From Spirochaetota bacterium (GTDB lineage Bacteria > Spirochaetota > UBA4802 > UBA5550), in the NCBI GenBank assembly GCA_017999915.1, contig JAGNKX010000003.1, forward strand, positions 124,001 to 188,000: a DNA stretch of 64,000 nucleotides. Direction: 5' to 3'. The notes under the pieces were generated by a model. It was given only the letters and a program-made list of their open reading frames with translations. It was not told the DNA's origin and did not search any database. Of the stretch, positions 1 through 64,000 are shown one piece after another (positions within the stretch are counted from its first letter, which is position 1; every line of letters begins with the position of its first letter). A program made the position numbers and the translations under genes.

Positions 1-1021
1 GAATGAAACGGCGGCCTTTCTCGCCGGGACCCCGTTGAAGAGCACGTCCCCGCTCTATCGACTGACTGAAAACGATCAGTACCGGGCGTACCGGCTGTAT
101 ATCGACGGCATCTGGGGCAACTACAAAAAAAAGAACCTCAATAATATCGAGGCATGGAGAAGGAAGCATGTAAAGGATGACGGCTCGGGCCTGGTCATGT
201 ATCCCTTCAGCGGTCCCGATATCCTGAACGCCCTGGCCTTCTTTCCCGGGGCGGACGAGTATGTCATGATCGGCCTTGAGCAGCCCGGCAACGTCCCTGA
301 TCCGCTTCGCTATCAGGGGCCCAATATCTACCTGGAGCTCTGGAAGATCAAGAACGCCCTGCGCACCATCCTTCAGTTGAACCTGTTCCGCACCATAGAG
401 ATGGCCGCGGACTTCAAGGCCGATTCCTTCAGCAATATCACCGGCATCATGATGTTCTTTCTCGCGCGCTACGAATACCAGATCCTGGACATCCGGAAGG
501 TCTATATCGACATCGACGGCGCCGTCCGGCGCGGGGACCCGAAGCCCGGCATGAAGAACGCCGACGGCGTGGAGTTTGTTTTCAGGAAGCGGGCCGGGTC
601 GCCGGTCCAAATTGCGCGTTTTTTCAGCGTCGATCTTTCCGACGGTTCTCTCACCAGGCTCAAGGGCGTCTCGGCCTTTTTAAGCAAACGGAAAGGGTTC
701 ACCACCTTTGTCAAGTCCGCGTCGTACCTGCTGAGCTATGATAATTTCAGGATACTCCGGTCATATCTCCTTGCGGGGAGCAGGTATATCCTCCAGGAGG
801 ACAGCGGCATACCCTACAAGTTTTTTGACGCCGGGGATTGGAGACTGTCGTTCTACGGGACCTACCGGGTCATCGCCATATTTGCCAACCGCTTCCAGAG
901 GGACCTCGACGCGGCAGTGAAGCTGAACAACAGGGGGCCGCTTCCCTTTGATTTCGGGTATGGCTTTGAGCCGGAGAAGTCGAACGTTATGATTGCGGTC
1001 AGGAAACCTAAAAAAGGCTAG
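1..1021 (+). CDS. Hypothetical protein, 5' end outside window
   Basis: The frame is open from the first full codon at base 2 to the TAG at 1019-1021, giving 339 visible residues. A TTG at 35 could serve as a start, but it has no Shine-Dalgarno sequence and the frame continues upstream, so the gene is most likely cut by the window edge. The protein is rich in charged and aromatic residues, for example the segment MYPFSGPDILNALAFFPG near residue 65 of the visible part. I see no signal peptide or membrane segment in the visible part, so a soluble product is likely. I do not recognise the family and assign no function. The gene is followed by an intergenic repeat block rather than by a same-strand neighbour. 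Confidence 0.75.
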   Translation, partial: NETAAFLAGTPLKSTSPLYRLTENDQYRAYRLYIDGIWGNYKKKNLNNIEAWRRKHVKDDGSGLVMYPFSGPDILNALAFFPGADEYVMIGLEQPGNVPDPLRYQGPNIYLELWKIKNALRTILQLNLFRTIEMAADFKADSFSNITGIMMFFLARYEYQILDIRKVYIDIDGAVRRGDPKPGMKNADGVEFVFRKRAGSPVQIARFFSVDLSDGSLTRLKGVSAFLSKRKGFTTFVKSASYLLSYDNFRILRSYLLAGSRYILQEDSGIPYKFFDAGDWRLSFYGTYRVIAIFANRFQRDLDAAVKLNNRGPLPFDFGYGFEPEKSNVMIAVRKPKKG

Positions 1022-1083
1022 GCCTTTATATTCTTGTGCCCGGGACCCGGGCAGGGCTTTGACCGTGAGACGGTCGGCATTAT

Positions 1084-1155
1084 GCGAGGGGGAAGGCCTT
1101 CCCGGCCTCCCCCCTCGCGCTCCCCCCTCCGGGTCGCTCAGGCGCCGCGACGGGC
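1084..1155 (+). repeat. Hairpin repeat family, copy A
   Basis: A 15-bp inverted repeat (GCGAGGGGGAAGGCC at 1084-1098, its near complement at 1104-1118) is followed by a tail CGCTCCCCCCTCCGGGTCGC continuing to CGCCGCGACGGGC. The same hairpin-plus-tail layout occurs at 17808-17879 and, inverted, at 21431-21520. The hairpin arms differ between copies while the tail is conserved, so the element is a dispersed intergenic repeat rather than a terminator of one gene. Confidence 0.7.
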
Positions 1156-1309
1156 TGGGCGCTTAACTCGCCCTCATTCACTCCGCTTCGCTCCGTTCTG
1201 TGAGGACTCAGACAACAAGCGCCTATCAGTATCCGCCCTTCGGGCGGATGTTTTTAAGGCCGTTATGGCAATAATGATATGTATCCCGGCATCGCCGGGC
1301 ACGAGGCCC

Positions 1310-1376
1310 GGCGTCGCGAGGATGGCCCAGGATGGGCCTTCCGGAGCGAAAGGAGTAGGGCTCTTGTACTCATCGC
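1310..1376 (+). repeat. Intergenic repeat E, short copy
   Basis: Carries GGCGTCGCGAGGATGG, then GATGGGCCTTCCGGAGCGAA and AAGG.GTA.GGCTCTTG. The same words in the same order bound the longer copy at 21150-21265, and they appear inverted at 18113-18214. Here the middle part with two internal hairpins is missing. Confidence 0.6.
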
Positions 1377-1448
1377 TTTAAAGCGAACATTCGACTAATA
1401 CTATCAAAAACATATCAGCCTGAAAATAACAAACAACATCAACCCATA

Positions 1449-1526
1449 GCCCCCGCCGGCATTGAGGCGGCGCGGGGGGAGGGTTCGAAAGGGAGAGGGT
1501 ATCCGCGGTGATACCCCCTCCCTTTC
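1449..1526. terminator. Two GC-rich stem-loops downstream of the CapA gene
   Basis: The stretch between the first gene (ends 1021) and the CapA gene (ends 1602) contains repeats and these two stem-loops. One pairs GCCCCCGCCGGC with the G-rich run near 1466-1480. The other is a 17-bp stem with one mismatch, 1487-1503 with 1510-1526. It lies 76 bases past the CapA stop on the minus strand, so it may terminate that transcript, but there is no clear U run. Confidence 0.4.
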
Positions 1527-1601
1527 AATAATAATGCCGACCCGCCTCCGGGTCATTAGCCCGCCCCGGCCCGGGGCAATTAACAACAATACTGTTAAGT
1601 A

Positions 1602-3011
1602 TTATCGAAACGCCGGCCCGATGCTGTACTTGAAAACCTCGTTAAAGAGCTCCCTGGCCTCCTTCCCGTGAAGGAGCCGCGGCTGAGAATAGTCGTAGAT
1701 CAAATAAGGAATAAGCTCGGTTGAAACATGCCTTCCCCCATAGATGTGATGGCGCGCTATCATGCCCCGCCGGGTATTAAGGCTCTGCATCTGGTCAAAG
1801 AGAAAATTTCCCAGCCCGTAGGATATGAACCTTCCCTTGTAGAACTCGAGGCCCATGGGCCGGTGGGCCGATGACGAAACGATGATGGTCGCCCCCAGGT
1901 CGGCGGCGAGGTGGAAATAACGCTTCTGGATCTCCTGTGGTACCGGCTCGTTCTCGTTGCCCCACTGCACGGTGACGAAGACCAGGGAGGCCTTCGCAAC
2001 AGCTTCTTTGACAAGACGCGTGAAAAGCTCCTTCGACAGGCGCACTGCGCCGGCCCTCGAATCAGTAGCGAAGGCCGGTTCCGGGCCGTACTGGTTGAAG
2101 CCGACGAAGGCGACGGTGATGCCCTTCGCCGTGACGTACAGGACCTTTTCTGCGTCGCTTTTATTCTTTCCGCCGCCGAAATATTTCATACCGGCACGAT
2201 CCAGCATCTCGATGGAAGCGCTATTGTGGCGGCTCCCGAAATCGTTGTTATGATTCCCCGTGAGCTCTATGATGTCGAAGCCCGATTCCTCCAGTATCTT
2301 CAGGTAGCGCGTAGGCGAGCAGAAGAGCATGCGGTCTTTGAGCGGCCAGTCGCAGGGATCGAGGAAGGACACCTCGTTGGAGGTCGTGGCCAGGTCAGCC
2401 CGGGACGTTATCGCCTTCGTGTATTTGACCGGCGAGAGGAGGTCTCCCGATTTTTTCACGGCCGGCATGAAGGCCCTGGTCATGGCCGTGACGCCGGTCT
2501 GCGCGATGGTGAGGTGGGACTTCGGGTCCCACTGCTCCGCGCCGCCCATGGTGAAGGGATACGTCCCGCCGTCCTCCAGGGAATAATCGTCGCCGATTGT
2601 TCCCCAGGGAAGGGTCCTGTCGACATAGAGGACCTTGAAGCAGGGCCTGAGTCCCCGCAGGTCGCTGATGCCGAGGAACCCGCGCTCCGACGCCAGGGAC
2701 TCCCTGTCAAAAGATATGGTTTTGAACCGGAGTCGCGAGTACTCCCTGGACAATTTAGCTTTCATGGCGCTGTCCGCGTATATGCGGACCGGCGTGTTTT
2801 TGCCGCCGATCTCCTTGAAATTCGTTACCCCGCCGGAAAGGATTTTTTTAAGCTGGGATGATGATATGTTCCCGAGAGTATTGGTTGCATGGACCTGTAT
2901 GAACATCGGCCTGCGCGAAGAGCCGAAAGAATATGCAGGGTCTGAAAGTACCACTATGGCAATTATGAGCGATGGTATTGCAACGCTCCGGTTGATAATG
3001 CGGTGTAACAT
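1602..3011 (-). CDS. CapA-family (PGA_cap) protein with PstS-like N-terminal domain
   Basis: 469 residues. The start is the ATG at 3011, with GGAG 8 bases upstream; the longer open frame would run through the tRNA gene and is rejected. Residues 1-29 form a signal peptide ending near AYS-FG. Residues about 30-110 resemble a phosphate-binding-protein-like domain (LGNISSSQLKKILSGGVTNF, then KEIGGKNTPVRIY). The C-terminal half has the CapA signatures TGNHNNDFG, FVGFNQYGPEPAF, SSSAHRPMGLEFYKGR and ISYGLGNFLFDQ. CapA proteins are metallophosphoesterase-like and are known from poly-gamma-glutamate capsule formation, but many members have no proven substrate. Here no capB or capC neighbours are present, so a capsule role is not supported. 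An extracytoplasmic location is inferred from the signal peptide. Confidence 0.8.
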   Translation of the reverse strand: MLHRIINRSVAIPSLIIAIVVLSDPAYSFGSSRRPMFIQVHATNTLGNISSSQLKKILSGGVTNFKEIGGKNTPVRIYADSAMKAKLSREYSRLRFKTISFDRESLASERGFLGISDLRGLRPCFKVLYVDRTLPWGTIGDDYSLEDGGTYPFTMGGAEQWDPKSHLTIAQTGVTAMTRAFMPAVKKSGDLLSPVKYTKAITSRADLATTSNEVSFLDPCDWPLKDRMLFCSPTRYLKILEESGFDIIELTGNHNNDFGSRHNSASIEMLDRAGMKYFGGGKNKSDAEKVLYVTAKGITVAFVGFNQYGPEPAFATDSRAGAVRLSKELFTRLVKEAVAKASLVFVTVQWGNENEPVPQEIQKRYFHLAADLGATIIVSSSAHRPMGLEFYKGRFISYGLGNFLFDQMQSLNTRRGMIARHHIYGGRHVSTELIPYLIYDYSQPRLLHGKEARELFNEVFKYSIGPAFR

Positions 3012-3145
3012 CAAGGTAACTCCAAGGGTTGTATGCATGCGGCATGGCGGCGGCTCATTGCGGCATTGGGAGAGATTTAAAGGGCAGACGGATTTTAGCA
3101 AGAAATAATTTATCGGACGGTTTGGCGCTGAAGGGAATTCACGAT

Positions 3146-3216
3146 CTGAGGGACTAGGACTCGAACCTAGGTTTGTGGGGCCAGAACCCACCGTCCTGCC
3201 GCTGAACGATCCCTCA
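3146..3216 (-). tRNA. tRNA-Gln (anticodon CTG)
   Basis: On the minus strand the acceptor arms TGAGGGA and TCCCTCA pair perfectly, followed by discriminator G. The D arm GTTC..GGAC, anticodon stem GTGGG/CCCAC with loop TTCTGGC, and T arm CCTAG-GTTCGAGT-CCTAG are all complete. The loop places CTG at positions 34-36, reading CAG (Gln). The terminal CCA is not encoded. Confidence 0.95.
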
Positions 3217-3293
3217 AAATGTACTGGGGATATGTAATTATGACCGTCCAATAAATCAAGAAAATAAATGAAAATTATTTAAAATATTAATAA

Positions 3294-3321
3294 TTGACAG
3301 GAGCCGCGGGCCGCTTATTTT
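3294..3321 (+). promoter_or_regulatory. Candidate sigma-70 type promoter for the double-cubane reductase
   Basis: TTGACA at 3294-3299, a 16-base spacer, then TATTTT at 3316-3321, about 85 bases before the chosen start at 3405. The -35 box matches consensus exactly; the -10 box is weaker. Confidence 0.4.
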
Positions 3322-3404
3322 GGCAAATATATGTAACAGTCTGAATGCATGCCGGATGGGGGTTAACTATCATAACTGTCCGCAATGTGAGGATACCTGA
3401 AAAA

Positions 3405-4571
3405 ATGAACAACGTATATGAACCGCTTATCAATGACGAGTTTACCGGGCAGCCGCCCACTAAGCGGCTCCTGGCATACCTGCTATCAAAGAAGGAAAAG
3501 GGCGCGAAGATCGCCGGGTTCTATTGTGGATATGCCCCCGTGGAGCTCATCAGGGCCATGGGGCTCGTTCCTGCCGGTCTCTGCGCGTACTCTAACGCGA
3601 CCATAGAGGCTGCCGAGACAGTGCTCCCGGCCAACCTGTGCCCGCTCATCAAATCGAGCTACGGCTTCATCCTCAAGGATACCTGCCCGTTTTTCGGCAT
3701 ATCCGACGCGGTCATCGCGGAGACCACCTGTGACGGAAAGAAGAAGATGTTCGAGCTCATAGCGGATAAAAGGCCCATGTTCGTCATGGACCTGCCCCAG
3801 CTCCCGGATGAGCCTGAAGCGGTCGATAACTGGACCGTTATGATACGAAAGCTCCAGAGGTTTCTCGAAGAGACGTTCAATACGACCGCGGATGACGATA
3901 CGATCGAAGCCGCCATTAAAGACACGAACAGGAAATCGCGCCTCATGAACCGGGTGTTCGACTATTCCGCCCTGCAGCCGCCCCTGATCGGCTGGAAGGA
4001 GATGTACGATATATTTTTTCTGGCACAGTCGGCTTCGGGCGCGGAGCTGGAGCCGTTAATTGAAGACGTGCTGGCGAAGCTCGAGGAGAGGAAACGGGCC
4101 GGCTATGTCCACGGGGAAACGGGGGCGCCGAGGGTCATGGTGAGCGGATGTCCCATAGCCGGCGACTCGGCCAAGGTCCTGTCGATCATCGAGGAGGCGG
4201 GCGGTGTCGTGGTCGCCCTTGACGCCTGTTCCGGCATGAAGTGCTTCATGGACACGATAGAGGAAAACACCGGCGACCCGCTGCGCGCGATCGCAGCTCG
4301 CTATATGAGGATCCCCTGTTCCTGCATGACGCCCAACAACAGGAGGCTGAAGCTCATGGACCGGATGATCGAGCGGTTCAGGCCCGATGCCGTTATCGAC
4401 GTGGTGCTGCACGCCTGCCATTCCTACAACGTGGAGTCGTATAGGGCAGGCATGAACGTCCAGAAAAAGCACGGTCTTCCTTTTCTTAAAATTGTGACCG
4501 ATTACTCTGATGGTGATGCGGGCCAGGTCAGGACCCGTATCGAAGCGATTCTTGAAACATGCCATCAATAA
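3405..4571 (+). CDS. Double-cubane-cluster-containing anaerobic reductase (HgdB/YjiM family)
   Basis: 388 residues. It belongs to the 2-hydroxyacyl-CoA dehydratase D-component superfamily. The motifs PANLCPLIKSSYGF, DTCPFFG and ETTCDGKKKMFEL are those I know from double-cubane proteins, which hold a bridged [8Fe-9S] cluster and reduce small molecules after ATP-driven electron transfer from a BadF-type ATPase. Conserved cysteines also appear in SGCPIAGD, DACSGMKCFM and PCSCM. The ATG at 3405 is preferred because GAGG lies 12 bases upstream; the ATG at 3345 has no ribosome site. No ATPase partner is adjacent; the giant activase at 57034 is the only candidate in the window. The natural substrate is unknown. 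The presence of this enzyme points to an anaerobic lifestyle. Confidence 0.8.
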   Translation: MNNVYEPLINDEFTGQPPTKRLLAYLLSKKEKGAKIAGFYCGYAPVELIRAMGLVPAGLCAYSNATIEAAETVLPANLCPLIKSSYGFILKDTCPFFGISDAVIAETTCDGKKKMFELIADKRPMFVMDLPQLPDEPEAVDNWTVMIRKLQRFLEETFNTTADDDTIEAAIKDTNRKSRLMNRVFDYSALQPPLIGWKEMYDIFFLAQSASGAELEPLIEDVLAKLEERKRAGYVHGETGAPRVMVSGCPIAGDSAKVLSIIEEAGGVVVALDACSGMKCFMDTIEENTGDPLRAIAARYMRIPCSCMTPNNRRLKLMDRMIERFRPDAVIDVVLHACHSYNVESYRAGMNVQKKHGLPFLKIVTDYSDGDAGQVRTRIEAILETCHQ

Positions 4572-4658
4572 CGGCAAAAAGCTAATCAAATAGCGATGAA
4601 ATAGCGTATTGAGACCGCCGTATGGCATTATTACGTTGATTGGATCAGGCTTTGCTGC

Positions 4659-4868
4659 TTATTCCTTTACCGGCAGCACATGTATGGCTTTAATTATTAG
4701 ATGTACCGTATCACCGGTTTTTAGATCAAGCGCTTTGACTGAATCCGTTGTAAGTACCGAACTCATTTCATTTGCCGTTACAACGTCAAACTTTACCTGA
4801 GTCATGACATCGCCGGTTTTAATTGTTTTCACCTTGGCCACGATGTTGTTCTGGGCTCCGTATTTCAT
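4659..4868 (-). CDS. Molybdopterin/molybdate-binding Mop (TOBE) protein
   Basis: 69 residues, a single Mop domain. The N-terminus MKYGAQNNIVAKVKTIKTG and the central TANEMSSVLTTDSV followed by LDLKTGDTV match small molbindins, which bind molybdate as oligomers and buffer cellular molybdenum. A strong GGAGG lies 8 bases before the ATG at 4868. It stands alone on the minus strand. The molybdopterin oxidoreductase at 21575 is the only Mo enzyme in the window, so any link between the two is inference. Confidence 0.9.
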   Translation of the reverse strand: MKYGAQNNIVAKVKTIKTGDVMTQVKFDVVTANEMSSVLTTDSVKALDLKTGDTVHLIIKAIHVLPVKE

Positions 4869-4923
4869 TATGATACCTCCCGATTGTAGTAAAACAGTTT
4901 ATTGTTATAAAAGAATATGATAT

Positions 4924-5037
4924 ACTTGTTGCAAAACTGGCCTCTCGCGCTCGCAGTCCCGACTCGTCGGGATTCAGGGGCTTTTTAAGGGGCTTCGCCC
5001 CTTAGACCCCTTTAATTAATTCAGAATTGCAACAAGT
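4924..5037. repeat. 114-bp element with perfect 11-bp terminal inverted repeats
   Basis: ACTTGTTGCAA at 4924-4934 is exactly complementary to TTGCAACAAGT at 5027-5037. The interior has two hairpins (CCCGACTCGTCGGG and AAGGGGCTTCGCCCCTT) and no open frame. GC-rich content inside AT-rich flanks suggests an inserted miniature element (MITE-like). No clear target duplication is visible. Confidence 0.5.
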
Positions 5038-5204
5038 CTATTATATTAAACATAGAGCGCTGTGTCAATTTTTCATGAAAACTATCGGATTATGTGCTGC
5101 TGTTATCATAATCCAGCCTTTCGGAAAAAATGATTGCTAATATGATACGCTGTTTAGTATGATTTCATTGCTACTTAAATTTGCACACAGGGCCTGGCAT
5201 CACT

Positions 5205-6398
5205 ATGAAAAAACCGGTCGAAAATACCGATAAACCAATCTATTTAGACAACGCCGCAACGACCTTCCCGAAGCCCGGAGAAGTGGTGGACGCCGTTGTG
5301 GACTACATGACGCGCGTCGGCGGCAACCCGGGCCGGTCCGGCCACCAGCTCTCGATCGACGCGGGGGAGATCGTCTTCTCCGCCCGCGAGGCCGTGGCGG
5401 AGCTCTTCGGCGTTACGAACCCGATGAGGGTAATATTCTGCTCCAACGCCACGGAGGCCCTTAACCTTGCCATCCAGGGAATACTCCATGAGGGCGGCCA
5501 TGCCGTGACCACCGCGATGGAGCACAACAGCACAATCCGACCCCTCAAGGAGCTGGAAAAGCGCGGAAGCATTGCCTTGACCGTCGTTCCCTGCACCGGC
5601 GGCGTGGTCGATCCCGCGGACTTCGAGCGGGCCCTGCGACCGGACACGAAGCTGGCCGTGGTCAACCACGGCTCCAACGCCTTCGGCGTCATTCAACCCC
5701 TGCGCGAGATAGGCGAGGCCTGCCGGCGGAAGAACGTGACGCTTATGGCGGATTGCGCCCAGACAGCGGGCCTTGTTCCCATCGATATGAGGAATGAGCC
5801 GGTCGACATGGTCGCCTTTTCCGGCCACAAGGGCCTGTACGGGCCCACCGGCACCGGCGGGCTGCTCCTTTCCGAAAAGTTCGACCATGGGAGGCTCCGG
5901 CCCCTGAAGTTCGGAGGCACCGGCAGCAGCTCCGACAGCGTGTATCAGCCCGATTTTCTTCCTGATGAATATGAAAGCGGCACGCTGAACGTGGCCGGCC
6001 TAGCCGGCCTCTGCGCCGGTATTAATTATATTTTGTCTTTACAGGGCGGCGTGGGGGCAATACTGATGCGCAAGAAAGAGCTCGCCCGCTACTTCCTGGC
6101 CAGGGCCGGCGAGCGGGTCAGGGGCTTTGTCTCACCGGTCCCGGCGGAACTGGTCGGGACCGGCGTGGTCTCCTTTAACATTGAAGACCTGGAGCCGTCG
6201 GATGTGTCCTATCACCTGTCCGACCGGTACGGCGTCATGAGCCGCTCGGGACTTCACTGCGCCCCGCTGGCCCACCAGACCATGGGGTCCTTTCCCCGGG
6301 GCACCGTCCGGTTCAGCTTCGGCATCTTTAACACGAAAGAGGAGATCGACCGTGCCGTCAGCGCCCTCGAAGAAATAACCATGATGAAGGATGATTGA
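5205..6398 (+). CDS. Cysteine desulfurase family protein (class V aminotransferase)
   Basis: 397 residues, a PLP enzyme of the NifS/CsdB type. IYLDNAATTFPKP at the N-terminus, the PLP-binding lysine in SGHKGLYGPTGTGG and the catalytic cysteine in RSGLHCAPLAHQ are all present. Such enzymes remove sulfur from cysteine or selenium from selenocysteine. The start is the ATG at 5205; a TTG at 5181 is in frame, but neither has a strong ribosome site. The stop TGA overlaps the next start (TGATG at 6396-6400), so translation is coupled to the DUF3343 gene, and selD follows 33 bases after that. The context argues for a role in selenium delivery to SelD rather than general Fe-S assembly, but this is inference. 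Confidence 0.88.
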   Translation: MKKPVENTDKPIYLDNAATTFPKPGEVVDAVVDYMTRVGGNPGRSGHQLSIDAGEIVFSAREAVAELFGVTNPMRVIFCSNATEALNLAIQGILHEGGHAVTTAMEHNSTIRPLKELEKRGSIALTVVPCTGGVVDPADFERALRPDTKLAVVNHGSNAFGVIQPLREIGEACRRKNVTLMADCAQTAGLVPIDMRNEPVDMVAFSGHKGLYGPTGTGGLLLSEKFDHGRLRPLKFGGTGSSSDSVYQPDFLPDEYESGTLNVAGLAGLCAGINYILSLQGGVGAILMRKKELARYFLARAGERVRGFVSPVPAELVGTGVVSFNIEDLEPSDVSYHLSDRYGVMSRSGLHCAPLAHQTMGSFPRGTVRFSFGIFNTKEEIDRAVSALEEITMMKDD

Positions 6399-6622
6399 TG
6401 AACGCCTTTTCGGTCATTTTGTTTTATTCGGCGACTTCGTCGATATGGACGGCCCGTCTTCTCAAGAAGGCGGGCATCGAGAGGAAGATGGTCCCCATAC
6501 CCCGCTCTCTCAGCTCGGACTGCGGGTACTGCGTGCGGATAAAGAGCGTGGATGTCGAACGGGTGAAGGATGTGCTGGCGAAAGGCGGGGTGGAGTTTGA
6601 GCGGATCGAGGAATGGAAATAA
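6398..6622 (+). CDS. DUF3343 small protein, putative Se/S carrier
   Basis: 74 residues. It matches the DUF3343 layout: an N-terminal beta strand (FSVILFYSATSSIWTARLLK), then SSDCGYCVRI with a CxxC pair, and a short acidic C-terminus. The family is often found beside cysteine desulfurases and selD. Its biochemical role is unproven; the CxxC pair and context suggest a sulfur or selenium relay, which is inference. It is translationally coupled to the desulfurase upstream. The stop is followed at once by the perfect 20-bp palindrome at 6623-6642. Confidence 0.75.
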   Translation: MNAFSVILFYSATSSIWTARLLKKAGIERKMVPIPRSLSSDCGYCVRIKSVDVERVKDVLAKGGVEFERIEEWK

Positions 6623-6642
6623 CCCCGGGTTTAAACCCGGGG
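6623..6642. repeat. Perfect 20-bp palindrome before selD
   Basis: CCCCGGGTTTAAACCCGGGG sits between the DUF3343 stop and the AAGGAG ribosome site of selD. The identical 20 bases form the tip of repeat copy C at 21486-21505. In RNA it could form a hairpin just upstream of the selD start. Confidence 0.7.
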
Positions 6643-6655
6643 ATAAGGAGCGACG

Positions 6656-7723
6656 ATGAGCGACAAGTGCGACATCAGCAAGCTGAACGTCCTGCGCCTC
6701 ACCGAATCGGTGGCCAGCTCCGGTTGAGCTGCTAAAATAGGTCCGGAGGACCTGCAGGAAGTAATGACGGGATTGCCGCTTAAGTATGACGGCAGCGTGA
6801 TCGTGGGGATGGACTCCAGTGACGATGCGGGGGTGTACCGCATTTCCGAAACCGAGGCGCTGGTCCAGACCGTGGATTACATTACGCCCATCGTGGACGA
6901 TCCCTTCACATTCGGACGGATCGCGGCATGCAACAGCCTGTCCGACGTGTACGCCATGGGCGGCAGGCCCATAACGGCGCTGAACATCGTATGCTTTCCG
7001 ACGAAAAAATTCACCCTGGACATCCTGAGGGAAGTGCTCGGGGGAGGGCTTTCCGTGCTGAATGAGGCGGAAACACAGCTCCTGGGCGGGCACAGCGTGG
7101 ATGACCCGGAATTCAAGTACGGCCTCGCAGTTACCGGTCTTGTTCATCCGGACCGGGCAGTGCGGAACGATACCCTCCATGATGGCGATCTGATCGTCCT
7201 TACCAAGCCGCTGGGAACAGGTTTGATCGCCACGGCGATTAAGGCGGGAACGGCGGGCGAAGAGGTCATGAGACCTTTCATTGGATCGATGACCACCCTG
7301 AATCGTGTCGCAGCTGAAATAATGCTCGCTCACGGGGTCCATGCCTGCACCGATGTCACGGGGTTCGGGCTTATCGGCCACCTGAAGGAAATGGCGGGAA
7401 AAAATCCGTTGCGGATCGAAATAGATTCAAAAAGCGTGCCGGTTCTTCCCGGCGCGCGGGACGCCGCATCCGGCGGACTGATACCGGCCGGCATGTATCG
7501 GAACCGTGATTTCGTCGGAACCCTCTGCGAAACCGGCCCGTCGGTAGCGCTGGACCTGACCGACGTCCTGTTCGATCCCCAGACCTCCGGCGGCCTTCTC
7601 ATCGCCGTAAAAGAGGAATCGGCAAAAAAACTTGTTGCAGCCCTTCATGATGCCGGTGTTACTGGTGCTTCGGTTATAGCCGCGGTTCGCACAAGCTTGA
7701 CCCAGAGGATCATAATTACATGA
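6656..7723 (+). CDS. selD: Selenide, water dikinase; selenocysteine-containing (TGA at codon 24)
   Basis: 355 residues if the TGA at 6725-6727 is read as selenocysteine. SelD makes selenophosphate from selenide and ATP for tRNA-Sec and selenouridine synthesis. The ATG at 6656 has AAGGAG 7 bases upstream. The N-terminus reads LTESVASSG-U-AAKIGPEDL: U stands where E. coli has its catalytic cysteine, and the essential lysine follows at position 27. The rest of the frame is intact and typical of SelD (GMDSSDDAGVYRI, DYITPIVDDPFTFGRIAACN, DVYAMGG, LLGGHSVDDPEFKYGLAVTG). A stem-loop begins 11 bases after the TGA. It lies in the desulfurase-DUF3343-selD operon, and its stop overlaps the DedA start. 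A simple nonsense mutation is unlikely given the SECIS-like hairpin and the position of the TGA. Confidence 0.93.
6739..6753 (+). promoter_or_regulatory. Bacterial SECIS-like hairpin for selD
   Basis: AGGTCC-GGA-GGACCT forms a perfect 6-bp stem with a G-containing apical loop that starts 17 bases after the UGA. Bacterial SECIS elements bound by SelB lie at this distance within the coding sequence. The stem may extend with weaker pairs. Confidence 0.7.
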
Positions 7724-8325
7724 CAATAGAATCATTGGTGCGGGAGTTCGGCTATCTGGCCGTGTTCATAGGGACTTTTCTGGAAGGAGAGACCATTCTA
7801 GTGGTCGGCGGCTTCGCGGCCTATGAAGGCTACCTGGAGCTGCCCTGGGTCATCGTGACGGCCTTTTTCGGCAGCCTCTTCGGCGATCAACTCTATTTCT
7901 TCATTGGCCGCTACAACGGCAGGGCCCTGCTGAAAAGGTTCCCGGGCTGGCTGCCCCGGGTCAACAGGTTCAGAAAACACATGGACCGCCATGACACCTG
8001 GTTCATCCTCGTGTTCCGCTTTCTTTACGGCCTCCGCACGGTGGCGCCCTTCGCCATCGGCCTGAGCAACGTGTCCCTGAAAAAGTTCATTTTCCTGAAC
8101 ATCCTGAGCGCGGCCATCTGGGCGGTTACCCTGGGAGTCCTGGGATACTTCTTCGGCCGCGTCATGGAGGCGGTCCTCGACGATATCAAGAAGTACGAGC
8201 TTTTTATCATGGCGGGAATTTTCCTTATAGCCTCGATCATCTTCGTGGTAAAGAGGCTCAGGCGGAGGCGCAAAATGAAAGCCGGCGCAGCGGCACCGTC
8301 GGCTGGGAGCGCTGAAATAAAATAA
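7720..8325 (+). CDS. DedA family membrane protein 1
   Basis: 201 residues, a SNARE-associated/VTT-domain membrane protein. Its signatures are FIGTFLEGETILVVGGFAA near the N-terminus, FGDQLYFFIGRYNGR, and FRFLYGLRTVAPFAIG, followed by two C-terminal hydrophobic helices and a basic tail. DedA proteins are implicated in lipid scrambling (for example undecaprenyl phosphate recycling), membrane potential and drug tolerance. The ATG at 7720 overlaps the selD stop (ATGA), so it is translated from the selenium operon. A second paralogue follows 22 bases later. Some DedA relatives have been linked to selenite uptake, which makes this context suggestive, but the link is not proven here. Confidence 0.9.
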   Translation: MTIESLVREFGYLAVFIGTFLEGETILVVGGFAAYEGYLELPWVIVTAFFGSLFGDQLYFFIGRYNGRALLKRFPGWLPRVNRFRKHMDRHDTWFILVFRFLYGLRTVAPFAIGLSNVSLKKFIFLNILSAAIWAVTLGVLGYFFGRVMEAVLDDIKKYELFIMAGIFLIASIIFVVKRLRRRRKMKAGAAAPSAGSAEIK

Positions 8326-8347
8326 GTCTCCCGGGAGGTTGCCATCC

Positions 8348-8911
8348 ATGAACCTTGAATGGGCGATAATGAATTTCGGATACCCGGCCATCGTGGCGGG
8401 CACCTTTTTCGAGGGCGAAGTGATACTCGTTCTCGCGGGGTTCGCGGCGCATCGCGGATACCTCAATCTGCCGCTGGTTATCGTTTGCGCATTTGCGGGG
8501 ACCCTGCTCGGCGACCAGCTCTATTTTTACCTGGGCCGCAATCGTGGCAAGGCCATGCTCGCCAGACACCCCGGCTGGGAGGAGCGCATCTCCCGCTTCA
8601 GCCGGCTCATGGACCGGTATCACACCCTCATCATCCTGGGGTTCCGCTTCCTCTACGGCCTGCGGACCGTGGCGCCCTTCGCCATCGGCATGAGCGAAAT
8701 CCCCGCCTGGAAGTTTGCCGTCCTCAACACGGTCAGCGCCGCGGTCTGGGCTGCGACGGTGGGCGTCCTCGGATACCTTTTCGGCCATACCATGGAGATC
8801 CTCCTTGACGAGATCAAGCGCTATGAAATGGCGGTCATGGCCGGACTGCTGGCTCTCGCGGTGATCATTTACGCCATTAAACGCTACAGGAATAGGATTA
8901 AATCGAAGTAG
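8348..8911 (+). CDS. DedA family membrane protein 2
   Basis: 187 residues, clearly a paralogue of the preceding gene: TFFEGEVILVLAGFAAHRGY, LLGDQLYFYLGRNRGKA and FRFLYGLRTVAPFAIGMSE align throughout. The ATG at 8348 is chosen because GGGAGG lies 9 bases upstream; the TTG at 8339 is too close to it. The tail ends in basic residues (KRYRNRIKSK), expected on the cytoplasmic side. The tandem arrangement suggests local duplication followed by divergence. The next 239 bases hold no gene that I can support. Confidence 0.9.
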   Translation: MNLEWAIMNFGYPAIVAGTFFEGEVILVLAGFAAHRGYLNLPLVIVCAFAGTLLGDQLYFYLGRNRGKAMLARHPGWEERISRFSRLMDRYHTLIILGFRFLYGLRTVAPFAIGMSEIPAWKFAVLNTVSAAVWAATVGVLGYLFGHTMEILLDEIKRYEMAVMAGLLALAVIIYAIKRYRNRIKSK

Positions 8912-9150
8912 CCTTTCCCGGAAATAGAAACAAATCCCTTTTTGATCGCACTTATTATCAAGGACGGTGCCGCGCCACGGTCCCCGCCCCTCCACTCAGC
9001 TTGGGGCCAGATGGGATTTGTTGTCCAGAAAAGAAGGTGCATGGTTTGCGGCGATATATATCCGGAGCCAGGCGCAGCACTCCATGCAGATGAAACCATG
9101 GCATGTAACAGTTCAGGCGGTATATATAAATCATTCCGAGGAGGCTCCTC

Positions 9151-9606
9151 ATGGCAACGAAACTTCACTTTCCGCAACCCTTCCATCATCAGCATCCGCC
9201 GGTCCGGAACACCAATGACATTTTCGAGGAAAAAAGGATCTTCAGCATAAGGGCATCAGACCGCTTCGCGGCCGTTGTCGGCTCCTGGAAGTTTATTGTT
9301 ATACAGACGATCATTCTCATCCTGTGGGTCATCCTCAACGTTACGGCGTGGGCCTATCACTGGGACCCCTATCCGTTTATCCTGATGAACCTGGTCCTGT
9401 CGCTCCAGGCGGCCTACGCCACCCCCATCATCATGATGAGCCAGAACCGGCTGGCCGACCGTGACCGTATCGAGGCGCATAACGATTACCTTCTTAATGT
9501 CAAATCCGAGGAGGAGGTGCGCGTTATACTGGAGCACCTCGAGGCCCAGAACCGTGCCCTGGCGGAAATACACGATGCCGTGACATCAAAAAAAAGTATT
9601 GATTAA
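9151..9606 (+). CDS. DUF1003 membrane protein
   Basis: 151 residues of the DUF1003 family. The layout is a cytoplasmic N-terminus, two closely spaced transmembrane helices (about residues 48-68 and 76-94, with WDPYPFILMNLVLSLQAAYA between and within them), then MMSQNRLADRDRIEAHNDY and an acidic coiled tail. The function of this family is unknown. AGGAGG ends 6 bases before the ATG. The ribosome site lies in GAGGAG-G-CTCCTC (9138-9150), so a small hairpin could mask it. The gene appears monocistronic. Confidence 0.88.
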   Translation: MATKLHFPQPFHHQHPPVRNTNDIFEEKRIFSIRASDRFAAVVGSWKFIVIQTIILILWVILNVTAWAYHWDPYPFILMNLVLSLQAAYATPIIMMSQNRLADRDRIEAHNDYLLNVKSEEEVRVILEHLEAQNRALAEIHDAVTSKKSID

Positions 9607-9766
9607 TAATTGTTCCCCTGTAGTATGAGAGCCGGACAGACCATGCATTGGGGGGCGTCCCGCGCGCCGGGGGGCAGAGGCCCGCGATCATGGCATGGGG
9701 GAGCGAAAAATCTTCATCAGACGGGGCGGATGGACCCCGGTACAAGCCGAAATCCGAGGTGGAGCG

Positions 9767-11998
9767 ATGTCCCTTAACAAGTATACCATCACCGAGCTTG
9801 TCTCCCGTCTGAGGAACATCCCCTCCCTGGGCCGCCTTGAGCCCGCCTCCCTATTCGGCGGCATCGACTTTTTTGCCGATGTCACCCCGGAGCTCCTGGC
9901 CGCCATCGCCGGCAGCGTATCGCTCTGCGAATTCAACCAGGGTGACATCATCTGCCGCCACGGCATGTTCGACGAGAAATTCTACGTCATCCTCACCGGC
10001 AGGGTCTGGGCCGTGATCCCCACCGAGGAGAACCCCAAGTTCCGCCTCTACAGCCTGGGTCCCGGCGAATTCTTCGGCGAGGAGATCATCTACACCTCGG
10101 AGCCGCGCGAAAGCACCGTCATCGCCGACAACTTCGTCTTCGCCCTGGCCATGGACGGCGAAAGCCTCCGGAAGCTGATGGGCGCCTCCGCCTCGGTCCG
10201 GTCCGCCATGGAGAAAAGCTATATCGACCGGCAGCTCAGGAACGACCTGCGGCGGGTGCCGGTGTTCACCAACATGAACGACCGCCTCTTCGAGGAGGTC
10301 CTGGGCCGGGTCGAGCTCATCACCCTGACGGGAAGCAGGACCATCTGCACCGAGGGGGAGACGGGCGACGCCTTCTACCTGATCCGCGACGGAGAGGTGA
10401 ACGTGTACCGGCACCTTGAAAAGGAGGAGCGCCTCATCGCGATCCTTTCGGAGGGGCAGTTCTTCGGCGAGATGTCGCTTCTCTCCGACGAGAAGCGGAA
10501 CGCCACGGTCATCACGTCGAAGAAGACCGACATGGTGAAGATATCGCGGGACGATTTCCTCTCCATCGTCAGCAAGGACGCGGTCATGCTGAAGGAGCTC
10601 AACGAGGTCGTGGACGAGCGCCGCGTCCACCAGCGGGACGCACTGAAGAACCCCAACATGGCCGTCATCACGAGGAAGCTCCTCGACCTGAACCGCGAAG
10701 TCAACGTTCACCTGGACATCCTGTCCCAGTGCTCCATCGACACCGAGCGGGGGAGCGCCCTCATGGCCACCCTCCCGGGGTCGCGCTATCCCTACGTGTA
10801 CCCCCGCGACAGCGCCTGCGCCGCGCGCTTTCTCTTCCGCCTGGCCACGAGCACCCTCAAGTCGGGTGAGATCGCCCTGCGCCTCCTGGGCGAGATCGCG
10901 CGCTACATCATGAACTGCCAGCGCGCCGACGGCTACTGGGGCCAGCGCTACGGGGTACACGGCGAGGACAAGGGGATCTACAAGCAGGAGGACAATGTCG
11001 CCCACGGCGTGTCGATCCTCTGCCGCTACCTCCTGGCGGCGAAGATCAAGAACATGGACATCCCCGGCGTTGAGAAGTATTTCGACGCCATCGACCGGGG
11101 CGCCTCCTTCGCGCGGAAGAACTACTACCGCAAGGAGATCCACCTCTTTTACTCCACCACGTCGATACACGAATCGGCCATCGAGGAGGGGTATACCATA
11201 TGGGTCAACTACGCCTACCTCCTGATGTACCGCCTAATCGAGCGGGTGGGGGCGGCCTACGGCATCCCCGGGCGCTTCGCCGGGGAGGCGGAGGTCAGGG
11301 CCGGGTTCCAGCCCACGGTGGAGAAGGTCTTCACCCACACCGGGCGCTATATCCGCCGACTGAAGCCCGACGGCACCCTGGACCTCAGGCCCGATATCAC
11401 CCTCCTGTCGCCCTTCTTTTTCGGCACCGGCCTGGACGAGGATTACTTTGACAATGGCGCGACCTTCGGCAATTCCATCGCCTTCATAGAGGACATGCTA
11501 TGGGACCCGGAGCTGGGGATGCTGCAGCGCTACCTTCCCTTCATCGAGGACCCGGAATCCCACATCCACGCGGGCAACGGCCCCTGGGTGCAGTACACGG
11601 CCATGCTGGCCCAGTACTATTTTTACACAGGGAACGCCGCGCGGGGGAACGAGATCATGGGCATCATCGACGGGTACCGGAGCAAGGAAGGGTACCTGTG
11701 CGAGCACCTGACCACGCCGGAGCGCTTCTTTGAGTTCAAGAACCTGGAGTGGCTCACGGGCCATGACTTCGACAAGGAGTTCGAGCCCCACATATTGATT
11801 GACGATACGCCCTATGACAATATAGTCGAGGAGCTGAACCACATGCGGAACGCCTACGCCCGCGTCGAGGAGGAGTGCGGCAGGATCGGCGGCAACGGCC
11901 ACATATCCTTCGCCACTCCCCTCATGTGGTCCCACGCGGAGTACGCCATGGCGCTGATGCTCCGCGCCGAGAAAGAACTGGAGAAGTACCGACAATGA
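9767..11998 (+). CDS. Two cNMP-binding domains fused to a GH15-like glucoamylase domain
   Basis: 743 residues. The ATG at 9767 is preferred over 9695 because GGTGGAG lies just upstream. Residues about 30-145 form one cyclic-nucleotide-binding domain (GEFFGEEIIYTSEPRESTV) and residues about 175-290 a second (GQFFGEMSLLSDEKRNATV). Both carry the FGE and R-x-[AS]-T motifs of the phosphate-binding cassette. From about residue 330 the protein resembles glycoside hydrolase 15 and related (alpha/alpha)6 barrels: YPYVYPRDSACAARFLFRL, NCQRADGYWGQRYGVHG and FIEDPESHIHAGNGPWVQYT. There is no signal peptide, so it probably acts in the cytoplasm on a storage or osmolyte glucan. Direct control of a glycosidase by cyclic nucleotide is inference from the fusion. 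The stop overlaps the next start (ATGA). Confidence 0.8.
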   Translation: MSLNKYTITELVSRLRNIPSLGRLEPASLFGGIDFFADVTPELLAAIAGSVSLCEFNQGDIICRHGMFDEKFYVILTGRVWAVIPTEENPKFRLYSLGPGEFFGEEIIYTSEPRESTVIADNFVFALAMDGESLRKLMGASASVRSAMEKSYIDRQLRNDLRRVPVFTNMNDRLFEEVLGRVELITLTGSRTICTEGETGDAFYLIRDGEVNVYRHLEKEERLIAILSEGQFFGEMSLLSDEKRNATVITSKKTDMVKISRDDFLSIVSKDAVMLKELNEVVDERRVHQRDALKNPNMAVITRKLLDLNREVNVHLDILSQCSIDTERGSALMATLPGSRYPYVYPRDSACAARFLFRLATSTLKSGEIALRLLGEIARYIMNCQRADGYWGQRYGVHGEDKGIYKQEDNVAHGVSILCRYLLAAKIKNMDIPGVEKYFDAIDRGASFARKNYYRKEIHLFYSTTSIHESAIEEGYTIWVNYAYLLMYRLIERVGAAYGIPGRFAGEAEVRAGFQPTVEKVFTHTGRYIRRLKPDGTLDLRPDITLLSPFFFGTGLDEDYFDNGATFGNSIAFIEDMLWDPELGMLQRYLPFIEDPESHIHAGNGPWVQYTAMLAQYYFYTGNAARGNEIMGIIDGYRSKEGYLCEHLTTPERFFEFKNLEWLTGHDFDKEFEPHILIDDTPYDNIVEELNHMRNAYARVEEECGRIGGNGHISFATPLMWSHAEYAMALMLRAEKELEKYRQ

Positions 11999-13215
11999 AG
12001 CGGAATCTAACAACAGTGATCGCGGCCGCCCTGCTGGCGGTGCCGCTATGGGCCGCCGGCGACGACGGCGCGGCTAAAAAAATTCGGTTTGCGTACAGGG
12101 CCGGTGAAAAGTACCGGGTCGTGACCGAGGTTAACGAGGATGTCCTGGTCAACGGCGTCCTGTCGCACAATTCCCTGATCCTCAACAAGGTGGCGGTCGA
12201 CACGGCGGAGGTGAAGGGCTCCTCCGGCCGCCTCCAGTGCGAATTCCAGATGTCGGAGTCGATACGCGGCGGCTTCAACACCTATTACCTGAAAGAGGAC
12301 TACCGGTCCGAATTCTGGCGCGATGAATTCGGCGTCTTTACCATCGATCCGTCCTACTTCATGCCGGTGGTGCGCAACGTCCCCCGCTTCCCTGACGGCG
12401 CGGTGAGGCCCGGAGACACCTGGACCGGCGACGCCGACGAGGCCCATGATTTCCGGCGGAGCTACGGCATCGCGAAGGCCTTTCATTTTCCGGTGAAGGT
12501 CCACTACACGTACCTGCGCGACGAGGTGAAGGAGGGGGTGAAGACCGCGGTGCTGAAGGTCGAGTTCACGATCTTCCACAGGGTGAATTACGACGGCGCG
12601 CCTTCGCGGCCGGTGCCGGTGAGGATAACCGGCACTTCATCGCAGATATACTGGTGGGACATTGCAGCCGGGCAGTTCCATTCGTACCGCGAGGACTTTG
12701 ATTTCATCTTCTTCCTGTCCAACGCCGCCACTGTCGAGTACCGCGGCAGCGCCGAGGGGAGGCTACTGAAATCGCCGAAGCTCGACCGGGACCGAGTCGC
12801 CGATGACCTCGCGAAAAGCATAAAGGAGGGCAATATAGACGACGCCGCGGTCCGTAAAGACAGGAACGGCGTCACCATCGTCCTTGATAATGTCCGGTTC
12901 CCGCCCAATTCCCCGGCGCTGACGGAGTCGGAAAAGGACAAGCTCTCGCGCATAGCAATGATCCTGAAGCGATATCCGGAGCGGGATTTCCGGGTTACGG
13001 GGCATACGGCCCGGGTCGGCGAGGAACAGACGTCGCAGACGCTGTCGGAGCAGCGCGCCATGGCGGTGGCGGAGTTCCTCATTGCAAAAGGGGCATGCCG
13101 GAAAACGCAGGTAGTCACGCAGGGGAAGGGCTCCCGGGAGCCGGCGGCTGACAACGACACGGAAGAGGGGCGGAAGCGAAACCGCCGTGTGGAGATAACG
13201 ATACTGGAGAACTAG
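11995..13215 (+). CDS. OmpA-family C-terminal domain envelope protein
   Basis: 406 residues. The ATG at 11995 overlaps the stop of the preceding gene. A signal peptide covers residues 1-20 (MKRNLTTVIAAALLAVPLWA). The middle is beta-rich and unrecognised. The last 110 residues are an OmpA/MotB peptidoglycan-binding domain: VRFPPNSPALTESEKDKLS, FRVTGHTARVGEEQ, LSEQRAMAVAEFLI and RKRNRRVEITI. It is expected in the periplasm or outer membrane, anchored to peptidoglycan. Translational coupling to a cytoplasmic cNMP-glucoamylase fusion is unexpected, and no shared role is obvious. Confidence 0.88.
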   Translation: MKRNLTTVIAAALLAVPLWAAGDDGAAKKIRFAYRAGEKYRVVTEVNEDVLVNGVLSHNSLILNKVAVDTAEVKGSSGRLQCEFQMSESIRGGFNTYYLKEDYRSEFWRDEFGVFTIDPSYFMPVVRNVPRFPDGAVRPGDTWTGDADEAHDFRRSYGIAKAFHFPVKVHYTYLRDEVKEGVKTAVLKVEFTIFHRVNYDGAPSRPVPVRITGTSSQIYWWDIAAGQFHSYREDFDFIFFLSNAATVEYRGSAEGRLLKSPKLDRDRVADDLAKSIKEGNIDDAAVRKDRNGVTIVLDNVRFPPNSPALTESEKDKLSRIAMILKRYPERDFRVTGHTARVGEEQTSQTLSEQRAMAVAEFLIAKGACRKTQVVTQGKGSREPAADNDTEEGRKRNRRVEITILEN

Positions 13216-13217
13216 CC

Positions 13218-13691
13218 ATGAAAAAAACCATCATAGCAAAGAAAACCATCCTGGCGAACAAGTTCGTGAAGCTCATCGAGGAAAGCCATGAAGAGCTCAC
13301 AGAAATATTCATGAACGATCTTCTCAAGCACCCGGAAACGGACGCCTATAAGAATTCGGACAGGGACGACATATACCGCTTCAGCGACCTCGTATACAAA
13401 GACCTGTCGCTCTGGATATCGAAGGAGTTTTCAAAAGAGAAAATAGATGAGCGGTACGGCAAGATGGGGAAGGAGCGCTGCGAGGCGGGGATACCCATCG
13501 AGCAGGTCCTGAAGGCGCTGATACTGCAGCGCCGCCATATCTGGCTGTTCGTCATGGACAAGATGTATGACGATAAGACCGATTACATGGAAGCGCTGGA
13601 GCTCAACAACAGGGTCACCCTTTACTTCGACCGGGCCATGATCGCCATGGCCCGGGGCTACATGAAGATGATACATCCCCAGCTTCGTTAA
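13218..13691 (+). CDS. RsbRD N-terminal domain protein
   Basis: 157 residues, all-helical. The segment RYGKMGKERCEAGIPIEQVL followed by ILQRRHIWLFV matches the RsbRD_N domain, a sensory helical bundle seen at the N-terminus of stressosome co-antagonists and some GGDEF proteins. Here it stands alone without a STAS domain. It starts 2 bases after the OmpA-family stop, so it belongs to the same operon. The ribosome site would lie within the upstream gene (GGAG at about 13206). A stem-loop that overlaps its stop codon follows. Its role as a stand-alone sensor is inferred. Confidence 0.65.
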   Translation: MKKTIIAKKTILANKFVKLIEESHEELTEIFMNDLLKHPETDAYKNSDRDDIYRFSDLVYKDLSLWISKEFSKEKIDERYGKMGKERCEAGIPIEQVLKALILQRRHIWLFVMDKMYDDKTDYMEALELNNRVTLYFDRAMIAMARGYMKMIHPQLR

Positions 13692-13729
13692 CAGGAGGCC
13701 TCTTCCTCTGAGGCGGAACGCCTGTTAAC
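13687..13729. terminator. Stem-loop at operon end
   Basis: GTTAACAGG (13687-13695) pairs exactly with CCTGTTAAC (13721-13729), and GCCTC/GAGGC pair inside. It overlaps the stop of the RsbRD_N gene and closes the 9.7-13.7 kb operon. No U run follows. Confidence 0.45.
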
Positions 13730-13880
13730 CCTGACAAAAAACCATGCCCGCCAAGAAAAGATATTGTATTTGGCGCGGATTGTGTAATAATGGAATCCGG
13801 CTCCTCCTTCGTGTTCGGGGAGCCTATCCGGGAGGCGCGGCTGCGTATCCCGTTGTCCTCTTGCTTGCTAACGTTGAAAC

Positions 13881-13897
13881 GGCCCCGGTCCGGGGCC
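13881..13897. repeat. Small GC palindrome before the first cNMP-GGDEF gene
   Basis: GGCCCCGG-T-CCGGGGCC, ending 23 bases before the ATG at 13921. It could act as a leader hairpin or as a protein-binding site. No function is assigned. Confidence 0.35.
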
Positions 13898-13920
13898 TGT
13901 GATAAGGATTGTGTTATACC

Positions 13921-14910
13921 ATGAATACCGTACATGACAAGGAACTGGCCGGAAAGATTAACCTCCTGAAGGGAGTGAGCATATTCACATCCCTGGATGA
14001 GAAGGAGCTAGATGTTGTGGCCGATAACAGCGAGTTCTATTCGTACCGGAAGGGAGATGTCATCTTCCAGGAGGGAAGCTACAGCGACGGGCTCTACGTC
14101 ATCCGGGAAGGCGAGGTCCTCATAACCAAAAAGCGCGCCGACGATGAAACGATGAACATAGCCCAGTTCATACCGGGCGAGAGTTTCGGGGAGATGGACC
14201 TTCTGGAAAACCGTGTGATGAGCGCCACGGCTATGGCGGAATCGGACGCTGTCCTATTGGTATTCCCGTCGCGGGGAACGAAGTTCCGGGATGTGCTGGG
14301 CCGGTATCCCGAGATTTCGGCGCGGATCCTTCATGAATTGATGGCGGCCATTGCCGGAAGGATCCGGGGCACCAACCGCCTCATTTCCGAAAAATCCCAG
14401 TGGGTCGATGATTTGAAGCAGCAGCTGTACAACGATAAGCTCACCGGTCTCTATAACAGGACCTTCCTCGACGAGGAGCTCCCGCGGCAGATCCATGAAT
14501 ACGGCCCGGTGTCGTCCCTGGTGATGATAAAACCTGACAGCTTCAAGGCGATCAACGACAATTGTGGCCACGAGGCGGGCGACAAGGCGCTGAAGCTGAT
14601 CGCCTATGCCATCAAATCACATATCAGGGACGCGGACATTGCCGTTCGTTTCCGCGGCGATGAGTTCGCGGTGGTGCTGCCCGGCGCGGCCCTGGACGAC
14701 GCGCTTGCCCGCGCCGAGCATCTTCGGACACAGCTGAATAATCTGAATTTCGATCATATAACGGGCGGCGGGTTTTCCACTACGGTGAGCATCGGCGCCG
14801 CCGAATACCAGGACCACGGCGGCGATCCGAAACGGCTGGTCGAAACCTGCTTCAGCAGGATGTTCGCGGCCCGTGAGCGCGGGGGCAACCGCATTGTGAG
14901 CGGTGATTAA
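13921..14910 (+). CDS. cNMP-binding domain plus degenerate GGDEF domain
   Basis: 329 residues. A cyclic-nucleotide-binding domain occupies about residues 10-130 (GESFGEMDLLENRVMSATA), a short linker follows, then a GGDEF domain at about 165-325. The GGDEF domain departs from active enzymes: the metal-binding D-x-D is KPD in MIKPDSFKAIND, and the signature is RGDEF. The inhibitory-site RxxD (RDAD) five residues before the signature is kept. Such a domain may bind GTP or c-di-GMP rather than make it; this is inference. An intact paralogue follows 23 bases downstream, and a DHH phosphoesterase follows that. The start is ATG 13921, with AAGGA 13 bases upstream. Confidence 0.85.
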   Translation: MNTVHDKELAGKINLLKGVSIFTSLDEKELDVVADNSEFYSYRKGDVIFQEGSYSDGLYVIREGEVLITKKRADDETMNIAQFIPGESFGEMDLLENRVMSATAMAESDAVLLVFPSRGTKFRDVLGRYPEISARILHELMAAIAGRIRGTNRLISEKSQWVDDLKQQLYNDKLTGLYNRTFLDEELPRQIHEYGPVSSLVMIKPDSFKAINDNCGHEAGDKALKLIAYAIKSHIRDADIAVRFRGDEFAVVLPGAALDDALARAEHLRTQLNNLNFDHITGGGFSTTVSIGAAEYQDHGGDPKRLVETCFSRMFAARERGGNRIVSGD

Positions 14911-14933
14911 AAACAGCAAGGACGTGTATCGGC

Positions 14934-15908
14934 ATGACCATATCAGTTGAATTTCTCAGCACGGTTGAGATACTTTCCCTCCTGGGACCGGAGGAGGTAA
15001 ACAGCATCGCGGGTCTCTTCAGCGTCCATGAGATCGACGAGGGAGAGGTGCTGTTTCGGGAGGGCGACGAGGGGAACGAGCTCTTTATCGTAAAAAGCGG
15101 ATCCGTAGCGAGCTCCATCCGGCTTCCGGACGGCGGGGAGCGGCAGATAGCCCGGTTTATGGCCGGCAACTTCTTCGGCGAGATGTCGATATTCGAGAAC
15201 GCGCCGCGGTCGGCCACCTGCCGCAGCCTGGAGAAGAGCACTCTCCTGGGCCTTCACGAGCGCGATTTTTACCGGATGATCGAGGAATATCCCGATATCG
15301 CGACCAAGATCATGTACCGGATGCTCAATATCACCGCCCAGCGCCTGCGTGATACCGGTGAATTCCTTTCCGACATGGTTCACTGGGGCGAGGCGGCGCG
15401 GCGAAGGGCAATCACCGACGAGCTCACCGGGGCCTATAACCGCAGGTTCCTTGACGACGCCCTGGTGAGCCAGATCGACGTGGCCAGGAACAGCGGCAAT
15501 CCGCTCTCCCTGATCATGGTTGACCTGGATTATTTCAGGGAGATAAATGAAAATTACGGCCACGACGCGGGCGACCGCTGCATCATGGAGGTCATGCGCG
15601 TCTTTAACCGCCATCTCCGGGAAACCGATATCCTGGCCCGGTTCGGTGGCGACGAGTTCACGGTGCTCCTGCCCGACACGGCGCCGGAAACGGCGCGCGA
15701 TATCGCCGACCGGGTGCGGACAGCCCTGGTGGGGCTGGATCTGCTGAGCGCCTACCAGGGCCCGGTCAAGACGCTCTCCATGAGCGCCGGCGTGGCGTCG
15801 TTTCCCGGGGACGCCGATGAGATGAAGAAGCTGAAGGACGCCGCGGACAAGGCGCTGTACCGGGCGAAGGAAAACGGACGTAACCAGGTCGCGTGCGCGG
15901 GTTCATAA
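14934..15908 (+). CDS. cNMP-binding domain plus intact GGDEF diguanylate cyclase
   Basis: 324 residues with the same domain order as the preceding gene: cNMP-binding domain at about residues 5-125 (GNFFGEMSIFENAPRSATC), then GGDEF at about 155-320. Here the catalytic features are complete: MVDLDYFREINENYGHDAGD supplies the metal and guanine contacts, the signature is FGGDEF, and RETD forms the inhibitory site. The expected activity is 2 GTP to c-di-GMP, gated by a cyclic nucleotide or another ligand. The pair probably arose by duplication; the upstream copy is degenerate. The start is ATG 14934, with AAGGA about 14 bases upstream. Confidence 0.92.
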   Translation: MTISVEFLSTVEILSLLGPEEVNSIAGLFSVHEIDEGEVLFREGDEGNELFIVKSGSVASSIRLPDGGERQIARFMAGNFFGEMSIFENAPRSATCRSLEKSTLLGLHERDFYRMIEEYPDIATKIMYRMLNITAQRLRDTGEFLSDMVHWGEAARRRAITDELTGAYNRRFLDDALVSQIDVARNSGNPLSLIMVDLDYFREINENYGHDAGDRCIMEVMRVFNRHLRETDILARFGGDEFTVLLPDTAPETARDIADRVRTALVGLDLLSAYQGPVKTLSMSAGVASFPGDADEMKKLKDAADKALYRAKENGRNQVACAGS

Positions 15909-15933
15909 TCAAAACGGGGCAAACATCACGTCA

Positions 15934-17103
15934 ATGAACAAACAGGCGATAGAGACCATTTACGAGAAGAACAGGATCGTCGAAAATATCATCGACGCCC
16001 TGCAGGAGCGCAGCCATTTTCTTTTTCTCGGACACAAGAACCCCGATGAGGACTGCATCGGATCGATGGTAGCCTTCGCCCTGATAGCCGGCAAGTTCTC
16101 GAAGAAGGCCAATGTTTACATAAGCGAATCGATGCATGAGCATTTCCAGTACCTCCTTGATATCTGCCGCCACAACGCGATCAGCTGCTCCGAGGCGATG
16201 GCCAACATCGACGAAACCGTCGACGCCGTCGTCGTGTGCGACACGCCAAAGCCCTCGATGATAGACCTCAACGCGGACATCGAGAAGATCCTGGGAAGGC
16301 CGGGCGTTCTTAAGATCGAGGTGGACCACCACCTGGGAGCGGACAGCGCCTATATCGGCGACGAGGGATACCGCCTCGTAACCGAGGCCACGTCATCCAG
16401 CGAGCTGGTCGGCCTCATCGCCATGAAGCTGGCGAAGAGGAAGGAGATCCTCAAGCGCTACAATATCAACAACCCCCTTTCCAGGAACGTGATCCTCTCC
16501 GTGCTCACGGGGATCGTGGGCGATACCAATATGGGCCAGTACATCATCTCAAAGCGCCAGAAACGGTATTATGACATCTTCAGCAACATGTATAATTCCC
16601 TCCTCGAGCGGGAAACCACCAAGGAAACCAATTTCGTGAACAAGGACGAGGTGTTCCACGAGATCCAGCGCCTCTCCGCGGTTGAGGACAGTTGCTTCAG
16701 GTTTATCTATAATAAGAAGAAGTTTTCGAAATCGATCGGCTTTTCGGTGCTGAGCGTCGATGACATGAAGGCCCTCTATGACGCGTACGACAGCGATACC
16801 ATCGTCTCGGTCACCCGTTCCGTCGCCGATCATCTCGCCGAAGAGAGCGGGTGCTTGGGTTTCGTCGTATACGATGATTCCGAGGCGTCCGGCCTGGTCC
16901 AGTTCAGGCTGCGCCGCGGCCAGAAGTACAAGGGGCTCGATCTCCGCAGCGTCCTCGAGATTTTTTCATTTAAAAACGGCGGCGGCCATGAGGGCGCCAT
17001 CGGCTTCCGGGTCCACCGGAAAAGCATCGGCGACCTTGACGCCTATGTCGCGCAGCTGATCGAGGGCATTGAAAAAGCCCTCGAAAGGTACGCGCGTCCC
17101 TGA
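15934..17103 (+). CDS. DHH/DHHA1 family phosphoesterase (NrnA-like)
   Basis: 389 residues. The DHH domain shows FLGHKNPDEDCIGSMVAF, VVVCDTP, EVDHHLGADSAYIGD and TGIVGDTNMGQY, the aspartate/histidine ligands of a two-manganese site. The DHHA1 part ends with FKNGGGHEGAIGFRV, the GGGH nucleotide-binding motif. Relatives degrade nano-RNA, pAp, or the linear products of cyclic dinucleotides. It follows the GGDEF gene by 25 bases, so a role in clearing pGpG or pApA is plausible but inferred. The protein is longer than NrnA (about 310-340), with extra sequence between the two domains. Confidence 0.85.
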   Translation: MNKQAIETIYEKNRIVENIIDALQERSHFLFLGHKNPDEDCIGSMVAFALIAGKFSKKANVYISESMHEHFQYLLDICRHNAISCSEAMANIDETVDAVVVCDTPKPSMIDLNADIEKILGRPGVLKIEVDHHLGADSAYIGDEGYRLVTEATSSSELVGLIAMKLAKRKEILKRYNINNPLSRNVILSVLTGIVGDTNMGQYIISKRQKRYYDIFSNMYNSLLERETTKETNFVNKDEVFHEIQRLSAVEDSCFRFIYNKKKFSKSIGFSVLSVDDMKALYDAYDSDTIVSVTRSVADHLAEESGCLGFVVYDDSEASGLVQFRLRRGQKYKGLDLRSVLEIFSFKNGGGHEGAIGFRVHRKSIGDLDAYVAQLIEGIEKALERYARP

Positions 17104-17203
17104 AAGGTCCCACGTTCGATGCCGCAGCCCCTATGGGTGGAATAAGCAATCAGCCGGGATGCCGCGGTGCCGGCACCCCGGCCGGACGATCGCAGCGTGC
17201 GCT

Positions 17204-17228
17204 AACCCCGGAGCTCTGCTCCGGGGTT
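17204..17228. terminator. GC-rich stem-loop downstream of the DHH gene
   Basis: AACCCCGGAGC-TCT-GCTCCGGGGTT, an 11-bp perfect stem in the convergent gap between the DHH gene and ssb. Confidence 0.5.
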
Positions 17229-17250
17229 GAAAGCGCGCAACACATTATGC

Positions 17251-17288
17251 GACAAAATACCCCGCAGCTTGCTGCGGGGTATTTTGTC
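17251..17288. terminator. Bidirectional intrinsic terminator
   Basis: An 18-bp perfect stem with a TT loop: GACAAAATACCCCGCAGC pairs with GCTGCGGGGTATTTTGTC. A/T runs flank the GC core on both sides, as expected for a terminator used from either direction. Its right arm overlaps the ssb stop codon (17287-17289, minus strand). Confidence 0.8.
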
Positions 17289-17646
17289 AGGCCGATTTCC
17301 TCTCCAGGCCGCCATCCTGTCTCTTGAACGACTCGATGAAGCGGACCTCCTTGCCGATTAACTTGATCCGGGACTTCTTCTTGCCGTCGCTGCCTTCCCA
17401 CCGCTCCTGGCGCAGGGTCCCCGCGACCATGATCCTTCTGCCCTTGGCTATGCTACTCGAGCAGAATTCGGCGAGCTTTTCCCATGTCTCCACGTCGATG
17501 TAGGAGACCTGGGGATCCGCGTCGTCCTTCGAGTAGTGGTTCATGGCCAGGGAAAAGGTGCACACGTTTTTCCCTGTTTTGGTCTGCTTAAGGACCGGGT
17601 CCCGCGTGGCGTTTCCCTCGATGGTGACTGTCTGGTAGTTTTGCAT
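17287..17646 (-). CDS. ssb: Single-stranded DNA-binding protein without acidic tail
   Basis: 119 residues, a single OB fold: MQNYQTVTIEGNATRDPVLK, GKNVCTFSLAMNHYSK, YIDVETWEKLAEFCSSSIAK and GRRIMVAGTLRQERWE. The ATG at 17646 has AAAGGAG 8 bases upstream; the much longer open frame upstream covers repeat DNA and is rejected. It coats single-stranded DNA in replication and repair. The protein ends in a basic stretch (QDGGLERKSA) and lacks the acidic DDDIPF-type tail that recruits partner proteins, so it may be a secondary SSB. The stop codon lies in the terminator hairpin. Confidence 0.85.
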   Translation of the reverse strand: MQNYQTVTIEGNATRDPVLKQTKTGKNVCTFSLAMNHYSKDDADPQVSYIDVETWEKLAEFCSSSIAKGRRIMVAGTLRQERWEGSDGKKKSRIKLIGKEVRFIESFKRQDGGLERKSA

Positions 17647-17807
17647 AGCGTTTCTCCTTTTTGGTTGATTTACATCTGTTAACGGATGGGGTCGGGGGAT
17701 GTTAAAAATAATTTTAAAATTATTTAAATTTTTCCCATATCCTTGGGGGGTGCAATTGCCCCGGACCGGGGCAGGGTAGTGCCCGGGGACCCCGGGCGGG
17801 GTTTGTT

Positions 17808-17879
17808 GCGAGAGGGAAGGACACTCCGTCCTTCCCTCTCGCGCTCTCCCATCCCGGTCGCTCAAACGCCGCGACGGGC
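17808..17879 (+). repeat. Hairpin repeat family, copy B
   Basis: GCGAGAGGGAAGGAC pairs with GTCCTTCCCTCTCGC (17808-17842), followed by the family tail CGCTC..CCGGTCGCTCA and CGCCGCGACGGGCT. It is in the same orientation as copy A at 1084. It marks the left side of the AT-rich cassette island. Confidence 0.7.
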
Positions 17880-18112
17880 TTCGGGTGAACTCGTCGAACC
17901 GGCTTCGCCGGATTCGACTCAGCGCCGCGCGCTTTTCCGACCTCCTGTCGGCGCGTGGCATTGTGACATCCTGTCAGGCACACCACCCTTATTAGGTATG
18001 TCCGCCTGCCGGCGGACGTTTTGAGGGCCTTGTTGAAGGGAATGTATGGGTTTTTGCGTAAGTAACATAAAATGTTATAACATGTTAAAAGATGATGTTA
18101 TTAAATGCCTTC

Positions 18113-18214
18113 CGCCTTTCGCTTTGGAAGGCCCATCTGCTAACCACAGGATGTGGTTAGTGCCGGCGGAGACAGGATGTCTAAAAACCGCCGGCGTCCA
18201 TCCTCGCGACGCCG
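18113..18214 (-). repeat. 102-bp inverted repeat, left arm (repeat E)
   Basis: This 102-base segment is the reverse complement of 21150-21251 with only two adjacent mismatches. Inside are two smaller hairpins, CTAACCACA..TGTGGTTAG and GCCGGCGG..CCGCCGGC. Together the arms enclose a 2.9-kb AT-rich island of small genes. Confidence 0.85.
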
Positions 18215-18528
18215 TGCCTCCTGCACGGCGACTCTATGTGGCTAACCAGAAGAAGCGCCTATTACGGTAAACGCAAATCAGATCAGTTGGATTTGAATTA
18301 ATTGCTTGTTATGTGAAATTGGCTTGACCATCTATCGGGAAATAAATAATTAAAATATAATATATAAATAACTCCGGGGGGAGAATAATTTGAATTAAAA
18401 AAGATATTGATATAATCAGATATCATTGGATTTATCTCTTATAAACGATATTTGGATACGATTTGATATATGAAATAAAATCACAGCTTTTTGAATAAAG
18501 ATTATTACAGTAATGTTGAGGAATGTTT
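18215..18528. other. AT-rich leader of the cassette island
   Basis: About 300 bases with no supportable gene. Base composition changes sharply from GC-rich to AT-rich near 18260. GTTATGT at 18308-18314 resembles the 3' core of the attC-like sites downstream but has no visible partner arm, so it could be a decayed recombination site. The GAGGA at about 18519 is the ribosome site of the next gene. Confidence 0.4.
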
Positions 18529-19008
18529 ATGGATAAAAATGAAATACCATTATTAGATGAAATAAAAATGCAAACAGATGTAATAATTCCGATTATGCGG
18601 ATTTTGCGAAAAGAATTGGGAAAAGAAAAAGCTGCGGCATTGATTAGTGACGCACTTCGTCCTTATATTCGCAGTGTTTATCATAAAATAGGTGAACGAA
18701 AATCCGGAACCCCTTTTGAAAAATGGGAAAAAGTGTGGGATGATATTCGACCAAGAATCGGGGATAACGTAGAAAGAGAGTTTATAATTAATGATGAAAC
18801 TTCTCGAGATTACAATGTAAAACGATGTAGATTTGCTGAATTTTTTAAGGAATTAGGTGAACCGGAACTTGGAATGATCATGATGTGTGATTTTGATTAT
18901 TATATAGCTGAAATTGGTGATCCCGTTGTTAAGTTAACCAGAACACAGACGATAATGGAAGGAGCTGAACACTGTGATTTTTGTTACCGATTTAATAAAC
19001 AAACTTGA
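18529..19008 (+). CDS. L-2-amino-thiazoline-4-carboxylic acid hydrolase-like protein
   Basis: 159 residues. The second half has CRFAEFFKELGEPELGMIMM, CDFDYYIAEIGDPVVKLTRT and QTIMEGAEHCDFCYRF, the conserved pattern of the ATC_hydrolase family. The family name comes from an enzyme of cysteine biosynthesis from racemic ATC, but most members are unproven. The ATG at 18529 is preferred over 18523 because GAGGA would be only 2 bases from the latter. The codon usage is AT-rich, unlike the flanking chromosome. It is the first gene of the island and is followed by an attC-like site, as a gene cassette would be. Confidence 0.7.
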   Translation: MDKNEIPLLDEIKMQTDVIIPIMRILRKELGKEKAAALISDALRPYIRSVYHKIGERKSGTPFEKWEKVWDDIRPRIGDNVEREFIINDETSRDYNVKRCRFAEFFKELGEPELGMIMMCDFDYYIAEIGDPVVKLTRTQTIMEGAEHCDFCYRFNKQT

Positions 19009-19027
19009 GCGATTGTGATTTTACTTC

Positions 19028-19130
19028 ATATAACATTGGCTAAACGCTCCGCTGCGCTCCTCGGGCTTCGCAACATTATCACCTCCACTGCGCTACGGTA
19101 AAAACGTCGCATAAGCCGGGGACGTTATAT
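19028..19130 (+). repeat. attC-like site 1
   Basis: ATATAAC (19028-19034) is exactly complementary to GTTATAT (19124-19130). Inside, GGCT.A..CG pairs with CG.CGCATAAGCC, giving the outer and inner arm pairs of integron attC sites separated by short unpaired spacers. ACG precedes the GTT core, as in classical sites. It begins 20 bases after the stop of the preceding small gene. Confidence 0.6.
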
Positions 19131-19223
19131 AAAACTGTGTGCTTTTTATTGATTTATTAGAATTTATTTCTACAATGGTAATTGGTGAAAAATCTTAATA
19201 TTATTTTTTGAAAGGGAGTTGTC

Positions 19224-19652
19224 ATGAAGAATAAATTGATCTTATCAGTTGTTATAATAATTGTAAGTATGTTTTTGTTTGGTTGTCTGACATTTGAAAA
19301 AACTAATGCGTGGCTTAATTCACAGAAAGGTGTCCCAAAGATAAATATATCAGGAGATTGGGATGCTGGTTCAATATTTGCTGGGTGGGGTAGTGCAATT
19401 ATTGTTCAAAAAGGAAATGAATTTTATGGCACACTAGGCTTATATAATATTAAGGGTGTAATAAATGGTGATAATATATATTATATATTAACCTCAGGAT
19501 CAAAAATATATTATACTGGATCCTTGAAATACACTCAAAGTGGGAATCTTGAAGGATTAGCTGTGGAAAAAGCAATAGTTGATACAGAAGGAGCAGTAAA
19601 TGCAACAAAATATCCTTTGATAATGAAAAAAGTAGATAAAACAAAAAAATAA
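19224..19652 (+). CDS. Small putative lipoprotein, cassette gene
   Basis: 142 residues. The N-terminus is a lipoprotein signal with lipobox FLFGC, so Cys21 would be lipidated. The mature part is rich in Gly, Asn and Tyr with beta-strand character (SGDWDAGSIFAGWGSAIIVQ, then GTLGLYNIKG). I do not recognise a family. GAAAGGGAG lies about 8 bases upstream of the ATG. The composition is AT-rich. It lies between two attC-like sites, so it is probably a cassette with its own ribosome site. The function is unknown. Confidence 0.7.
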   Translation: MKNKLILSVVIIIVSMFLFGCLTFEKTNAWLNSQKGVPKINISGDWDAGSIFAGWGSAIIVQKGNEFYGTLGLYNIKGVINGDNIYYILTSGSKIYYTGSLKYTQSGNLEGLAVEKAIVDTEGAVNATKYPLIMKKVDKTKK

Positions 19653-19657
19653 AGATC

Positions 19658-19817
19658 GATCAATTCCGCTCCTCGCTCGTTTAGGCCGCCTGCGGTGCTC
19701 GGCCTCGCGCTTATCCCGCCAGCTACAGCGCGGTTTGGGGGAGGTAAAACGCGCATTGCTGGCGGGGCGCTCGGCAAACTGGCTTCGCCAGGTTCGGCTA
19801 CGCCGGAAACGTTATAT
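19658..19817 (+). repeat. attC-like site 2, degenerate left arm
   Basis: It ends with ACGTTATAT (GTTATAT at 19811-19817), identical to the core of site 1. The left arm is weak: GATCAATTCCG at 19658-19668 shares only TTCCG with the complement of the right end. The interior contains long GC-rich inverted segments (CCCGCCAGC..GCTGGCGGGGC and CTGGCTTCGCCAG), as in long attC sites. Confidence 0.45.
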
Positions 19818-19913
19818 GTAATTACCCCGTTTATATTGGGGGATTTAATACATTTTTTACTAAAAGCATTTATCTGCTAAATACGTTTCATTACTTGTGC
19901 GAGGTATATTAAA

Positions 19914-20261
19914 ATGTCAAAGATGATAGCATATTGCGGGCTTATTTGTTCGAATTGTCCTACATATTTAGCCACTCAGAATGATGATAATGTGGCAAGA
20001 GCAAAAACAGCTGCATTATATTCTGAAAAATTTAAGCTGAATTTAAAAACTACTGATATCAACTGTGATGGATGTCTATCAAATGGAGGTAGAATAATCG
20101 CATATTGCCAATCTTGCGAAATAAGAAAATGTTGTCGGGAAAAAGGTTTAAACAATTGTGCAAGATGCAACGAACAGCCTTGTGAAAAATTAATTAAATT
20201 TCATAAATTTTCACCAGATGCTAAAAATTGTTATGAAATGCTTTTAAAAGAGATTGGGTAA
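19914..20261 (+). CDS. DUF3795 cysteine-rich protein, cassette gene
   Basis: 115 residues with 14 cysteines. MIAYCGLICSNCPTYLAT at the N-terminus, then DINCDGCLSNGGRI, YCQSCEIRKCCREKG and CARCNEQPCEKL match the DUF3795 family. The cysteine spacing suggests zinc or iron-sulfur binding. The function is unknown. GCGAGG lies about 11 bases before the ATG. The gene is AT-rich and lies between attC-like sites 2 and 3. Confidence 0.85.
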   Translation: MSKMIAYCGLICSNCPTYLATQNDDNVARAKTAALYSEKFKLNLKTTDINCDGCLSNGGRIIAYCQSCEIRKCCREKGLNNCARCNEQPCEKLIKFHKFSPDAKNCYEMLLKEIG

Positions 20262-20321
20262 ATTATTTATGTAGTAATGTTAAGTTTAGAAATAATTTCA
20301 TTAAATATGCGAGGCAAATAC

Positions 20322-20431
20322 ATATAACAGCGCATATATGATCTGCTTCCGATGGTCGCTTCCGGCTGTGCCACATTTTCACCTCCGATATCGCTTTGGA
20401 GAAAGCTTCTTATGCCCCGGAGACGTTGAGC
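20322..20431 (+). repeat. attC-like site 3
   Basis: The left end is ATATAAC (20322-20328). The right end is ACGTTGAGC, with GTTGAGC at 20425-20431 fitting the integron core GTTRRRY exactly. GCATA and TATGC form the inner arms. The site starts 60 bases after the DUF3795 stop and ends 86 bases before the acetyltransferase start. Confidence 0.6.
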
Positions 20432-20517
20432 GTAATATCATGTTTTTTGTTTTTATTATTGCCAACTTTTCATGTTCGGCAATAATAATATCAAAACAAT
20501 ATTTTTGAAGTAATAAT

Positions 20518-21045
20518 ATGTCACCAGAACATAAAGGAATTCTAAAAGATGAAACTGAAATTATAATCAGAAATGCCTTGAAAAAAGACATGCTTGCAAT
20601 AAACGATATTTACAACTATTATGTTCAAAATTCTACATGCACTTACCAGACAAAACTTGAATTAATAGAAAATCGCTATATCTGGTTTGATGAACATAAT
20701 GATTATTATCCAATTATTGTGGCGGAAATCAATAATGATGTTATCGGTTGGGCTTCGATTTCAAAATTTAAAAATAGAGAAGCTTATAAACCTACTGTTG
20801 AAAATTCTATATATATAAGACATGATAAATTATTTAATGGTTTAGGTGCCATATTATTGGATGAACTTATTAAATTATCGAAATCAAATAGTTATCATAG
20901 TATTATTGCTGGTATTTCAGGCGACCAAGAAGCAAGTATAAAATTACATGAAAAATTTGGTTTTACCAAGGCTGCTCATCTAAAGGAAGTCGGCTATAAA
21001 TTTGATAAATGGCTTGATGTTGTTTATTATCAATTGCTATTATAG
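20518..21045 (+). CDS. GNAT acetyltransferase, phosphinothricin acetyltransferase-like, cassette gene
   Basis: 175 residues. The pattern of the PAT branch is clear: DIYNYYVQNSTCTYQT, VIGWASISKFKNREAY followed by PTVENSIYI, the acetyl-CoA loop in HDKLFNGLGAILLDEL, and SIKLHEKFGFTKAAHLKEVG with DKWLDV. Relatives N-acetylate phosphinothricin, methionine sulfoximine or similar amino compounds; the substrate here is unknown. No strong ribosome site precedes the ATG. Codon use is AT-rich. GNAT resistance-type genes are frequent integron cargo, which supports the cassette reading. No attC-like site is visible after the gene. Confidence 0.85.
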   Translation: MSPEHKGILKDETEIIIRNALKKDMLAINDIYNYYVQNSTCTYQTKLELIENRYIWFDEHNDYYPIIVAEINNDVIGWASISKFKNREAYKPTVENSIYIRHDKLFNGLGAILLDELIKLSKSNSYHSIIAGISGDQEASIKLHEKFGFTKAAHLKEVGYKFDKWLDVVYYQLLL

Positions 21046-21149
21046 GCTCTATTATTGGTTTGCCTCGGCTTCCTTATCATCGATACCTTAATTTTGCAGA
21101 TAGTGTAAATTATCTTTCGCATTTATTTTATATCGCCGGCCAGGACGGC

Positions 21150-21251
21150 CGGCGTCGCGAGGATGGACGCCGGCGGTTTTTAGACATCCTGTCTCCGCCG
21201 GCACTAACCACATCCTGTGGTTAGCAGATGGGCCTTCCGGAGCGAAAGGCG
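21150..21251 (+). repeat. 102-bp inverted repeat, right arm (repeat E)
   Basis: The reverse complement of 18113-18214 with two mismatches. It begins CGGCGTCGCGAGGATGG and ends GGAGCGAAAGGCG. The shared words continue to GGCTCTTG at about 21265, as in the copy at 1310. It marks the right border of the AT-rich island. Between 21046 and 21574 I see only this arm, copy C of the hairpin repeat and short AT-rich spacer. Confidence 0.85.
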
Positions 21252-21430
21252 TAAGGCTCTTGCTGACATCATCCTATCCAATACAATGACATTTTCAATC
21301 ATTGAAGTATAATCTAGTACATTCCCTGCAAACAGGCATTAAAATGTCCGCCGTCAGGCGGACATCCCAATCGGGCGTCTGTCTGAGGGCGAACTCCCGA
21401 CCTAGTCGGGATTCGCCCGAGTTACGCCCG

Positions 21431-21520
21431 ATAGCCTGTCGCGGCGACTGAGCGACCCGAAGAGGGGAGCGCGAGGGGGCCATAGCCCCGGGTTTAAACC
21501 CGGGGCTATGGCCCCCTCGC
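21431..21520 (-). repeat. Hairpin repeat family, copy C
   Basis: On the minus strand GCGAGGGGGCCATAGCCCCG pairs with its complement, with the 20-base palindrome CCCCGGGTTTAAACCCGGGG (21486-21505) at the tip, followed by the family tail CGCTCCCCTCTTCGGGTCGC. It is oriented opposite to copy B, so copies B and C face each other across the cassette island. Confidence 0.75.
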
Positions 21521-21574
21521 AAAAATGTACGACCCGCATCGGGTCAAAACTCCCATGCCCTGGTAAGGGCAAAA

Positions 21575-23788
21575 TCATTTCGACTCCGCAATCCCCGACC
21601 AGCTCGTGGGGTCGTGAGGACCATCGGCGGGCTTCACCGTCACCGGAATCCCCGTAAGGTGCGCCATACCCGACAGGGGGTCAAGACTGTCCGGCCCATC
21701 CGCCGCAAGGATATTGACGTTCACGCCCCGGGTCTTGCTCGCCACAGAGAGTCCCCGGGCCGGCTGGTGGCCCCAGCCATGGGGCAGTGCCACGGTGCCC
21801 GGCATCAGCTCTGAAAGGAACCTGACCGGGACGCGGACCTTGCCGGTCGCTGTGGACACGTCTGCGAAGGCCCCTTCAGTGAGGCCACCGTCGGCGGCGT
21901 CCGAAGGGTGCATGTAGAGATAGTTGGTGTTGTTGTCCCCGCTTACGAAATCCTCCAAATTGTGCATCCAGGAGTTATGGGTTCGGACGGCCCGTTTGGT
22001 AATGAGCTTTAATTGTCCCCGGCTCTTCAGTTCGTCGGAATAGATATTTTCCAGCGCCGCTGCTCTTTCTATAAAGTGCACCGGAGCGAGGTTGACCCTG
22101 CCGTTATCAGTCACGACCCTTTTACCCAGGAACGAATGTTCCCGGTGGGACGGCCGCAGAAACCCATGGGGATGGCGCAGCAGCTTTTTAAAGCCAGGCT
22201 GACCAAAGGAGCGGAGAAGCAGTCCCAGCATCCTCTCCGGGGTCAGAGCCATCCATCGGAAAAACATCGAGCTGCAGGCCCGCATGTTGAGGTTCATCAA
22301 TGCCTGGGCGAAACCGGAGCCGAAGAGGGGCGTTCCGCAGGCGCGGGCCAGGTCGCTGTACACCTCCCAGGGGTGGCGCTGCTCGCCGTCGCGCTCGAGA
22401 ATGGCCCGCGTCGCCTGCAGGTAGGGCCTGATCTGGAGCCCGCAAAAAAGCGGGAATATGAAAGGAATGCCGGGCATTTCAAAGAAGGAGGTGACCGGCA
22501 GAACATAGTGTGCCAGGGATGCGGTCTCGTTCTGGAAGATGTCCACCGAGACCAGCAGGTCGAGCTTTTTGAAGGCCTCGCTGACACGGGCGGAATTGGC
22601 CATGGTGTTCAGTGGATTGCCACCCGTGCAGAAGAGGGCCCTGATCTGACCCTGGCCGGGGGTCAGTATCTCGTCAGCCAGGAGGCCGCCGGGATAGCAG
22701 TCGCTCACCGAGGCGAAGCCGCCGATGCGGGAGCGGTCCTTCCGAAGAAGGAACCCGTGCTTTTTGCCTAGCTGTTCGAAGGAGGCGATGCCCTGTCCCA
22801 CGAGGGTCCCGCCGAAGCGGTCCAGGTTGCCCGTTATGGCGTTGATGACCTCCTGGAGCCAGAACGCCAGGGCCCCGTTGCGTCCCATGTTGACACCGGT
22901 TGAGGAATAGAGGGCCGCTCCGTCCGCTGCGAGGTATCCGCCCACGATGTCACGTAGTGTCGCAGGGGATATGCCGGTGACCTCCGCGGTGCGCTCCGGC
23001 GTCCAGGGCTCGACGATACTCCTCATCTCATCAAGGCCGTCCATGTATTCCCTGGTCCTGGAATGATTTATGGCGTCCCTCAGGAAGACCTCCCTTAGGA
23101 AGGAAAGGTAGAAGAAGACATCGGTATCGGGCCTGATGAAGACGTGCTCTCCCACGGCCCTGGCGGATTCGGTGCGGCGGGGGTCGATGAAAATGACGCG
23201 TCCGCCCCCCTCGACGATGGACTTCAGCTTTTTCACCGGATGGGGCAGCTGGAGAAAGCTGAATTTCGATATGGCCGGGTTGCCGCCGGCGATGACCAGG
23301 AACTTCGTGTTGGCGATGTCGGGGAAGGGCTGCGTGAAGGGAAAGCCGTAGAGGTGATGGGCCACCGCGAACTTGTTGGCGCAGTCCTGGGTGTGAGGCG
23401 AATACATCTGCTTCGTGCCGATGCCGGTCATGAACCCCTGGGCGAAGGCCGGGTGGAGCAGGTCGAAGCCGGTGGCCGTGCCCACATACATGCCGATGGA
23501 ATCCGGCCCGTGGGCCATCCGGAGACTCTTGATCTTCTCGCCGATTTCCCTGAGCGCCTGATCCCAGGATATCCGCCTGAATTCATTGCCTTCGCGCTTT
23601 AATGGATAACGCAACCGGTCCGCCGATTCGTAGATTTTGTGCTGCTTCAGGCCCTTCACGCAGGCATGGCCTTCAGTGGCCACATGGTCTTTATCCGCCT
23701 CGATCTTCTCCACGCGGTTGCCGTCAAGGGTTACCTTGAGGCCGCAGAGGCATTCGCAGATTCTGCAGAAAGTGTGTTCGGTTCTCAT
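21575..23788 (-). CDS. Molybdopterin-dependent oxidoreductase, single-subunit type
   Basis: 737 residues. The ATG at 23788 begins just before the [4Fe-4S] motif C8-x2-C11-x3-C15 (FCRICECLCG) with the fourth ligand in HACVKG at residue 43; the upstream extension has no such logic. YPLKREGNEFRRISWDQAL, FIDPRRTESARAVGEHVFIR, LFCTGGNPLNTMANS and LPHGWGHQPARGLSVASKTR are typical of the DMSO-reductase superfamily, near the formate dehydrogenase branch. There is no twin-arginine signal, so it is cytoplasmic. The active-site region reads SPHTQDCANKF rather than a formate dehydrogenase Sec/Cys-His motif, so the substrate is open. No electron-transfer subunit is adjacent. The codons for MALTPE carry one copy of the GGGGTCAGAGC word. 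Confidence 0.85.
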   Translation of the reverse strand: MRTEHTFCRICECLCGLKVTLDGNRVEKIEADKDHVATEGHACVKGLKQHKIYESADRLRYPLKREGNEFRRISWDQALREIGEKIKSLRMAHGPDSIGMYVGTATGFDLLHPAFAQGFMTGIGTKQMYSPHTQDCANKFAVAHHLYGFPFTQPFPDIANTKFLVIAGGNPAISKFSFLQLPHPVKKLKSIVEGGGRVIFIDPRRTESARAVGEHVFIRPDTDVFFYLSFLREVFLRDAINHSRTREYMDGLDEMRSIVEPWTPERTAEVTGISPATLRDIVGGYLAADGAALYSSTGVNMGRNGALAFWLQEVINAITGNLDRFGGTLVGQGIASFEQLGKKHGFLLRKDRSRIGGFASVSDCYPGGLLADEILTPGQGQIRALFCTGGNPLNTMANSARVSEAFKKLDLLVSVDIFQNETASLAHYVLPVTSFFEMPGIPFIFPLFCGLQIRPYLQATRAILERDGEQRHPWEVYSDLARACGTPLFGSGFAQALMNLNMRACSSMFFRWMALTPERMLGLLLRSFGQPGFKKLLRHPHGFLRPSHREHSFLGKRVVTDNGRVNLAPVHFIERAAALENIYSDELKSRGQLKLITKRAVRTHNSWMHNLEDFVSGDNNTNYLYMHPSDAADGGLTEGAFADVSTATGKVRVPVRFLSELMPGTVALPHGWGHQPARGLSVASKTRGVNVNILAADGPDSLDPLSGMAHLTGIPVTVKPADGPHDPTSWSGIAESK
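22239..22249 (+). repeat. Isolated GGGGTCAGAGC word inside the molybdopterin oxidoreductase
   Basis: An exact copy of the word that is clustered at 41.8-49.6 kb, here followed by C. It is in frame and encodes A-L-T-P on the coding (minus) strand. It is the only exact copy I found outside the cluster. Confidence 0.8.
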
Positions 23789-23994
23789 GGGGAGCGGGTC
23801 CTTAACTGGTATCTGATTGTCATCGCATCGTGGCGGCATCCTGCATTGACCGGGGTTTTTCCGCAATGATATTTCAACGGGACCGCCCTGTTCAATCCGA
23901 TCTTGTATTCTGTCTCCCGCCGGACAGAACGCTTTTTTCTTGATATTTACGCGCATGATGATACCATATGGGTATTCCAGGCCAAGAGGTAGCC

Positions 23995-25389
23995 ATGATG
24001 AGAAGATCCTTGATCGCCGTCGTTATCCTGATGGTCAGTTCCCCCATATATCCCTACTTTTACTCGGAACAACCTGTCGATCCTGACAGCTATTATCCAA
24101 TCGTGCAGAATGGCGCGTGGGGATATATCGACCGTCGGGGAAAGATCGTGATAAAGCCTCAATTCGAGACGGCCAATTATTTTTCCGGCGGCATGGCCCT
24201 GGTCAGGCAGGGAGGGAAATACGGCTTCATCAACCGCGACGGGCGGGTCGTCATCGAACCGAGGTTTGCCCTGGGGAGCTATTTCGAAAACGGCATCGCC
24301 GTGGTCGCCGTACCCGGTCCCGAAAAATACACCTACCGGTTCGGCACGATAAACACGAAAGGAGAATATGTCGTTAGGCCGGAGAAGATGAACATCTACC
24401 GCGAGGGTAGGGCCCTCTTCGTGCAAGACAGCCTTAACGGCCGCCTGGCCCTCATGCTGGAGAACGGCCGCGTGGTCACCGACCATGCTTTCGAGGAGAT
24501 GGAAATCGGCAATACTCATATTACCGAAGAGCAGAACAATATGGATTTTCCTGAGGGAGCGCCGGTCATCAAGCGCGACATCCGCTTCGCCGAGGGACTG
24601 GTGCAGTACATGGAGAAGGGGAAGTACGGATACATGGACGGCGACGGAACGGTGGTGATACCAGCTCGTTTCGATTTCGGCTTTTTTTTCAAGAACGGCG
24701 AAGCGCCGGTCAAGTACAGGGGCAAATGGGGTATCATAAATAAGAAGGGCGAATTCGTGATAGGGGCCAAATACGGACGGATTGGACGGATGGGATTTGA
24801 AGAAGGCCTCTGCGGCGTCCGTATCGGCGGGAAGTGGGGGTTCATCGACCGGAATGAGAAGATCGTCATCAAGCCGCAGTTCTGGCTGGTGGGGCATTTC
24901 TCCGACGGGGCCGCCTCGTATGCCGTCAACACCAACCGGAGTGGCCACCCGGTCAAGTACGGGTATATAGACAGGTCCGGGAAGCCCTTCATCCAGGCCC
25001 GCCTCGTGCTGACCATGCCGTTTCGCAACGGCTTGGCCGTCGCCCTGCGGACCGCGAGCGAGGGGCGGCACCCCTACATAATCGACAAGCGGTGCCGGGA
25101 AATCCTCTGGGACAAATACGGGGCGGAAATGGAACGGATGGACGATGATTATATGATCCTGGCCAGGGAGGGGCAGGGAGGGCTCTATCTAGACCTGAAA
25201 ACCATGGCGACCCTGTTCGTCATCGATTATCGCTATTATTTCATCAGTCTCCCCGTCAACGGCATCATATACATCTGCTTCGAAAAGAGCAAAGAACGCG
25301 CGGAATACGGCTACCTTGATCTGGAGGGTAATGTCATATATCGTTATACCGAAACAGGCGCGGATAATATAAGAAATGGGGAATTCTGA
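23995..25389 (+). CDS. WG-repeat protein, probably exported
   Basis: 464 residues. Residues about 1-22 are a signal peptide (LIAVVILMVSSPIYPYF). The rest consists of about eight WG-type beta repeats of the form GxWGYIDRxGKIVIKPxF, for example GAWGYIDRRGKIVIKPQF, GKYGFINRDGRVVIEPRF, GKWGIINKKGEFVIGAKY and GKWGFIDRNEKIVIKPQF, with divergent ones near the C-terminus. WG repeats form beta structures of unknown general function. GAGG lies 7 bases before the ATG at 23995; the ATG at 23998 is equally possible. It is divergent from the molybdopterin gene, with a 206-base gap. Confidence 0.88.
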   Translation: MMRRSLIAVVILMVSSPIYPYFYSEQPVDPDSYYPIVQNGAWGYIDRRGKIVIKPQFETANYFSGGMALVRQGGKYGFINRDGRVVIEPRFALGSYFENGIAVVAVPGPEKYTYRFGTINTKGEYVVRPEKMNIYREGRALFVQDSLNGRLALMLENGRVVTDHAFEEMEIGNTHITEEQNNMDFPEGAPVIKRDIRFAEGLVQYMEKGKYGYMDGDGTVVIPARFDFGFFFKNGEAPVKYRGKWGIINKKGEFVIGAKYGRIGRMGFEEGLCGVRIGGKWGFIDRNEKIVIKPQFWLVGHFSDGAASYAVNTNRSGHPVKYGYIDRSGKPFIQARLVLTMPFRNGLAVALRTASEGRHPYIIDKRCREILWDKYGAEMERMDDDYMILAREGQGGLYLDLKTMATLFVIDYRYYFISLPVNGIIYICFEKSKERAEYGYLDLEGNVIYRYTETGADNIRNGEF

Positions 25390-25528
25390 CAGGCCCTATC
25401 ACGGTCAAGGCTTAATGGCTCTCACCGCTCCATGATTCAGCAGCTCCATGGCGGTCCGGGCAATATTTCTTGACGCGAAGGGGCATCGGTACTAACAGAT
25501 ACAAAGACCATTATTAAGGATGATAACC

Positions 25529-26728
25529 ATGCTGAGCTCCAATCATATCGAAAAATACGCGGACGTGCTGATATGGGCCCTGGAAACGGCCCGCACGAAA
25601 CCCTTCAAGCCCTACGATGTCATCCTGCTCCGGTATGAGCTGCCGTCGCTCCCCCTGGCGGAGGCGCTTCACCGGAAGCTCGTTCGGAGGAAATGGAACG
25701 TGGTGGTCCGGGGGCTCCTGAATCCCGCCATGGAAACCGACTTTTTCACCTATTCCGACACCCGCCAGAGGAAGTTCATCGGCCAGTGGGAAGAGAAATT
25801 CATGGAGAGCCTGAACGGCAACATCTTCCTGTCGGCGCCCGAATCGTTGACGCATCTCAAGGACATTGATCCGAAGCGCATCAACGAGGCGATGGTGGCA
25901 CGGCGGGGCCTTCGCCGCATCATGGAGCGACGGGAAGAGAAGGGGCTTTTAAGCTGGACCCTCTGCACCTTTCCGACCCCGGAGCCGGCCCGCCGAGCGG
26001 GGATTACCATAAATGAGTATACGAACCAGATCATAAAGGCCTGCTTCCTCAACGACAGGGACCCGGTGGCCCGGTGGAAAGAGATTTACGCCGATTCGAT
26101 GGAGATAAAAAAGTGGCTGAACCGGCTCCCGATAAAAACCATCAGGGTCGAGTCACGGTCCTTCGACCTTTCGGTCAGCCTGGGAGAAAAACGGCGCTTT
26201 CTCGGTCTTTCCGGTCACAATATCCCTTCCTTTGAGATATTCACCTCGCCGGACTGGCACGGGACCAGCGGCACCTATTACGCGAACCTCCCATCGTACC
26301 GGAGTGGGAACCTGGTGAAGGGAGTTCGCCTCGAATTCAGGAACGGCTCCGTGGTGAAGGCCCGGGCGTCCCAGGGCGAGGCCTTTCTCAGGAAGATGAT
26401 ATCCATGGACCGGGGCGCCAGCCGGGTCGGGGAGTTTTCCCTCACGGACCGCCGCTTCTCGCGCATCGACCGCTTCATGGCTGATACGCTCTTCGACGAG
26501 AATTTCGGGGGCCCCAGCGGGAACTGCCATATTGCCATCGGCAATTCCTATTCCGATACCTTCACCGGGAACCCGGCCGCCCTTACGGCCGCCGCGAAAA
26601 AGAAGCTCGGGTACAACGACTCGGCCCTTCACTGGGACCTGGTGAACACCGAGGAAAAGACCGTGACCGCCCGACTGGCCGACGGAAAGAGCATGGTCCT
26701 GTATGAAAAGGGGATGTTCCGATACTGA
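25529..26728 (+). CDS. M29 family metalloaminopeptidase
   Basis: 399 residues. The C-terminal half has the M29 layout: VKGVRLEFRNGSVVKARASQ, RVGEFSLTDRRFSRIDRFM, ADTLFDENFGG, CHIAIGNSY and ALHWDLVNTEEKTVTARLAD, which supply the Glu, His, Tyr and Asp ligands of the two-metal site. These enzymes remove N-terminal residues from peptides in the cytoplasm. The start at 25529 is preferred because AAGG lies 9 bases upstream; the ATG at 25520 overlaps that site. Ten bases separate its stop from the next start, which suggests an operon with the zinc-ribbon protein. Confidence 0.82.
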   Translation: MLSSNHIEKYADVLIWALETARTKPFKPYDVILLRYELPSLPLAEALHRKLVRRKWNVVVRGLLNPAMETDFFTYSDTRQRKFIGQWEEKFMESLNGNIFLSAPESLTHLKDIDPKRINEAMVARRGLRRIMERREEKGLLSWTLCTFPTPEPARRAGITINEYTNQIIKACFLNDRDPVARWKEIYADSMEIKKWLNRLPIKTIRVESRSFDLSVSLGEKRRFLGLSGHNIPSFEIFTSPDWHGTSGTYYANLPSYRSGNLVKGVRLEFRNGSVVKARASQGEAFLRKMISMDRGASRVGEFSLTDRRFSRIDRFMADTLFDENFGGPSGNCHIAIGNSYSDTFTGNPAALTAAAKKKLGYNDSALHWDLVNTEEKTVTARLADGKSMVLYEKGMFRY

Positions 26729-26738
26729 GGAGCTCAAT

Positions 26739-27509
26739 ATGGCGGAGAATAAAAATCTTAATACCTATACATGCCCCGGCTGCGGCGCGATGCTCGATCC
26801 GGGAGAAGCGGACAAGGCTCGCGGGATAATCACCTGCCGTTACTGCAAAGCCAGGGTACAACTAAAGAAAAATGATGAAACCAACACCGCCGGTCTTCCT
26901 TTTACCGGAAGGAACAGGAGGCCCGGCAAATTCCTGATGGCTTTCCTGGTCCTGGCCCTTGTCGGAGTGGCCCTGATCAGCGCGGTCATATTCTTTCTGA
27001 GTAAAGGGGTCTCTCGAAAAACAATGGATAACCCTGCCGCGGGCCGGTTCCCGGAGGGCACGATCCAGATCAATGCCGAGACCCAATCCTCTTTCCCGAT
27101 TAGCTGCAAAGGGGAAAAATCCATAGCCATAGTTAACCAGTCTTTCACCAGGGACGGCATCATCCTCGATACCGGCGGTCCCTGCAGGGTCTTCATCGAC
27201 AACACGACTCTTATCTCGAAAGACCGGCCTGTGAAAATTACTGGAACCGGCACGGTGACCATCGACAACAGCAATCTCACCGGCGGGTCCTGCGCCCTCT
27301 GGGTCTCAGACAGGGTCACCGTTGTCATAAGCAACTCCAACATTAACAGCGATGGGACGGCGATCCATGCGATGGGCAATGCGTCGGTGACCATCAGGAA
27401 CTGCAATCTGACAGGATCCGTGGCGGCCCGGGCGGGAGACAGGGCGAAGATCGTCATAGCCAATACGAACGTGAAGGGAGAAACGAAAGGGAACATAGAG
27501 GTCCAATGA
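26739..27509 (+). CDS. Zinc-ribbon, transmembrane, beta-helix protein
   Basis: 256 residues. N-terminal zinc ribbon: CPGCGAMLDPGEADKARG and ITCRYCKARV give a CxxC..CxxC set. A basic stretch and one transmembrane helix follow at about residues 61-82 (FLMAFLVLALVGVALISAVI). The remaining part has short beta-helix-like repeats rich in I, T, N and S (VTIDNSNLTGG, VTVVISNSNINSDG, VTIRNCNLTGS, KIVIANTNVKG), which would lie outside the inner membrane. GAGGAG lies 6 bases before the ATG. I do not know this architecture as a named family; the function is unknown. Confidence 0.75.
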   Translation: MAENKNLNTYTCPGCGAMLDPGEADKARGIITCRYCKARVQLKKNDETNTAGLPFTGRNRRPGKFLMAFLVLALVGVALISAVIFFLSKGVSRKTMDNPAAGRFPEGTIQINAETQSSFPISCKGEKSIAIVNQSFTRDGIILDTGGPCRVFIDNTTLISKDRPVKITGTGTVTIDNSNLTGGSCALWVSDRVTVVISNSNINSDGTAIHAMGNASVTIRNCNLTGSVAARAGDRAKIVIANTNVKGETKGNIEVQ

Positions 27510-27567
27510 CCGGGACCGATGCCGGTTTGATTCAACAGTTCAAAACCAGGTGTAAAGGGAGGATTAT

Positions 27568-28185
27568 ATGTATCCGAAAAGGATGATGGTTGCCGGAGTG
27601 ATTCTGGTAGTGGCGGCGGTGGCGTTATTCGTCGCGGCTATTACCATGCTCGGGAAGGATGAGGACGTGATCAGCAGGGCCGTCCGTTTTGACGGGAGCG
27701 CTGCCGCTTCGATAAAACAGGGAGACCTGGTCGTTGTCGAAGGAAAGGTGAGCGTGAAAAATAAAATCCTTATCCATGATTTTGTCGATGCCGCCAGCGA
27801 GCACCAGGTCAAGGGCGGATCGTGGTCGACCCTGGAATTTTTCCGGCAGCCGGTCCTCGCCGACCTGGCCCATGGCGAGATCCTGCTTAACTCCGAAAAC
27901 CTCTGTTCCGAGGCGAAGGGGAACAATGTCCTCATGACCGGCGAGAAGTCGAAGTGGAACCATGAGGTCCGCTATATCGGGCTGAGGAGAGGTGACCCGA
28001 TTACTGCCGTCGGCATTCTTGCGTCATTGGCCCCGGCCGCTCTTACGGTTAAGGACTGGTATTCAGGCTCCGTTGCCGATTATAAGGACTCCCTGTCATC
28101 GAGCAGGAAGAACCTGTTTATCTTATGCCCGATACTGGCCCTGGTTGGAGCCGGGATGTTCATCCTTGGGTTCAGGAAAAGGTAG
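27568..28185 (+). CDS. Two-TM membrane protein of unknown function
   Basis: 205 residues. One transmembrane helix at residues 7-27 (MVAGVILVVAAVALFVAAIT) and a second at about 183-201 (LFILCPILALVGAGMFILG) flank a beta-rich domain with GDLVVVEGKVSVKNKILIHD. The order (TM, OB-like domain, TM) recalls the GIDE-type membrane proteins, but the match is weak. GGGAGG lies 7 bases before the ATG. It lies 58 bases after the zinc-ribbon gene and 20 bases before the Smr gene, so the three may be cotranscribed. Confidence 0.7.
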   Translation: MYPKRMMVAGVILVVAAVALFVAAITMLGKDEDVISRAVRFDGSAAASIKQGDLVVVEGKVSVKNKILIHDFVDAASEHQVKGGSWSTLEFFRQPVLADLAHGEILLNSENLCSEAKGNNVLMTGEKSKWNHEVRYIGLRRGDPITAVGILASLAPAALTVKDWYSGSVADYKDSLSSSRKNLFILCPILALVGAGMFILGFRKR

Positions 28186-28205
28186 GCGTTAATGCCGGAC
28201 AAGAC

Positions 28206-28469
28206 ATGTCAGAACAGGACTACAGCGACATAGATTTCGGATACGAGTGCGATCTCCATTTCTTCGAACCCCGTGAGACGGACGACGTGGTGCGCGAATT
28301 CATCCGCCAGGCCGTGGCCGGCGGGCGCAGGAAAATACGCCTGGTCCACGGCAAGGGGATATCCGCCAAAAAGAAGCGGGTCTACGAGCTGCTCCAGAGC
28401 CACCCGGATGTGGCCGAGTTCCGCAACGACGGCCCCAATTGGGGGGCTACGATAATAAAGCTGAAATGA
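28206..28469 (+). CDS. Smr domain protein
   Basis: 87 residues, a minimal Smr domain: ECDLHFFEPRETDDVVREFI, then RKIRLVHGKGISAKKKRVYE and FRNDGPNWGATIIKL. The DLH and HGKG motifs are those of the MutS2/SmrA nuclease fold, which nicks or binds branched nucleic acids or stalled mRNA. GACAAG upstream of the ATG at 28206 is a weak ribosome site. It has no MutS partner here; stand-alone Smr proteins are common. Confidence 0.88.
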   Translation: MSEQDYSDIDFGYECDLHFFEPRETDDVVREFIRQAVAGGRRKIRLVHGKGISAKKKRVYELLQSHPDVAEFRNDGPNWGATIIKLK

Positions 28470-28561
28470 ACCTTATGAAAAAAATATAAAACGGTTGCAG
28501 ATTTCACGCAATTCATGTATATTCATAGTGCCTCAACTATTCGCCGGCTTCATTGATTTGT

Positions 28562-29929
28562 ATGAAATTCATTGATACCATTTCCGCATTTCTGTATAAT
28601 ATCCTGATCCATCGCCATGATATAGACATGGAGGAGCGTTCACGGCGGAGAATCTATATCATCCTTAATTCGCTGGCCATTCCCCTTGTTGTAATTTTCG
28701 GATATGAAAAGCTGCAACACGAGGAATACCTTTTCGGCATAACAGATCTGATGCTGGCCGGGCTGCTGACCGGGCTGGTGATCTATCTCAGGCGCATGAA
28801 AGAAGGAAGAAAGCTTTTCCGGATAGCGGTGTTCTTCATGTCTTCCGCGGCCATTTACTGGCTTTATTCGGGGGTAAACGACGGCTCTTCCAGCCTCTGG
28901 TACCTGGTAATACCATCGGTGGCGTTTTTTTTGTTCGGCAAGAGGGAGGGCCTGGCGTGGGCCGCCTCCCTGTTGATTATCAGCATAATCGTATTTGCGT
29001 CTGTACGGTTGTCGGGCCCGCCCTTTCAATATACAGTTCCATTTATGACCCGGCACCTTGTTATTCAGCTCCTTATCATATTGCTGACCTTCAGCTACGA
29101 GTCGGTCAGGACAATGTACAAGAATAAAATGGAGGAGAAGCAGGTAAGGCTATTATCCGAACGCAATTCCCTTGACAGGGCCAACTCGATGCTGATGGCG
29201 GAGATCGAGGAACGGGAGAGGATCGAGGAGGAGCTTCACACCCACAAGGATCACCTTGAAGAACTGGTCTCGCAGAGAACCGATCAGCTTGCTGCCTCTC
29301 TCAAGGAAAAAGAGGTCCTTCTCAAGGAGCTCTATCACCGCACGAAAAACAATATGCAGGTGATATCAAGCATGATATCGCTCATCGCATCCAAACCCGG
29401 AAACGAGGCGTTCGCCGATATCTGCAGGGAGCTGGACCTGAAGATTAAGTCAATGGCCCTCGTCCACCAGAAGCTCTATGAGTCAATGGACCTGACCCAT
29501 ATTAACATCAAGGAATATCTCGAAGCCCTTTCGCAATACATTCTGAACACGCTTCACGTCTCCGGCGGCGCCGTATCGTTCCGGTTTCAGGGGGATGACG
29601 CGAGCCTTTCCATAGATGTCGCCATTCCCTTCGGGCTGGTGCTGAATGAATTGATGACGAATTCCATCAAGCACGCCTTCAGGGGCGGCAGCGATAATCG
29701 CATCGAGCTGGATATTGTTTCGACGGATGATGGTTTGAAATTGAAATACCGCGACAACGGCGTGGGTCTTCCCCCGGACTTCGATTCGAACGATCAGAAT
29801 GCCATGGGCATGATGATAATGCGCAACATTATTGAAATGCAGCTCGGTGGGAAAATGCTCGTTCTGAATTCAAAGGGTTTTTCCTGCGAGATCTCGATAA
29901 AGACTGGTCTCTACAGGAAACGGGTCTGA
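28562..29929 (+). CDS. Membrane histidine kinase, HisKA_2 type
   Basis: 455 residues. The N-terminal ~190 residues contain about six hydrophobic helices. A coiled coil follows (about 195-250), then the HisKA_2 dimerisation motif LLKELYHRTKNNMQVISSMI with the phospho-acceptor histidine at about residue 259. The HATPase_c part has LVLNELMTNSIKHAF (N box) and RDNGVGLPPDF (G1 box). It would sense a signal in or near the membrane and phosphorylate an unknown response regulator; none is adjacent, so it is an orphan. The ATG at 28562 is preceded by only weak ribosome-binding sequence. Confidence 0.9.
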   Translation: MKFIDTISAFLYNILIHRHDIDMEERSRRRIYIILNSLAIPLVVIFGYEKLQHEEYLFGITDLMLAGLLTGLVIYLRRMKEGRKLFRIAVFFMSSAAIYWLYSGVNDGSSSLWYLVIPSVAFFLFGKREGLAWAASLLIISIIVFASVRLSGPPFQYTVPFMTRHLVIQLLIILLTFSYESVRTMYKNKMEEKQVRLLSERNSLDRANSMLMAEIEERERIEEELHTHKDHLEELVSQRTDQLAASLKEKEVLLKELYHRTKNNMQVISSMISLIASKPGNEAFADICRELDLKIKSMALVHQKLYESMDLTHINIKEYLEALSQYILNTLHVSGGAVSFRFQGDDASLSIDVAIPFGLVLNELMTNSIKHAFRGGSDNRIELDIVSTDDGLKLKYRDNGVGLPPDFDSNDQNAMGMMIMRNIIEMQLGGKMLVLNSKGFSCEISIKTGLYRKRV

Positions 29930-29974
29930 TGCGGAATAAATTGTGTATGGGCGCCGGCATGGCGGGGGCGCCGA

Positions 29975-30310
29975 TCACGTGGGATTCTTTATCTTCTCGA
30001 TCACCTTCCCGAGAAGGTCCAGGTAATCCTTCTGGCTCTGGATGTATTCCATTACCAGGGTGTTCTCCTCGAGTTCCCGCTGCAGCATGGCGTGCTCCGA
30101 CGTGTTGTCCCGCTCGATGGCGTTCCCGGCCGCCATGCGGTCGTTGAGCTCCTTTCCCATGGCGATCAGCCGCGAATAAAGCTGCTGGGCCTTCCGGTCC
30201 CTGTTCATCCTGCCCAGGCACTCGTTGTATCGGAGGGTGGCATCATGCTCCCGAATTGTGGCGGCAAGCTCGCGGGCCTTCCTGATGATGGGCTGGAGGG
30301 ATTCGGTCAT
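29975..30310 (-). CDS. YlbF/YmcA family protein
   Basis: 111 residues, all-helical: IIRKARELAATIREHDATLR, then NRDRKAQQLYSRLIAMGKEL and ENTLVMEYIQSQKDYLDLLG, matching the Com_YlbF family. In Bacillus the YlbF-YmcA-YaaT complex assists RNase Y in mRNA maturation; whether that role holds here is unknown. The start ATG at 30310 overlaps the stop of the upstream gene (ATGA), so the two are translationally coupled. Confidence 0.7.
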   Translation of the reverse strand: MTESLQPIIRKARELAATIREHDATLRYNECLGRMNRDRKAQQLYSRLIAMGKELNDRMAAGNAIERDNTSEHAMLQRELEENTLVMEYIQSQKDYLDLLGKVIEKIKNPT

Positions 30311-30882
30311 CGGTCACGCTTCCGGACCGCTTTGACCATGTCCTGGAACAGGTCGTAGAACTCCTTGAGCTCGTCCTTTTCCCTGAGGGGCCGAAGCTTC
30401 GGGTCCCTTCCTTCTATTATGTCCTTCATGAAGCTGGACATGACATAGATAGGCCCGGAAATGTGATGGGTTTTCCTGATGAGAAGGAGATACAGGGCAA
30501 TGCTTTCGATGATGACGATTACGAGGATCGAGGCAAGGAGTATCCTGTTATAGGTGATGATGCCCGTGTTGTCCGTGATGATCCGGTTCAACGTCTCCAT
30601 GTTCCTGTCGTGGTTCCTGCCGTTCTGGAGCAGCGCCTCCTTGAGCCTGGCGTCCTTCACCGCCTCGGGAAGGGATGACAGGGAAACGAAAATGCTGTTC
30701 TCGATTTCGTAGATATTCGTGATCTTGGTGTTGTTTTCCCGCAGGCTGTTGTTGTTGTAGACGACGCTGATGGTGATGACGCCCAGGATGACTGCGGTGA
30801 TTATGCTCACGAGGCCGATTATGGAAAAGGTGGTCCGCAGCTGGAAGCTCTTGTCAATGATATATCGTTTTCGTTTTATCAT
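30307..30882 (-). CDS. Two-TM sensor-like protein with HAMP-type linker
   Basis: 191 residues. A transmembrane helix at about 19-41 (TFSIIGLVSIITAVILGVIT) and another at about 110-132 flank an extracytoplasmic helical domain, typical of chemoreceptor-like sensors. The C-terminus (ISGPIYVMSSFMKDIIEGRD, then LREKDELKEFYDLFQDMV) resembles a HAMP linker without an output domain. It may act as a scaffold or regulator together with the coupled YlbF-type protein. It is the third gene of a minus-strand group after rel and maf. Confidence 0.7.
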   Translation of the reverse strand: MIKRKRYIIDKSFQLRTTFSIIGLVSIITAVILGVITISVVYNNNSLRENNTKITNIYEIENSIFVSLSSLPEAVKDARLKEALLQNGRNHDRNMETLNRIITDNTGIITYNRILLASILVIVIIESIALYLLLIRKTHHISGPIYVMSSFMKDIIEGRDPKLRPLREKDELKEFYDLFQDMVKAVRKRDR

Positions 30883-30961
30883 CTGATACCTCGGTGCGAA
30901 TTCTGGTAATGCCCCGGTGCTCCCTATTCATGCATCGGGGCCCATTAAAGTCAATATATTT

Positions 30962-31567
30962 TCAGCTGAAGACCCTCCCGGCGATACCCTGGTCCGCAAG
31001 CATCGAAAAGAAAAGGCGCAGGGGAAAGCCGATGATGTTGGTCGCCGATCCCCGGAACCCTTCGACGATCATGCTTCCCTGTTCCTGGAACGCGTAGCTC
31101 CCGGCCTTGTCCCGGTAGTCTATCGTGTTCAGGTAGCGGATGACGCCGTCGCGGTCAAGGTCCCTGAAGGTCACCTCGGTCGCCTCAAACCCGGTCATCA
31201 TGGTGCGGGGGGCCTCCGGATTTTCCGCGGCAAGGAGGGTGACTGCGGTTATGACCCGGTGGGTACGGCCCTTCAGCATCATGAGCATCGCAACGGCGTC
31301 CTCGAAATCGGAGGGCTTGCCGATGACGCGCCCGTCGATTGTGACGATGGTGTCCGCGGTGATGACGAGAAGGGGGAACTCCCGGCCGTAGAGATTCGTT
31401 TCTATGGCACGGCATTTATCCTCCGCGATGCGGGTTGAGAAGGCCTCCGGGGTTTCACCGGTCCTGGGAATTTCCACGATGGAGGGATGGGCTATGCTGA
31501 AGGAGCGCACCAGGCCGCCCAGTATCGATTTGCGCCGCGGAGATGAAGAGCCGAGAATGATATTCAT
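30962..31567 (-). CDS. maf: Maf family nucleotide pyrophosphatase
   Basis: 201 residues. ILGSSSPRRKSIL at the N-terminus, then PSIVEIPRTGETPEAFSTRI, TADTIVTIDGRVIGKP and YAFQEQGSMIVEGFRGSATN followed by IIGFPL are the Maf signatures. Maf proteins hydrolyse non-canonical or uridine/thymidine nucleoside triphosphates and can block septation when overproduced. The start lies 3 bases after the rel stop, so the two genes are coupled. A ribosome site would lie in the 3' end of rel. Confidence 0.93.
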   Translation of the reverse strand: MNIILGSSSPRRKSILGGLVRSFSIAHPSIVEIPRTGETPEAFSTRIAEDKCRAIETNLYGREFPLLVITADTIVTIDGRVIGKPSDFEDAVAMLMMLKGRTHRVITAVTLLAAENPEAPRTMMTGFEATEVTFRDLDRDGVIRYLNTIDYRDKAGSYAFQEQGSMIVEGFRGSATNIIGFPLRLFFSMLADQGIAGRVFS

Positions 31568-31570
31568 GGA

Positions 31571-33610
31571 TCACTTGAGAACGACTTTTTCGTTCAGCTT
31601 GTACACGTTGGTTATATTCTTGATGTTTTTCAGCCTGGCCATGATCTCCTTGAGGTGGCTGTTGCCGCTCACTTCGAGGATGAACTTGAACACGGCGTGG
31701 TTGCCTTCCTCGACGCGGGCCTCCACCTTGATGATGTTCGTCTTGGCCAGGGATATTTCGTCCGCCACGTCCTTGAGAAGGCTGGGGCGGTCAATTCCCT
31801 CGACGGCCACCTTGACCGGGTAGAAGGTGTCCGGCGCCCCTTCCCACTTGATGGTCACGAAGCGCTCCCGCTCGTGGGCCAGGCGCTTGAGGGAAGGGCA
31901 GTTCCGCTTGTGAACGGTGATTCCCCGGCCCCGGGTAATGAACCCGACAACATCGTCCCCCGGTATCGGCTGGCAGCACTGGGACAGGCGTATGAGCACG
32001 TTCGAGGCGCCGTTGATGGTGATGCCCGCCTGCCGCTGCCTCCGTTTCGTCGCGGTCTTGACCTTGACCGGTTCCTCGCTCGGCACCGGCGGGGCCTCGG
32101 GCTTTGCCTCTTTCGCTTTTTCATCTTCCTCGAACCGTGTGCCCGCTTCCTCCAGCTGGCGGCGCAGCCAGGAGCGTATCTTGTTGCGGGCGCTGGGCGA
32201 TATGGCGAATTTGAGCCAGGACTCGGAGGGGTGCCCCTTCTTGCTGGTCATGATCTCCACGATGTCGCCGCTTTTCAGCTTGGCCTTGAGCGGCACGATC
32301 TGGGAGTTGACCTTGGCGCCCACGGTGGTGTGGCCGATGGCGGTGTGGATGGCGTAGGCGAAGTCGACCGGCGTCGCGCCCTTGGGGAGCTTTATGATCT
32401 TTCCCTTCGGAGTGAACACGAAGATCTCGTTGTCGTACAGGTCCATCTTCAGGCTCTTCATGAACTCGCGCGTGTCCTGGACGTCGGTCTGCCATTCGGT
32501 GATGTCCTTGAGGAAGGTTATGTTCTTCGAGTCTTTCCTGATGACGCTGGGGTCTTCCTTGTAGAGCCAGTGGGCGGCAATGCCCATCTCGGCGGTAGCG
32601 TGCATCTTTTCGGTGCGGATCTGCACCTCGAGGCGGTGTCCGTCCGGGCCGATTACGGTGGTGTGGAGGGACTGGTACATGTTCGACTTGGGGACGGCGA
32701 TATAATCCTTGAAGCGCGTTATGATGGGGGACCAGAGGGTGTGGACCACGCCCAGGACGCCGTAGCAGTCCTTGATCTCCTCGGTTATGATCCTGACCGC
32801 CCTGATATCGTATATCTCTTCGAAGGATTTTCTTTGCTCCTGGATCTTCTTGTGGATGGAATAGTAGTGCTTGGCGCGGCCGGTGATCCTGGCGCCGATA
32901 TTGAGCGAGGCGAGGCGCTCGCCCAGTATTCTTCTGACATTCTCCAGGTATTCCTCGAGCTCCGTGTCCCGCTGGGCGATGTTGTTCCTGATGTCGTTAT
33001 AGGCCTCGGCATCGAGGACGCGGAACGCCAGGTCCTCCAGCTCGCTGGACACCTTCGACATCCCGAGGCGCCGCGCCAGGGGTGCGTAGATGTCGATGAC
33101 CTCCTTGGCCACCCGCGTCTGGGTCTCCGGCGGCTGGAACATGATGGTCCTCATGTTGTGGAGCTTGTCGGCCAGCTTGATGATGATGACCCGGATGTCC
33201 TTGACCGTGGCGATGAGCATCTTGCGCAGGGTGGCTGCCTGGGCGGTGGCCTTGGTCCTGCTTTTTATGGATGATATCTTGGTGACGCCGTCCACCAGCC
33301 GGGCGACCTCGTCGCCGAAGGCCTTTTCGAGCATGTCGAGGGACGTGCCCGTGTCCTCCACGGTGTCGTGGAGCAGGGCGGCGGCTATGGTATCGGTATC
33401 GAGCTTGAGCCCGGCCAGGATGATGCCCACCTCCAGGGGATGGACGATGTAGGGCTCGCCGCTGAGGCGCTTCTGTCCCTCGTGGGCGGCATTGGCGAAC
33501 AGATAGGCCTTCTGGATGACCGCCAGGTCAATATCGGGATTGCTGTTTTTTATCATTTTCAGCAGCGTCCCGATGTCCCTGCTTCTTATTTTTAGATCTA
33601 TGTCGGACAT
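31571..33610 (-). CDS. rel: Bifunctional (p)ppGpp synthetase/hydrolase
   Basis: 679 residues, a full-length long RSH. The HD hydrolase domain is intact (SGEPYIVHPLEVG, ALLHDTVEDTG). The synthetase has RFKDYIAVPKSNMYQSLHTT and EVQIRTEKMHATAEMGIAAH; the R-x-K-D form at this site is the one linked to bifunctional enzymes rather than RelA-only synthetases. A TGS domain (VFTPKGKIIKLPKGATPVDF) and a C-terminal ACT domain complete it. It makes and degrades the stringent-response alarmone. It heads a minus-strand group with maf and two further genes, with an AT-rich 184-base divergent region upstream. Confidence 0.96.
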   Translation of the reverse strand: MSDIDLKIRSRDIGTLLKMIKNSNPDIDLAVIQKAYLFANAAHEGQKRLSGEPYIVHPLEVGIILAGLKLDTDTIAAALLHDTVEDTGTSLDMLEKAFGDEVARLVDGVTKISSIKSRTKATAQAATLRKMLIATVKDIRVIIIKLADKLHNMRTIMFQPPETQTRVAKEVIDIYAPLARRLGMSKVSSELEDLAFRVLDAEAYNDIRNNIAQRDTELEEYLENVRRILGERLASLNIGARITGRAKHYYSIHKKIQEQRKSFEEIYDIRAVRIITEEIKDCYGVLGVVHTLWSPIITRFKDYIAVPKSNMYQSLHTTVIGPDGHRLEVQIRTEKMHATAEMGIAAHWLYKEDPSVIRKDSKNITFLKDITEWQTDVQDTREFMKSLKMDLYDNEIFVFTPKGKIIKLPKGATPVDFAYAIHTAIGHTTVGAKVNSQIVPLKAKLKSGDIVEIMTSKKGHPSESWLKFAISPSARNKIRSWLRRQLEEAGTRFEEDEKAKEAKPEAPPVPSEEPVKVKTATKRRQRQAGITINGASNVLIRLSQCCQPIPGDDVVGFITRGRGITVHKRNCPSLKRLAHERERFVTIKWEGAPDTFYPVKVAVEGIDRPSLLKDVADEISLAKTNIIKVEARVEEGNHAVFKFILEVSGNSHLKEIMARLKNIKNITNVYKLNEKVVLK

Positions 33611-33794
33611 GGTTCAGTATACTAACAAATTAATCATCGGGTCGAAGTCAATCCTAATATTTTGTCAACCCATGGCATAAGAATACAAATAAAAATATAA
33701 AGATATATATTTTTTTTCCCGAAAATATAAAAAATAGTAGGGTCATTCGTTAAAAAGGCAATGACCGGGCAAAAAAGCCGAGGGGAATACATCA

Positions 33795-35225
33795 ATGGGT
33801 GAAAAAAACAAAGGAATACTGATGTGGCTGGTGCCTCTTGTTATTGTGATCAGCCTCACCGGAGGCGTAAGACTGTACTCCCAGTTTTTAGCGGATGAAG
33901 AAGAACACAAGGAGGAAAAGAAGAAACCCGTTGAAAAGAAGGCAGAACCCTTCCCCGATATCATAGCCAAGAATTTAAAAGCCGTATCCGTCCCCGATAA
34001 GTCCGGAGCGAAATGCACTATTAAAGTCACATGGGACCTCGATCAGAAAAATCCTGGAGATTTTATCGTAGCCAAATCGAGCGAGATCATAGATACAGCG
34101 GAAAAGGCCCGGTCGGCGCAGGTGGTCAAGGCGGTAAAAGGTGCCGCTAAGAATTCCGTGATCGACCCTGATTGCGTCCCCGGCAATCATTACTACGTTG
34201 TCCTGTCGAAAAAGAGCATCAAAAATGATGCCATTGAACTGTCCCCGGATGCCAATTACATGACGAACCCCCTTGTTGTCAGCATTTCGACGGAGCTCCC
34301 CATCGTTTCCAATATCCAGGCCTTTGACGCGGGGGACCTCAGGGTGCGCATTTCCTGGAGCAGGGTCAACCAGGACAGCCTTTTTTACACCATATACCGG
34401 TCCAGGCAGGAGATCAACAATGAAAAGCTCCTGAAAAAGGCAGAGAAGCTTCATTCTGAGTCTGATATCAACGAATACCTGGACGGGGGAGTGGCCACGG
34501 ATATCCCCTATTTCTATGCCGTTACGGTGAAACCGATCAAGGGCAAGGAAAACAAGCTCCTTGTCGCGGATCGGAACTACACCACCGCCGGCGTTATGGT
34601 GACCGCGAAAAAGAAAGAGCAGGCGGAGATACAGTCGATCAGCGCCCGCACCGAGGGTGACGGCGTCATGGTCACCTGGCAACATGGGGGCGGCGACGGC
34701 TTATACCGGCTATTCAGGTCAGCCAGAAAGGCCAAAACCGCCGGCGAAGTCCCCGGCAGCGACATTATCGGCAATGTGAACCTGGGCGACGGCAAGTATA
34801 TGGATTCCTCCGTGCCTGCCGGCCAGTATTACTACGGCCTGATTCCGGAGACCGGCGCAGACCTCTCTTCCTACGCCCTGGTTCCCGGTGTGAATATAAC
34901 GCGGAGCCCGGTCGGCGCCAGGGAGGAGATAAAGGAGCAGGAGGTCGTGGCGTTCGAGCTGGACGATGTGGACCGCATCCTGAAGCGGACCTTCTTCAAG
35001 AACAAATATCGTGAGGCCATAAAGGAGCTGTCAGACTACATCAGCGGAGGCGGCGCCGAGAGAAACGCGGCCAAGGCGAACCTCTTCATCGGCAGGTCCT
35101 ATATCGAGCTGGGAGGGTACAGGACGGCGGCGAACTACCTGCTTCTTCCCAATGTTAAGAAATATTTTCCGAAGGACGCTGACTTCTGGCTTGCCTTCGC
35201 GTTGACGCGAATACGGAATTACTAA
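33795..35225 (+). CDS. Membrane-anchored FN3-like protein with C-terminal helical repeat
   Basis: 476 residues. A signal-anchor helix at about 8-30 (ILMWLVPLVIVISLTGGVRL) is followed by a charged linker (EEEHKEEKKKPVEKKAEPFP). Three fibronectin-III-like segments follow, each with a W-x-W or Y-x-IYRS pattern (IKVTWDLDQ, VRISWSRVNQDSLFYTIYRS, VMVTWQHGGGDGLYRLFRS). The last 75 residues look like TPR helices (NLFIGRSYIELGGYRTAANY). It would be exposed to the periplasm. It lies 23 bases before a TPR protein, so the two probably act together in the envelope; the function is unknown. Confidence 0.75.
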   Translation: MGEKNKGILMWLVPLVIVISLTGGVRLYSQFLADEEEHKEEKKKPVEKKAEPFPDIIAKNLKAVSVPDKSGAKCTIKVTWDLDQKNPGDFIVAKSSEIIDTAEKARSAQVVKAVKGAAKNSVIDPDCVPGNHYYVVLSKKSIKNDAIELSPDANYMTNPLVVSISTELPIVSNIQAFDAGDLRVRISWSRVNQDSLFYTIYRSRQEINNEKLLKKAEKLHSESDINEYLDGGVATDIPYFYAVTVKPIKGKENKLLVADRNYTTAGVMVTAKKKEQAEIQSISARTEGDGVMVTWQHGGGDGLYRLFRSARKAKTAGEVPGSDIIGNVNLGDGKYMDSSVPAGQYYYGLIPETGADLSSYALVPGVNITRSPVGAREEIKEQEVVAFELDDVDRILKRTFFKNKYREAIKELSDYISGGGAERNAAKANLFIGRSYIELGGYRTAANYLLLPNVKKYFPKDADFWLAFALTRIRNY

Positions 35226-35248
35226 TAGGAGTTTAAAATCGAGGGTAT

Positions 35249-36472
35249 ATGATGAAACAAGGAATTATAGTGGGCGCTGTACTGGTTGTTTTGGGGATCG
35301 GCGTTTTCGCCTATTACGAGAATTTTGTCCGGGATGAGCGGCAGGCGCGGGAGCTCCTCACCGAGGGCAAGCTGATCTATGAACGGGGATCGCGGGAAGC
35401 GATCAATGACTCGGTAAATATCTTCACAAAGGTGATCGCCAAGTATCCGGGCACCAAGGCGGAACCGGAGGCCTGTTTCTATATCGCCCAGGCCTACGAG
35501 AGGATGAACCTGAACCGTCTCGCCTACCTGAAGTACGTGTATATCCTCAAGAGCAACAGGGACATCGATCCGGCCTTCGCGCGGGAGATAAAAACCCGGA
35601 TCGCCCGTCTCAAGGTGATGAAGCGCTATACCGAGGAGGGTATTTACGAGCTCCTGGGCCTGGTCCACAATTCCGAGAATCGCGATTTCAGGAGCAGGGT
35701 CTATACCGAGCTCGGCCACACCTACCTCCAGATGAGGGAATACGAGAAATCGAAGCGGATGTTCGATATCGCCCTGTCGGAGAACGGCGAAAACGAGGAG
35801 GCCATCCTCGGCAAGGCCCGGGCCTTCAAGCGCCTCGGCCAGGACGACATGGCCTACGATATGTATGATCATTACCTCAAGTATTACGGCGCCTTCAGCC
35901 CCTATGCCGATGACGTAAAGCACGCCTATGTTCACCAGCTCTACCGGAGCGGCCATGAGAATTACCGCAGGGGAAGGTTCTCATCCGCCATCTCCAATTT
36001 CAAGAGGGTCCTCAGCCATTTCCCGGACAGCGGTTACGCCGAAAACAGCCTCTACTGGATGGGCCAGTGCTACTTCGCCATGCACCGGTACGGAACGGCC
36101 ATCGGCTATTACAACCAGGTCCTCAGCAACTATGACAGCCGGAAGGACGAGGCCGCCCGCATCAAAAAGGGCTACTCCTATTTCCTGATGAAGAAATATG
36201 ACCTGGCCGCGCGGGAATTCCAGCTCTATATCAACAACTATCCCCGCGGGGCCAATATCGACACGGCCCGGAAATGGAAAAGCATGAGCACGCAGGAGAT
36301 GCTCTCCCGCATCCAGAACAGGATGGTCCCCGACGCGGAAGAGGAGACTGTGAAGCCGGACATCAAGAAGAAGGACGACTCATCGCAGCGGCAGGACCGG
36401 GAATCCGACGACAAGGGCATGACCGGGACCGCCTATGATGAGGACGAATACGAGAACGTGGGGGAACTCTAG
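35249..36472 (+). CDS. Membrane-anchored TPR protein
   Basis: 407 residues. An N-terminal signal-anchor (GIIVGAVLVVLGIGVFAYYE) is followed by about eight TPR-like helical pairs (FYIAQAYERMNLNRLAYLKY, YTELGHTYLQMREYEKSKRM, YWMGQCYFAMHRYGTAIGYY, KGYSYFLMKKYDLAAREFQL) and an acidic, disordered tail. The layout resembles YbgF/BamD-like envelope scaffolds. GAGGG lies 6 bases before the ATG at 35249; the ATG at 35252 is equally usable. It is probably cotranscribed with the FN3-like protein. The function is unknown. Confidence 0.85.
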   Translation: MMKQGIIVGAVLVVLGIGVFAYYENFVRDERQARELLTEGKLIYERGSREAINDSVNIFTKVIAKYPGTKAEPEACFYIAQAYERMNLNRLAYLKYVYILKSNRDIDPAFAREIKTRIARLKVMKRYTEEGIYELLGLVHNSENRDFRSRVYTELGHTYLQMREYEKSKRMFDIALSENGENEEAILGKARAFKRLGQDDMAYDMYDHYLKYYGAFSPYADDVKHAYVHQLYRSGHENYRRGRFSSAISNFKRVLSHFPDSGYAENSLYWMGQCYFAMHRYGTAIGYYNQVLSNYDSRKDEAARIKKGYSYFLMKKYDLAAREFQLYINNYPRGANIDTARKWKSMSTQEMLSRIQNRMVPDAEEETVKPDIKKKDDSSQRQDRESDDKGMTGTAYDEDEYENVGEL

Positions 36473-36483
36473 GAGCCCCAGCG

Positions 36484-37602
36484 TCAGGGCCGCTCTTTCA
36501 CCGTCACCCAGACATTAATCTCGCTCTTGTCTCTCCAGACGGTGACCCTGACGCTTTTACCGATCCCGGTGGCGCCGACCAGCGACACCAGGTCGGAGAA
36601 GTCCCGAATGGCCTTACCCTCGATATGAGTAATGACATCCCTGATACGGAGCCCGGCCTTGTCGGCCGGGCCTTCCTTTTCCACGGCCCCCACCAGGGCG
36701 CCCTCGGGCTTCTGCAGCCCCAGCTCCCTGGCGAATTCCGGCGTGAGGGGGGATATCTGGACCCCGATGTAGCCCCGTTTGACCTTCCCGTATCTCTTGA
36801 GCTGTATCAGCGTGTCCCTCGCGGTATTGATCGGGATGGCGAAGCCGATCCCGAGACTCCCGCCGGTGCTGGAGTATATCATGCGGTTGACGCCGATCAC
36901 TTCTCCGTCGATGTTGATGAGGGGCCCGCCGCTGTTGCCGGGGTTGATGGACGCGTCGGTCTGTATGTGGGAAATGCCCATGTCGTTGTACACGTGGCGA
37001 CCGGTGGCGCTTATGACGCCCGTAGTGATGGTCTTGTCGAGGCCGAAGGGGTTGCCGATGGCGATGGCCATGTCGCCGACCTTAACGCTGTCGGAATTCC
37101 CGAAATAGACCGGCGTGAAACTCCCGCTGCCGGCGACTTTCAGGAGGGCGATATCGGTCAGCTGGTCCGAGCCGACCAGGGCCGCCTTGTAGTCCTTGTT
37201 GTTTATCCTGACCATGACCGAATCCATGTTGGCGACCACGTGGTGGTTGGTGCAGATATACCCGTCGGCGGATACGATAAACCCGGTGCCGAGGCCCTTC
37301 TGCTTGCGCGAATCGGGCGCCGGCCGGTTCTTCCCGAAGAACTCCCGGAAGAAGGGGTCGTCCATGAAGGGATCACGATACGCGGTCTTGACCGTCTTCT
37401 CGGTGCTGATGAATACGACGCTGTTGCGGTACTGGTCGTAGATCTTCTGGAACGTCCTCTGGAGCTCGTAGATCGGCGAATTCTGGTTCTGCTTTTTCAG
37501 GGGCGATTCACGGCCCGTATCACCCAGGAATTGTTCCCCGTACAGAGAGGAGGCGGCGATGACGGCTGTTCCAAGGAAGGCAAACATCAATACTTTTTTC
37601 AT
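36484..37602 (-). CDS. htrA: HtrA/DegP-type periplasmic serine protease
   Basis: 372 residues. The start is ATG 37602, with GGAG 9 bases upstream; a GTG at 37614 is too early. A signal peptide covers residues 1-22. The trypsin-like domain has the catalytic histidine in ICTNHHVVA, aspartate in LTDIALLKV and serine in PGNSGGPL. A single PDZ domain follows (KRGYIGVQISPLTPEF, GPADKAGLRIRDVITHI). It degrades or refolds damaged envelope proteins. One PDZ domain makes it DegS/DegQ-short-like rather than DegP. It is convergent with the TPR gene, 11 bases apart. Confidence 0.95.
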   Translation of the reverse strand: MKKVLMFAFLGTAVIAASSLYGEQFLGDTGRESPLKKQNQNSPIYELQRTFQKIYDQYRNSVVFISTEKTVKTAYRDPFMDDPFFREFFGKNRPAPDSRKQKGLGTGFIVSADGYICTNHHVVANMDSVMVRINNKDYKAALVGSDQLTDIALLKVAGSGSFTPVYFGNSDSVKVGDMAIAIGNPFGLDKTITTGVISATGRHVYNDMGISHIQTDASINPGNSGGPLINIDGEVIGVNRMIYSSTGGSLGIGFAIPINTARDTLIQLKRYGKVKRGYIGVQISPLTPEFARELGLQKPEGALVGAVEKEGPADKAGLRIRDVITHIEGKAIRDFSDLVSLVGATGIGKSVRVTVWRDKSEINVWVTVKERP

Positions 37603-37807
37603 GGTATTCTCCACAGGTTGCGGCGTTAACGGCCGGGGCTTCCTTCGGGAAGCGATACTATCAGTTACAAAAAAATATAAATGTTACAACAATTTTTTTT
37701 GATATTTTGCCGGATATTGCGGGCGGGTATGTTTACTGCTTGAAAAAAAATCACACATAATAGAAACAAGTCAAATAATCGCGATGTTACAACCCCGGAG
37801 GACGTAT

Positions 37808-39160
37808 ATGAAAAGGATTGTGGGCGTATTGGTTTCCGTTGCTATTCTGTCTTTTGCCCTGCCGGCGCTCTCGCAGGAAAAGGCGGACAAGGCGAAGCCC
37901 GAAAAAGATAAACAGCAGGCAGCGGAAATCGATAAGAAAACCGAAACCGAGGAAAAGGACCCGAGCAAGCTCTATGTCGACCTGTCGGCACTCGTGTATA
38001 TGGAATGGGCCTATTTTAGCGGTTTTAAATATACCGGCGGCTCGAGCTGGAGCAAGGTGGCACGCTGGGGATTTCTCGATGACACGTATATTCTCACGAA
38101 AAATATCCAGGACATCGTTCCGGTGGAGCGGTATAACTACAAGAAAGACGAAAACACGTTCCGGTTAAACCGCTGCTATCTCACCGTCAAGAAGCGTCTC
38201 GGCGAGATATTCAGCCTGAAGATAACCGCGGATATCGATCCCTATAGCTCCGACCTGATCTATCTCAAGTACGGCTTCGTACAGCTTTACAAGGATTTTG
38301 CCACGCCGGTGGGGTCCGTAACCCTCAAGGCGCAGCTGGGCAAGATAGCCACTCCCGTGGTCGGCATAACCGACAATCTGAACGACCTGCGCTGGATAGG
38401 CCCCAATTACCTCAACAATTCGAAGCTGGTGCTGAACGGCAGAAGCTTCGACGACTCGGCCGACCTCGGCGGCCTGGTGTCGCTGAACCTCTTCAAGATG
38501 GTCACCCTTGAGTATTCCATCACAAACGGCGAAGGCGTCAAATCCGACAACAACGAGCAATACGGCGGCAAGGCCCATACCGTGCTGGTATCTGTCAACC
38601 CGGTCGATTACATCAAAGAGCTCCATGTGAATTTTTACGGCAGGTGGGAAGACACGAACAAGAACAAGACCACCGGCACCGGGGCCGCTTCGGTGATCTA
38701 CCGGGGAATCGAGCGGAGGGGCTATTACGGCGTAGGCGCCGCCTGGTCCAGCGACCTCATAAAGGTGGGTTGCAATTTTTTCATGCCGGAGATGCAGAAT
38801 TCCAGGACCATCTGGGTCGCGGCGCCCTATAGCGGTTACTCGCAGCGTCACAAGCTGAAATATTACCTGGTGGACGGATGGTTCAACGTCAATCTCGGCG
38901 CCATAACTCCCGCCGGCGTCCTGTTCCTGGGACGAGTCGCCTGGGGAAAAGAGCTGCCGAGCTTTGCCGGCAACATGAGGCAGACCCATGAGACCCTGGT
39001 GCTCGGCGGCGGCATCGGGTACCAGTTCAGCCAGTATTTCAGGATGGTCCTCTACTATGAGACCGTTCGGTACCATATGAAGGCGTACCTGTCCGATTTC
39101 ACCAAGAAGGATCCGACACCTAACAATAATGTGTATGTCAAGGCGGAAGTGAAATTCTGA
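37808..39160 (+). CDS. Outer-membrane porin-like beta-barrel
   Basis: 450 residues. The ATG at 37808 has GGAGG 9 bases upstream. A signal peptide (MKRIVGVLVSVAILSFALPA) is followed by a charged Lys/Glu linker, then alternating amphipathic strands: YVDLSALVYMEWAYFSGF, FSLKITADIDPYSSDLIYLK, VTLKAQLGKIATPVVGITDN and ELHVNFYGRWEDTNKNK. The chain ends in phenylalanine (VKAEVKF), the usual outer-membrane beta-signal. It is likely a general or phosphate-selective-type porin; the substrate cannot be told. It is divergent from htrA, which suggests a shared envelope-stress region. Confidence 0.8.
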   Translation: MKRIVGVLVSVAILSFALPALSQEKADKAKPEKDKQQAAEIDKKTETEEKDPSKLYVDLSALVYMEWAYFSGFKYTGGSSWSKVARWGFLDDTYILTKNIQDIVPVERYNYKKDENTFRLNRCYLTVKKRLGEIFSLKITADIDPYSSDLIYLKYGFVQLYKDFATPVGSVTLKAQLGKIATPVVGITDNLNDLRWIGPNYLNNSKLVLNGRSFDDSADLGGLVSLNLFKMVTLEYSITNGEGVKSDNNEQYGGKAHTVLVSVNPVDYIKELHVNFYGRWEDTNKNKTTGTGAASVIYRGIERRGYYGVGAAWSSDLIKVGCNFFMPEMQNSRTIWVAAPYSGYSQRHKLKYYLVDGWFNVNLGAITPAGVLFLGRVAWGKELPSFAGNMRQTHETLVLGGGIGYQFSQYFRMVLYYETVRYHMKAYLSDFTKKDPTPNNNVYVKAEVKF

Positions 39161-39165
39161 CATGG

Positions 39166-39250
39166 TATCCCTCCCCCTTGATGGGTGAGGTCGGGTGGGG
39201 GTGATAGGTATAATAAATATAAATACCCCCTCCCACCAGGGGAGGGGGAG
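39166..39250. repeat. Nested inverted repeat between porin and apt
   Basis: Outer arms CCCTCCCCCTTG and CAGGGGAGGGGGA, inner arms GGGTGGGGGT and ATACCCCCTCCC around an AT-rich centre. It could be a terminator or a palindromic intergenic repeat. I see no second copy in the window. Confidence 0.5.
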
Positions 39251-39284
39251 AATGATTTTGGAATAACTCTCGTTGAAGGCGGCC

Positions 39285-39839
39285 ATGAATTATAGAAATC
39301 ATAAAATAGAAGAGATAATTAAATCGAAAATACGCACCATTCCCGACTTCCCCAAGCCGGGAATCATGTTTCGTGACATCACCACGCTCCTCCATGACAG
39401 GGAAGGGTACCGGATGTGCATCGACGCCTTTATCAGGCGCTACGCGCGGATGGATATCGATTGCATAGCGGGTATCGAGGCGCGGGGCTTTCTCATCGGC
39501 GGCGCCATAGCCTACGAGCTGCGGAAGGGCCTGGTGCCCATCAGGAAAAAAGGAAAGCTTCCCTCGAAGAAGGTCTCATACGAATACGAGCTCGAATACG
39601 GCACGGATACCCTCGAGGTCCATATCGACGCGGTAAAAAAGGGAGACAAGGTGCTCATCATCGACGATCTCCTGGCCACGGGCGGGACGTCGCTGGCCTG
39701 CGCCAAGCTGGTGGAGAAGCTCGGCGGCGAGGTGGTGGAGCTCGCCTTCATCGTCGACCTGCCCGACGTCGGCGGCCGCGCGAAGATCGAGGAATCGGGC
39801 TACAATATCTACACCCTGGTGGAGTTCGAGGGGGATTGA
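39285..39839 (+). CDS. apt: Adenine phosphoribosyltransferase
   Basis: 184 residues. IPDFPKPGIMFRDITTLLHD and GIEARGFLIGGAIAYEL are the APRT signatures, and VLIIDDLLATGGTSLA is the PRPP-binding loop. It salvages adenine to AMP in the cytoplasm. The start is ATG 39285; the TTG at 39273 is less likely. The last 31 bases overlap the end of the opposite-strand rsmG-trmH fusion. Confidence 0.95.
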   Translation: MNYRNHKIEEIIKSKIRTIPDFPKPGIMFRDITTLLHDREGYRMCIDAFIRRYARMDIDCIAGIEARGFLIGGAIAYELRKGLVPIRKKGKLPSKKVSYEYELEYGTDTLEVHIDAVKKGDKVLIIDDLLATGGTSLACAKLVEKLGGEVVELAFIVDLPDVGGRAKIEESGYNIYTLVEFEGD

Positions 39840-41302
39840 CGGCTCCACTCATAAAGGGCAATGGAGACCGATACCGGCGCGTTCAGCGACTCAACGGAGC
39901 TGTTCAGCGGTATCGAAACGGATTTGCCCCTGAAAGTATCGGGCAGGCCCGGGCCTTCAATGCCCGGCAGAAGCAGAAAACGCTCCGGGAAGGTGAACGA
40001 GTGCAGCGGATCGCCCTCCGCGTCCAGGGCCACCACGGACGAAACCCTCTCCTTTAACAGCGACGGCAGCTCGCGGATCGACGGTCCCCTTTCCATGACG
40101 GCGTTAAAGACACTCCCCGCAGAGGCCCTGATCGATTTAGGGTGATAGGGATTGGCCGCCTCCTTCAGCAGCACGATCTTTCCCACGTTGAACCCCACGG
40201 CGGAGCGTATGACCGATCCCACGTTCGCCGGATCCTGGAAGGGGACCAGGAGGGTGCACCCCGGACCGATATCCATATCCCATTCCTTCATCTCGGGGGT
40301 GCGCACGACAAGGATCGGCCCGCCGGTATTGAAGATGTCGATCTCGTTGAATAGGGATTTTTTCAGCACATAGAGGGACCCCGCGGCTTCATGCTTGTCT
40401 ATAAGGGCGTTGATCCCATCGTCATCCTCGCCGTAGCCGTCATGGAGTATCAGCTCATCGATGGTTATGCCGTCCCGCCCCATCAGCTCGGCGATTATCT
40501 TTTTTCCCGATACCAGGGCCGTGCCCGATTTCCTGATGGCGCTTCCGTCGCCCAGCCTCTTCAGCTCTTTGAAGGTTTTGTTCTCCGGCGAGGTGATTGC
40601 GGTACCGGCAGTGGCTTTCAGGTCCTTGAGGATGGTAAAGGTTTTCTTCGTCACGGCGGTTTCCTTCCGATATGTGATGATGCGGCGCTCGTAATTGGTG
40701 CCGGGCAGACGGTAATGACGGTCCGTTTCCAGGGAATAGGACCGAAGGTTTTCGGGCGACACGCCGCCGAGGTCCCGGTCAGCCTCCGGTCCCTTCATGA
40801 AGATGACCTTTCCGCCCCTGGGCAGGAAGTGGTTCACCCGCGACAGGGTCTCGTCGATCGATTCCAGGGCGCGCGTTATCACCCCTTCCACCGTGAAAAA
40901 GGATTTGTCCGTCACCATGTGGGGATACACCTTCACGTCGCCGAGGCGGAGGGTGCGCGCGGCGGTCTCGAGAAAGGAGGCGCGCTTCTTCCTCGGCTCC
41001 GAGAGGATGACGCTGAGACGCGGAAGGTATATCTTCAGGGGAATCCCGGGGAAGCCGGCGCCGGTGCCGATGTCTATGATGGGCGAGGGGAGCTCGATGA
41101 ATTCGGTGAAGTAGATCGAATCCACAAAATGCTTGATCACGATGTCCTCGAAATTGGTGATGCGCGTCAGGTCGAGCTCATCGTTGTTCTCGACCAGGAG
41201 ATCATAGTAAGAGCCGAACTGGTCGAGCTGCCGCGGCGTCAGGTCGATGCCGCAGTTGCGGAAGATCTCGTTTATGAGGTTAGTGCTTTTATTGTCTGCC
41301 AT
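39809..41302 (-). CDS. rsmG: RsmG 16S rRNA methyltransferase fused to a SpoU/TrmH-type RNA methyltransferase
   Basis: 497 residues in a single frame. Residues 1-205 are RsmG (GidB): RQLDQFGSYYDLLVENNDEL, IIDIGTGAGFPGIPLKI, VILSEPRKKRASFLE and VITRALESIDETL; it methylates G527 of 16S rRNA at N7. Residues about 215-497 are a complete SpoU/TrmH methyltransferase: an N-terminal substrate-binding part, then the knot motifs PFQDPANVGSVIRSAVGFN, ASAGSVFNAVMERG, LLPGIEGPGLP and IPLNSSVESLNAPVSVSIAL. The second activity (2'-O-methylation of an unknown rRNA or tRNA site) is inferred from the motifs. I see no stop or frameshift between the two parts. It follows the GNAT gene by 7 bases in a hisS-GNAT-rsmG group. 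Confidence 0.88.
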   Translation of the reverse strand: MADNKSTNLINEIFRNCGIDLTPRQLDQFGSYYDLLVENNDELDLTRITNFEDIVIKHFVDSIYFTEFIELPSPIIDIGTGAGFPGIPLKIYLPRLSVILSEPRKKRASFLETAARTLRLGDVKVYPHMVTDKSFFTVEGVITRALESIDETLSRVNHFLPRGGKVIFMKGPEADRDLGGVSPENLRSYSLETDRHYRLPGTNYERRIITYRKETAVTKKTFTILKDLKATAGTAITSPENKTFKELKRLGDGSAIRKSGTALVSGKKIIAELMGRDGITIDELILHDGYGEDDDGINALIDKHEAAGSLYVLKKSLFNEIDIFNTGGPILVVRTPEMKEWDMDIGPGCTLLVPFQDPANVGSVIRSAVGFNVGKIVLLKEAANPYHPKSIRASAGSVFNAVMERGPSIRELPSLLKERVSSVVALDAEGDPLHSFTFPERFLLLPGIEGPGLPDTFRGKSVSIPLNSSVESLNAPVSVSIALYEWSRQSPSNSTRV

Positions 41303-41309
41303 GGAATTG

Positions 41310-41822
41310 TCACAGGGTTCCCACAGGGGAAGGATCCGGCAGATCGGTATCAATGTTTTTTTCGAACAATAGCACGGGCACGGCCTCGCTGTCATTGTGA
41401 TTCTTTATCATGATCTCAAAGGGCCTGAACCCCAGCCTGGTATAAAGCAGCACGGCCGGCGTGTTTTCGCTCCAGCAGGGTATGACGATCCTCGTGACAT
41501 TGTGCCGTAAAACGGCGATGTCGACCATCTCCTGTATGAGGCGCCGCCCCGCTCCTTTGTCGCGATGATTTTTGTCGATCATGACGTTGCCGATGTAGCA
41601 CTGGACGTTCCTCTTGATGTTGAACAGATCGGCGAATCCGACGGGCGTGCCGTCCTCCATGAGGATCGTGGCGTCCGAACGGGATTCCACGAATTTCCTG
41701 AGGACCGCCACGGTCAGGGGATAGGCGACATCGGGAAAGGCGTAATGTGTCTCGCGCTCCCCGGCGATGAATCCGCACACCGTAGCAAGGTCGTTCTCAT
41801 TGACAGGTCGTATTGTGTACAT
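41310..41822 (-). CDS. GNAT acetyltransferase
   Basis: 170 residues. YTIRPVNENDLATVCGFIAG starts the fold, VGFADLFNIKRNVQCYIGNV and the acetyl-CoA loop in DKNHRDKGAGRRLIQEMV follow, then PAVLLYTRLGFRPFEI. The substrate is unknown. The ATG at 41822 begins immediately after a GGGGTCAGAGCC word, whose G run lies at ribosome-site distance and may serve as one. An in-frame ATG at 41855 would read through the word (GVRA) and is less likely. It lies between hisS and rsmG. Confidence 0.85.
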   Translation of the reverse strand: MYTIRPVNENDLATVCGFIAGERETHYAFPDVAYPLTVAVLRKFVESRSDATILMEDGTPVGFADLFNIKRNVQCYIGNVMIDKNHRDKGAGRRLIQEMVDIAVLRHNVTRIVIPCWSENTPAVLLYTRLGFRPFEIMIKNHNDSEAVPVLLFEKNIDTDLPDPSPVGTL

Positions 41823-41864
41823 GGCTCTGACCCCCCGCCGGTCCGCGCTTCCCATCCAGCCCCG

Positions 41865-43115
41865 TTACGCAAGCCGGGCGCGCAAATAATCGACTATTGA
41901 ATCGGCTCTGACCCCCTCCTGGGCGCCGCTCTTCAGGTCCTTGACAGTGCAGGTGCCGGCCGCAAGCTCGTCTTCGCCGATGACCAGGGCGAAGGACGCG
42001 CCCTCCCGGTCCGCCTTCTTGAACTGGGCCTTGAATCCCTTGGAGCCGGGATCCATGTCAGCGGAGATGCCGCCGGCGCGCAGTGCTCCGCAGAGGGAGA
42101 CGGCCCGCTCCTGGGTAGCGCCGCCGGTGTGAACCAGGAATACGTCCACGCCGCCGCCTGATATCAAGCTCCCTTCAAGGAGCAGCTCCATCCGCTCTAT
42201 GCCCGCGGCGAAGCCCACGGCCGGAGTCGGCTTCCCGCCGAATTCCTCCACCAGGTTGTCATACCTGCCGCCAGCGGCGAAAGCGTTCTGGCCGCCCAGT
42301 CGCGAGGTGACGAACTCGAAGGTGGTCCTGGTATAGTAATCGAGGCCTCGGACGAGGAGGTGGTCCTCCGTAAAGGCGATGCCGCCGCCGGCGAGGTATT
42401 GCTTTACCGCGCCGTGGTGCGTTTTGCACTCGTCGCAGAGGAAGTTCGTTGTCTTCGGCGCGTCCTTCTTCAGGGGCTGGCACGAGTCCTGCTTGCAGTC
42501 CAGGAGGCGCAGGGGATTCCGGTCAAGGCGAGAGGCGCAGTCCTTGCAGAGGAGGTCCTTCATGCCGCTGTAATAGGCGGTGAGCTCTTTCACAAAATTG
42601 GGCCTGCAGGCCGGGCATCCGATGGAGTTGATGAGGAGCGTGTAATCGCCGACCCCGGCCTTCTTCGCGATGGCGTCCATCATGGCCATGGCCTCAAAGT
42701 CATGGTAGGGGTCAGAGCTACCGAAGAGCTCCGCGCCGAACTGGTTGAACTGGCGCAGGCGGCCCTTCTGGGGCCGCTCGGCCCTGAACATGGGCCCGAT
42801 GTAGAAGAACTTGCATGTGGCCAGGCGGTTGTACTCGCCGTTCTCGACGTAGGCTCGCACCACCGACGCGGTTCCTTCCGGACGGAGTGTGAGGCTGCGG
42901 CCGCCGCGGTCCTCGAAGGTGAACATCTCCTTGGACACGATGTCGGTCTCGTTGCCGAGGCCGCGCACGAAGACATCGGTGAACTCCATCACGGGGATGA
43001 TGATTTCCTTGAAATTGAACAGCCTGAAGGCTTCCCGGGCAGCGCTGACAACGTGGTTTCGCCGGTCGATCCTATCGGGGAATATATCTTCAATGCCTGG
43101 AGGTCGTGATAACAT
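41865..43115 (-). CDS. hisS: Histidyl-tRNA synthetase
   Basis: 416 residues, class II synthetase of the short bacterial type. Motif 2 lies in FFYIGPMFRAERPQKGRLRQ, and the histidine loops are LVRGLDYYTRTTFEF and AAGGRYDNLVEEFGG. A cysteine-rich insert (IGCPACRPNF, LLCKDCASRLD, FLCDECKTHH) is typical of this subgroup. The C-terminal anticodon domain ends at LKSGAQEGVRADSIVDYL. Two copies of the GGGGTCAGAGC word lie in frame, one encoding GVRA (41905-41915) and one encoding SSDP (42708-42718, in ELFGSSDPYHD). Synthetase function appears intact. Confidence 0.95.
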   Translation of the reverse strand: MLSRPPGIEDIFPDRIDRRNHVVSAAREAFRLFNFKEIIIPVMEFTDVFVRGLGNETDIVSKEMFTFEDRGGRSLTLRPEGTASVVRAYVENGEYNRLATCKFFYIGPMFRAERPQKGRLRQFNQFGAELFGSSDPYHDFEAMAMMDAIAKKAGVGDYTLLINSIGCPACRPNFVKELTAYYSGMKDLLCKDCASRLDRNPLRLLDCKQDSCQPLKKDAPKTTNFLCDECKTHHGAVKQYLAGGGIAFTEDHLLVRGLDYYTRTTFEFVTSRLGGQNAFAAGGRYDNLVEEFGGKPTPAVGFAAGIERMELLLEGSLISGGGVDVFLVHTGGATQERAVSLCGALRAGGISADMDPGSKGFKAQFKKADREGASFALVIGEDELAAGTCTVKDLKSGAQEGVRADSIVDYLRARLA

Positions 43116-43324
43116 TGTATAATCCTTAATTTTTATGCTTCTTAATACACTCCCGTAACGGGAGGTTGGAAGGGGTGACCCATAATGATGTCACCGTCGG
43201 TTATTATGTAACTAATGTGTCGCAGAGCGCGGTTTTTGTCAAGAGTACAATGGTAATTCGAAGAGATTTTTCATGTTGGGACAGCGATTATTATTCATGC
43301 GGCTAAGTTTAAAGATGATTAACA

Positions 43325-44545
43325 TTACCGTCTTCTTCGAAGAATCGCATGGTCTCCCATTTCGGGATCAAATCTAATAGTATAGATGGCATTGGGCCTC
43401 GCCATTTCCACGCTGTTATTTTCCGCATCGATTATATCCTTAACAGTGAACCGCCCGTCTCTGATCGAGTCGTTAATAGGAAAGATTGCCTCAACGGTTT
43501 CTCCGCGGTAAATGGGATTGAAGGTTTTGAACATGGGGACCCCGCGGGGGTCAGAGCTGGCCCTGTATCCGAGGAACATGGCCTTATTAATGTAATTGAT
43601 GCTTGAAAATCCCTTTCCATTGAATTCATTAAAGAGATTGTCAGTGTAGGGCCGGTGGCTCACCAGGTCAAGCTCCTCACGGTAAAAGGGGAGGCGCTTC
43701 TCGAACTCGGCTGTGCCAGCTGTGCGCACCGCGTCACGGTAGATCCTGGTCGTGTTGGCTGCATAATACACGGATTTCATCCTTCCCTCGATTTTGAAGG
43801 CTCTGACCCCGGCATCTATATACTGGCCGATTCGTTCGATAAGGCAGAGGTCTTTCGATGAGAGTATCTCCGTGCCGGCCCGACCCTCGATTATATCAAG
43901 GGGTTCTCCGGGCCTGCTTTCCTCCACGAGGGAATATCGCCACCGGCAGGCCTGGGCGCAATCACCCTGATTGGCGTCGCGGCCTGTGATGTACCGGCTC
44001 AGAAGACAGCGGCCTGAATAGGCGATGCAGAGGGCGCCATGGACGAAAACCTCGAGTTCCGCGTCGGTGTTTTCCTGAATCATGCGTATATCATCAATCG
44101 TAGCTTCCCGTGCAAGGACGATCCTGCTGATGCCGGCATTGTGCCAGAATCGGACTGCCAGGTGATTAAGGGTGGACATCTGGGTGGAGAGATGTACCGA
44201 ACAGGTCATGCCGGCTTCCCTGATAAGGGTCATCATGGCCGGATCGGATATCATGACCGCATCGAAGGGAATGGCTCTGACCCCGTTAATATACCGTTTT
44301 GCGGCGGAAATGTCCTTTTCGTGTAAGAAAGAATTCAGGAGGAATATGGCCTTGGCGTCATGGTCGTGGCAATAGCATACTCCTTCGTTGATGTCATCGA
44401 TGGAGAAATTGTCCGCCTGGGCCCGCAGGTTATGCTCTGACCCCCCGAAATACACGGAATCGGCCCCATATAGAACGGCAAATTTCAACTTTTCCAGGTT
44501 TCCTGCAGGGGCCACAATTTCTGGTAGTATGCATGAATTCTTCAT
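43325..44545 (-). CDS. U32 family peptidase-like RNA hydroxylation protein
   Basis: 406 residues. LPEIVAPAGNLEKLKFAVLY, GADSVYFGG and NLRAQADNF open the TIM-barrel. VFVHGALCIAYSGRCLLSRY followed by GDCAQACRWRY supplies four cysteines for an Fe-S cluster, and RAFKIEGRMKSVYYAANTTR closes the barrel. Relatives TrhP (tRNA U34) and RlhA (23S C2501) hydroxylate RNA; which RNA is the target here cannot be told, and old 'collagenase' labels are unlikely to be right. Four GGGGTCAGAGC words are in frame: GGSEHN, NGVRAI, AGVRAF and ASSDPRG. The first and second replace residues that vary in the family. No clear ribosome site precedes the ATG. Confidence 0.88.
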   Translation of the reverse strand: MKNSCILPEIVAPAGNLEKLKFAVLYGADSVYFGGSEHNLRAQADNFSIDDINEGVCYCHDHDAKAIFLLNSFLHEKDISAAKRYINGVRAIPFDAVMISDPAMMTLIREAGMTCSVHLSTQMSTLNHLAVRFWHNAGISRIVLAREATIDDIRMIQENTDAELEVFVHGALCIAYSGRCLLSRYITGRDANQGDCAQACRWRYSLVEESRPGEPLDIIEGRAGTEILSSKDLCLIERIGQYIDAGVRAFKIEGRMKSVYYAANTTRIYRDAVRTAGTAEFEKRLPFYREELDLVSHRPYTDNLFNEFNGKGFSSINYINKAMFLGYRASSDPRGVPMFKTFNPIYRGETVEAIFPINDSIRDGRFTVKDIIDAENNSVEMARPNAIYTIRFDPEMGDHAILRRRR

Positions 44546-44666
44546 AATATGGTATTAGCCAAAAATTTTATCATGGGAGCAAGTAAAAAATTTGAAATGA
44601 ATCGCCTGTAATAATTTTCCATCAAAGAATTTTTATCTGTAATTTTTTTGAGGTGATGTGCGTGAG

Positions 44667-44813
44667 AGGGTCAGAGCATGGTGGTATGATCCCGGGTTGA
44701 AGTAGGGGGTCGGAGCATACATCATGGGGGTCAGGCAATCCTAAAAAACGCTTCCTTAAAGAGAAGGCTCTGGCCCTATCTTTCCTGCCTCTCTTATCAT
44801 TGGCTCTGACCCC
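44667..44813. repeat. Repeat array upstream of the RAYT gene
   Basis: The 354-base gap between the U32 gene and the RAYT carries five copies of the word in 147 bases: AGGGTCAGAGC (44667), GGGGTCGGAGC (44706), GGGGGTCAGGC (about 44724), GGCTCTGGCCC (about 44765, inverted) and GCTCTGACCCC (44803, inverted). The mixed orientation and decay of the inner copies resemble a BIME-like array. The remaining bases are AT-rich and hold no gene. Confidence 0.7.
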
Positions 44814-44899
44814 CTGATTTCGCCTCATTTTGCCACAATTTTTTTCAAATCATCCGTTCTCAATCGTATACCCTTTAAATACGATCTATGGAGAACACA

Positions 44900-45517
44900 A
44901 TGCCACGACCAACTCGAAAAATCGCACAGGGATCAACCCATCACGCTTATTCCATGTGTCACGGAAAGAGAAATTTACTTCAAGGCAAATACGGAAAGAA
45001 ATATTTTATTGAGGCAATCACCTTGTGCCAGGAAAAATATGAATTCGAGCTCATCGCCGCTGAAATTGTCGCCAATCATATTCACCTCCTTATTAAAACC
45101 TGCGAGGACAAGGAAACAATATCCCGCATCATGCAATACATCAAGGCGAGAATTGCCGAGAAATACAATAAAGCCATGGGGAAAACCGGGGCATTCTGGA
45201 ATGGGCGATTCGGCTCAACCATCATTGAGGAGGCCGATAACCCGGAACAATATCTCCTATGGCTTCTCTGGTATATCGGATATAATCCTGTCAGGAAAAA
45301 ATTATCCCGGGACCCGCGGAAGAATGATATCGGATTTATCAACTGCTATCTTGATGAGAACTTCCAGGCGCCGCTTAAAATTACTCTGCATTATTTTTTC
45401 CTTAAACTGGGGGACTCATTTGAGGAGCGTGTTAAAAAGTTTCTCTTTTACGAGGAGGCCTATCGGAAGAGGCTGGCAATATATTTTTGGAATGCAGGCC
45501 AGGGGGTCAGAGCCTGA
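44900..45517 (+). CDS. REP-associated tyrosine transposase (RAYT, Y1/HUH family)
   Basis: 205 residues. The ATG at 44900 is chosen because GGAG lies 6 bases upstream; the ATG at 44888 would include that site. The HUH motif is IVANHIHLLIKT, and the candidate catalytic tyrosine lies in LLWYIGYNPVRKKLSR. The region GKTGAFWNGRFGSTIIEE is typical of RAYTs. Such single-copy IS200-like enzymes nick at REP hairpins and are thought to mobilise them. The last codons GGG-GTC-AGA-GCC-TGA are the repeated word followed by the stop, so the gene itself ends in its putative recognition word. The frame is intact. Confidence 0.88.
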   Translation: MPRPTRKIAQGSTHHAYSMCHGKRNLLQGKYGKKYFIEAITLCQEKYEFELIAAEIVANHIHLLIKTCEDKETISRIMQYIKARIAEKYNKAMGKTGAFWNGRFGSTIIEEADNPEQYLLWLLWYIGYNPVRKKLSRDPRKNDIGFINCYLDENFQAPLKITLHYFFLKLGDSFEERVKKFLFYEEAYRKRLAIYFWNAGQGVRA

Positions 45518-45707
45518 TAGGAATTTATAGTGGAAAAAATGGCTATGGAAGGAAATGTAAGAACATTAAGAACATTAAGAACAATAATTAACATCTGTGA
45601 AAAAACCAGAAATCATCCTACTATTAATAACAAAAATAACTGGACACCGTAAAATATCCGGCATAGCATATACCATGTTACATCTATATAAATCTTGGAG
45701 GATTTGT

Positions 45708-46625
45708 ATGAGAAAAATAGTGGGTATAGCGGTTATTGTTATCGCCCTGGTCGCAGTCATGGGGCCGGCGCCGGCAGGAGCGGTGCAGGTAAAGGTCGGT
45801 CTTTCTGGTATGTATGATATATGGGACCCTCCTTTCAAGGAGCTTCATTCAGGAAAATCAACCAGCCTCTTTTATGGCGGGATGAAGGATGATGATGACG
45901 GATCCCTCATGTTGGGACCGGCTTTGGGTCTCAAATGGGGAGGCTGGAGGATGGACCTCCAGGCGCTTTTCGGTGTTACGAAAAATGAATTCTCCTATAC
46001 AAACTTGAAGTGGGATTTGACGCTATGGAATTTAGCTCCATTCGGTGTGCCCATGTTGAACTATACGGTGGGCGATTCATCGGCCCGCCGCTACGATGTT
46101 GACGTTAAATTTGGCAAGAGCATTGTACAATACCTCTATATTAATTTCGGGGCCCGTTTCAATTACGCCAAGGGGAACGGTGATCAATTTCTGCTGCATC
46201 TGCCGCTGCAGATAAATTTCGGCGATTATGACTACAAGTATTTCCAGGTGGGGCCCCTTGTCGGAATAGGCTTTGAATACGAGATAAAGGGATTCTCCAT
46301 CTATTTCGATGTGAATGCTATCGTCAACTTCGGGAATCACAAATTTGAGCGCAAGTACCTGTTTCCCTTCCCCTGGTCATATGTTATGCCCTTCAAGTAT
46401 GATACAGACGTGATCGGCTTCGGCTTCGATACCGACGTCGGTATAGCCTATTTCATAGCACCGGCACACATCTCCATCGGAGCCGGATTCCGCTGGGTCG
46501 GCGTAGCCTGCACTCCCGGTGAGGACGACAGCTCAATGCTCGATTTTGCATACAAGAACAGCTGGGTGAAAGGCAAGTGGGACCATTTCTACGGATTCAC
46601 CTTCAATGTGAGCGCGAGATTTTAA
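45708..46625 (+). CDS. Outer-membrane beta-barrel protein of unknown function
   Basis: 305 residues. GGAGG lies 9 bases before the ATG at 45708. A signal peptide (VGIAVIVIALVAVMGPAPAG, cleavage near AGA-VQ) leads into Gly- and aromatic-rich amphipathic strands: LMLGPALGLKWGGWRMDLQA, IVQYLYINFGARFNYAKGN, YKYFQVGPLVGIGFEYEIKG and HISIGAGFRWVGVACT. The chain ends FTFNVSARF with terminal phenylalanine, as expected for Bam-inserted barrels. The family is not recognised. It is followed by a clear terminator. Confidence 0.8.
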   Translation: MRKIVGIAVIVIALVAVMGPAPAGAVQVKVGLSGMYDIWDPPFKELHSGKSTSLFYGGMKDDDDGSLMLGPALGLKWGGWRMDLQALFGVTKNEFSYTNLKWDLTLWNLAPFGVPMLNYTVGDSSARRYDVDVKFGKSIVQYLYINFGARFNYAKGNGDQFLLHLPLQINFGDYDYKYFQVGPLVGIGFEYEIKGFSIYFDVNAIVNFGNHKFERKYLFPFPWSYVMPFKYDTDVIGFGFDTDVGIAYFIAPAHISIGAGFRWVGVACTPGEDDSSMLDFAYKNSWVKGKWDHFYGFTFNVSARF

Positions 46626-46651
46626 GTAGAGGTTTCATATGAAATGATTCA

Positions 46652-46680
46652 TAACGCGGCGGGGTTTTTCCGCCGCGTTA
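46652..46680 (+). terminator. Intrinsic terminator
   Basis: TAACGCGGCGG, loop GGTTTTT, CCGCCGCGTTA, then TTTGTTT. It lies 27 bases after the stop of the outer-membrane protein. Confidence 0.85.
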
Positions 46681-46712
46681 TTTGTTTAATATCGTAAACA
46701 TGGGGGGAATCC

Positions 46713-48449
46713 ATGAACGGCGGCATGGTCATTGCTGAAATACTAAAGGAGGAAGGGGTCCGTCATGTTTTTACACTCTGCGGAGGGCACATTTCACCTA
46801 TCCTCGTGGGATGCAAGAATGAAGGCATAAAGGTTATTGATTGTCGTCATGAGGTTACAGCTGTCTTTGCGGCCGATGCGTCCGCCCGCATCACAGGAAT
46901 TCCCGGCGTTGCCATTGTGACGGCCGGGCCGGGCGTCACAAACACTATTACAGCGCTGGTCAACGCCCTCCATGCGCAGACACCCATGGTGCTCCTTGGA
47001 GGGGCGGCAGCAACAGTGTTAAAAGGAAGAGGATCCCTCCAGGATATTGACCAACTGGGTCTCCTCAAAGCCGCTGTGAAGCGCACCCTGACAATCAGAA
47101 AAAATTGCGATATTATTCCTGTAGTGCAGAGCGCTTTCAGGATCGCACGGTCCGGCGTTCAGGGGCCGGTCTTTGTCGAGTGCCCCATAGATTTGCTCTA
47201 TGATGAAAAGACTGTAAGGGAGATGTACGGGACTAAAAGCGGCGGCCCGGCCGCCGCCGGCCTGCGGACCAGGATCCTTAACTTCTATTTGCGCCGTCAC
47301 GTTGACAGAATGTTTGCCTGTGATCTGGAATCCGTGAAACTGGAATCGATACCAACTGCTGAAAAGAACTTCAGCCGGCACAGCGTAGGCCGTGTAGCGG
47401 CGATGGTTGCCCGGGCCGAAAGGCCTCTCATGATTGTGGGAAGCCAGGCTCTGACCCTGCCGCGCGAGGCTGCATCATTGGCCGGTGCCGTGAGACGCCT
47501 CGGAGTGCCGGTCTATCTCACCGGAACTGCCCGGGGGCTCCTCGGCGCCAATGATCCTATCCAGTTCAGGCACCGGCGCAAGGATGCTCTTCGTGACGCG
47601 GACCTGGTTATCCTGGCCGGCGTTCCCTGCGATTTTCGCCTCAATTACGGCCGTGACATCAGCGGGCACGCAAAGCTCGTATCGATCAACCGGAGCCGCA
47701 GGGACATGGTTTTAAACAGAAGGCCCGATGTAGGGATACACACCGATCCTTCCCTGTTTCTCCGGGCCCTCGGGGAGGCATTCCCACGGGGTTCCACAGA
47801 CAGAGCCTCCTGGCTGGCTGCTCTCCACGGACGCGAGCTTGAGCGCGAAGCTGAGATAGACTCCTTGTCCGGGGAATCCGGCGATCTGGTCAACCCCGTG
47901 CTTCTGCTAAAGAAAATCGCCGCGCGCATGGGAGAAAAATCGATAATCGTGGCGGATGGCGGCGATTTCGTTGGCACAGCGTCCTATATCCTCCGCCCGC
48001 CGGCTCCTCTGTCATGGCTCGATCCGGGCGTCTTCGGCACACTGGGGGTTGGGGGAGGATTTGCCATCGGCGCGTCCCTTTGCCGTCCTGAACGGGAGAT
48101 ATGGATCATTTATGGTGACGGTGCGGCAGGGTACAGTATCCAGGAATTTGACACCTTTGCGCGCCATGGGATTCCGGTAATAGCCATTATCGGCAACGAC
48201 GCCTGTTGGAGCCAGATATACCGAGACCAGGTTGAAATCCTGGGCGACCCCGTGGGGACAGAGCTTAACTATTCGGATTACCAGAGGGTCGCCGAGGCCT
48301 ACGGTGGAGCCGGGTTTGTCATAAGCAGCGCCGGAGAGATCGACGCTGTGCTTGATGCGGCCCTGGATGCCCTGAAAAAAGGGAAACCTGTGATAGTCAA
48401 TGCGAAGATCAGTAAAACCGATTTCCGGAAAGGTTCGATTTCAATGTGA
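46713..48449 (+). CDS. ThDP-dependent enzyme, ILVBL/2-hydroxyacyl-CoA lyase-like
   Basis: 578 residues with the three-domain fold of acetolactate synthases. The N-terminal half (GVRHVFTLCGGHISPILVG, DCRHEVTAVFAADASARITG, TAGPGVTNTITALVNA, GRGSLQDIDQLGLL, GPVFVECPIDLLY) follows animal ILVBL (HACL2) more closely than IlvB. The C-terminal ThDP motif is IYGDGAAGYSIQEFDTFARH followed by IGNDACWSQIYRDQ. ILVBL cleaves 2-hydroxyacyl-CoA; oxalyl-CoA decarboxylase is a related option. The substrate here is unproven. GGGGG lies before the ATG. One word copy is in frame (QALTLP at 47448). The next gene is a sirtuin. Confidence 0.85.
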   Translation: MNGGMVIAEILKEEGVRHVFTLCGGHISPILVGCKNEGIKVIDCRHEVTAVFAADASARITGIPGVAIVTAGPGVTNTITALVNALHAQTPMVLLGGAAATVLKGRGSLQDIDQLGLLKAAVKRTLTIRKNCDIIPVVQSAFRIARSGVQGPVFVECPIDLLYDEKTVREMYGTKSGGPAAAGLRTRILNFYLRRHVDRMFACDLESVKLESIPTAEKNFSRHSVGRVAAMVARAERPLMIVGSQALTLPREAASLAGAVRRLGVPVYLTGTARGLLGANDPIQFRHRRKDALRDADLVILAGVPCDFRLNYGRDISGHAKLVSINRSRRDMVLNRRPDVGIHTDPSLFLRALGEAFPRGSTDRASWLAALHGRELEREAEIDSLSGESGDLVNPVLLLKKIAARMGEKSIIVADGGDFVGTASYILRPPAPLSWLDPGVFGTLGVGGGFAIGASLCRPEREIWIIYGDGAAGYSIQEFDTFARHGIPVIAIIGNDACWSQIYRDQVEILGDPVGTELNYSDYQRVAEAYGGAGFVISSAGEIDAVLDAALDALKKGKPVIVNAKISKTDFRKGSISM

Positions 48450-48508
48450 TGCTCTGACCCCAACGGAAGGCTCTGCCCCCCCCCCATTAGGGTGGCAAGT
48501 GGACACGA

Positions 48509-49249
48509 ATGGAATCCATAAAAGATGCCCGGTCAATAATTTCGAAATCCCATTACCTTGCTGCCCTCACCGGGGCCGGGATTTCAGCGGGGAGCGGCAT
48601 CCCAGCGTTCAGGGGCAGGGGCGGCCTGTGGCAGGTGTACGATCCGGCCCTTGCGCGCATCGACGTGTTCAGGGACAATCCGCACCTTGTGTGGGATATG
48701 ACCCGGGAGCTCATAGCATTAATTGAGGGGTCAGAGCCCAATCCAGCTCATCGCGCACTGGCGGAAATGGAGCGTGGCGGTGTCCTCAAGGGTCTTGTCA
48801 CCCAGAACATCGACAACCTTCACCAACGCGCGGGCAGCAGGAGCATTATCGAGCTCCATGGCACTATCGGGAATCTCCGCTGTCTCACCTGTAATACTGT
48901 TTTTAATAGCGCGGATTTTAAAATCATGGATGAAGATCCGCTCTGTCCCCATTGTTCAGCCGTGTTAAAGCCGGGCATGGTTTTCTTCGGCGAAGCTTTG
49001 CCCTTCGGCGCCCTCATGGAAGCCCGGCTCCTTGCCGGCACGGCTGACGCGATGCTGATCATAGGAACATCGGCCGTCGTAAACCCTGCTGCCGAGCTGC
49101 CGGTCGTGGCCAAGGGGAACCGTGCGAAGATCATCGAGATCAACATAGAGCCTACGGGGCTTACCAATTCAATCACAGATGTATTTATCCGCGGCAGGGC
49201 CGAAGAGGTGCTGCCGGATCTTCTCGGCACCATGCCGCCCCATGGGTAA
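48509..49249 (+). CDS. Sir2 family NAD-dependent protein deacylase
   Basis: 246 residues. The Rossmann part has LTGAGISAGSGIPAFRG and LVTQNIDNLHQRAGS, with the catalytic histidine in IELHGTIGNLRCLTC. The zinc ribbon cysteines are LRCLTC and PLCPHC, and PGMVFFGEALP and IIGTSAVVNPAAELP follow. It removes acetyl or longer acyl groups from lysine using NAD. It lies 59 bases after the ThDP enzyme, with two word copies (one exact, one variant) between them, and one copy in frame at EGSEPNPAH. The loop around that copy is variable in the family. No ribosome site is obvious. Confidence 0.92.
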   Translation: MESIKDARSIISKSHYLAALTGAGISAGSGIPAFRGRGGLWQVYDPALARIDVFRDNPHLVWDMTRELIALIEGSEPNPAHRALAEMERGGVLKGLVTQNIDNLHQRAGSRSIIELHGTIGNLRCLTCNTVFNSADFKIMDEDPLCPHCSAVLKPGMVFFGEALPFGALMEARLLAGTADAMLIIGTSAVVNPAAELPVVAKGNRAKIIEINIEPTGLTNSITDVFIRGRAEEVLPDLLGTMPPHG

Positions 49250-49502
49250 ACATGAGTGGAAAAAAGGGGTCAGAGCCTGGTCCGGGGAAAAATCCTCAAA
49301 AAAGGGGGTCAGAGCCCGGCTTGAGAGAGCCCGGTTTGATGACAAAGCTTTGTCCTGGAATCATGGCCTCACCTGAGCACAGAAGATGTGCGGCTTTTAT
49401 TTCTTGACATGCTTTGAACCGAAGATATTATACAGGACAAGGTCGGACAATCCCGGCCGTCGTACGCCGCCGAAATTCATCGATCCAGCCCGGAGGTTTT
49501 CC

Positions 49503-49967
49503 GTGAAACACCTCAATATGTGTAATATATTTATTATCCTTTCGGTGGTTCTATCGGTTTCCCATGGTGCCGCCCAGGAGGGAATGGAGGGGGGTCAGAG
49601 CATCAAATACAAGGTGATGAAAGGCTTTGCCGAAGCGAATTCGGTGAAGTACCCGGTCATTATAGGCATAAGGGAGGTTGATTCGACCCGGTTCGGCGGA
49701 ATTACCTTTGCTCTGATCCAGAAGAACCATAAGCAGGCCCTGCTCGTGGCAGAAAAGATCAAGAGATTCTATCTGGGGAAAAAGATCGGCACCGTTGCCC
49801 TGCCGTCGTTTAAAAAGGTCACCAAGCCAGAAACCATGGCATGGAATTCCATAAAGTGCGGCAGCGGCGATGAAGGGGCCCACGCTGTCGTGAAGGTCGA
49901 TGATAAAACCGTCACCGTGTACCTGCTCCCTTCCTGTGATGAAGGGGTGCTGGCCATGATACTGTAA
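49503..49967 (+). CDS. Small secreted protein of unknown function
   Basis: 154 residues from a GTG at 49503, chosen because GGAGG lies 6 bases upstream. The N-terminus VKHLNMCNIFIILSVVLS.. is a signal peptide ending near GAA-QE. The mature protein has VKYPVIIGIREVDSTRFGG, then LIQKNHKQALLVAEKIKRFY and a late cysteine pair (SIKCGSGDEG, LPSCDEGV) that may form a disulfide. I do not recognise a family. A word copy at 49591 encodes GGQS right after the signal peptide region. It lies 32 bases upstream of the LEA-2 lipoprotein. Confidence 0.7.
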   Translation: MKHLNMCNIFIILSVVLSVSHGAAQEGMEGGQSIKYKVMKGFAEANSVKYPVIIGIREVDSTRFGGITFALIQKNHKQALLVAEKIKRFYLGKKIGTVALPSFKKVTKPETMAWNSIKCGSGDEGAHAVVKVDDKTVTVYLLPSCDEGVLAMIL

Positions 49968-49999
49968 AAGTTAAATTTAGAAAGGAGGAACTAAAGGTC

Positions 50000-50983
50000 A
50001 TGAAAAAATCGCTCGCTCTGCTTCTCTTTCCGGTACTGCTTCTGTCATGCGCATCCATCACAAGCCTCCTGGGTAAAAAGCCGGAGGTAAGCCTTAAAAA
50101 GTTCGACATTGATTCCATCAGCCTGAAGGACGTGACCTTTCTCTTTGAGATTGCCCTGGATAATCCGTACCCGGTGGGCTTCAAGCTCCAGGATGTGGGA
50201 TTCACCGTCAAGGTCGAGGGGAACCAGCTCCTGAAGACAAGGACCCCGAAGGGAGTGACCGTGAAGGCCGGCGGCAGCGAAGTGACCCCTGTCAAAGTAA
50301 CGATCGCCTATGCCGATATCATCCGCCTCATAAAAGATTACACGGAACGTGAAGACCTTAACTGCGCGATCGACATCGATATCGTGATCCCTCTTCCCCA
50401 GGCGCTTCATTCGATCAAAAAGAGCATTACCTTCAATTATACTGTCCAGAAAAAGATACCGGCGCTGAAACCCTCTTTCGCCATAACCAATTTTGAGGTG
50501 AAAGCGCCCACTATCGACGAGATCAGGCGCTCCCTGGTCGATACCGGCAGAAAAAACCTGGAGCCGAACAAGCTCTTCAACATGTTCCAGGGCCTTCTGT
50601 CAGGACGAAAGACCAGCCCGGCGGAAATCCTCGACCTCACATCCCTTGACGTTCCCATCGGCGTCAGTTTCGACGTGGAGGTGAAGAACAACACGAAGGC
50701 CCGGCTCCAGTTCCGGGATCTCGCCTATGATTTCTCTATTAACGACGCGAAGATTCTTGCCGGCACCACCGGCAGGACCACCAACGAGGGGAACCGCTCC
50801 GTCATACGGATAGCCAACACGTTCAGCTCCAAGGCCCTGGGAAAGTCAATCGTGAATTTCCTGACAAACCGTACCGGCGCGTACCAGTTCAAGGGCTATT
50901 CCAGCGTCAAGCTTCCGGACGAGATAAAGATGTCGCCGCTCAAGCTGGATTTCAACGAGAAGGGGCAGTTCGCGATCAAGTAA
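50000..50983 (+). CDS. LEA type 2 (WHy domain) lipoprotein
   Basis: 327 residues. Lipobox LLLSC places the lipidated cysteine at residue 17. Two LEA-2/WHy-like domains follow: SLKDVTFLFEIALDNPYPVG with LQDVGFTVKVEGN and TPVKVTIAYADIIRLI, and a second at PIGVSFDVEVKNNTKARLQF with LAYDFSINDAKILAG. LEA-2 proteins are linked to desiccation and osmotic stress in plants; bacterial lipoprotein forms are little studied. AAAGGAGG lies 12 bases before the ATG. The next gene starts about 30 bases on. Confidence 0.88.
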   Translation: MKKSLALLLFPVLLLSCASITSLLGKKPEVSLKKFDIDSISLKDVTFLFEIALDNPYPVGFKLQDVGFTVKVEGNQLLKTRTPKGVTVKAGGSEVTPVKVTIAYADIIRLIKDYTEREDLNCAIDIDIVIPLPQALHSIKKSITFNYTVQKKIPALKPSFAITNFEVKAPTIDEIRRSLVDTGRKNLEPNKLFNMFQGLLSGRKTSPAEILDLTSLDVPIGVSFDVEVKNNTKARLQFRDLAYDFSINDAKILAGTTGRTTNEGNRSVIRIANTFSSKALGKSIVNFLTNRTGAYQFKGYSSVKLPDEIKMSPLKLDFNEKGQFAIK

Positions 50984-51013
50984 TCGGGAGTGATAGGCAC
51001 GCAATTGGGCGCC

Positions 51014-53200
51014 ATGGATATTTCCTTTGAGACGAGAAGCCTGTTCATAATACCGCCGCTGCTGTCACTGGTGATCGGCCTCATGATGGCCTTTACCGCC
51101 GTCATCAGGGGCAGGCTCTCCCGCGAGAACATACTGTTCGCAGTCCTGTGCATCTGGTGGTCCCTGCTGCTTCCGATTTTCATCAGTCACCACCTGTTCT
51201 GGGGCAGGACGGAACTGATCATGAGGATCGAACGGACCTGTCATTTCTTCTACGTGTATCTTCCCGCCCTGAACGTGCTCTATTTTTTTCGCATGACCGG
51301 GACCAGGAGCAGGGTGATGCTTCCCGCCGCATTTATCATCAGTTTTTTCCTCTCCCTGTCGACCCTGACGGACTATTACATCTATGGTCTTTACGTTTAC
51401 TCGTGGGGCTATATGGCCAAGGGCGGCGTCATGCTGCAGGCGTTCGGACTCTATTCGGCGGTGGTGGTGGCCTATTTTATCGTATTTTTCTTCCGCAAGA
51501 TCAGGACCGAAAAGAACCAGATCATACGTCTCAAGCTCATCTATATCCTGCTTTCCTTTATATTGACGGGGCTGCTCACTCTATCCAATCTGCCCGCCAT
51601 GAACGGCATCGATTTTTACCCCCTGGGGAACCTGATGTTCCTCCCGTTGGCCTTTCTCGGGTATGGCGTCCTGAGTAACCGTCTGCTGGACATCAGGAGC
51701 GTGCTCCATGTATCCCTGATCTGGGGCGCCATGTCGTCCCTGATCCTGATTCCCAACATCGCGCTTTATTACTTCGCCTATTATTTCATGGGCAGGATTG
51801 GGGCTGTGTACCAGTTCATGATCGGGGCCGCCTGGTTCATCGGCAACTATTATTATTTCAGGAGGGTGCAGCCTCTTATAGACCAGCTGTTCAATAGGCG
51901 CAAGTACAACCTCGGCGCCATCGAATCGGCCTTCATTGACAGCATATCCACCCTGAAAACGCTGGATGAGCTGGTCGGCCAGTTTACTGACCTCATCAGG
52001 AAAACCCTGTCATTCAAAAGAGCCGACATGTTCCTCTGCCGGCTGGATGAATCGGCCTTTGCCGATTCGGGCATGAAGACGTGCAGTCTCGATCCGGCAC
52101 TGGAGACGTGGTTCGTCGATGCGAACCACCTGGTTGACAGGGCACTTGTGGAGGTCAAGGCGGATTACGCTGTGCGGGACAGCCTCCTCGGCCTTTTCAG
52201 GGAACTGGACGCCATGTACCTGGTTCCCTTTGTGCAGAAGGGAAGACTCCTGACATTGCTGGCCCTGCCGGAAAAGCAGAATTTAAGACAGCTCACGGCC
52301 TACGAGGTGCGCTTCATCAACAATGTCAGGGCCGCGGCCGTCATAGCGATGGACAACTCCGTCATGTACAGCAGCCTCACCATGCTGACGGAGCGCCTTG
52401 AGCACAAGGTCGAGGAGCGCACCGCGGAGCTGAAAAAGGCCATGAACGCCCTCTGGGGCGAGATGGAGCTGGCGAAAAAGATCCAGACGATCCTGCTGCC
52501 GCGCTCGCCGGCCATACCGGGTTTCGAGATCGCGGCATACATGCGGCCTGCCGACCAGGTCGGGGGCGACTATTACGACATCATTAACGCCGAGGGGCTC
52601 GACTGGATCGTTATCGGCGATGTTTCCGGCCATGGCGTGCCCGCCGGCCTCATCATGATGATGGTGCAAACGGCTATCCACACGGCCATCGGCGGGAAGC
52701 CGAACCTGCGGCCGGACGCGCTCCTGAACCGCGTCAACAGCGTCATCACTGAGAACATCCGCAAACTGGACGAGGACCGCTACATGACCATAACCGTCAT
52801 AGCCTGCCTGTCCCGGGGGCGGTTCATGTTTTCCGGCCAGCACCAGCACATCATGGTGTGTCGGGGCGCTTCGGGAGACGTCGAATTGATAGAGACGAAC
52901 GGCATCTGGATCGGCATATCCGAGGATATGAAGCGTCCGGCCACCGGCGATTTCTCCATGGACGTCGGCGATACCCTGGTGCTCTACACCGACGGCGTCA
53001 CCGACGCGTGGCGGCAGGGCTCTGCCAGGGACGTCCGCGACCCCGCCGAGGACATGTTCGGCCTTGATCGCTTCAGGGATATCGTCAGGAGCCTTGGCTC
53101 CAGGGGCCCCGACGAGATCAGGGATGGCGTCCTTGCCGCGCTGAAGGATTATTATTTCGATGATGACGTCACCATGGTTATCATGAAGAGGGTCGAATAA
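51014..53200 (+). CDS. Multi-TM, GAF-like, SpoIIE-type serine phosphatase
   Basis: 728 residues from ATG 51014; a GTG at 50990 is an alternative and neither has a good ribosome site. About eight transmembrane helices occupy residues 10-290, a histidine-kinase-N-terminal-like 7TM region. A GAF-like domain follows at about 310-465, and a coiled coil (LTERLEHKVEERTAELKKAM) links to a PP2C/SpoIIE domain: ADQVGGDYYDIINAEG, VIGDVSGHGVPAGLIMMMVQ, VLYTDGVTDAW and FDDDVTMVIMK supply the metal aspartates. It would dephosphorylate an anti-sigma-factor antagonist or similar STAS protein; none is adjacent. Confidence 0.9.
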   Translation: MDISFETRSLFIIPPLLSLVIGLMMAFTAVIRGRLSRENILFAVLCIWWSLLLPIFISHHLFWGRTELIMRIERTCHFFYVYLPALNVLYFFRMTGTRSRVMLPAAFIISFFLSLSTLTDYYIYGLYVYSWGYMAKGGVMLQAFGLYSAVVVAYFIVFFFRKIRTEKNQIIRLKLIYILLSFILTGLLTLSNLPAMNGIDFYPLGNLMFLPLAFLGYGVLSNRLLDIRSVLHVSLIWGAMSSLILIPNIALYYFAYYFMGRIGAVYQFMIGAAWFIGNYYYFRRVQPLIDQLFNRRKYNLGAIESAFIDSISTLKTLDELVGQFTDLIRKTLSFKRADMFLCRLDESAFADSGMKTCSLDPALETWFVDANHLVDRALVEVKADYAVRDSLLGLFRELDAMYLVPFVQKGRLLTLLALPEKQNLRQLTAYEVRFINNVRAAAVIAMDNSVMYSSLTMLTERLEHKVEERTAELKKAMNALWGEMELAKKIQTILLPRSPAIPGFEIAAYMRPADQVGGDYYDIINAEGLDWIVIGDVSGHGVPAGLIMMMVQTAIHTAIGGKPNLRPDALLNRVNSVITENIRKLDEDRYMTITVIACLSRGRFMFSGQHQHIMVCRGASGDVELIETNGIWIGISEDMKRPATGDFSMDVGDTLVLYTDGVTDAWRQGSARDVRDPAEDMFGLDRFRDIVRSLGSRGPDEIRDGVLAALKDYYFDDDVTMVIMKRVE

Positions 53201-53455
53201 GCCGGGAAAGGCCTGGTGAGTCCTCGTTGTGGGCGGTCGATCCTTGTGCATTTCTCCATTCCACATTTTTAATAGTCTCACCTGTTGACAATTTCAATGT
53301 TTAATTGTATAATAGTAACTAGAGCATGACTCGTCTGTCGTGTAAAACTGGTTCCCGCTTAATTACATTACATTTTTCATCCTGTATCCGAGACTCCGAA
53401 GTAGAAGGGAAGGGCGCACTGCGCCGTTGAATTTTTATCTTTTGGAGGCCTTGCC

Positions 53456-55084
53456 ATGATGAATTACCCTCTCCTGCTTACCGATTTCATGCTTCGCGCC
53501 GCGCGTTTTTATCCTAAAAAAGAGGTTGTGTCCGTGTATCCGACAGAGACGTTCCGCTACGGTTACGGTGATTGGTTCAAGAGAATATGCAAGCTGGCCC
53601 ATGCCCTTGATGCCTGGGGCCTTAAAAAGGGTGAGCGGGTGGCGTCTTTTGCCCTCAATAATCATCGGCACCTTGAGCTCTATTTCGGCATCCCCGCCAT
53701 GGGAGGCGTGCTCCACACGCTGAACATCCGCCTGTCCCAGGAAAACCTGGTCTACATTATCAACCACGCCGGGGACAGGATCGTTTTTCTCGACGAGGAC
53801 ATATTCTTCCTCCTGGAGCCGGTAGCTGACAGGCTCCCGACGGTGAAGCTGTTTGTCGTCATGTCCCAGACCGGGAAAATGCCCCAGACGAAGCTCGCTC
53901 CGGCCGTCCTTTACGACGACTTCATCAGGGACTTCCCCGACAGCTACGACTTCAGCGTCGACCGGGACGAGAACGAGCCGTGCCTCATCTGCTACACCTC
54001 AGCCACGACCGGCGACCCGAAGGGCGTCGTGTACAGCCACCGCGGCCTGGTCCTTCACACCTACTCGGTGGCGGCCACCCTGGGGGCCCTGGAAAGCGAC
54101 TGCACCCTGCACATCGTGCCCATGTTCCACGCCAACGCCTGGGGCGCGCCCTTCGTGAGCGTCATGCTCGGCATGAAGCAGGTGCTGCCGGGCCGCCAGA
54201 TCCTGGACATGAAGTCGCTCTGTAAAATTATCGCCGATGAGGGGGTGACCTTCTCCTGCGGCGTCCCGACCATATGGATGATGATGTACAACTACCTCGA
54301 GGGGGGCGGGGAGCACGATTTCTCGTCGGTGCGCAATTTTTACTCCGGCGGATCAGCCCTGCCGGTCCATCTCATGGATGCCTTTGAAAAGAAGTATCAT
54401 GTCAACATGGCCCAGGGATACGGCGCCACGGAGACTTCGCCGCTGGTCACCCTGTCCGGCACCAAGAGCTATATGGCGGGCCTCTCCATCGATGAAAAGA
54501 TAAAGTACAAGGCCACCGCCGGCATTCCGGTGCCGGGGCTCCAGGTGAAGATCGTCACCGCCGAGGGAACGGAGGCGTCCATGAACGGGGAGGATATGGG
54601 GGAGATCCTGGTGCGCGGCCCCTGGATCGCCAGCGAGTATTATAAAGACCCGGAGACCAGCGGCCGCGTCTTCAAGGACGGCTGGTTCCACACGGGCGAT
54701 ATCGGCACCATGAACGGGGAGGGATATATCAGCCTGGTGGACCGGGTGAAGGATATGATCAAGAGCGCCGGCGAGTGGATATCGTCCATCGACCTGGAGA
54801 ACGCCATCATGGAGCATCCGAAGGTGCTGGAGGCGGCGGTGATAGGCATACCCCATGAAAAATGGCAGGAGCGCCCCTGCGCCTGCGTGGTGCCGCGGCC
54901 GGGACAGGAGCTCGCGAAAGAGGAGATCGTCGATTTCCTCGCGGGGAAGGTCGCCAAGTGGTGGCTCCCGGAGGAGGTCGTGTTTTTAAAGGAGATCCCG
55001 AAGACCAGCGTGGGCAAGTTCTCCAAGAAGGAGCTCCGGAAGATCGTGTACCCGATGCTCAATGTGAAGGATTTCGGCGCCTGA
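53456..55084 (+). CDS. Fatty acyl-CoA ligase (AMP-forming)
   Basis: 542 residues of the ANL superfamily. The P-loop-like A3 motif is CYTSATTGDPKGVVYSHRGL, A5 is GYGATETSPLVTLSG, A8 is GWFHTGDIGTMNGEGYISLV followed by DRVKDMIKSAGEWI, and the catalytic lysine is in PKTSVGKFSKKELR. The overall length and the ISSIDLEN segment fit medium- or long-chain fatty acid CoA ligases (AlkK type). It activates a fatty acid with ATP and CoA in the cytoplasm. GGAGG lies 8 bases before the ATG. The stop is 2 bases from that of the convergent chemotaxis gene. Confidence 0.92.
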   Translation: MMNYPLLLTDFMLRAARFYPKKEVVSVYPTETFRYGYGDWFKRICKLAHALDAWGLKKGERVASFALNNHRHLELYFGIPAMGGVLHTLNIRLSQENLVYIINHAGDRIVFLDEDIFFLLEPVADRLPTVKLFVVMSQTGKMPQTKLAPAVLYDDFIRDFPDSYDFSVDRDENEPCLICYTSATTGDPKGVVYSHRGLVLHTYSVAATLGALESDCTLHIVPMFHANAWGAPFVSVMLGMKQVLPGRQILDMKSLCKIIADEGVTFSCGVPTIWMMMYNYLEGGGEHDFSSVRNFYSGGSALPVHLMDAFEKKYHVNMAQGYGATETSPLVTLSGTKSYMAGLSIDEKIKYKATAGIPVPGLQVKIVTAEGTEASMNGEDMGEILVRGPWIASEYYKDPETSGRVFKDGWFHTGDIGTMNGEGYISLVDRVKDMIKSAGEWISSIDLENAIMEHPKVLEAAVIGIPHEKWQERPCACVVPRPGQELAKEEIVDFLAGKVAKWWLPEEVVFLKEIPKTSVGKFSKKELRKIVYPMLNVKDFGA

Positions 55085-55086
55085 AA

Positions 55087-56691
55087 CTACACGGCTTCCT
55101 TGGCTTTTTCCAGCAGCTCCATGGCGTTTTTGAGGATGGAGTCCGATGTGTCCGCGAGCTCGCGAATCTCCAGTACCATCTCGGCGACGATATGATTTGA
55201 ATCGTCGATCGCCTTGGTGGTGTCCCCGATGGCTTTCTTCTGCTCCGTCGTGCTTGTGCCGATCTGCTTGGCAAGGTCTATGTTCTTCGTCATCTGGTCT
55301 ATGATCACGTTGATATACCGCTCCTCGACCAGGATGCTTTCCTGGAGGACCTTGATCTTGCCGGAGCTCTCGCCCATCTTGCCGATGAGCTTCTTGATGG
55401 TGTCCGCCGTCGTGGTTATGACCTTGACGCCTTCCGCCGTGGTTTTCGTGCTGAAAGAGAGGACCTTTTCGATCTCCTTGATGCTCTCGCTGGTCTGTAC
55501 AGCCAGCTTGCCGATCTCGTCCGCCACCACGGCGAAGCCCCGGCCGTAGTCGCCGGCCCGCGCCGCCTCGATGCTGGCGTTGAGGGAGAGGAGGTTGATC
55601 TTGTCGGCGATGTCGACGATGATCGACACCGTCTCGCCGATAACCTTGCTCTGGTCGCTGATCTTTCCGATGGTGCTCTCGACCTCGCGCAGGCTCTCGT
55701 TGGATATGCTGGTCTGCGCCACGATTTCCTCGATGTCGCTGTAGGTGTCCCTGAGCTTTTGCGTTGTCTCCTGCTTGATGCTCCGGAAATCGTTGACGAT
55801 GTTTTCCATCGCCACGTTCCCTTCGACCTGGTCCCTGGCGGTGTTGTTGATGCTCTCCGATGAGCTGTACAGCTCTTCCATGGTCGCCGACATCTCCTCG
55901 AAGCCGGCGGACTGGCTCTGCATCTTGTCGTTGAACCGCGTCACCAGCTTGTTCTGCTCGTCCACCCTTTCGAAGAGACGGCCCATGCGTTCCCTGATCT
56001 CCATAGTTATCTGTCGCTGGGCCTCAGCCTGCTTCTCGATCACCGCGCGCTGGGCGTTGGTGCGGCTGTTGAATTCCTCGACCACGGGAATATTCCGGTA
56101 TACCAGGTAAAAGAGGATGGCCGTTGCCAGTATGAAGTAAACCTCGCGGAGGAATATCACGCCGGACACTACAGTTTTTCCGTTTTCAGAGGCATACCAG
56201 TGAACATCCGCTCCGTTATATACCGCCCACCAGAAAAAGAAGATCCAGTTTGCCAGGGCGAAGATTGAAAAGAATATAAAAAGTTTTCGATTGTAGAGAA
56301 GATACATCATTACAACGAGAACGATCAGCATGGCCGTGCTGTTATAGGATTGGAGCGCGAAGGTCCATCCCTCGCGGAAGCCGTAATTATATTTGGCCAC
56401 CAGCGGTATAAGCACGGTTAGGAATGCCGCAATCCATGGCAGGACAACCGCTTTCTTGCGTGTTTTTTTGCGGCGGTATATTATTATGGCGATTATGATG
56501 GCGACAGTATCAACGGCAATGGGCCTCATGATGTCCAGAAAGCCCATATCCGCTATGGCAAGGAACAGCGCTGCTGTTGCGGTAACCACGATGAGGCCTA
56601 TAATATAAACGAAACTTCCTTTGATCTGGAGGATTTCGAAGGGTGTATAATCGATATGATCTTTTGGCGTTGATTTATTATCTGTTTTCAT
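55087..56691 (-). CDS. Methyl-accepting chemotaxis protein, 6-TM type
   Basis: 534 residues. The N-terminal ~210 residues hold about six transmembrane helices with no large periplasmic ligand domain. A long coiled-coil signalling domain follows, with the hairpin tip [20 protein letters not shown] and [20 protein letters not shown], which contacts CheA and CheW. It may sense membrane or energy state. The ATG at 56691 (AAAAGA upstream) and the ATG at 56706 are both possible. It lies tail-to-tail with the acyl-CoA ligase. No other chemotaxis gene is in the window. Confidence 0.92.
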
Positions 56692-56842
56692 ATATCTTTT
56701 GTACATTTTAAAATACTATAATTCTGGCAAGATGTCAAAAAATTGATTTTTGTCCAGTATAAAAATGATCAATAATCAAGCGTTCTTAATCCAATGATAA
56801 ATAATTGCATTATGGAAATTATTCATATTTGGAGAGGTAAAT

Positions 56843-56950
56843 ATGTCTCGTGCAATCCAACCGGTCGGTTGTAACATTAATAAAATATTCATTGACAAGG
56901 GTCTCCGAAATTCCTATGGGCAGATAACTTTTTTTATTGAAGGACAATGA
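56843..56950 (+). CDS. Possible 35-residue small protein
   Basis: In the 342-base gap between the chemotaxis gene and the activase, GGAGAGG lies 4 bases before an ATG that opens 35 codons (MSRAIQPVGCNINK to FFIEGQ). The ribosome site is strong, but no family is recognisable and a candidate promoter overlaps the frame, so it could be chance. Confidence 0.3.
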   Translation: MSRAIQPVGCNINKIFIDKGLRNSYGQITFFIEGQ

Positions 56951-56968
56951 AAAAAGATATACTATAAT
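56892..56968 (+). promoter_or_regulatory. Candidate promoters for the activase gene
   Basis: TTGACA at 56892-56897, a 17-base spacer and TATGGG at 56915-56920 form one candidate. A perfect TATAAT at 56963-56968 with a weak -35 forms another. The region is AT-rich compared with its flanks. The activase starts at 57034. Confidence 0.4.
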
Positions 56969-57033
56969 CCGCGCCCCTGCCGGGCAGCGGGGCTGTATGT
57001 ATTACCTTAAAAAACATAAAGAGGCTTAACATC

Positions 57034-60000
57034 ATGACGAACAAAACCACTGTTCTTGGCATAGACATTGGGTCCATATCCATTTCCCTGGCTGAGGTGA
57101 GCCGGGATGGGAACATCGGGAAGACCGCCTATGCCTTCCACCGCGGAAAAATCGCCGAGACACTGAAGGAGCTCCTCTCCGGTTTTGACCTTGCCTCCGT
57201 CGGAGGACTGGCGGCGACAACATCATCGCCGGAGATCATTGACGGCGCCGTGGCGTACGATTCGCGCGTATCGGCCATCAGGGCTGCAAAGCACCTTCAC
57301 GGGAAGGTCGGATCGATCCTGATCGTGGGGGGCGAAAAATTCGGCCTCGTCCTCTTCGACGGGGATGGGGAATATCTCAATTATCGCTCCAACACCTCCT
57401 GCGCCGCCGGAACCGGCAGCTTCCTGGACCAGCAGGCGGCGCGGCTCAGCCTCTCCGGCATCCATGAGTTCAGCGAGCTGGCCTTCCGCAACAGCGGCAG
57501 CGTGCCGAAAATTGCGTCGCGCTGCGCCGTTTTCGCCAAGACCGATCTCATCCACGCCCAGCAGGAAGGATATTCCCGCGAGGAGATCTGCGACGGCCTC
57601 TCCTTCGGCCTCGCCAGGAACATAGCCGACACCCTCTTCAGCAACGTGAAGCCCGGCGGGCCCATGGTCTTCTGCGGCGGTGTGTCCAAGAACCGGGCCG
57701 TGGTTAAGCATTTTTCGCGCATGCTCGACATCGATATCATAACCCACGAGCATTCGCACCTCTACGGAGCCATCGGCGCAGCGTTGAGTTATATCGATGA
57801 GAACCCGAAGGGCATCGCCGCCTGTATCCGAAAACCGGAAGACATCATCCTGGTCCATGAAAAGAAAAAGGACTATTATTACGATTCCCTCACCCTGAAG
57901 CTGTCCGAGTACCCCTCCTTTGACAGCATCAAGCGGTATGAATTCCGGCCGGTCAATAACGGATTCACCGTGCCGGTGGAAATCGACATCTACGAGCGCC
58001 TTGAATCGGGCAGGGAGTACGGCGCGTACCTGGGCGTGGACATAGGGTCCACCAGCACCAAGGCGGTGATACTGGACGAAGACAGGAGGGTCCTCGCCGG
58101 GCTCTACACCAGGACCTCCGGAAGGCCCGTGGCCGCGGTCCAGGCCCTTTTCGAGGGGATCGACGATATGACCATGCATCAGGGCGTATCCATACGGTAT
58201 CTCGGGGCGGGAACGACCGGCTCCGGCCGGAAGTTCATAGGCGGCATCATCGGCGCCGACATAGCCCTGGACGAGATAACGGCCCACGCCCGGGCGGCCT
58301 GCGAGCTGGACCCCGCCGTTGACACGGTCATCGAGATCGGGGGGCAGGACTCGAAGTTCACCACGCTCCGCAACGGCATGGTCAACTTTTCGATCATGAA
58401 CCACGTGTGCGCGGCGGGCACCGGGAGCTTCATCGAGGAGCAGGCGAAAAAGCTCGGCTGTCCCCTTTCTGACTATTCCCGGCGGGCCGAAGGGGCCCGC
58501 GCGCCCATGTCCAGCGACCGGTGCACGGTATTCATGGAGCGGGACCTGAACTACTACCTCTCCGAAGGGTTCTCCGTGAACGAGGTGCTGGCCTCGGTGC
58601 TCCATTCGGTGCGGGACAACTACCTGACCAAGGTGGCCATCGAGAAAAATATCGGCGATCGCGTGTTCTTCCAGGGCGCCACGGCGAAGAACCGGGCCCT
58701 GGTGGCCGCCTTCGAGCAGCGCCTGGGAAGGCCCATCATGGTCTCGAAATATTGCCACCTCACCGGCGCCATGGGCGTGGCGCTGCATCTCCATGACCAG
58801 GGCAAGCGGAGCACCGCCTTTCGCGGCATCGGCCTGTACCGGAACGATATACCGGTCCGCACCGAGGTGTGCGAGCTCTGCGCGAACCACTGCAAGATCA
58901 CCGTCGCCGAGGTGATGGGGGAGACCGCGGCCTTCGGGTTCCTCTGCGGCCGCGACTACAAGACCGATTCCTACGTGAGGCATCCCAACGCCTTTGACCT
59001 GATCAAGGAGCGGAACAGGGTCCTGAACGCCTCCCTGCGGGAACCCGGCCGCGAAGAGGCCGGCGAAGGGCCTGCAGTAACGGTGGGCATACCCGCCGCG
59101 CTTCATCTCTTCGACGAGATGCCGCTCTGGAGAAAGTTCTTCGATCTCCTGGACGTCGGGACCGTCACGAGCGAGCAGTACCGCCAGGGCATCGCCGAGG
59201 GGAAGAACCTTACCGGCGCCGAGTTCTGCGCTCCCATGGCCGCCCTTCACGGCCACGTGAATTACCTGGCGGACCGCGCCGATTATATCTTTCTCCCCCA
59301 TTACATGGAAAACAGGCAGAGCAGCCGGGCCGTCAAGCGGAACTACTGCTATTATACCCAGTACTCGCCGTCCCTGGTGCTGTCGGCCATCGACATCAGG
59401 AACAAGGATAAGATCCTCACGCCCCTGATCCGGTCCAACCTGGGGACGTTTTACCTGAAGGTCCAGCTCTTCCGGATGATGAAGACGATAAAGGGAAACG
59501 GCATCGGATTCATGCAGGTGTCCAATGCCTATGACCAGGCCAGCGAGCATTTCATCCGGTCACGGGAGGAGCTCCGGCGTCTCTACGAGGAGGAATCGGC
59601 CGGCTCCGACGATATCCATGTTGTCTTCGTCGGGCGCCCCTATACCATCCTTTCCCGGAGCATGAACAACGGCATCCCGGAGATCTTTTCCCGCCACGGG
59701 ATAAAGACCTTCTTCCAGGACATGCTCCCCGAGGAGGAAAACGACGACGCCGACATGGACCATCTCCTCGAGATGATCCACTGGAAATACGCGTCCGTGG
59801 TGCTGAACTCGGCCAAGGCCATATCGTCCGCTCGGGGGGTGTACCCGGTCTTCGTAACATCCTTCAAATGCACGCCCGATTCCTACGTGATGGAATACTT
59901 CAAGAAGATCATGGACGGCAGCGGAAAGCCTTACCTGATACTGCAGCTGGACGAGCACGATTCCAGCGTCGGCTACGAGACGAGGATCGAGGCGGCCATC

Positions 60001-61284
60001 CGTGCTTTCCGCAACCACCACCAATCGTCGCGCAACGTTCCCGCGACCCTCAATGTCATTCGCGCTGACGGTCTCTCGAAGGGAAAGGACATCTTCGCGG
60101 GGAAGACCCTTCTCCTGCCTAACTGGGACTGGATTACCTGCGGATTCATCGAAGAGATATTGAGAAAGGACGGCATTGATGCGCGCGTGGTCTCTGAAAG
60201 CCCCGACTCGATCCACCGGAGCATGAGATTCAACACCGGCCAGTGCATTCCCCTCAACATCATCGTACAGAACGGCATCGACTATATCGAGCGGCACGGC
60301 CTCGACCCCGCCAGGTCCGTCATCTGGAGCATGAACTCGAAGATCGCCTGCAACATCGGCATGTTTCCCCATTACACGAAGTATCTCCTCGAGTCTTTCG
60401 GAAAAGGGTACGAGGACATAGCGGTCTACATGGGGGACATCACCTTCGTCGATATAGCCGTGCCGACCGCGGTGCAGTGCTATCTCGGCTTCATGTTCGG
60501 CGGGATGCTCAGGAAGATGTCCTGCCACGTGCGGCCCTACGAGAACGTACCGGGCGCGACCGACCGGGCGCTGATGCAATCGGTGAAGATCCTCAGGGAA
60601 GCCTTTGCCGGCGGCCGCTCCAAGGAGGATGCCCTGACCGAGGTGATGGGCCTCTTCAAGGCCATCGATGTCACCAGGACAGAGCGGCCCAAGGTTGCCA
60701 TCTTCGGCGACCTCTATGTCCGCGACAACGATATCATGAACCAGGGCCTTATCAGGACCATCGAGGCCAACGGCGGCGAGGTCATCACCACCCCCTACAG
60801 CGAGCTGATCGCCATCGTCGCGGACCGCTATATCAAGAAATGGTTCCTCCAGGGGCTCTTCGGCGACGCCGCCCTGGCCAAGGTGCTCACCAAGGTGGTC
60901 ACGGTGCTCAACAAGAGGTATTATAGGTATTTCAACCAGGTGCTGCCGGGCGGCGATTTCAGGCTCCTCGACGACGCCGAAGAGGTGCTCACGAAATTCG
61001 GCCTGAGCATCTACCACACGGGCGAATCGATGGAGAATATCATGAAGATATTCCACATCATCGAGCAGCATCCGGACCTGTCGCTCTTCGTGCAGACAAA
61101 CCCGGCCTACTGCTGTCCCTCGATGGTGACCGAGGCCATGGCCGACCGCATCGAGCAGCTCACCGGCATCCCCATCGTCACCATCGAGTATGACGGCACC
61201 ACCGCATCGCGGAATGAGGACGTGATACCGTATCTGAAATATCCCCGGAAAGCGCGGCGCAGGGATTTTTCCAAGGCTATGTGA
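57034..61284 (+). CDS. Giant acyl-CoA dehydratase activase: tandem BadF/BcrA ATPases plus DUF2229 and HgdB-like parts
   Basis: 1416 residues. Residues about 5-265 form one ASKHA ATPase (VLGIDIGSISISLAEVS, SCAAGTGSFLDQQAARLS). Residues about 325-590 form a second (YLGVDIGSTSTKAVILDED, EIGGQDSKFTTLRNGMVNF, VCAAGTGSFIEEQAKKLGC). The cysteine in each CAAGTGSF motif would bridge a [4Fe-4S] cluster in a dimer. A cysteine cluster (VCELCANHCKITVAE, FGFLCGRDYK) at about 610-650 starts the DUF2229 part. The C-terminus (VAIFGDLYVRDNDIMNQGLI) resembles dehydratase-component folds. Such proteins inject electrons with ATP into 2-hydroxyacyl-CoA dehydratases or relatives. No dehydratase subunits are adjacent; the double-cubane protein at 3405 is a possible but distant partner. 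Confidence 0.9.
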   Translation: MTNKTTVLGIDIGSISISLAEVSRDGNIGKTAYAFHRGKIAETLKELLSGFDLASVGGLAATTSSPEIIDGAVAYDSRVSAIRAAKHLHGKVGSILIVGGEKFGLVLFDGDGEYLNYRSNTSCAAGTGSFLDQQAARLSLSGIHEFSELAFRNSGSVPKIASRCAVFAKTDLIHAQQEGYSREEICDGLSFGLARNIADTLFSNVKPGGPMVFCGGVSKNRAVVKHFSRMLDIDIITHEHSHLYGAIGAALSYIDENPKGIAACIRKPEDIILVHEKKKDYYYDSLTLKLSEYPSFDSIKRYEFRPVNNGFTVPVEIDIYERLESGREYGAYLGVDIGSTSTKAVILDEDRRVLAGLYTRTSGRPVAAVQALFEGIDDMTMHQGVSIRYLGAGTTGSGRKFIGGIIGADIALDEITAHARAACELDPAVDTVIEIGGQDSKFTTLRNGMVNFSIMNHVCAAGTGSFIEEQAKKLGCPLSDYSRRAEGARAPMSSDRCTVFMERDLNYYLSEGFSVNEVLASVLHSVRDNYLTKVAIEKNIGDRVFFQGATAKNRALVAAFEQRLGRPIMVSKYCHLTGAMGVALHLHDQGKRSTAFRGIGLYRNDIPVRTEVCELCANHCKITVAEVMGETAAFGFLCGRDYKTDSYVRHPNAFDLIKERNRVLNASLREPGREEAGEGPAVTVGIPAALHLFDEMPLWRKFFDLLDVGTVTSEQYRQGIAEGKNLTGAEFCAPMAALHGHVNYLADRADYIFLPHYMENRQSSRAVKRNYCYYTQYSPSLVLSAIDIRNKDKILTPLIRSNLGTFYLKVQLFRMMKTIKGNGIGFMQVSNAYDQASEHFIRSREELRRLYEEESAGSDDIHVVFVGRPYTILSRSMNNGIPEIFSRHGIKTFFQDMLPEEENDDADMDHLLEMIHWKYASVVLNSAKAISSARGVYPVFVTSFKCTPDSYVMEYFKKIMDGSGKPYLILQLDEHDSSVGYETRIEAAIRAFRNHHQSSRNVPATLNVIRADGLSKGKDIFAGKTLLLPNWDWITCGFIEEILRKDGIDARVVSESPDSIHRSMRFNTGQCIPLNIIVQNGIDYIERHGLDPARSVIWSMNSKIACNIGMFPHYTKYLLESFGKGYEDIAVYMGDITFVDIAVPTAVQCYLGFMFGGMLRKMSCHVRPYENVPGATDRALMQSVKILREAFAGGRSKEDALTEVMGLFKAIDVTRTERPKVAIFGDLYVRDNDIMNQGLIRTIEANGGEVITTPYSELIAIVADRYIKKWFLQGLFGDAALAKVLTKVVTVLNKRYYRYFNQVLPGGDFRLLDDAEEVLTKFGLSIYHTGESMENIMKIFHIIEQHPDLSLFVQTNPAYCCPSMVTEAMADRIEQLTGIPIVTIEYDGTTASRNEDVIPYLKYPRKARRRDFSKAM

Positions 61285-61299
61285 TGGGGCGGAAGCGGC

Positions 61300-61326
61300 G
61301 GCCAATCCCGGAGCGGAGGATTGGCC
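61300..61326. terminator. Stem-loop between convergent genes
   Basis: GGCCAATCC (61300-61308) pairs with GGATTGGCC (61318-61326) around a 9-base loop, 16 bases after the activase stop and 26 bases before the glycosyltransferase stop. There is no U run. Confidence 0.45.
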
Positions 61327-61351
61327 GTTGCATGACGGAAACGCGGCAATG

Positions 61352-62443
61352 CTATTTCCTGAAGACCAGCAGTTTGCTTCCCGTGTAATTGATTATCGTG
61401 CCTGCGAGGATCCCGATCAGGGCCGTGAATATGTAATACCTTCTGAAAAAACCGACATGGTTGTAGAGCGATAACGAGATGATAAGGTTTATCGACAATC
61501 CCGCCAGGCAGATGGCTATGAATTCCAGGTATTGCATGATTGAGTTGGACGGTTTTGTCCTGCTGAATGTTATGAACTTATTAAGTATATAGTTCGAAGT
61601 CACGGCAAAGATAAAACCGAGAACCAGGGACGTCGAATAGGGCAGCGATAATACCTTGTATGCCAGGTACACGGTAAAGAGGTTAACCGGTATCCCCGAA
61701 GCTCCGATCAGGGAAAACTGGACGAACTGGACTATGACCTCATACCGGTATGTATAGAGCCTGAACAGGTGGGCTATGTACAACAGCTGCTCTTTCAGGG
61801 ATAGCTTGCTTTCCCCGTGAAGCCGCTTCTGGAACTGGATCGGTATCTCCATGATGTTCCGGGGATCGGTCTTGACCAGAAGCTCAAGGCCAATCTTGAA
61901 CCCCAGCGGGTTGAGCCGGTCGCCGGCGGACGCCAGCAGGTGTTTCGGGAACGCGAAAAAGCCGGACATCGGGTCCCTCACCGCCGCCAGGGGCCGCGCG
62001 AGCATGCGCGATACCCAGGCGTTCAGCTTCCTGAACCAGTTGAAGTGCGGGATGCTCCCGCCCGGCACGAACCTGCTGCCGATCACGAATTCCGATTTCC
62101 CCTCCATGATGGGCTTGATCAATTCCGATATCTTTCCGGGGGGGTGGCTCAGGTCCGCGTCCATCACGACGCAGATGTTTCCCCGCGCCAGGGAAAAGCC
62201 CAATATGACCGCGGAGGAGAGGCCCTTTTCGTTGATCCTGACGTGAAGGTCGACGGGATACGCCCTTGACAGCCCCTTGACGACCCTGTCGATGCCGTCC
62301 CGTGAGTCGTCGTCGACAATGATTATCTCGTAGTTGATTTTCTCTCCGGTAAGCACACCGTTGATCTGTTGCGTCAGCTCCGGTATGTTTTCGGCCTCAT
62401 GGTACGTTGGCACGATGATTGAGACGAGCGGTTTGTTCTTCAT
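61352..62443 (-). CDS. GT2 glycosyltransferase (DPM1-like) fused to a GtrA membrane domain
   Basis: 363 residues. The GT-A part has SIIVPTYHEAENIPELTQQI, IIIVDDDSRDG, the DxD-type VMDADLSHPPGKISEL and DPMSGFFAFPKHLL, as in polyprenyl-phosphate mannosyl/glucosyltransferases. From about residue 235, four transmembrane helices form a GtrA domain (FVQFSLIGASGIPVNLFTVY, TSNYILNKFITFSRT). It would load a sugar onto undecaprenyl phosphate and help to flip it. The ATG at 62443 has GGAGG 6 bases upstream; the TTG at 62455 is rejected. It lies 71 bases after the GT39-like gene, which could use the lipid-linked sugar. Confidence 0.93.
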   Translation of the reverse strand: MKNKPLVSIIVPTYHEAENIPELTQQINGVLTGEKINYEIIIVDDDSRDGIDRVVKGLSRAYPVDLHVRINEKGLSSAVILGFSLARGNICVVMDADLSHPPGKISELIKPIMEGKSEFVIGSRFVPGGSIPHFNWFRKLNAWVSRMLARPLAAVRDPMSGFFAFPKHLLASAGDRLNPLGFKIGLELLVKTDPRNIMEIPIQFQKRLHGESKLSLKEQLLYIAHLFRLYTYRYEVIVQFVQFSLIGASGIPVNLFTVYLAYKVLSLPYSTSLVLGFIFAVTSNYILNKFITFSRTKPSNSIMQYLEFIAICLAGLSINLIISLSLYNHVGFFRRYYIFTALIGILAGTIINYTGSKLLVFRK

Positions 62444-62514
62444 AGCAGCCTCCAAGCAGCGAATATTTCTTTTTATATATGTGTGATGGATCCTCTCGAT
62501 AAGCGGAACGCTCT

Positions 62515-64000
62515 TTAAATCCGCTTGTAGATGTCGAATCCGTCAATGGTTTCAGCCAGCCTGTAGTGGTCCTTGATGTACGACCTCATTTCGGCGGCCC
62601 TCATCTCAATATAGTTATCCCTGAATATATGCGAGAGCATGGCGTCTTTCTTCGTGTTGAAGCCGTCAGTATCGTCGACGATGAGAGCCGGCTTTTCATT
62701 CATCAGCTGCTTCAGGAAAATATCCCACGCCGTTATGTCTTTTCTGGAGATGCGGGAATAATAGTAATAGCGGCAGAGAAACTCGGCCGGATAGACCATT
62801 GACGTGGCCATGGTCCTGCCCGAGTAGATATAGATCGGGGTAACGTTTACCCATACGTATATTTTGTCACGGTCCGATGTGTTCTTCTGAATGTACTCGA
62901 CCACGCCCTTGTACTGTTTAATGCTCTCATGGATCGTGGGACGCTGTGTGTTCATGTGAATGGCCATGAAATAGAACGGAGACGTCGCGAGGAACAGCAC
63001 CATCAGGACCTTCACCATGGCCGCCAGCTCTTTGCTGACGGTGAAGCTTTCAACGTGGCGGTACAGGGCATGGAAGCCCTGGGCGGTGAGGAGGCAGAGG
63101 GGTATGTACATCATGTAGAAATAGCGAAGACCGGGCTTGCCCCCGGTAAAGAACGCCAGGTACTCCATGAGAAGCATCATCATCAGGAAAATGAACACTT
63201 CGCTATTTTGATTCCATTGGAACATGCGGGTAATTCTTCCCGCCTTCGACGCAATACGCGAGAGAAAGGGAGCCTTGTTCTCACCTGATGCCGGTTCTTC
63301 CGGTGTCGCTCTTTCAGAGCGGATTCCCCGCCATTGGACAATCACCTGGCAGACGGCAAAGAAAACCATCGGCATCAGGCCCGCGAAAAACAGCAGTATC
63401 ATCAATGCCGATATAAATTTCATGTTCAGCCGGAGGACTCCGAGATAATGCTTCACTATCGTCGATTGCCAGAACGTATAATAATCATAGACGCCGGAGA
63501 AGTAGTAGTATGTGGGAACCGCCGCCGCCAGCAGCACGAAGGGAACCGACAGGGCCAGGACCATTTTGACGGATTCTTTTTTAATGCCGTGCTTGTACAG
63601 TATGAATAATCCGTAAACAGCCATGATGATGCCGAATCGCGTGTTATAGAGGGTGGCCAGGGATTGGAAAATGCTGCAGAGGATGATGTCGATCGTCTTG
63701 GGAGAAAGATCCCTCTTAACAAAGAAATAGAGGCTGATCACGCTCATCAGTGTGGCATACATTTCAGTTCTTCCGCCCAGCACTTCAGATCCCTGGGAGC
63801 AGATGCTGTAGGCCGCGAACAGGAGGCCTGAAATCATGCCTATGGCTGGGCCGCCCAGGCTGTTGCCGACGAAGTATAGGCCAAGGGCCGTTAAAAATAT
63901 GACGGCGATGGTAATGGCCTTGGAAAGATAGAGGTAGCCCTCGTATGATTTTCCAGAAAGGTTGTATATGAGGGCGCAGGTATAATAGATTAATGGCGGC
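62515..64000 (-). CDS. GT39/ArnT-like membrane glycosyltransferase, 5' end outside window
   Basis: The frame is open on the minus strand from the window edge to the stop at 62515, giving about 494 visible residues; the ATG at 63837 is internal. The edge segment reads PPLIYYTCALIYNLSGKSYE, the typical first luminal loop of GT-C enzymes (PPLxYY), so the missing part probably includes the catalytic acidic residues. At least eight transmembrane helices follow, then a soluble C-terminal domain (TSDRDKIYVWVNVTPIYIYS). GT39-like enzymes transfer sugar from polyprenyl phosphate to proteins or lipid A. Its neighbour is a polyprenyl-phosphate glycosyltransferase. Confidence 0.8.
   Translation of the reverse strand, partial: PPLIYYTCALIYNLSGKSYEGYLYLSKAITIAVIFLTALGLYFVGNSLGGPAIGMISGLLFAAYSICSQGSEVLGGRTEMYATLMSVISLYFFVKRDLSPKTIDIILCSIFQSLATLYNTRFGIIMAVYGLFILYKHGIKKESVKMVLALSVPFVLLAAAVPTYYYFSGVYDYYTFWQSTIVKHYLGVLRLNMKFISALMILLFFAGLMPMVFFAVCQVIVQWRGIRSERATPEEPASGENKAPFLSRIASKAGRITRMFQWNQNSEVFIFLMMMLLMEYLAFFTGGKPGLRYFYMMYIPLCLLTAQGFHALYRHVESFTVSKELAAMVKVLMVLFLATSPFYFMAIHMNTQRPTIHESIKQYKGVVEYIQKNTSDRDKIYVWVNVTPIYIYSGRTMATSMVYPAEFLCRYYYYSRISRKDITAWDIFLKQLMNEKPALIVDDTDGFNTKKDAMLSHIFRDNYIEMRAAEMRSYIKDHYRLAETIDGFDIYKRI

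Follow-up and report, generated by a model that had tools for sequence, protein, structure and literature searches.

An 11-nt word clustered around TIRYT-type RAYT genes, and apparently substituted into coding sequence, suggests a transposase family that writes its own recognition repeat into nearby DNA

HUH enzymes of the Y1 class, such as TnpAREP and the transposases of IS200/IS605, cut and join single-stranded DNA at short cognate sites (PMC8266576). The RAYT or TnpAREP proteins of E. coli and Pseudomonas resemble the protein considered below in being HUH Y1 enzymes with the Y---NP motif and the fold of 4er8, and likewise have enzyme-specific short repeats that form inverted pairs near the gene; their REPs are extragenic palindromes of 20-60 nt, which in P. 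fluorescens occur mostly as doublets, with singles being more decayed (PMC3116915, PMC8266576). TIRYTs, or TIRtrons, comprise a RAYT-like Y1 transposase and non-REP terminal inverted repeats with the motif GGGGWSAS, and further copies of the repeat, single, in dimers or in groups, are scattered over the genome, as is also the case here (Di Nocera 2013, PMC3733652). Most described TIRYTs have been assigned to TnpAY1 subclass 2.1, or RAYT group 1, for which no REP has been found (PMC6006769).

The function of group 1 or TIRYT-type RAYTs, and the manner in which RAYT-linked repeats multiply, are questions on which the findings below bear. The RAYT groups were reportedly defined by Bertels in 2017. 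We analysed a window of 64,000 nt from a Spirochaetota bacterium (GCA_017999915.1, contig JAGNKX010000003.1, positions 124,001 to 188,000 of the forward strand), in which a short word is clustered around a RAYT gene. Short words that are abundant in genes are familiar from HIP1 and from DNA uptake sequences; these are genome-wide, whereas the words described here cluster round a transposase copy and match the dialect of that copy. TIRYTs and GGGGWSAS repeats are already known, and the new features are the decay of word density with distance, the per-copy dialects, overwriting within genes, the appearance of words in one step, their persistence and the clusters around RAYT stubs. Relative to the accessible text on TIRYTs (PMC3733652), the clustering round the gene, overwriting in coding sequence, per-copy dialects and conservation of single words are described only here. 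The open-access literature yielded only unrelated papers on the word itself, and no earlier description was found there of genes being locally overwritten or of dialects that differ per copy. Our analyses suggest that this enzyme family writes its own recognition word into nearby DNA.

The 11-mer GGGGTCAGAGC, hereafter the word, occurs in 14 exact copies between positions 41824 and 49601 of the window, in both orientations, and the 10-mer GGGTCAGAGC in 16, which matches the 16 copies in 7.8 kb counted in an initial annotation. Across the 64 kb there are 21 matches with at most one mismatch, against a mean of 1.34 and a largest value of 5 in dinucleotide shuffles; these comprise the 14 exact copies of the cluster, a solitary exact copy on the forward strand at 22239..22249 and six copies with one mismatch, two of which (AGGGTCAGAGC at 44667 and 47448) deviate at base 1 only. 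The scan therefore confirmed what had been noted of the two orientations and of 22239 as the sole further exact copy. The whole genome (5.46 Mb) holds 116 exact copies (57 + 59), compared with 0 + 1 for the reversed control, and 14 of the 116 lie inside approximately 10.6 kb (binomial P = 4e-21); the reversed word occurs 0-2 times in every genome. Among genomes with a clade RAYT, called at E<=1e-25, 31 of 34 have at least five exact words, against 3 of 25 genomes without one (Fisher 5e-10). Both yardsticks proposed with the initial annotation were thus answered in favour of a RAYT-linked repeat: genome-wide density is far above background, and the word is not equally common where the RAYT is absent. 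Chance and base composition were ruled out as the source of the cluster by the shuffles, the reversed control and permuted words, and a repeat at the protein level was rejected because copies differ in reading frame and lie on either strand.

The cluster surrounds a gene at 44888..45517 (forward strand) encoding a TIRYT-type HUH Y1 transposase of 209 aa (Pfam Y1_Tnp, 6.7e-12). The protein has an NHIH motif (H64, H66) and the catalytic Y129 in WYIGYNP, all three residues being invariant in 24 relatives, among which the key motifs are NH[IF]H, FWNERF and Y[IL][GA][YF]NP; it therefore carries the HUH motif and the tyrosine followed by NP (YIGYNP) of RAYTs and class 2 TnpAY1. The top PDB match of an AF2 model (pLDDT 86) is 4er8, E. 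coli TnpAREP, with E 1.8e-6. The NCBIfam model REP_Tyr_transpos (NF047646) scores 58.8 bits on this protein, the cut-off being 80, and matches 24 of 24 members at E<=1e-3. By eye, the motifs do not exactly match the subclass 2.1 signature in Table 1 of PMC6006769, and the Pfam scan of the protein gave no match to an HTH model, subclass 2.1 having a C-terminal HTH-like extension. Cleavage and joining of cognate ssDNA would be its predicted activity. Further RAYT relatives, full or partial, are present in the genome of the window; in G000, a second clade RAYT is apparently split by an assembly gap, between the right end of contig C15 and the left end of C22, and words lie to either side of it.

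The left terminal inverted repeat, GGCTCTGACCCCCTG (44802..44816, reverse strand), is 100% complementary to the right one, CAGGGGGTCAGAGCC (45500..45514, forward strand), which overlaps the final RAYT codons and just beyond which homology to the nearest relative, G003, stops. Since this perfect 15-bp inverted repeat flanks the RAYT and contains the word, the word is the terminal repeat of the RAYT element; the in-gene words of the window have no such pairing. The repeat is non-REP and includes GGGGWSAS in the form of GGGGTCAG, as in TIRYTs, and at 19 of 43 loci the inverted match that scored best was a repeat with the word or a dialect of it. Immediately upstream, at 44667..44813, words at 44667 and 44706 (forward), a degenerate one at 44767 and another at 44803 (both reverse) can form an inverted pair; the predicted DNA fold of this interval has a 13-bp stem, with an overall z of only -1.29. 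Unlike REPs and REPINs, which are extragenic 20-60 nt palindromes with a GTAG-type tag, the word is of 10-12 nt, has no palindrome of its own and near the RAYT is mostly in genes (82 of 120 words at 0.3-5 kb from a RAYT lie inside ORFs, by rough ORF calls) and mostly single (no further word lies within 100 bp of 69 of the 105 gene words). This supports the suggestion of the initial annotation that the repeat is RAYT-linked, shorter than a REP and spread through genes; its remark that there is no palindrome holds for the word itself but not at the RAYT, where the word lies within the 15-bp inverted repeat.

Many copies in the window replace sequence within genes. The first, at the N-terminus of a GNAT acetyltransferase gene (41824..41834, reverse), is not cleanly alignable. 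In hisS the word has overwritten 41905..41915 (reverse; GVRA), where G003 has GCGGTCGGCGC, and, on the other strand, 42708..42718 (forward; SSDP), where 13 orthologues align gap-free and AGC TCT GAC CCC stands against AGC GGC GAC CCC in G003, several relatives having the latter or a sequence near it. The gene for a U32 peptidase has a word at 43547..43557 (forward; nt 989), where the sequence is variable and gaps lie close by, and another at 43800..43810 (reverse), where alignment to G003 shows GVRA for GVDA (GGG GTC AGA GCC here, GGC GTC GAC GCC there). The U32 words overwritten at 44274..44284 (reverse; nt 262) and 44434..44444 (reverse; nt 102, GGSEH) are both common to G003 only, which has a RAYT at the same place. 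On the far side of the RAYT, by alignment, the AGGGTCAGAGC form has overwritten 47448..47458 (reverse) in a gene for a TPP-dependent enzyme; a word at 48451..48461 (reverse) is intergenic between this gene and a Sir2 gene, and the Sir2 gene itself is overwritten at 48727..48737 (forward), the word being absent from G003 at the aligned codons. The word scan added two intergenic direct copies 39 bp apart (49266..49315, forward) and one at 49591..49601 (forward) in a 193-aa ORF with no assigned function.

Sampled loci around RAYTs, in place of genome-wide gene-level statistics, gave a comparable picture. At 29 gene sites from five clusters in four genomes, 20 have orthologues that are gap-free over ±30 nt; divergence from the nearest orthologue is 0.50 within the word and 0.33 in the flanks, with sharp borders beyond which the flank level returns. 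On these alignments, the alignable gene copies are 11-nt replacements without indels. The other nine sites fall where the alignment is gapped, variable or poor, and some insertions may thus occur as well. The syntenic region of G003 has a RAYT, while in G001, G002, G004 and G005 the search located the hisS-U32 neighbours and reported no RAYT match in that region. Sites were already more word-like before the word than random positions are (5.8 versus 8.1 mismatches), as guided targeting predicts, although purifying selection that filters gains could produce the same. The ancestral match at the 3' GC of the word is 0.65-0.70, a weak hint, and 3'-end matching was dropped as proof of oligonucleotide priming. 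The missing antisense TGA frame among ORF words, considered as a sign of stop-codon selection, proved to be an artefact of ORF definition.

The named relatives are uncultured MAGs, nearly all labelled Spirochaetota. RAYT-bearing genomes with fewer than five words are G006, G008 and G011; around the RAYTs of the first two, related words of a different dialect are present; conversely, G014, G031 and G044 (completeness 96, 89 and 73%) have words and no detected clade RAYT, possibly through loss of the RAYT or missing contigs. An unsupervised 9-mer scan of 40 loci of up to 20 kb ranked the word, or the variant of it belonging to the locus, first or close to first in most, not all. Word density peaks in the 200 bp upstream of the RAYT, is raised to approximately 3 kb and then falls towards background, the upstream 5-10 kb bins being somewhat raised, in part because of arrays. 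A variant present within 300 bp of a RAYT is usually also the variant found at 0.3-6 kb. In G016, four loci have GGTCAGAGC both near and far, while at a fifth the form is GCTCAGAGT, with 5 copies near and 5 far; with dialects differing per RAYT copy inside one genome, a single genome-wide functional motif is unlikely. Clusters can outlast the RAYT: in four clusters of G016 that lack an intact RAYT, stubs of the gene lie next to a word, and two further ones had no RAYT trace. At some dialect loci (L092, L098) copies are only intergenic, by rough ORF calls. G025 and its genus (G029, G034, G037, G041) have many RAYT copies and fragments, G025 alone giving more than 100 DNA matches to one element region.

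The word seems to appear whole. Over 211 kb of sequence situated 0.3-5 kb from one of 23 RAYTs, with expectations drawn from permuted words, the exact 11-mer was observed 83 times against 0.14 expected (593-fold). There were 49 one-mismatch forms, 37 of which deviate at base 1 only, and forms with two mismatches were not in excess (42 observed, 61 expected), which speaks against a stepwise build-up, since that would be expected to leave intermediates. The flanks carry nearly no information beyond R-GGGTCAGAGC-H. Of 44 words that can be compared between species, being recognisable in both, 38 are perfect, whereas 12 ± 2.7 would be predicted from the divergence of the flanks; either recurrent rewriting or selection could account for this persistence. 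Faster decay of words following RAYT loss looked suggestive at first, from a difference in RAYT-stub clusters (P = 0.002), but this difference was carried by one variant, T4A/G, and disappears without it (P = 0.46). Loci of G016 with no intact RAYT (L315-L319, L325) are enriched in GGGACAGAGC, a variant in which A replaces T at the fourth position of the 10-mer and which may be an older dialect.

We regard it as an even call that the word serves a TIRYT-type RAYT as its terminal recognition repeat and spreads locally by overwriting word-like sequence near the gene. Beside the observed association, substitution and dialect matching, we infer the enzymology as follows. The HUH enzyme, close to its own gene, would nick single-stranded near-cognate sites, and repair or template switching would then copy the cognate word into the nicked site, giving a changed tract of about 9-11 nt; in a variant of this scheme, the enzyme would free an oligonucleotide of the length of the word, for incorporation into the nascent lagging strand. 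Words would be perfect between species because they are repeatedly rewritten. Rather more tentatively, and with somewhat less than even confidence, we propose that these TIRYT-type RAYTs may be local sequence writers, whose own 11-nt word is set and maintained on near-cognate sites within a few kb, in one step and without insertion, leaving a per-copy dialect in coding DNA. This explanation is drawn from comparing the sequences of uncultured MAGs. Enzyme and repeat leave a readable trace: the substitutions end sharply after 11 nt, the dialects match, and density follows a gradient with distance. Should RAYT catalysis be responsible, a system derived from a transposase would be editing the nearby chromosome with no DNA inserted; it would supply housekeeping proteins with multi-residue changes and might serve as a basis for tools that write short patches of DNA.

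Dissemination resembling that of REPINs, TIRs or MITEs, in which the RAYT would insert words as small elements or as solo ends and selection would tolerate the in-gene insertions, seems unlikely as the general explanation. Inverted word pairs 26-84 bp apart do recur next to RAYTs, tandem or paired words are found between genes, RAYT elements with internal deletions exist, nine gene sites are gapped, and TIR families occurring as monomers, dimers and clusters have been published (PMC3733652). Yet an 11-bp insertion would cause a frameshift, whereas 20 of the 29 gene sites are gap-free substitutions, nothing is common outside the word and most gene words are single. Insertion of small elements was accordingly rejected as the source of all gene copies; such dissemination is refuted for the aligned gene copies and likely explains part of the intergenic ones.

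Selection for a useful protein-binding site, of the RAYT or of the host, with point mutations being retained as for uptake sequences, Chi, parS or HIP1, would suit the conservation of words between species beyond their flanks and their word-like ancestors. We consider it quite improbable, given that two-mismatch intermediates are not in excess, that copies cluster round each RAYT and RAYT stub, that dialect tracks the local RAYT copy and not the genome, and that the genes concerned are unrelated and contain words in several frames and on either strand. A comparably low probability attaches to template switching by the host between short repeats, a correction of the quasipalindrome type for which the RAYT merely founds copies via its terminal repeats. 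Such switching alters several bases at once and leaves length unchanged, and words near RAYTs are often in inverted or direct arrays; however, known events span roughly 100-200 nt and the copies are spread over kilobases, while other short repeats are rarely at the top in de novo scans of GGGTCAGAGC-type loci, the exception being one palindrome family.

A second short repeat, the palindrome CGATAACTATCG, was seen at L071 (G000:C5:140500-144500) and also at L070; at L071 it occurs six times, five of them within approximately 200 bp in one long ORF, interleaved with GGGGTCAGAGC. A word related to this palindrome, GCGATAGTT, is enriched in G025 (L109). In plasmid pTPELB2 of Acetoanaerobium noterae (L328, 3.8-11.3 kb), a RAYT-like gene of 26% identity lies amid eight copies of GGGACGGT, which are mostly intergenic and have a longer shared context. 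A Skermanella plasmid yielded only a few copies, most of them immediately upstream of the gene.
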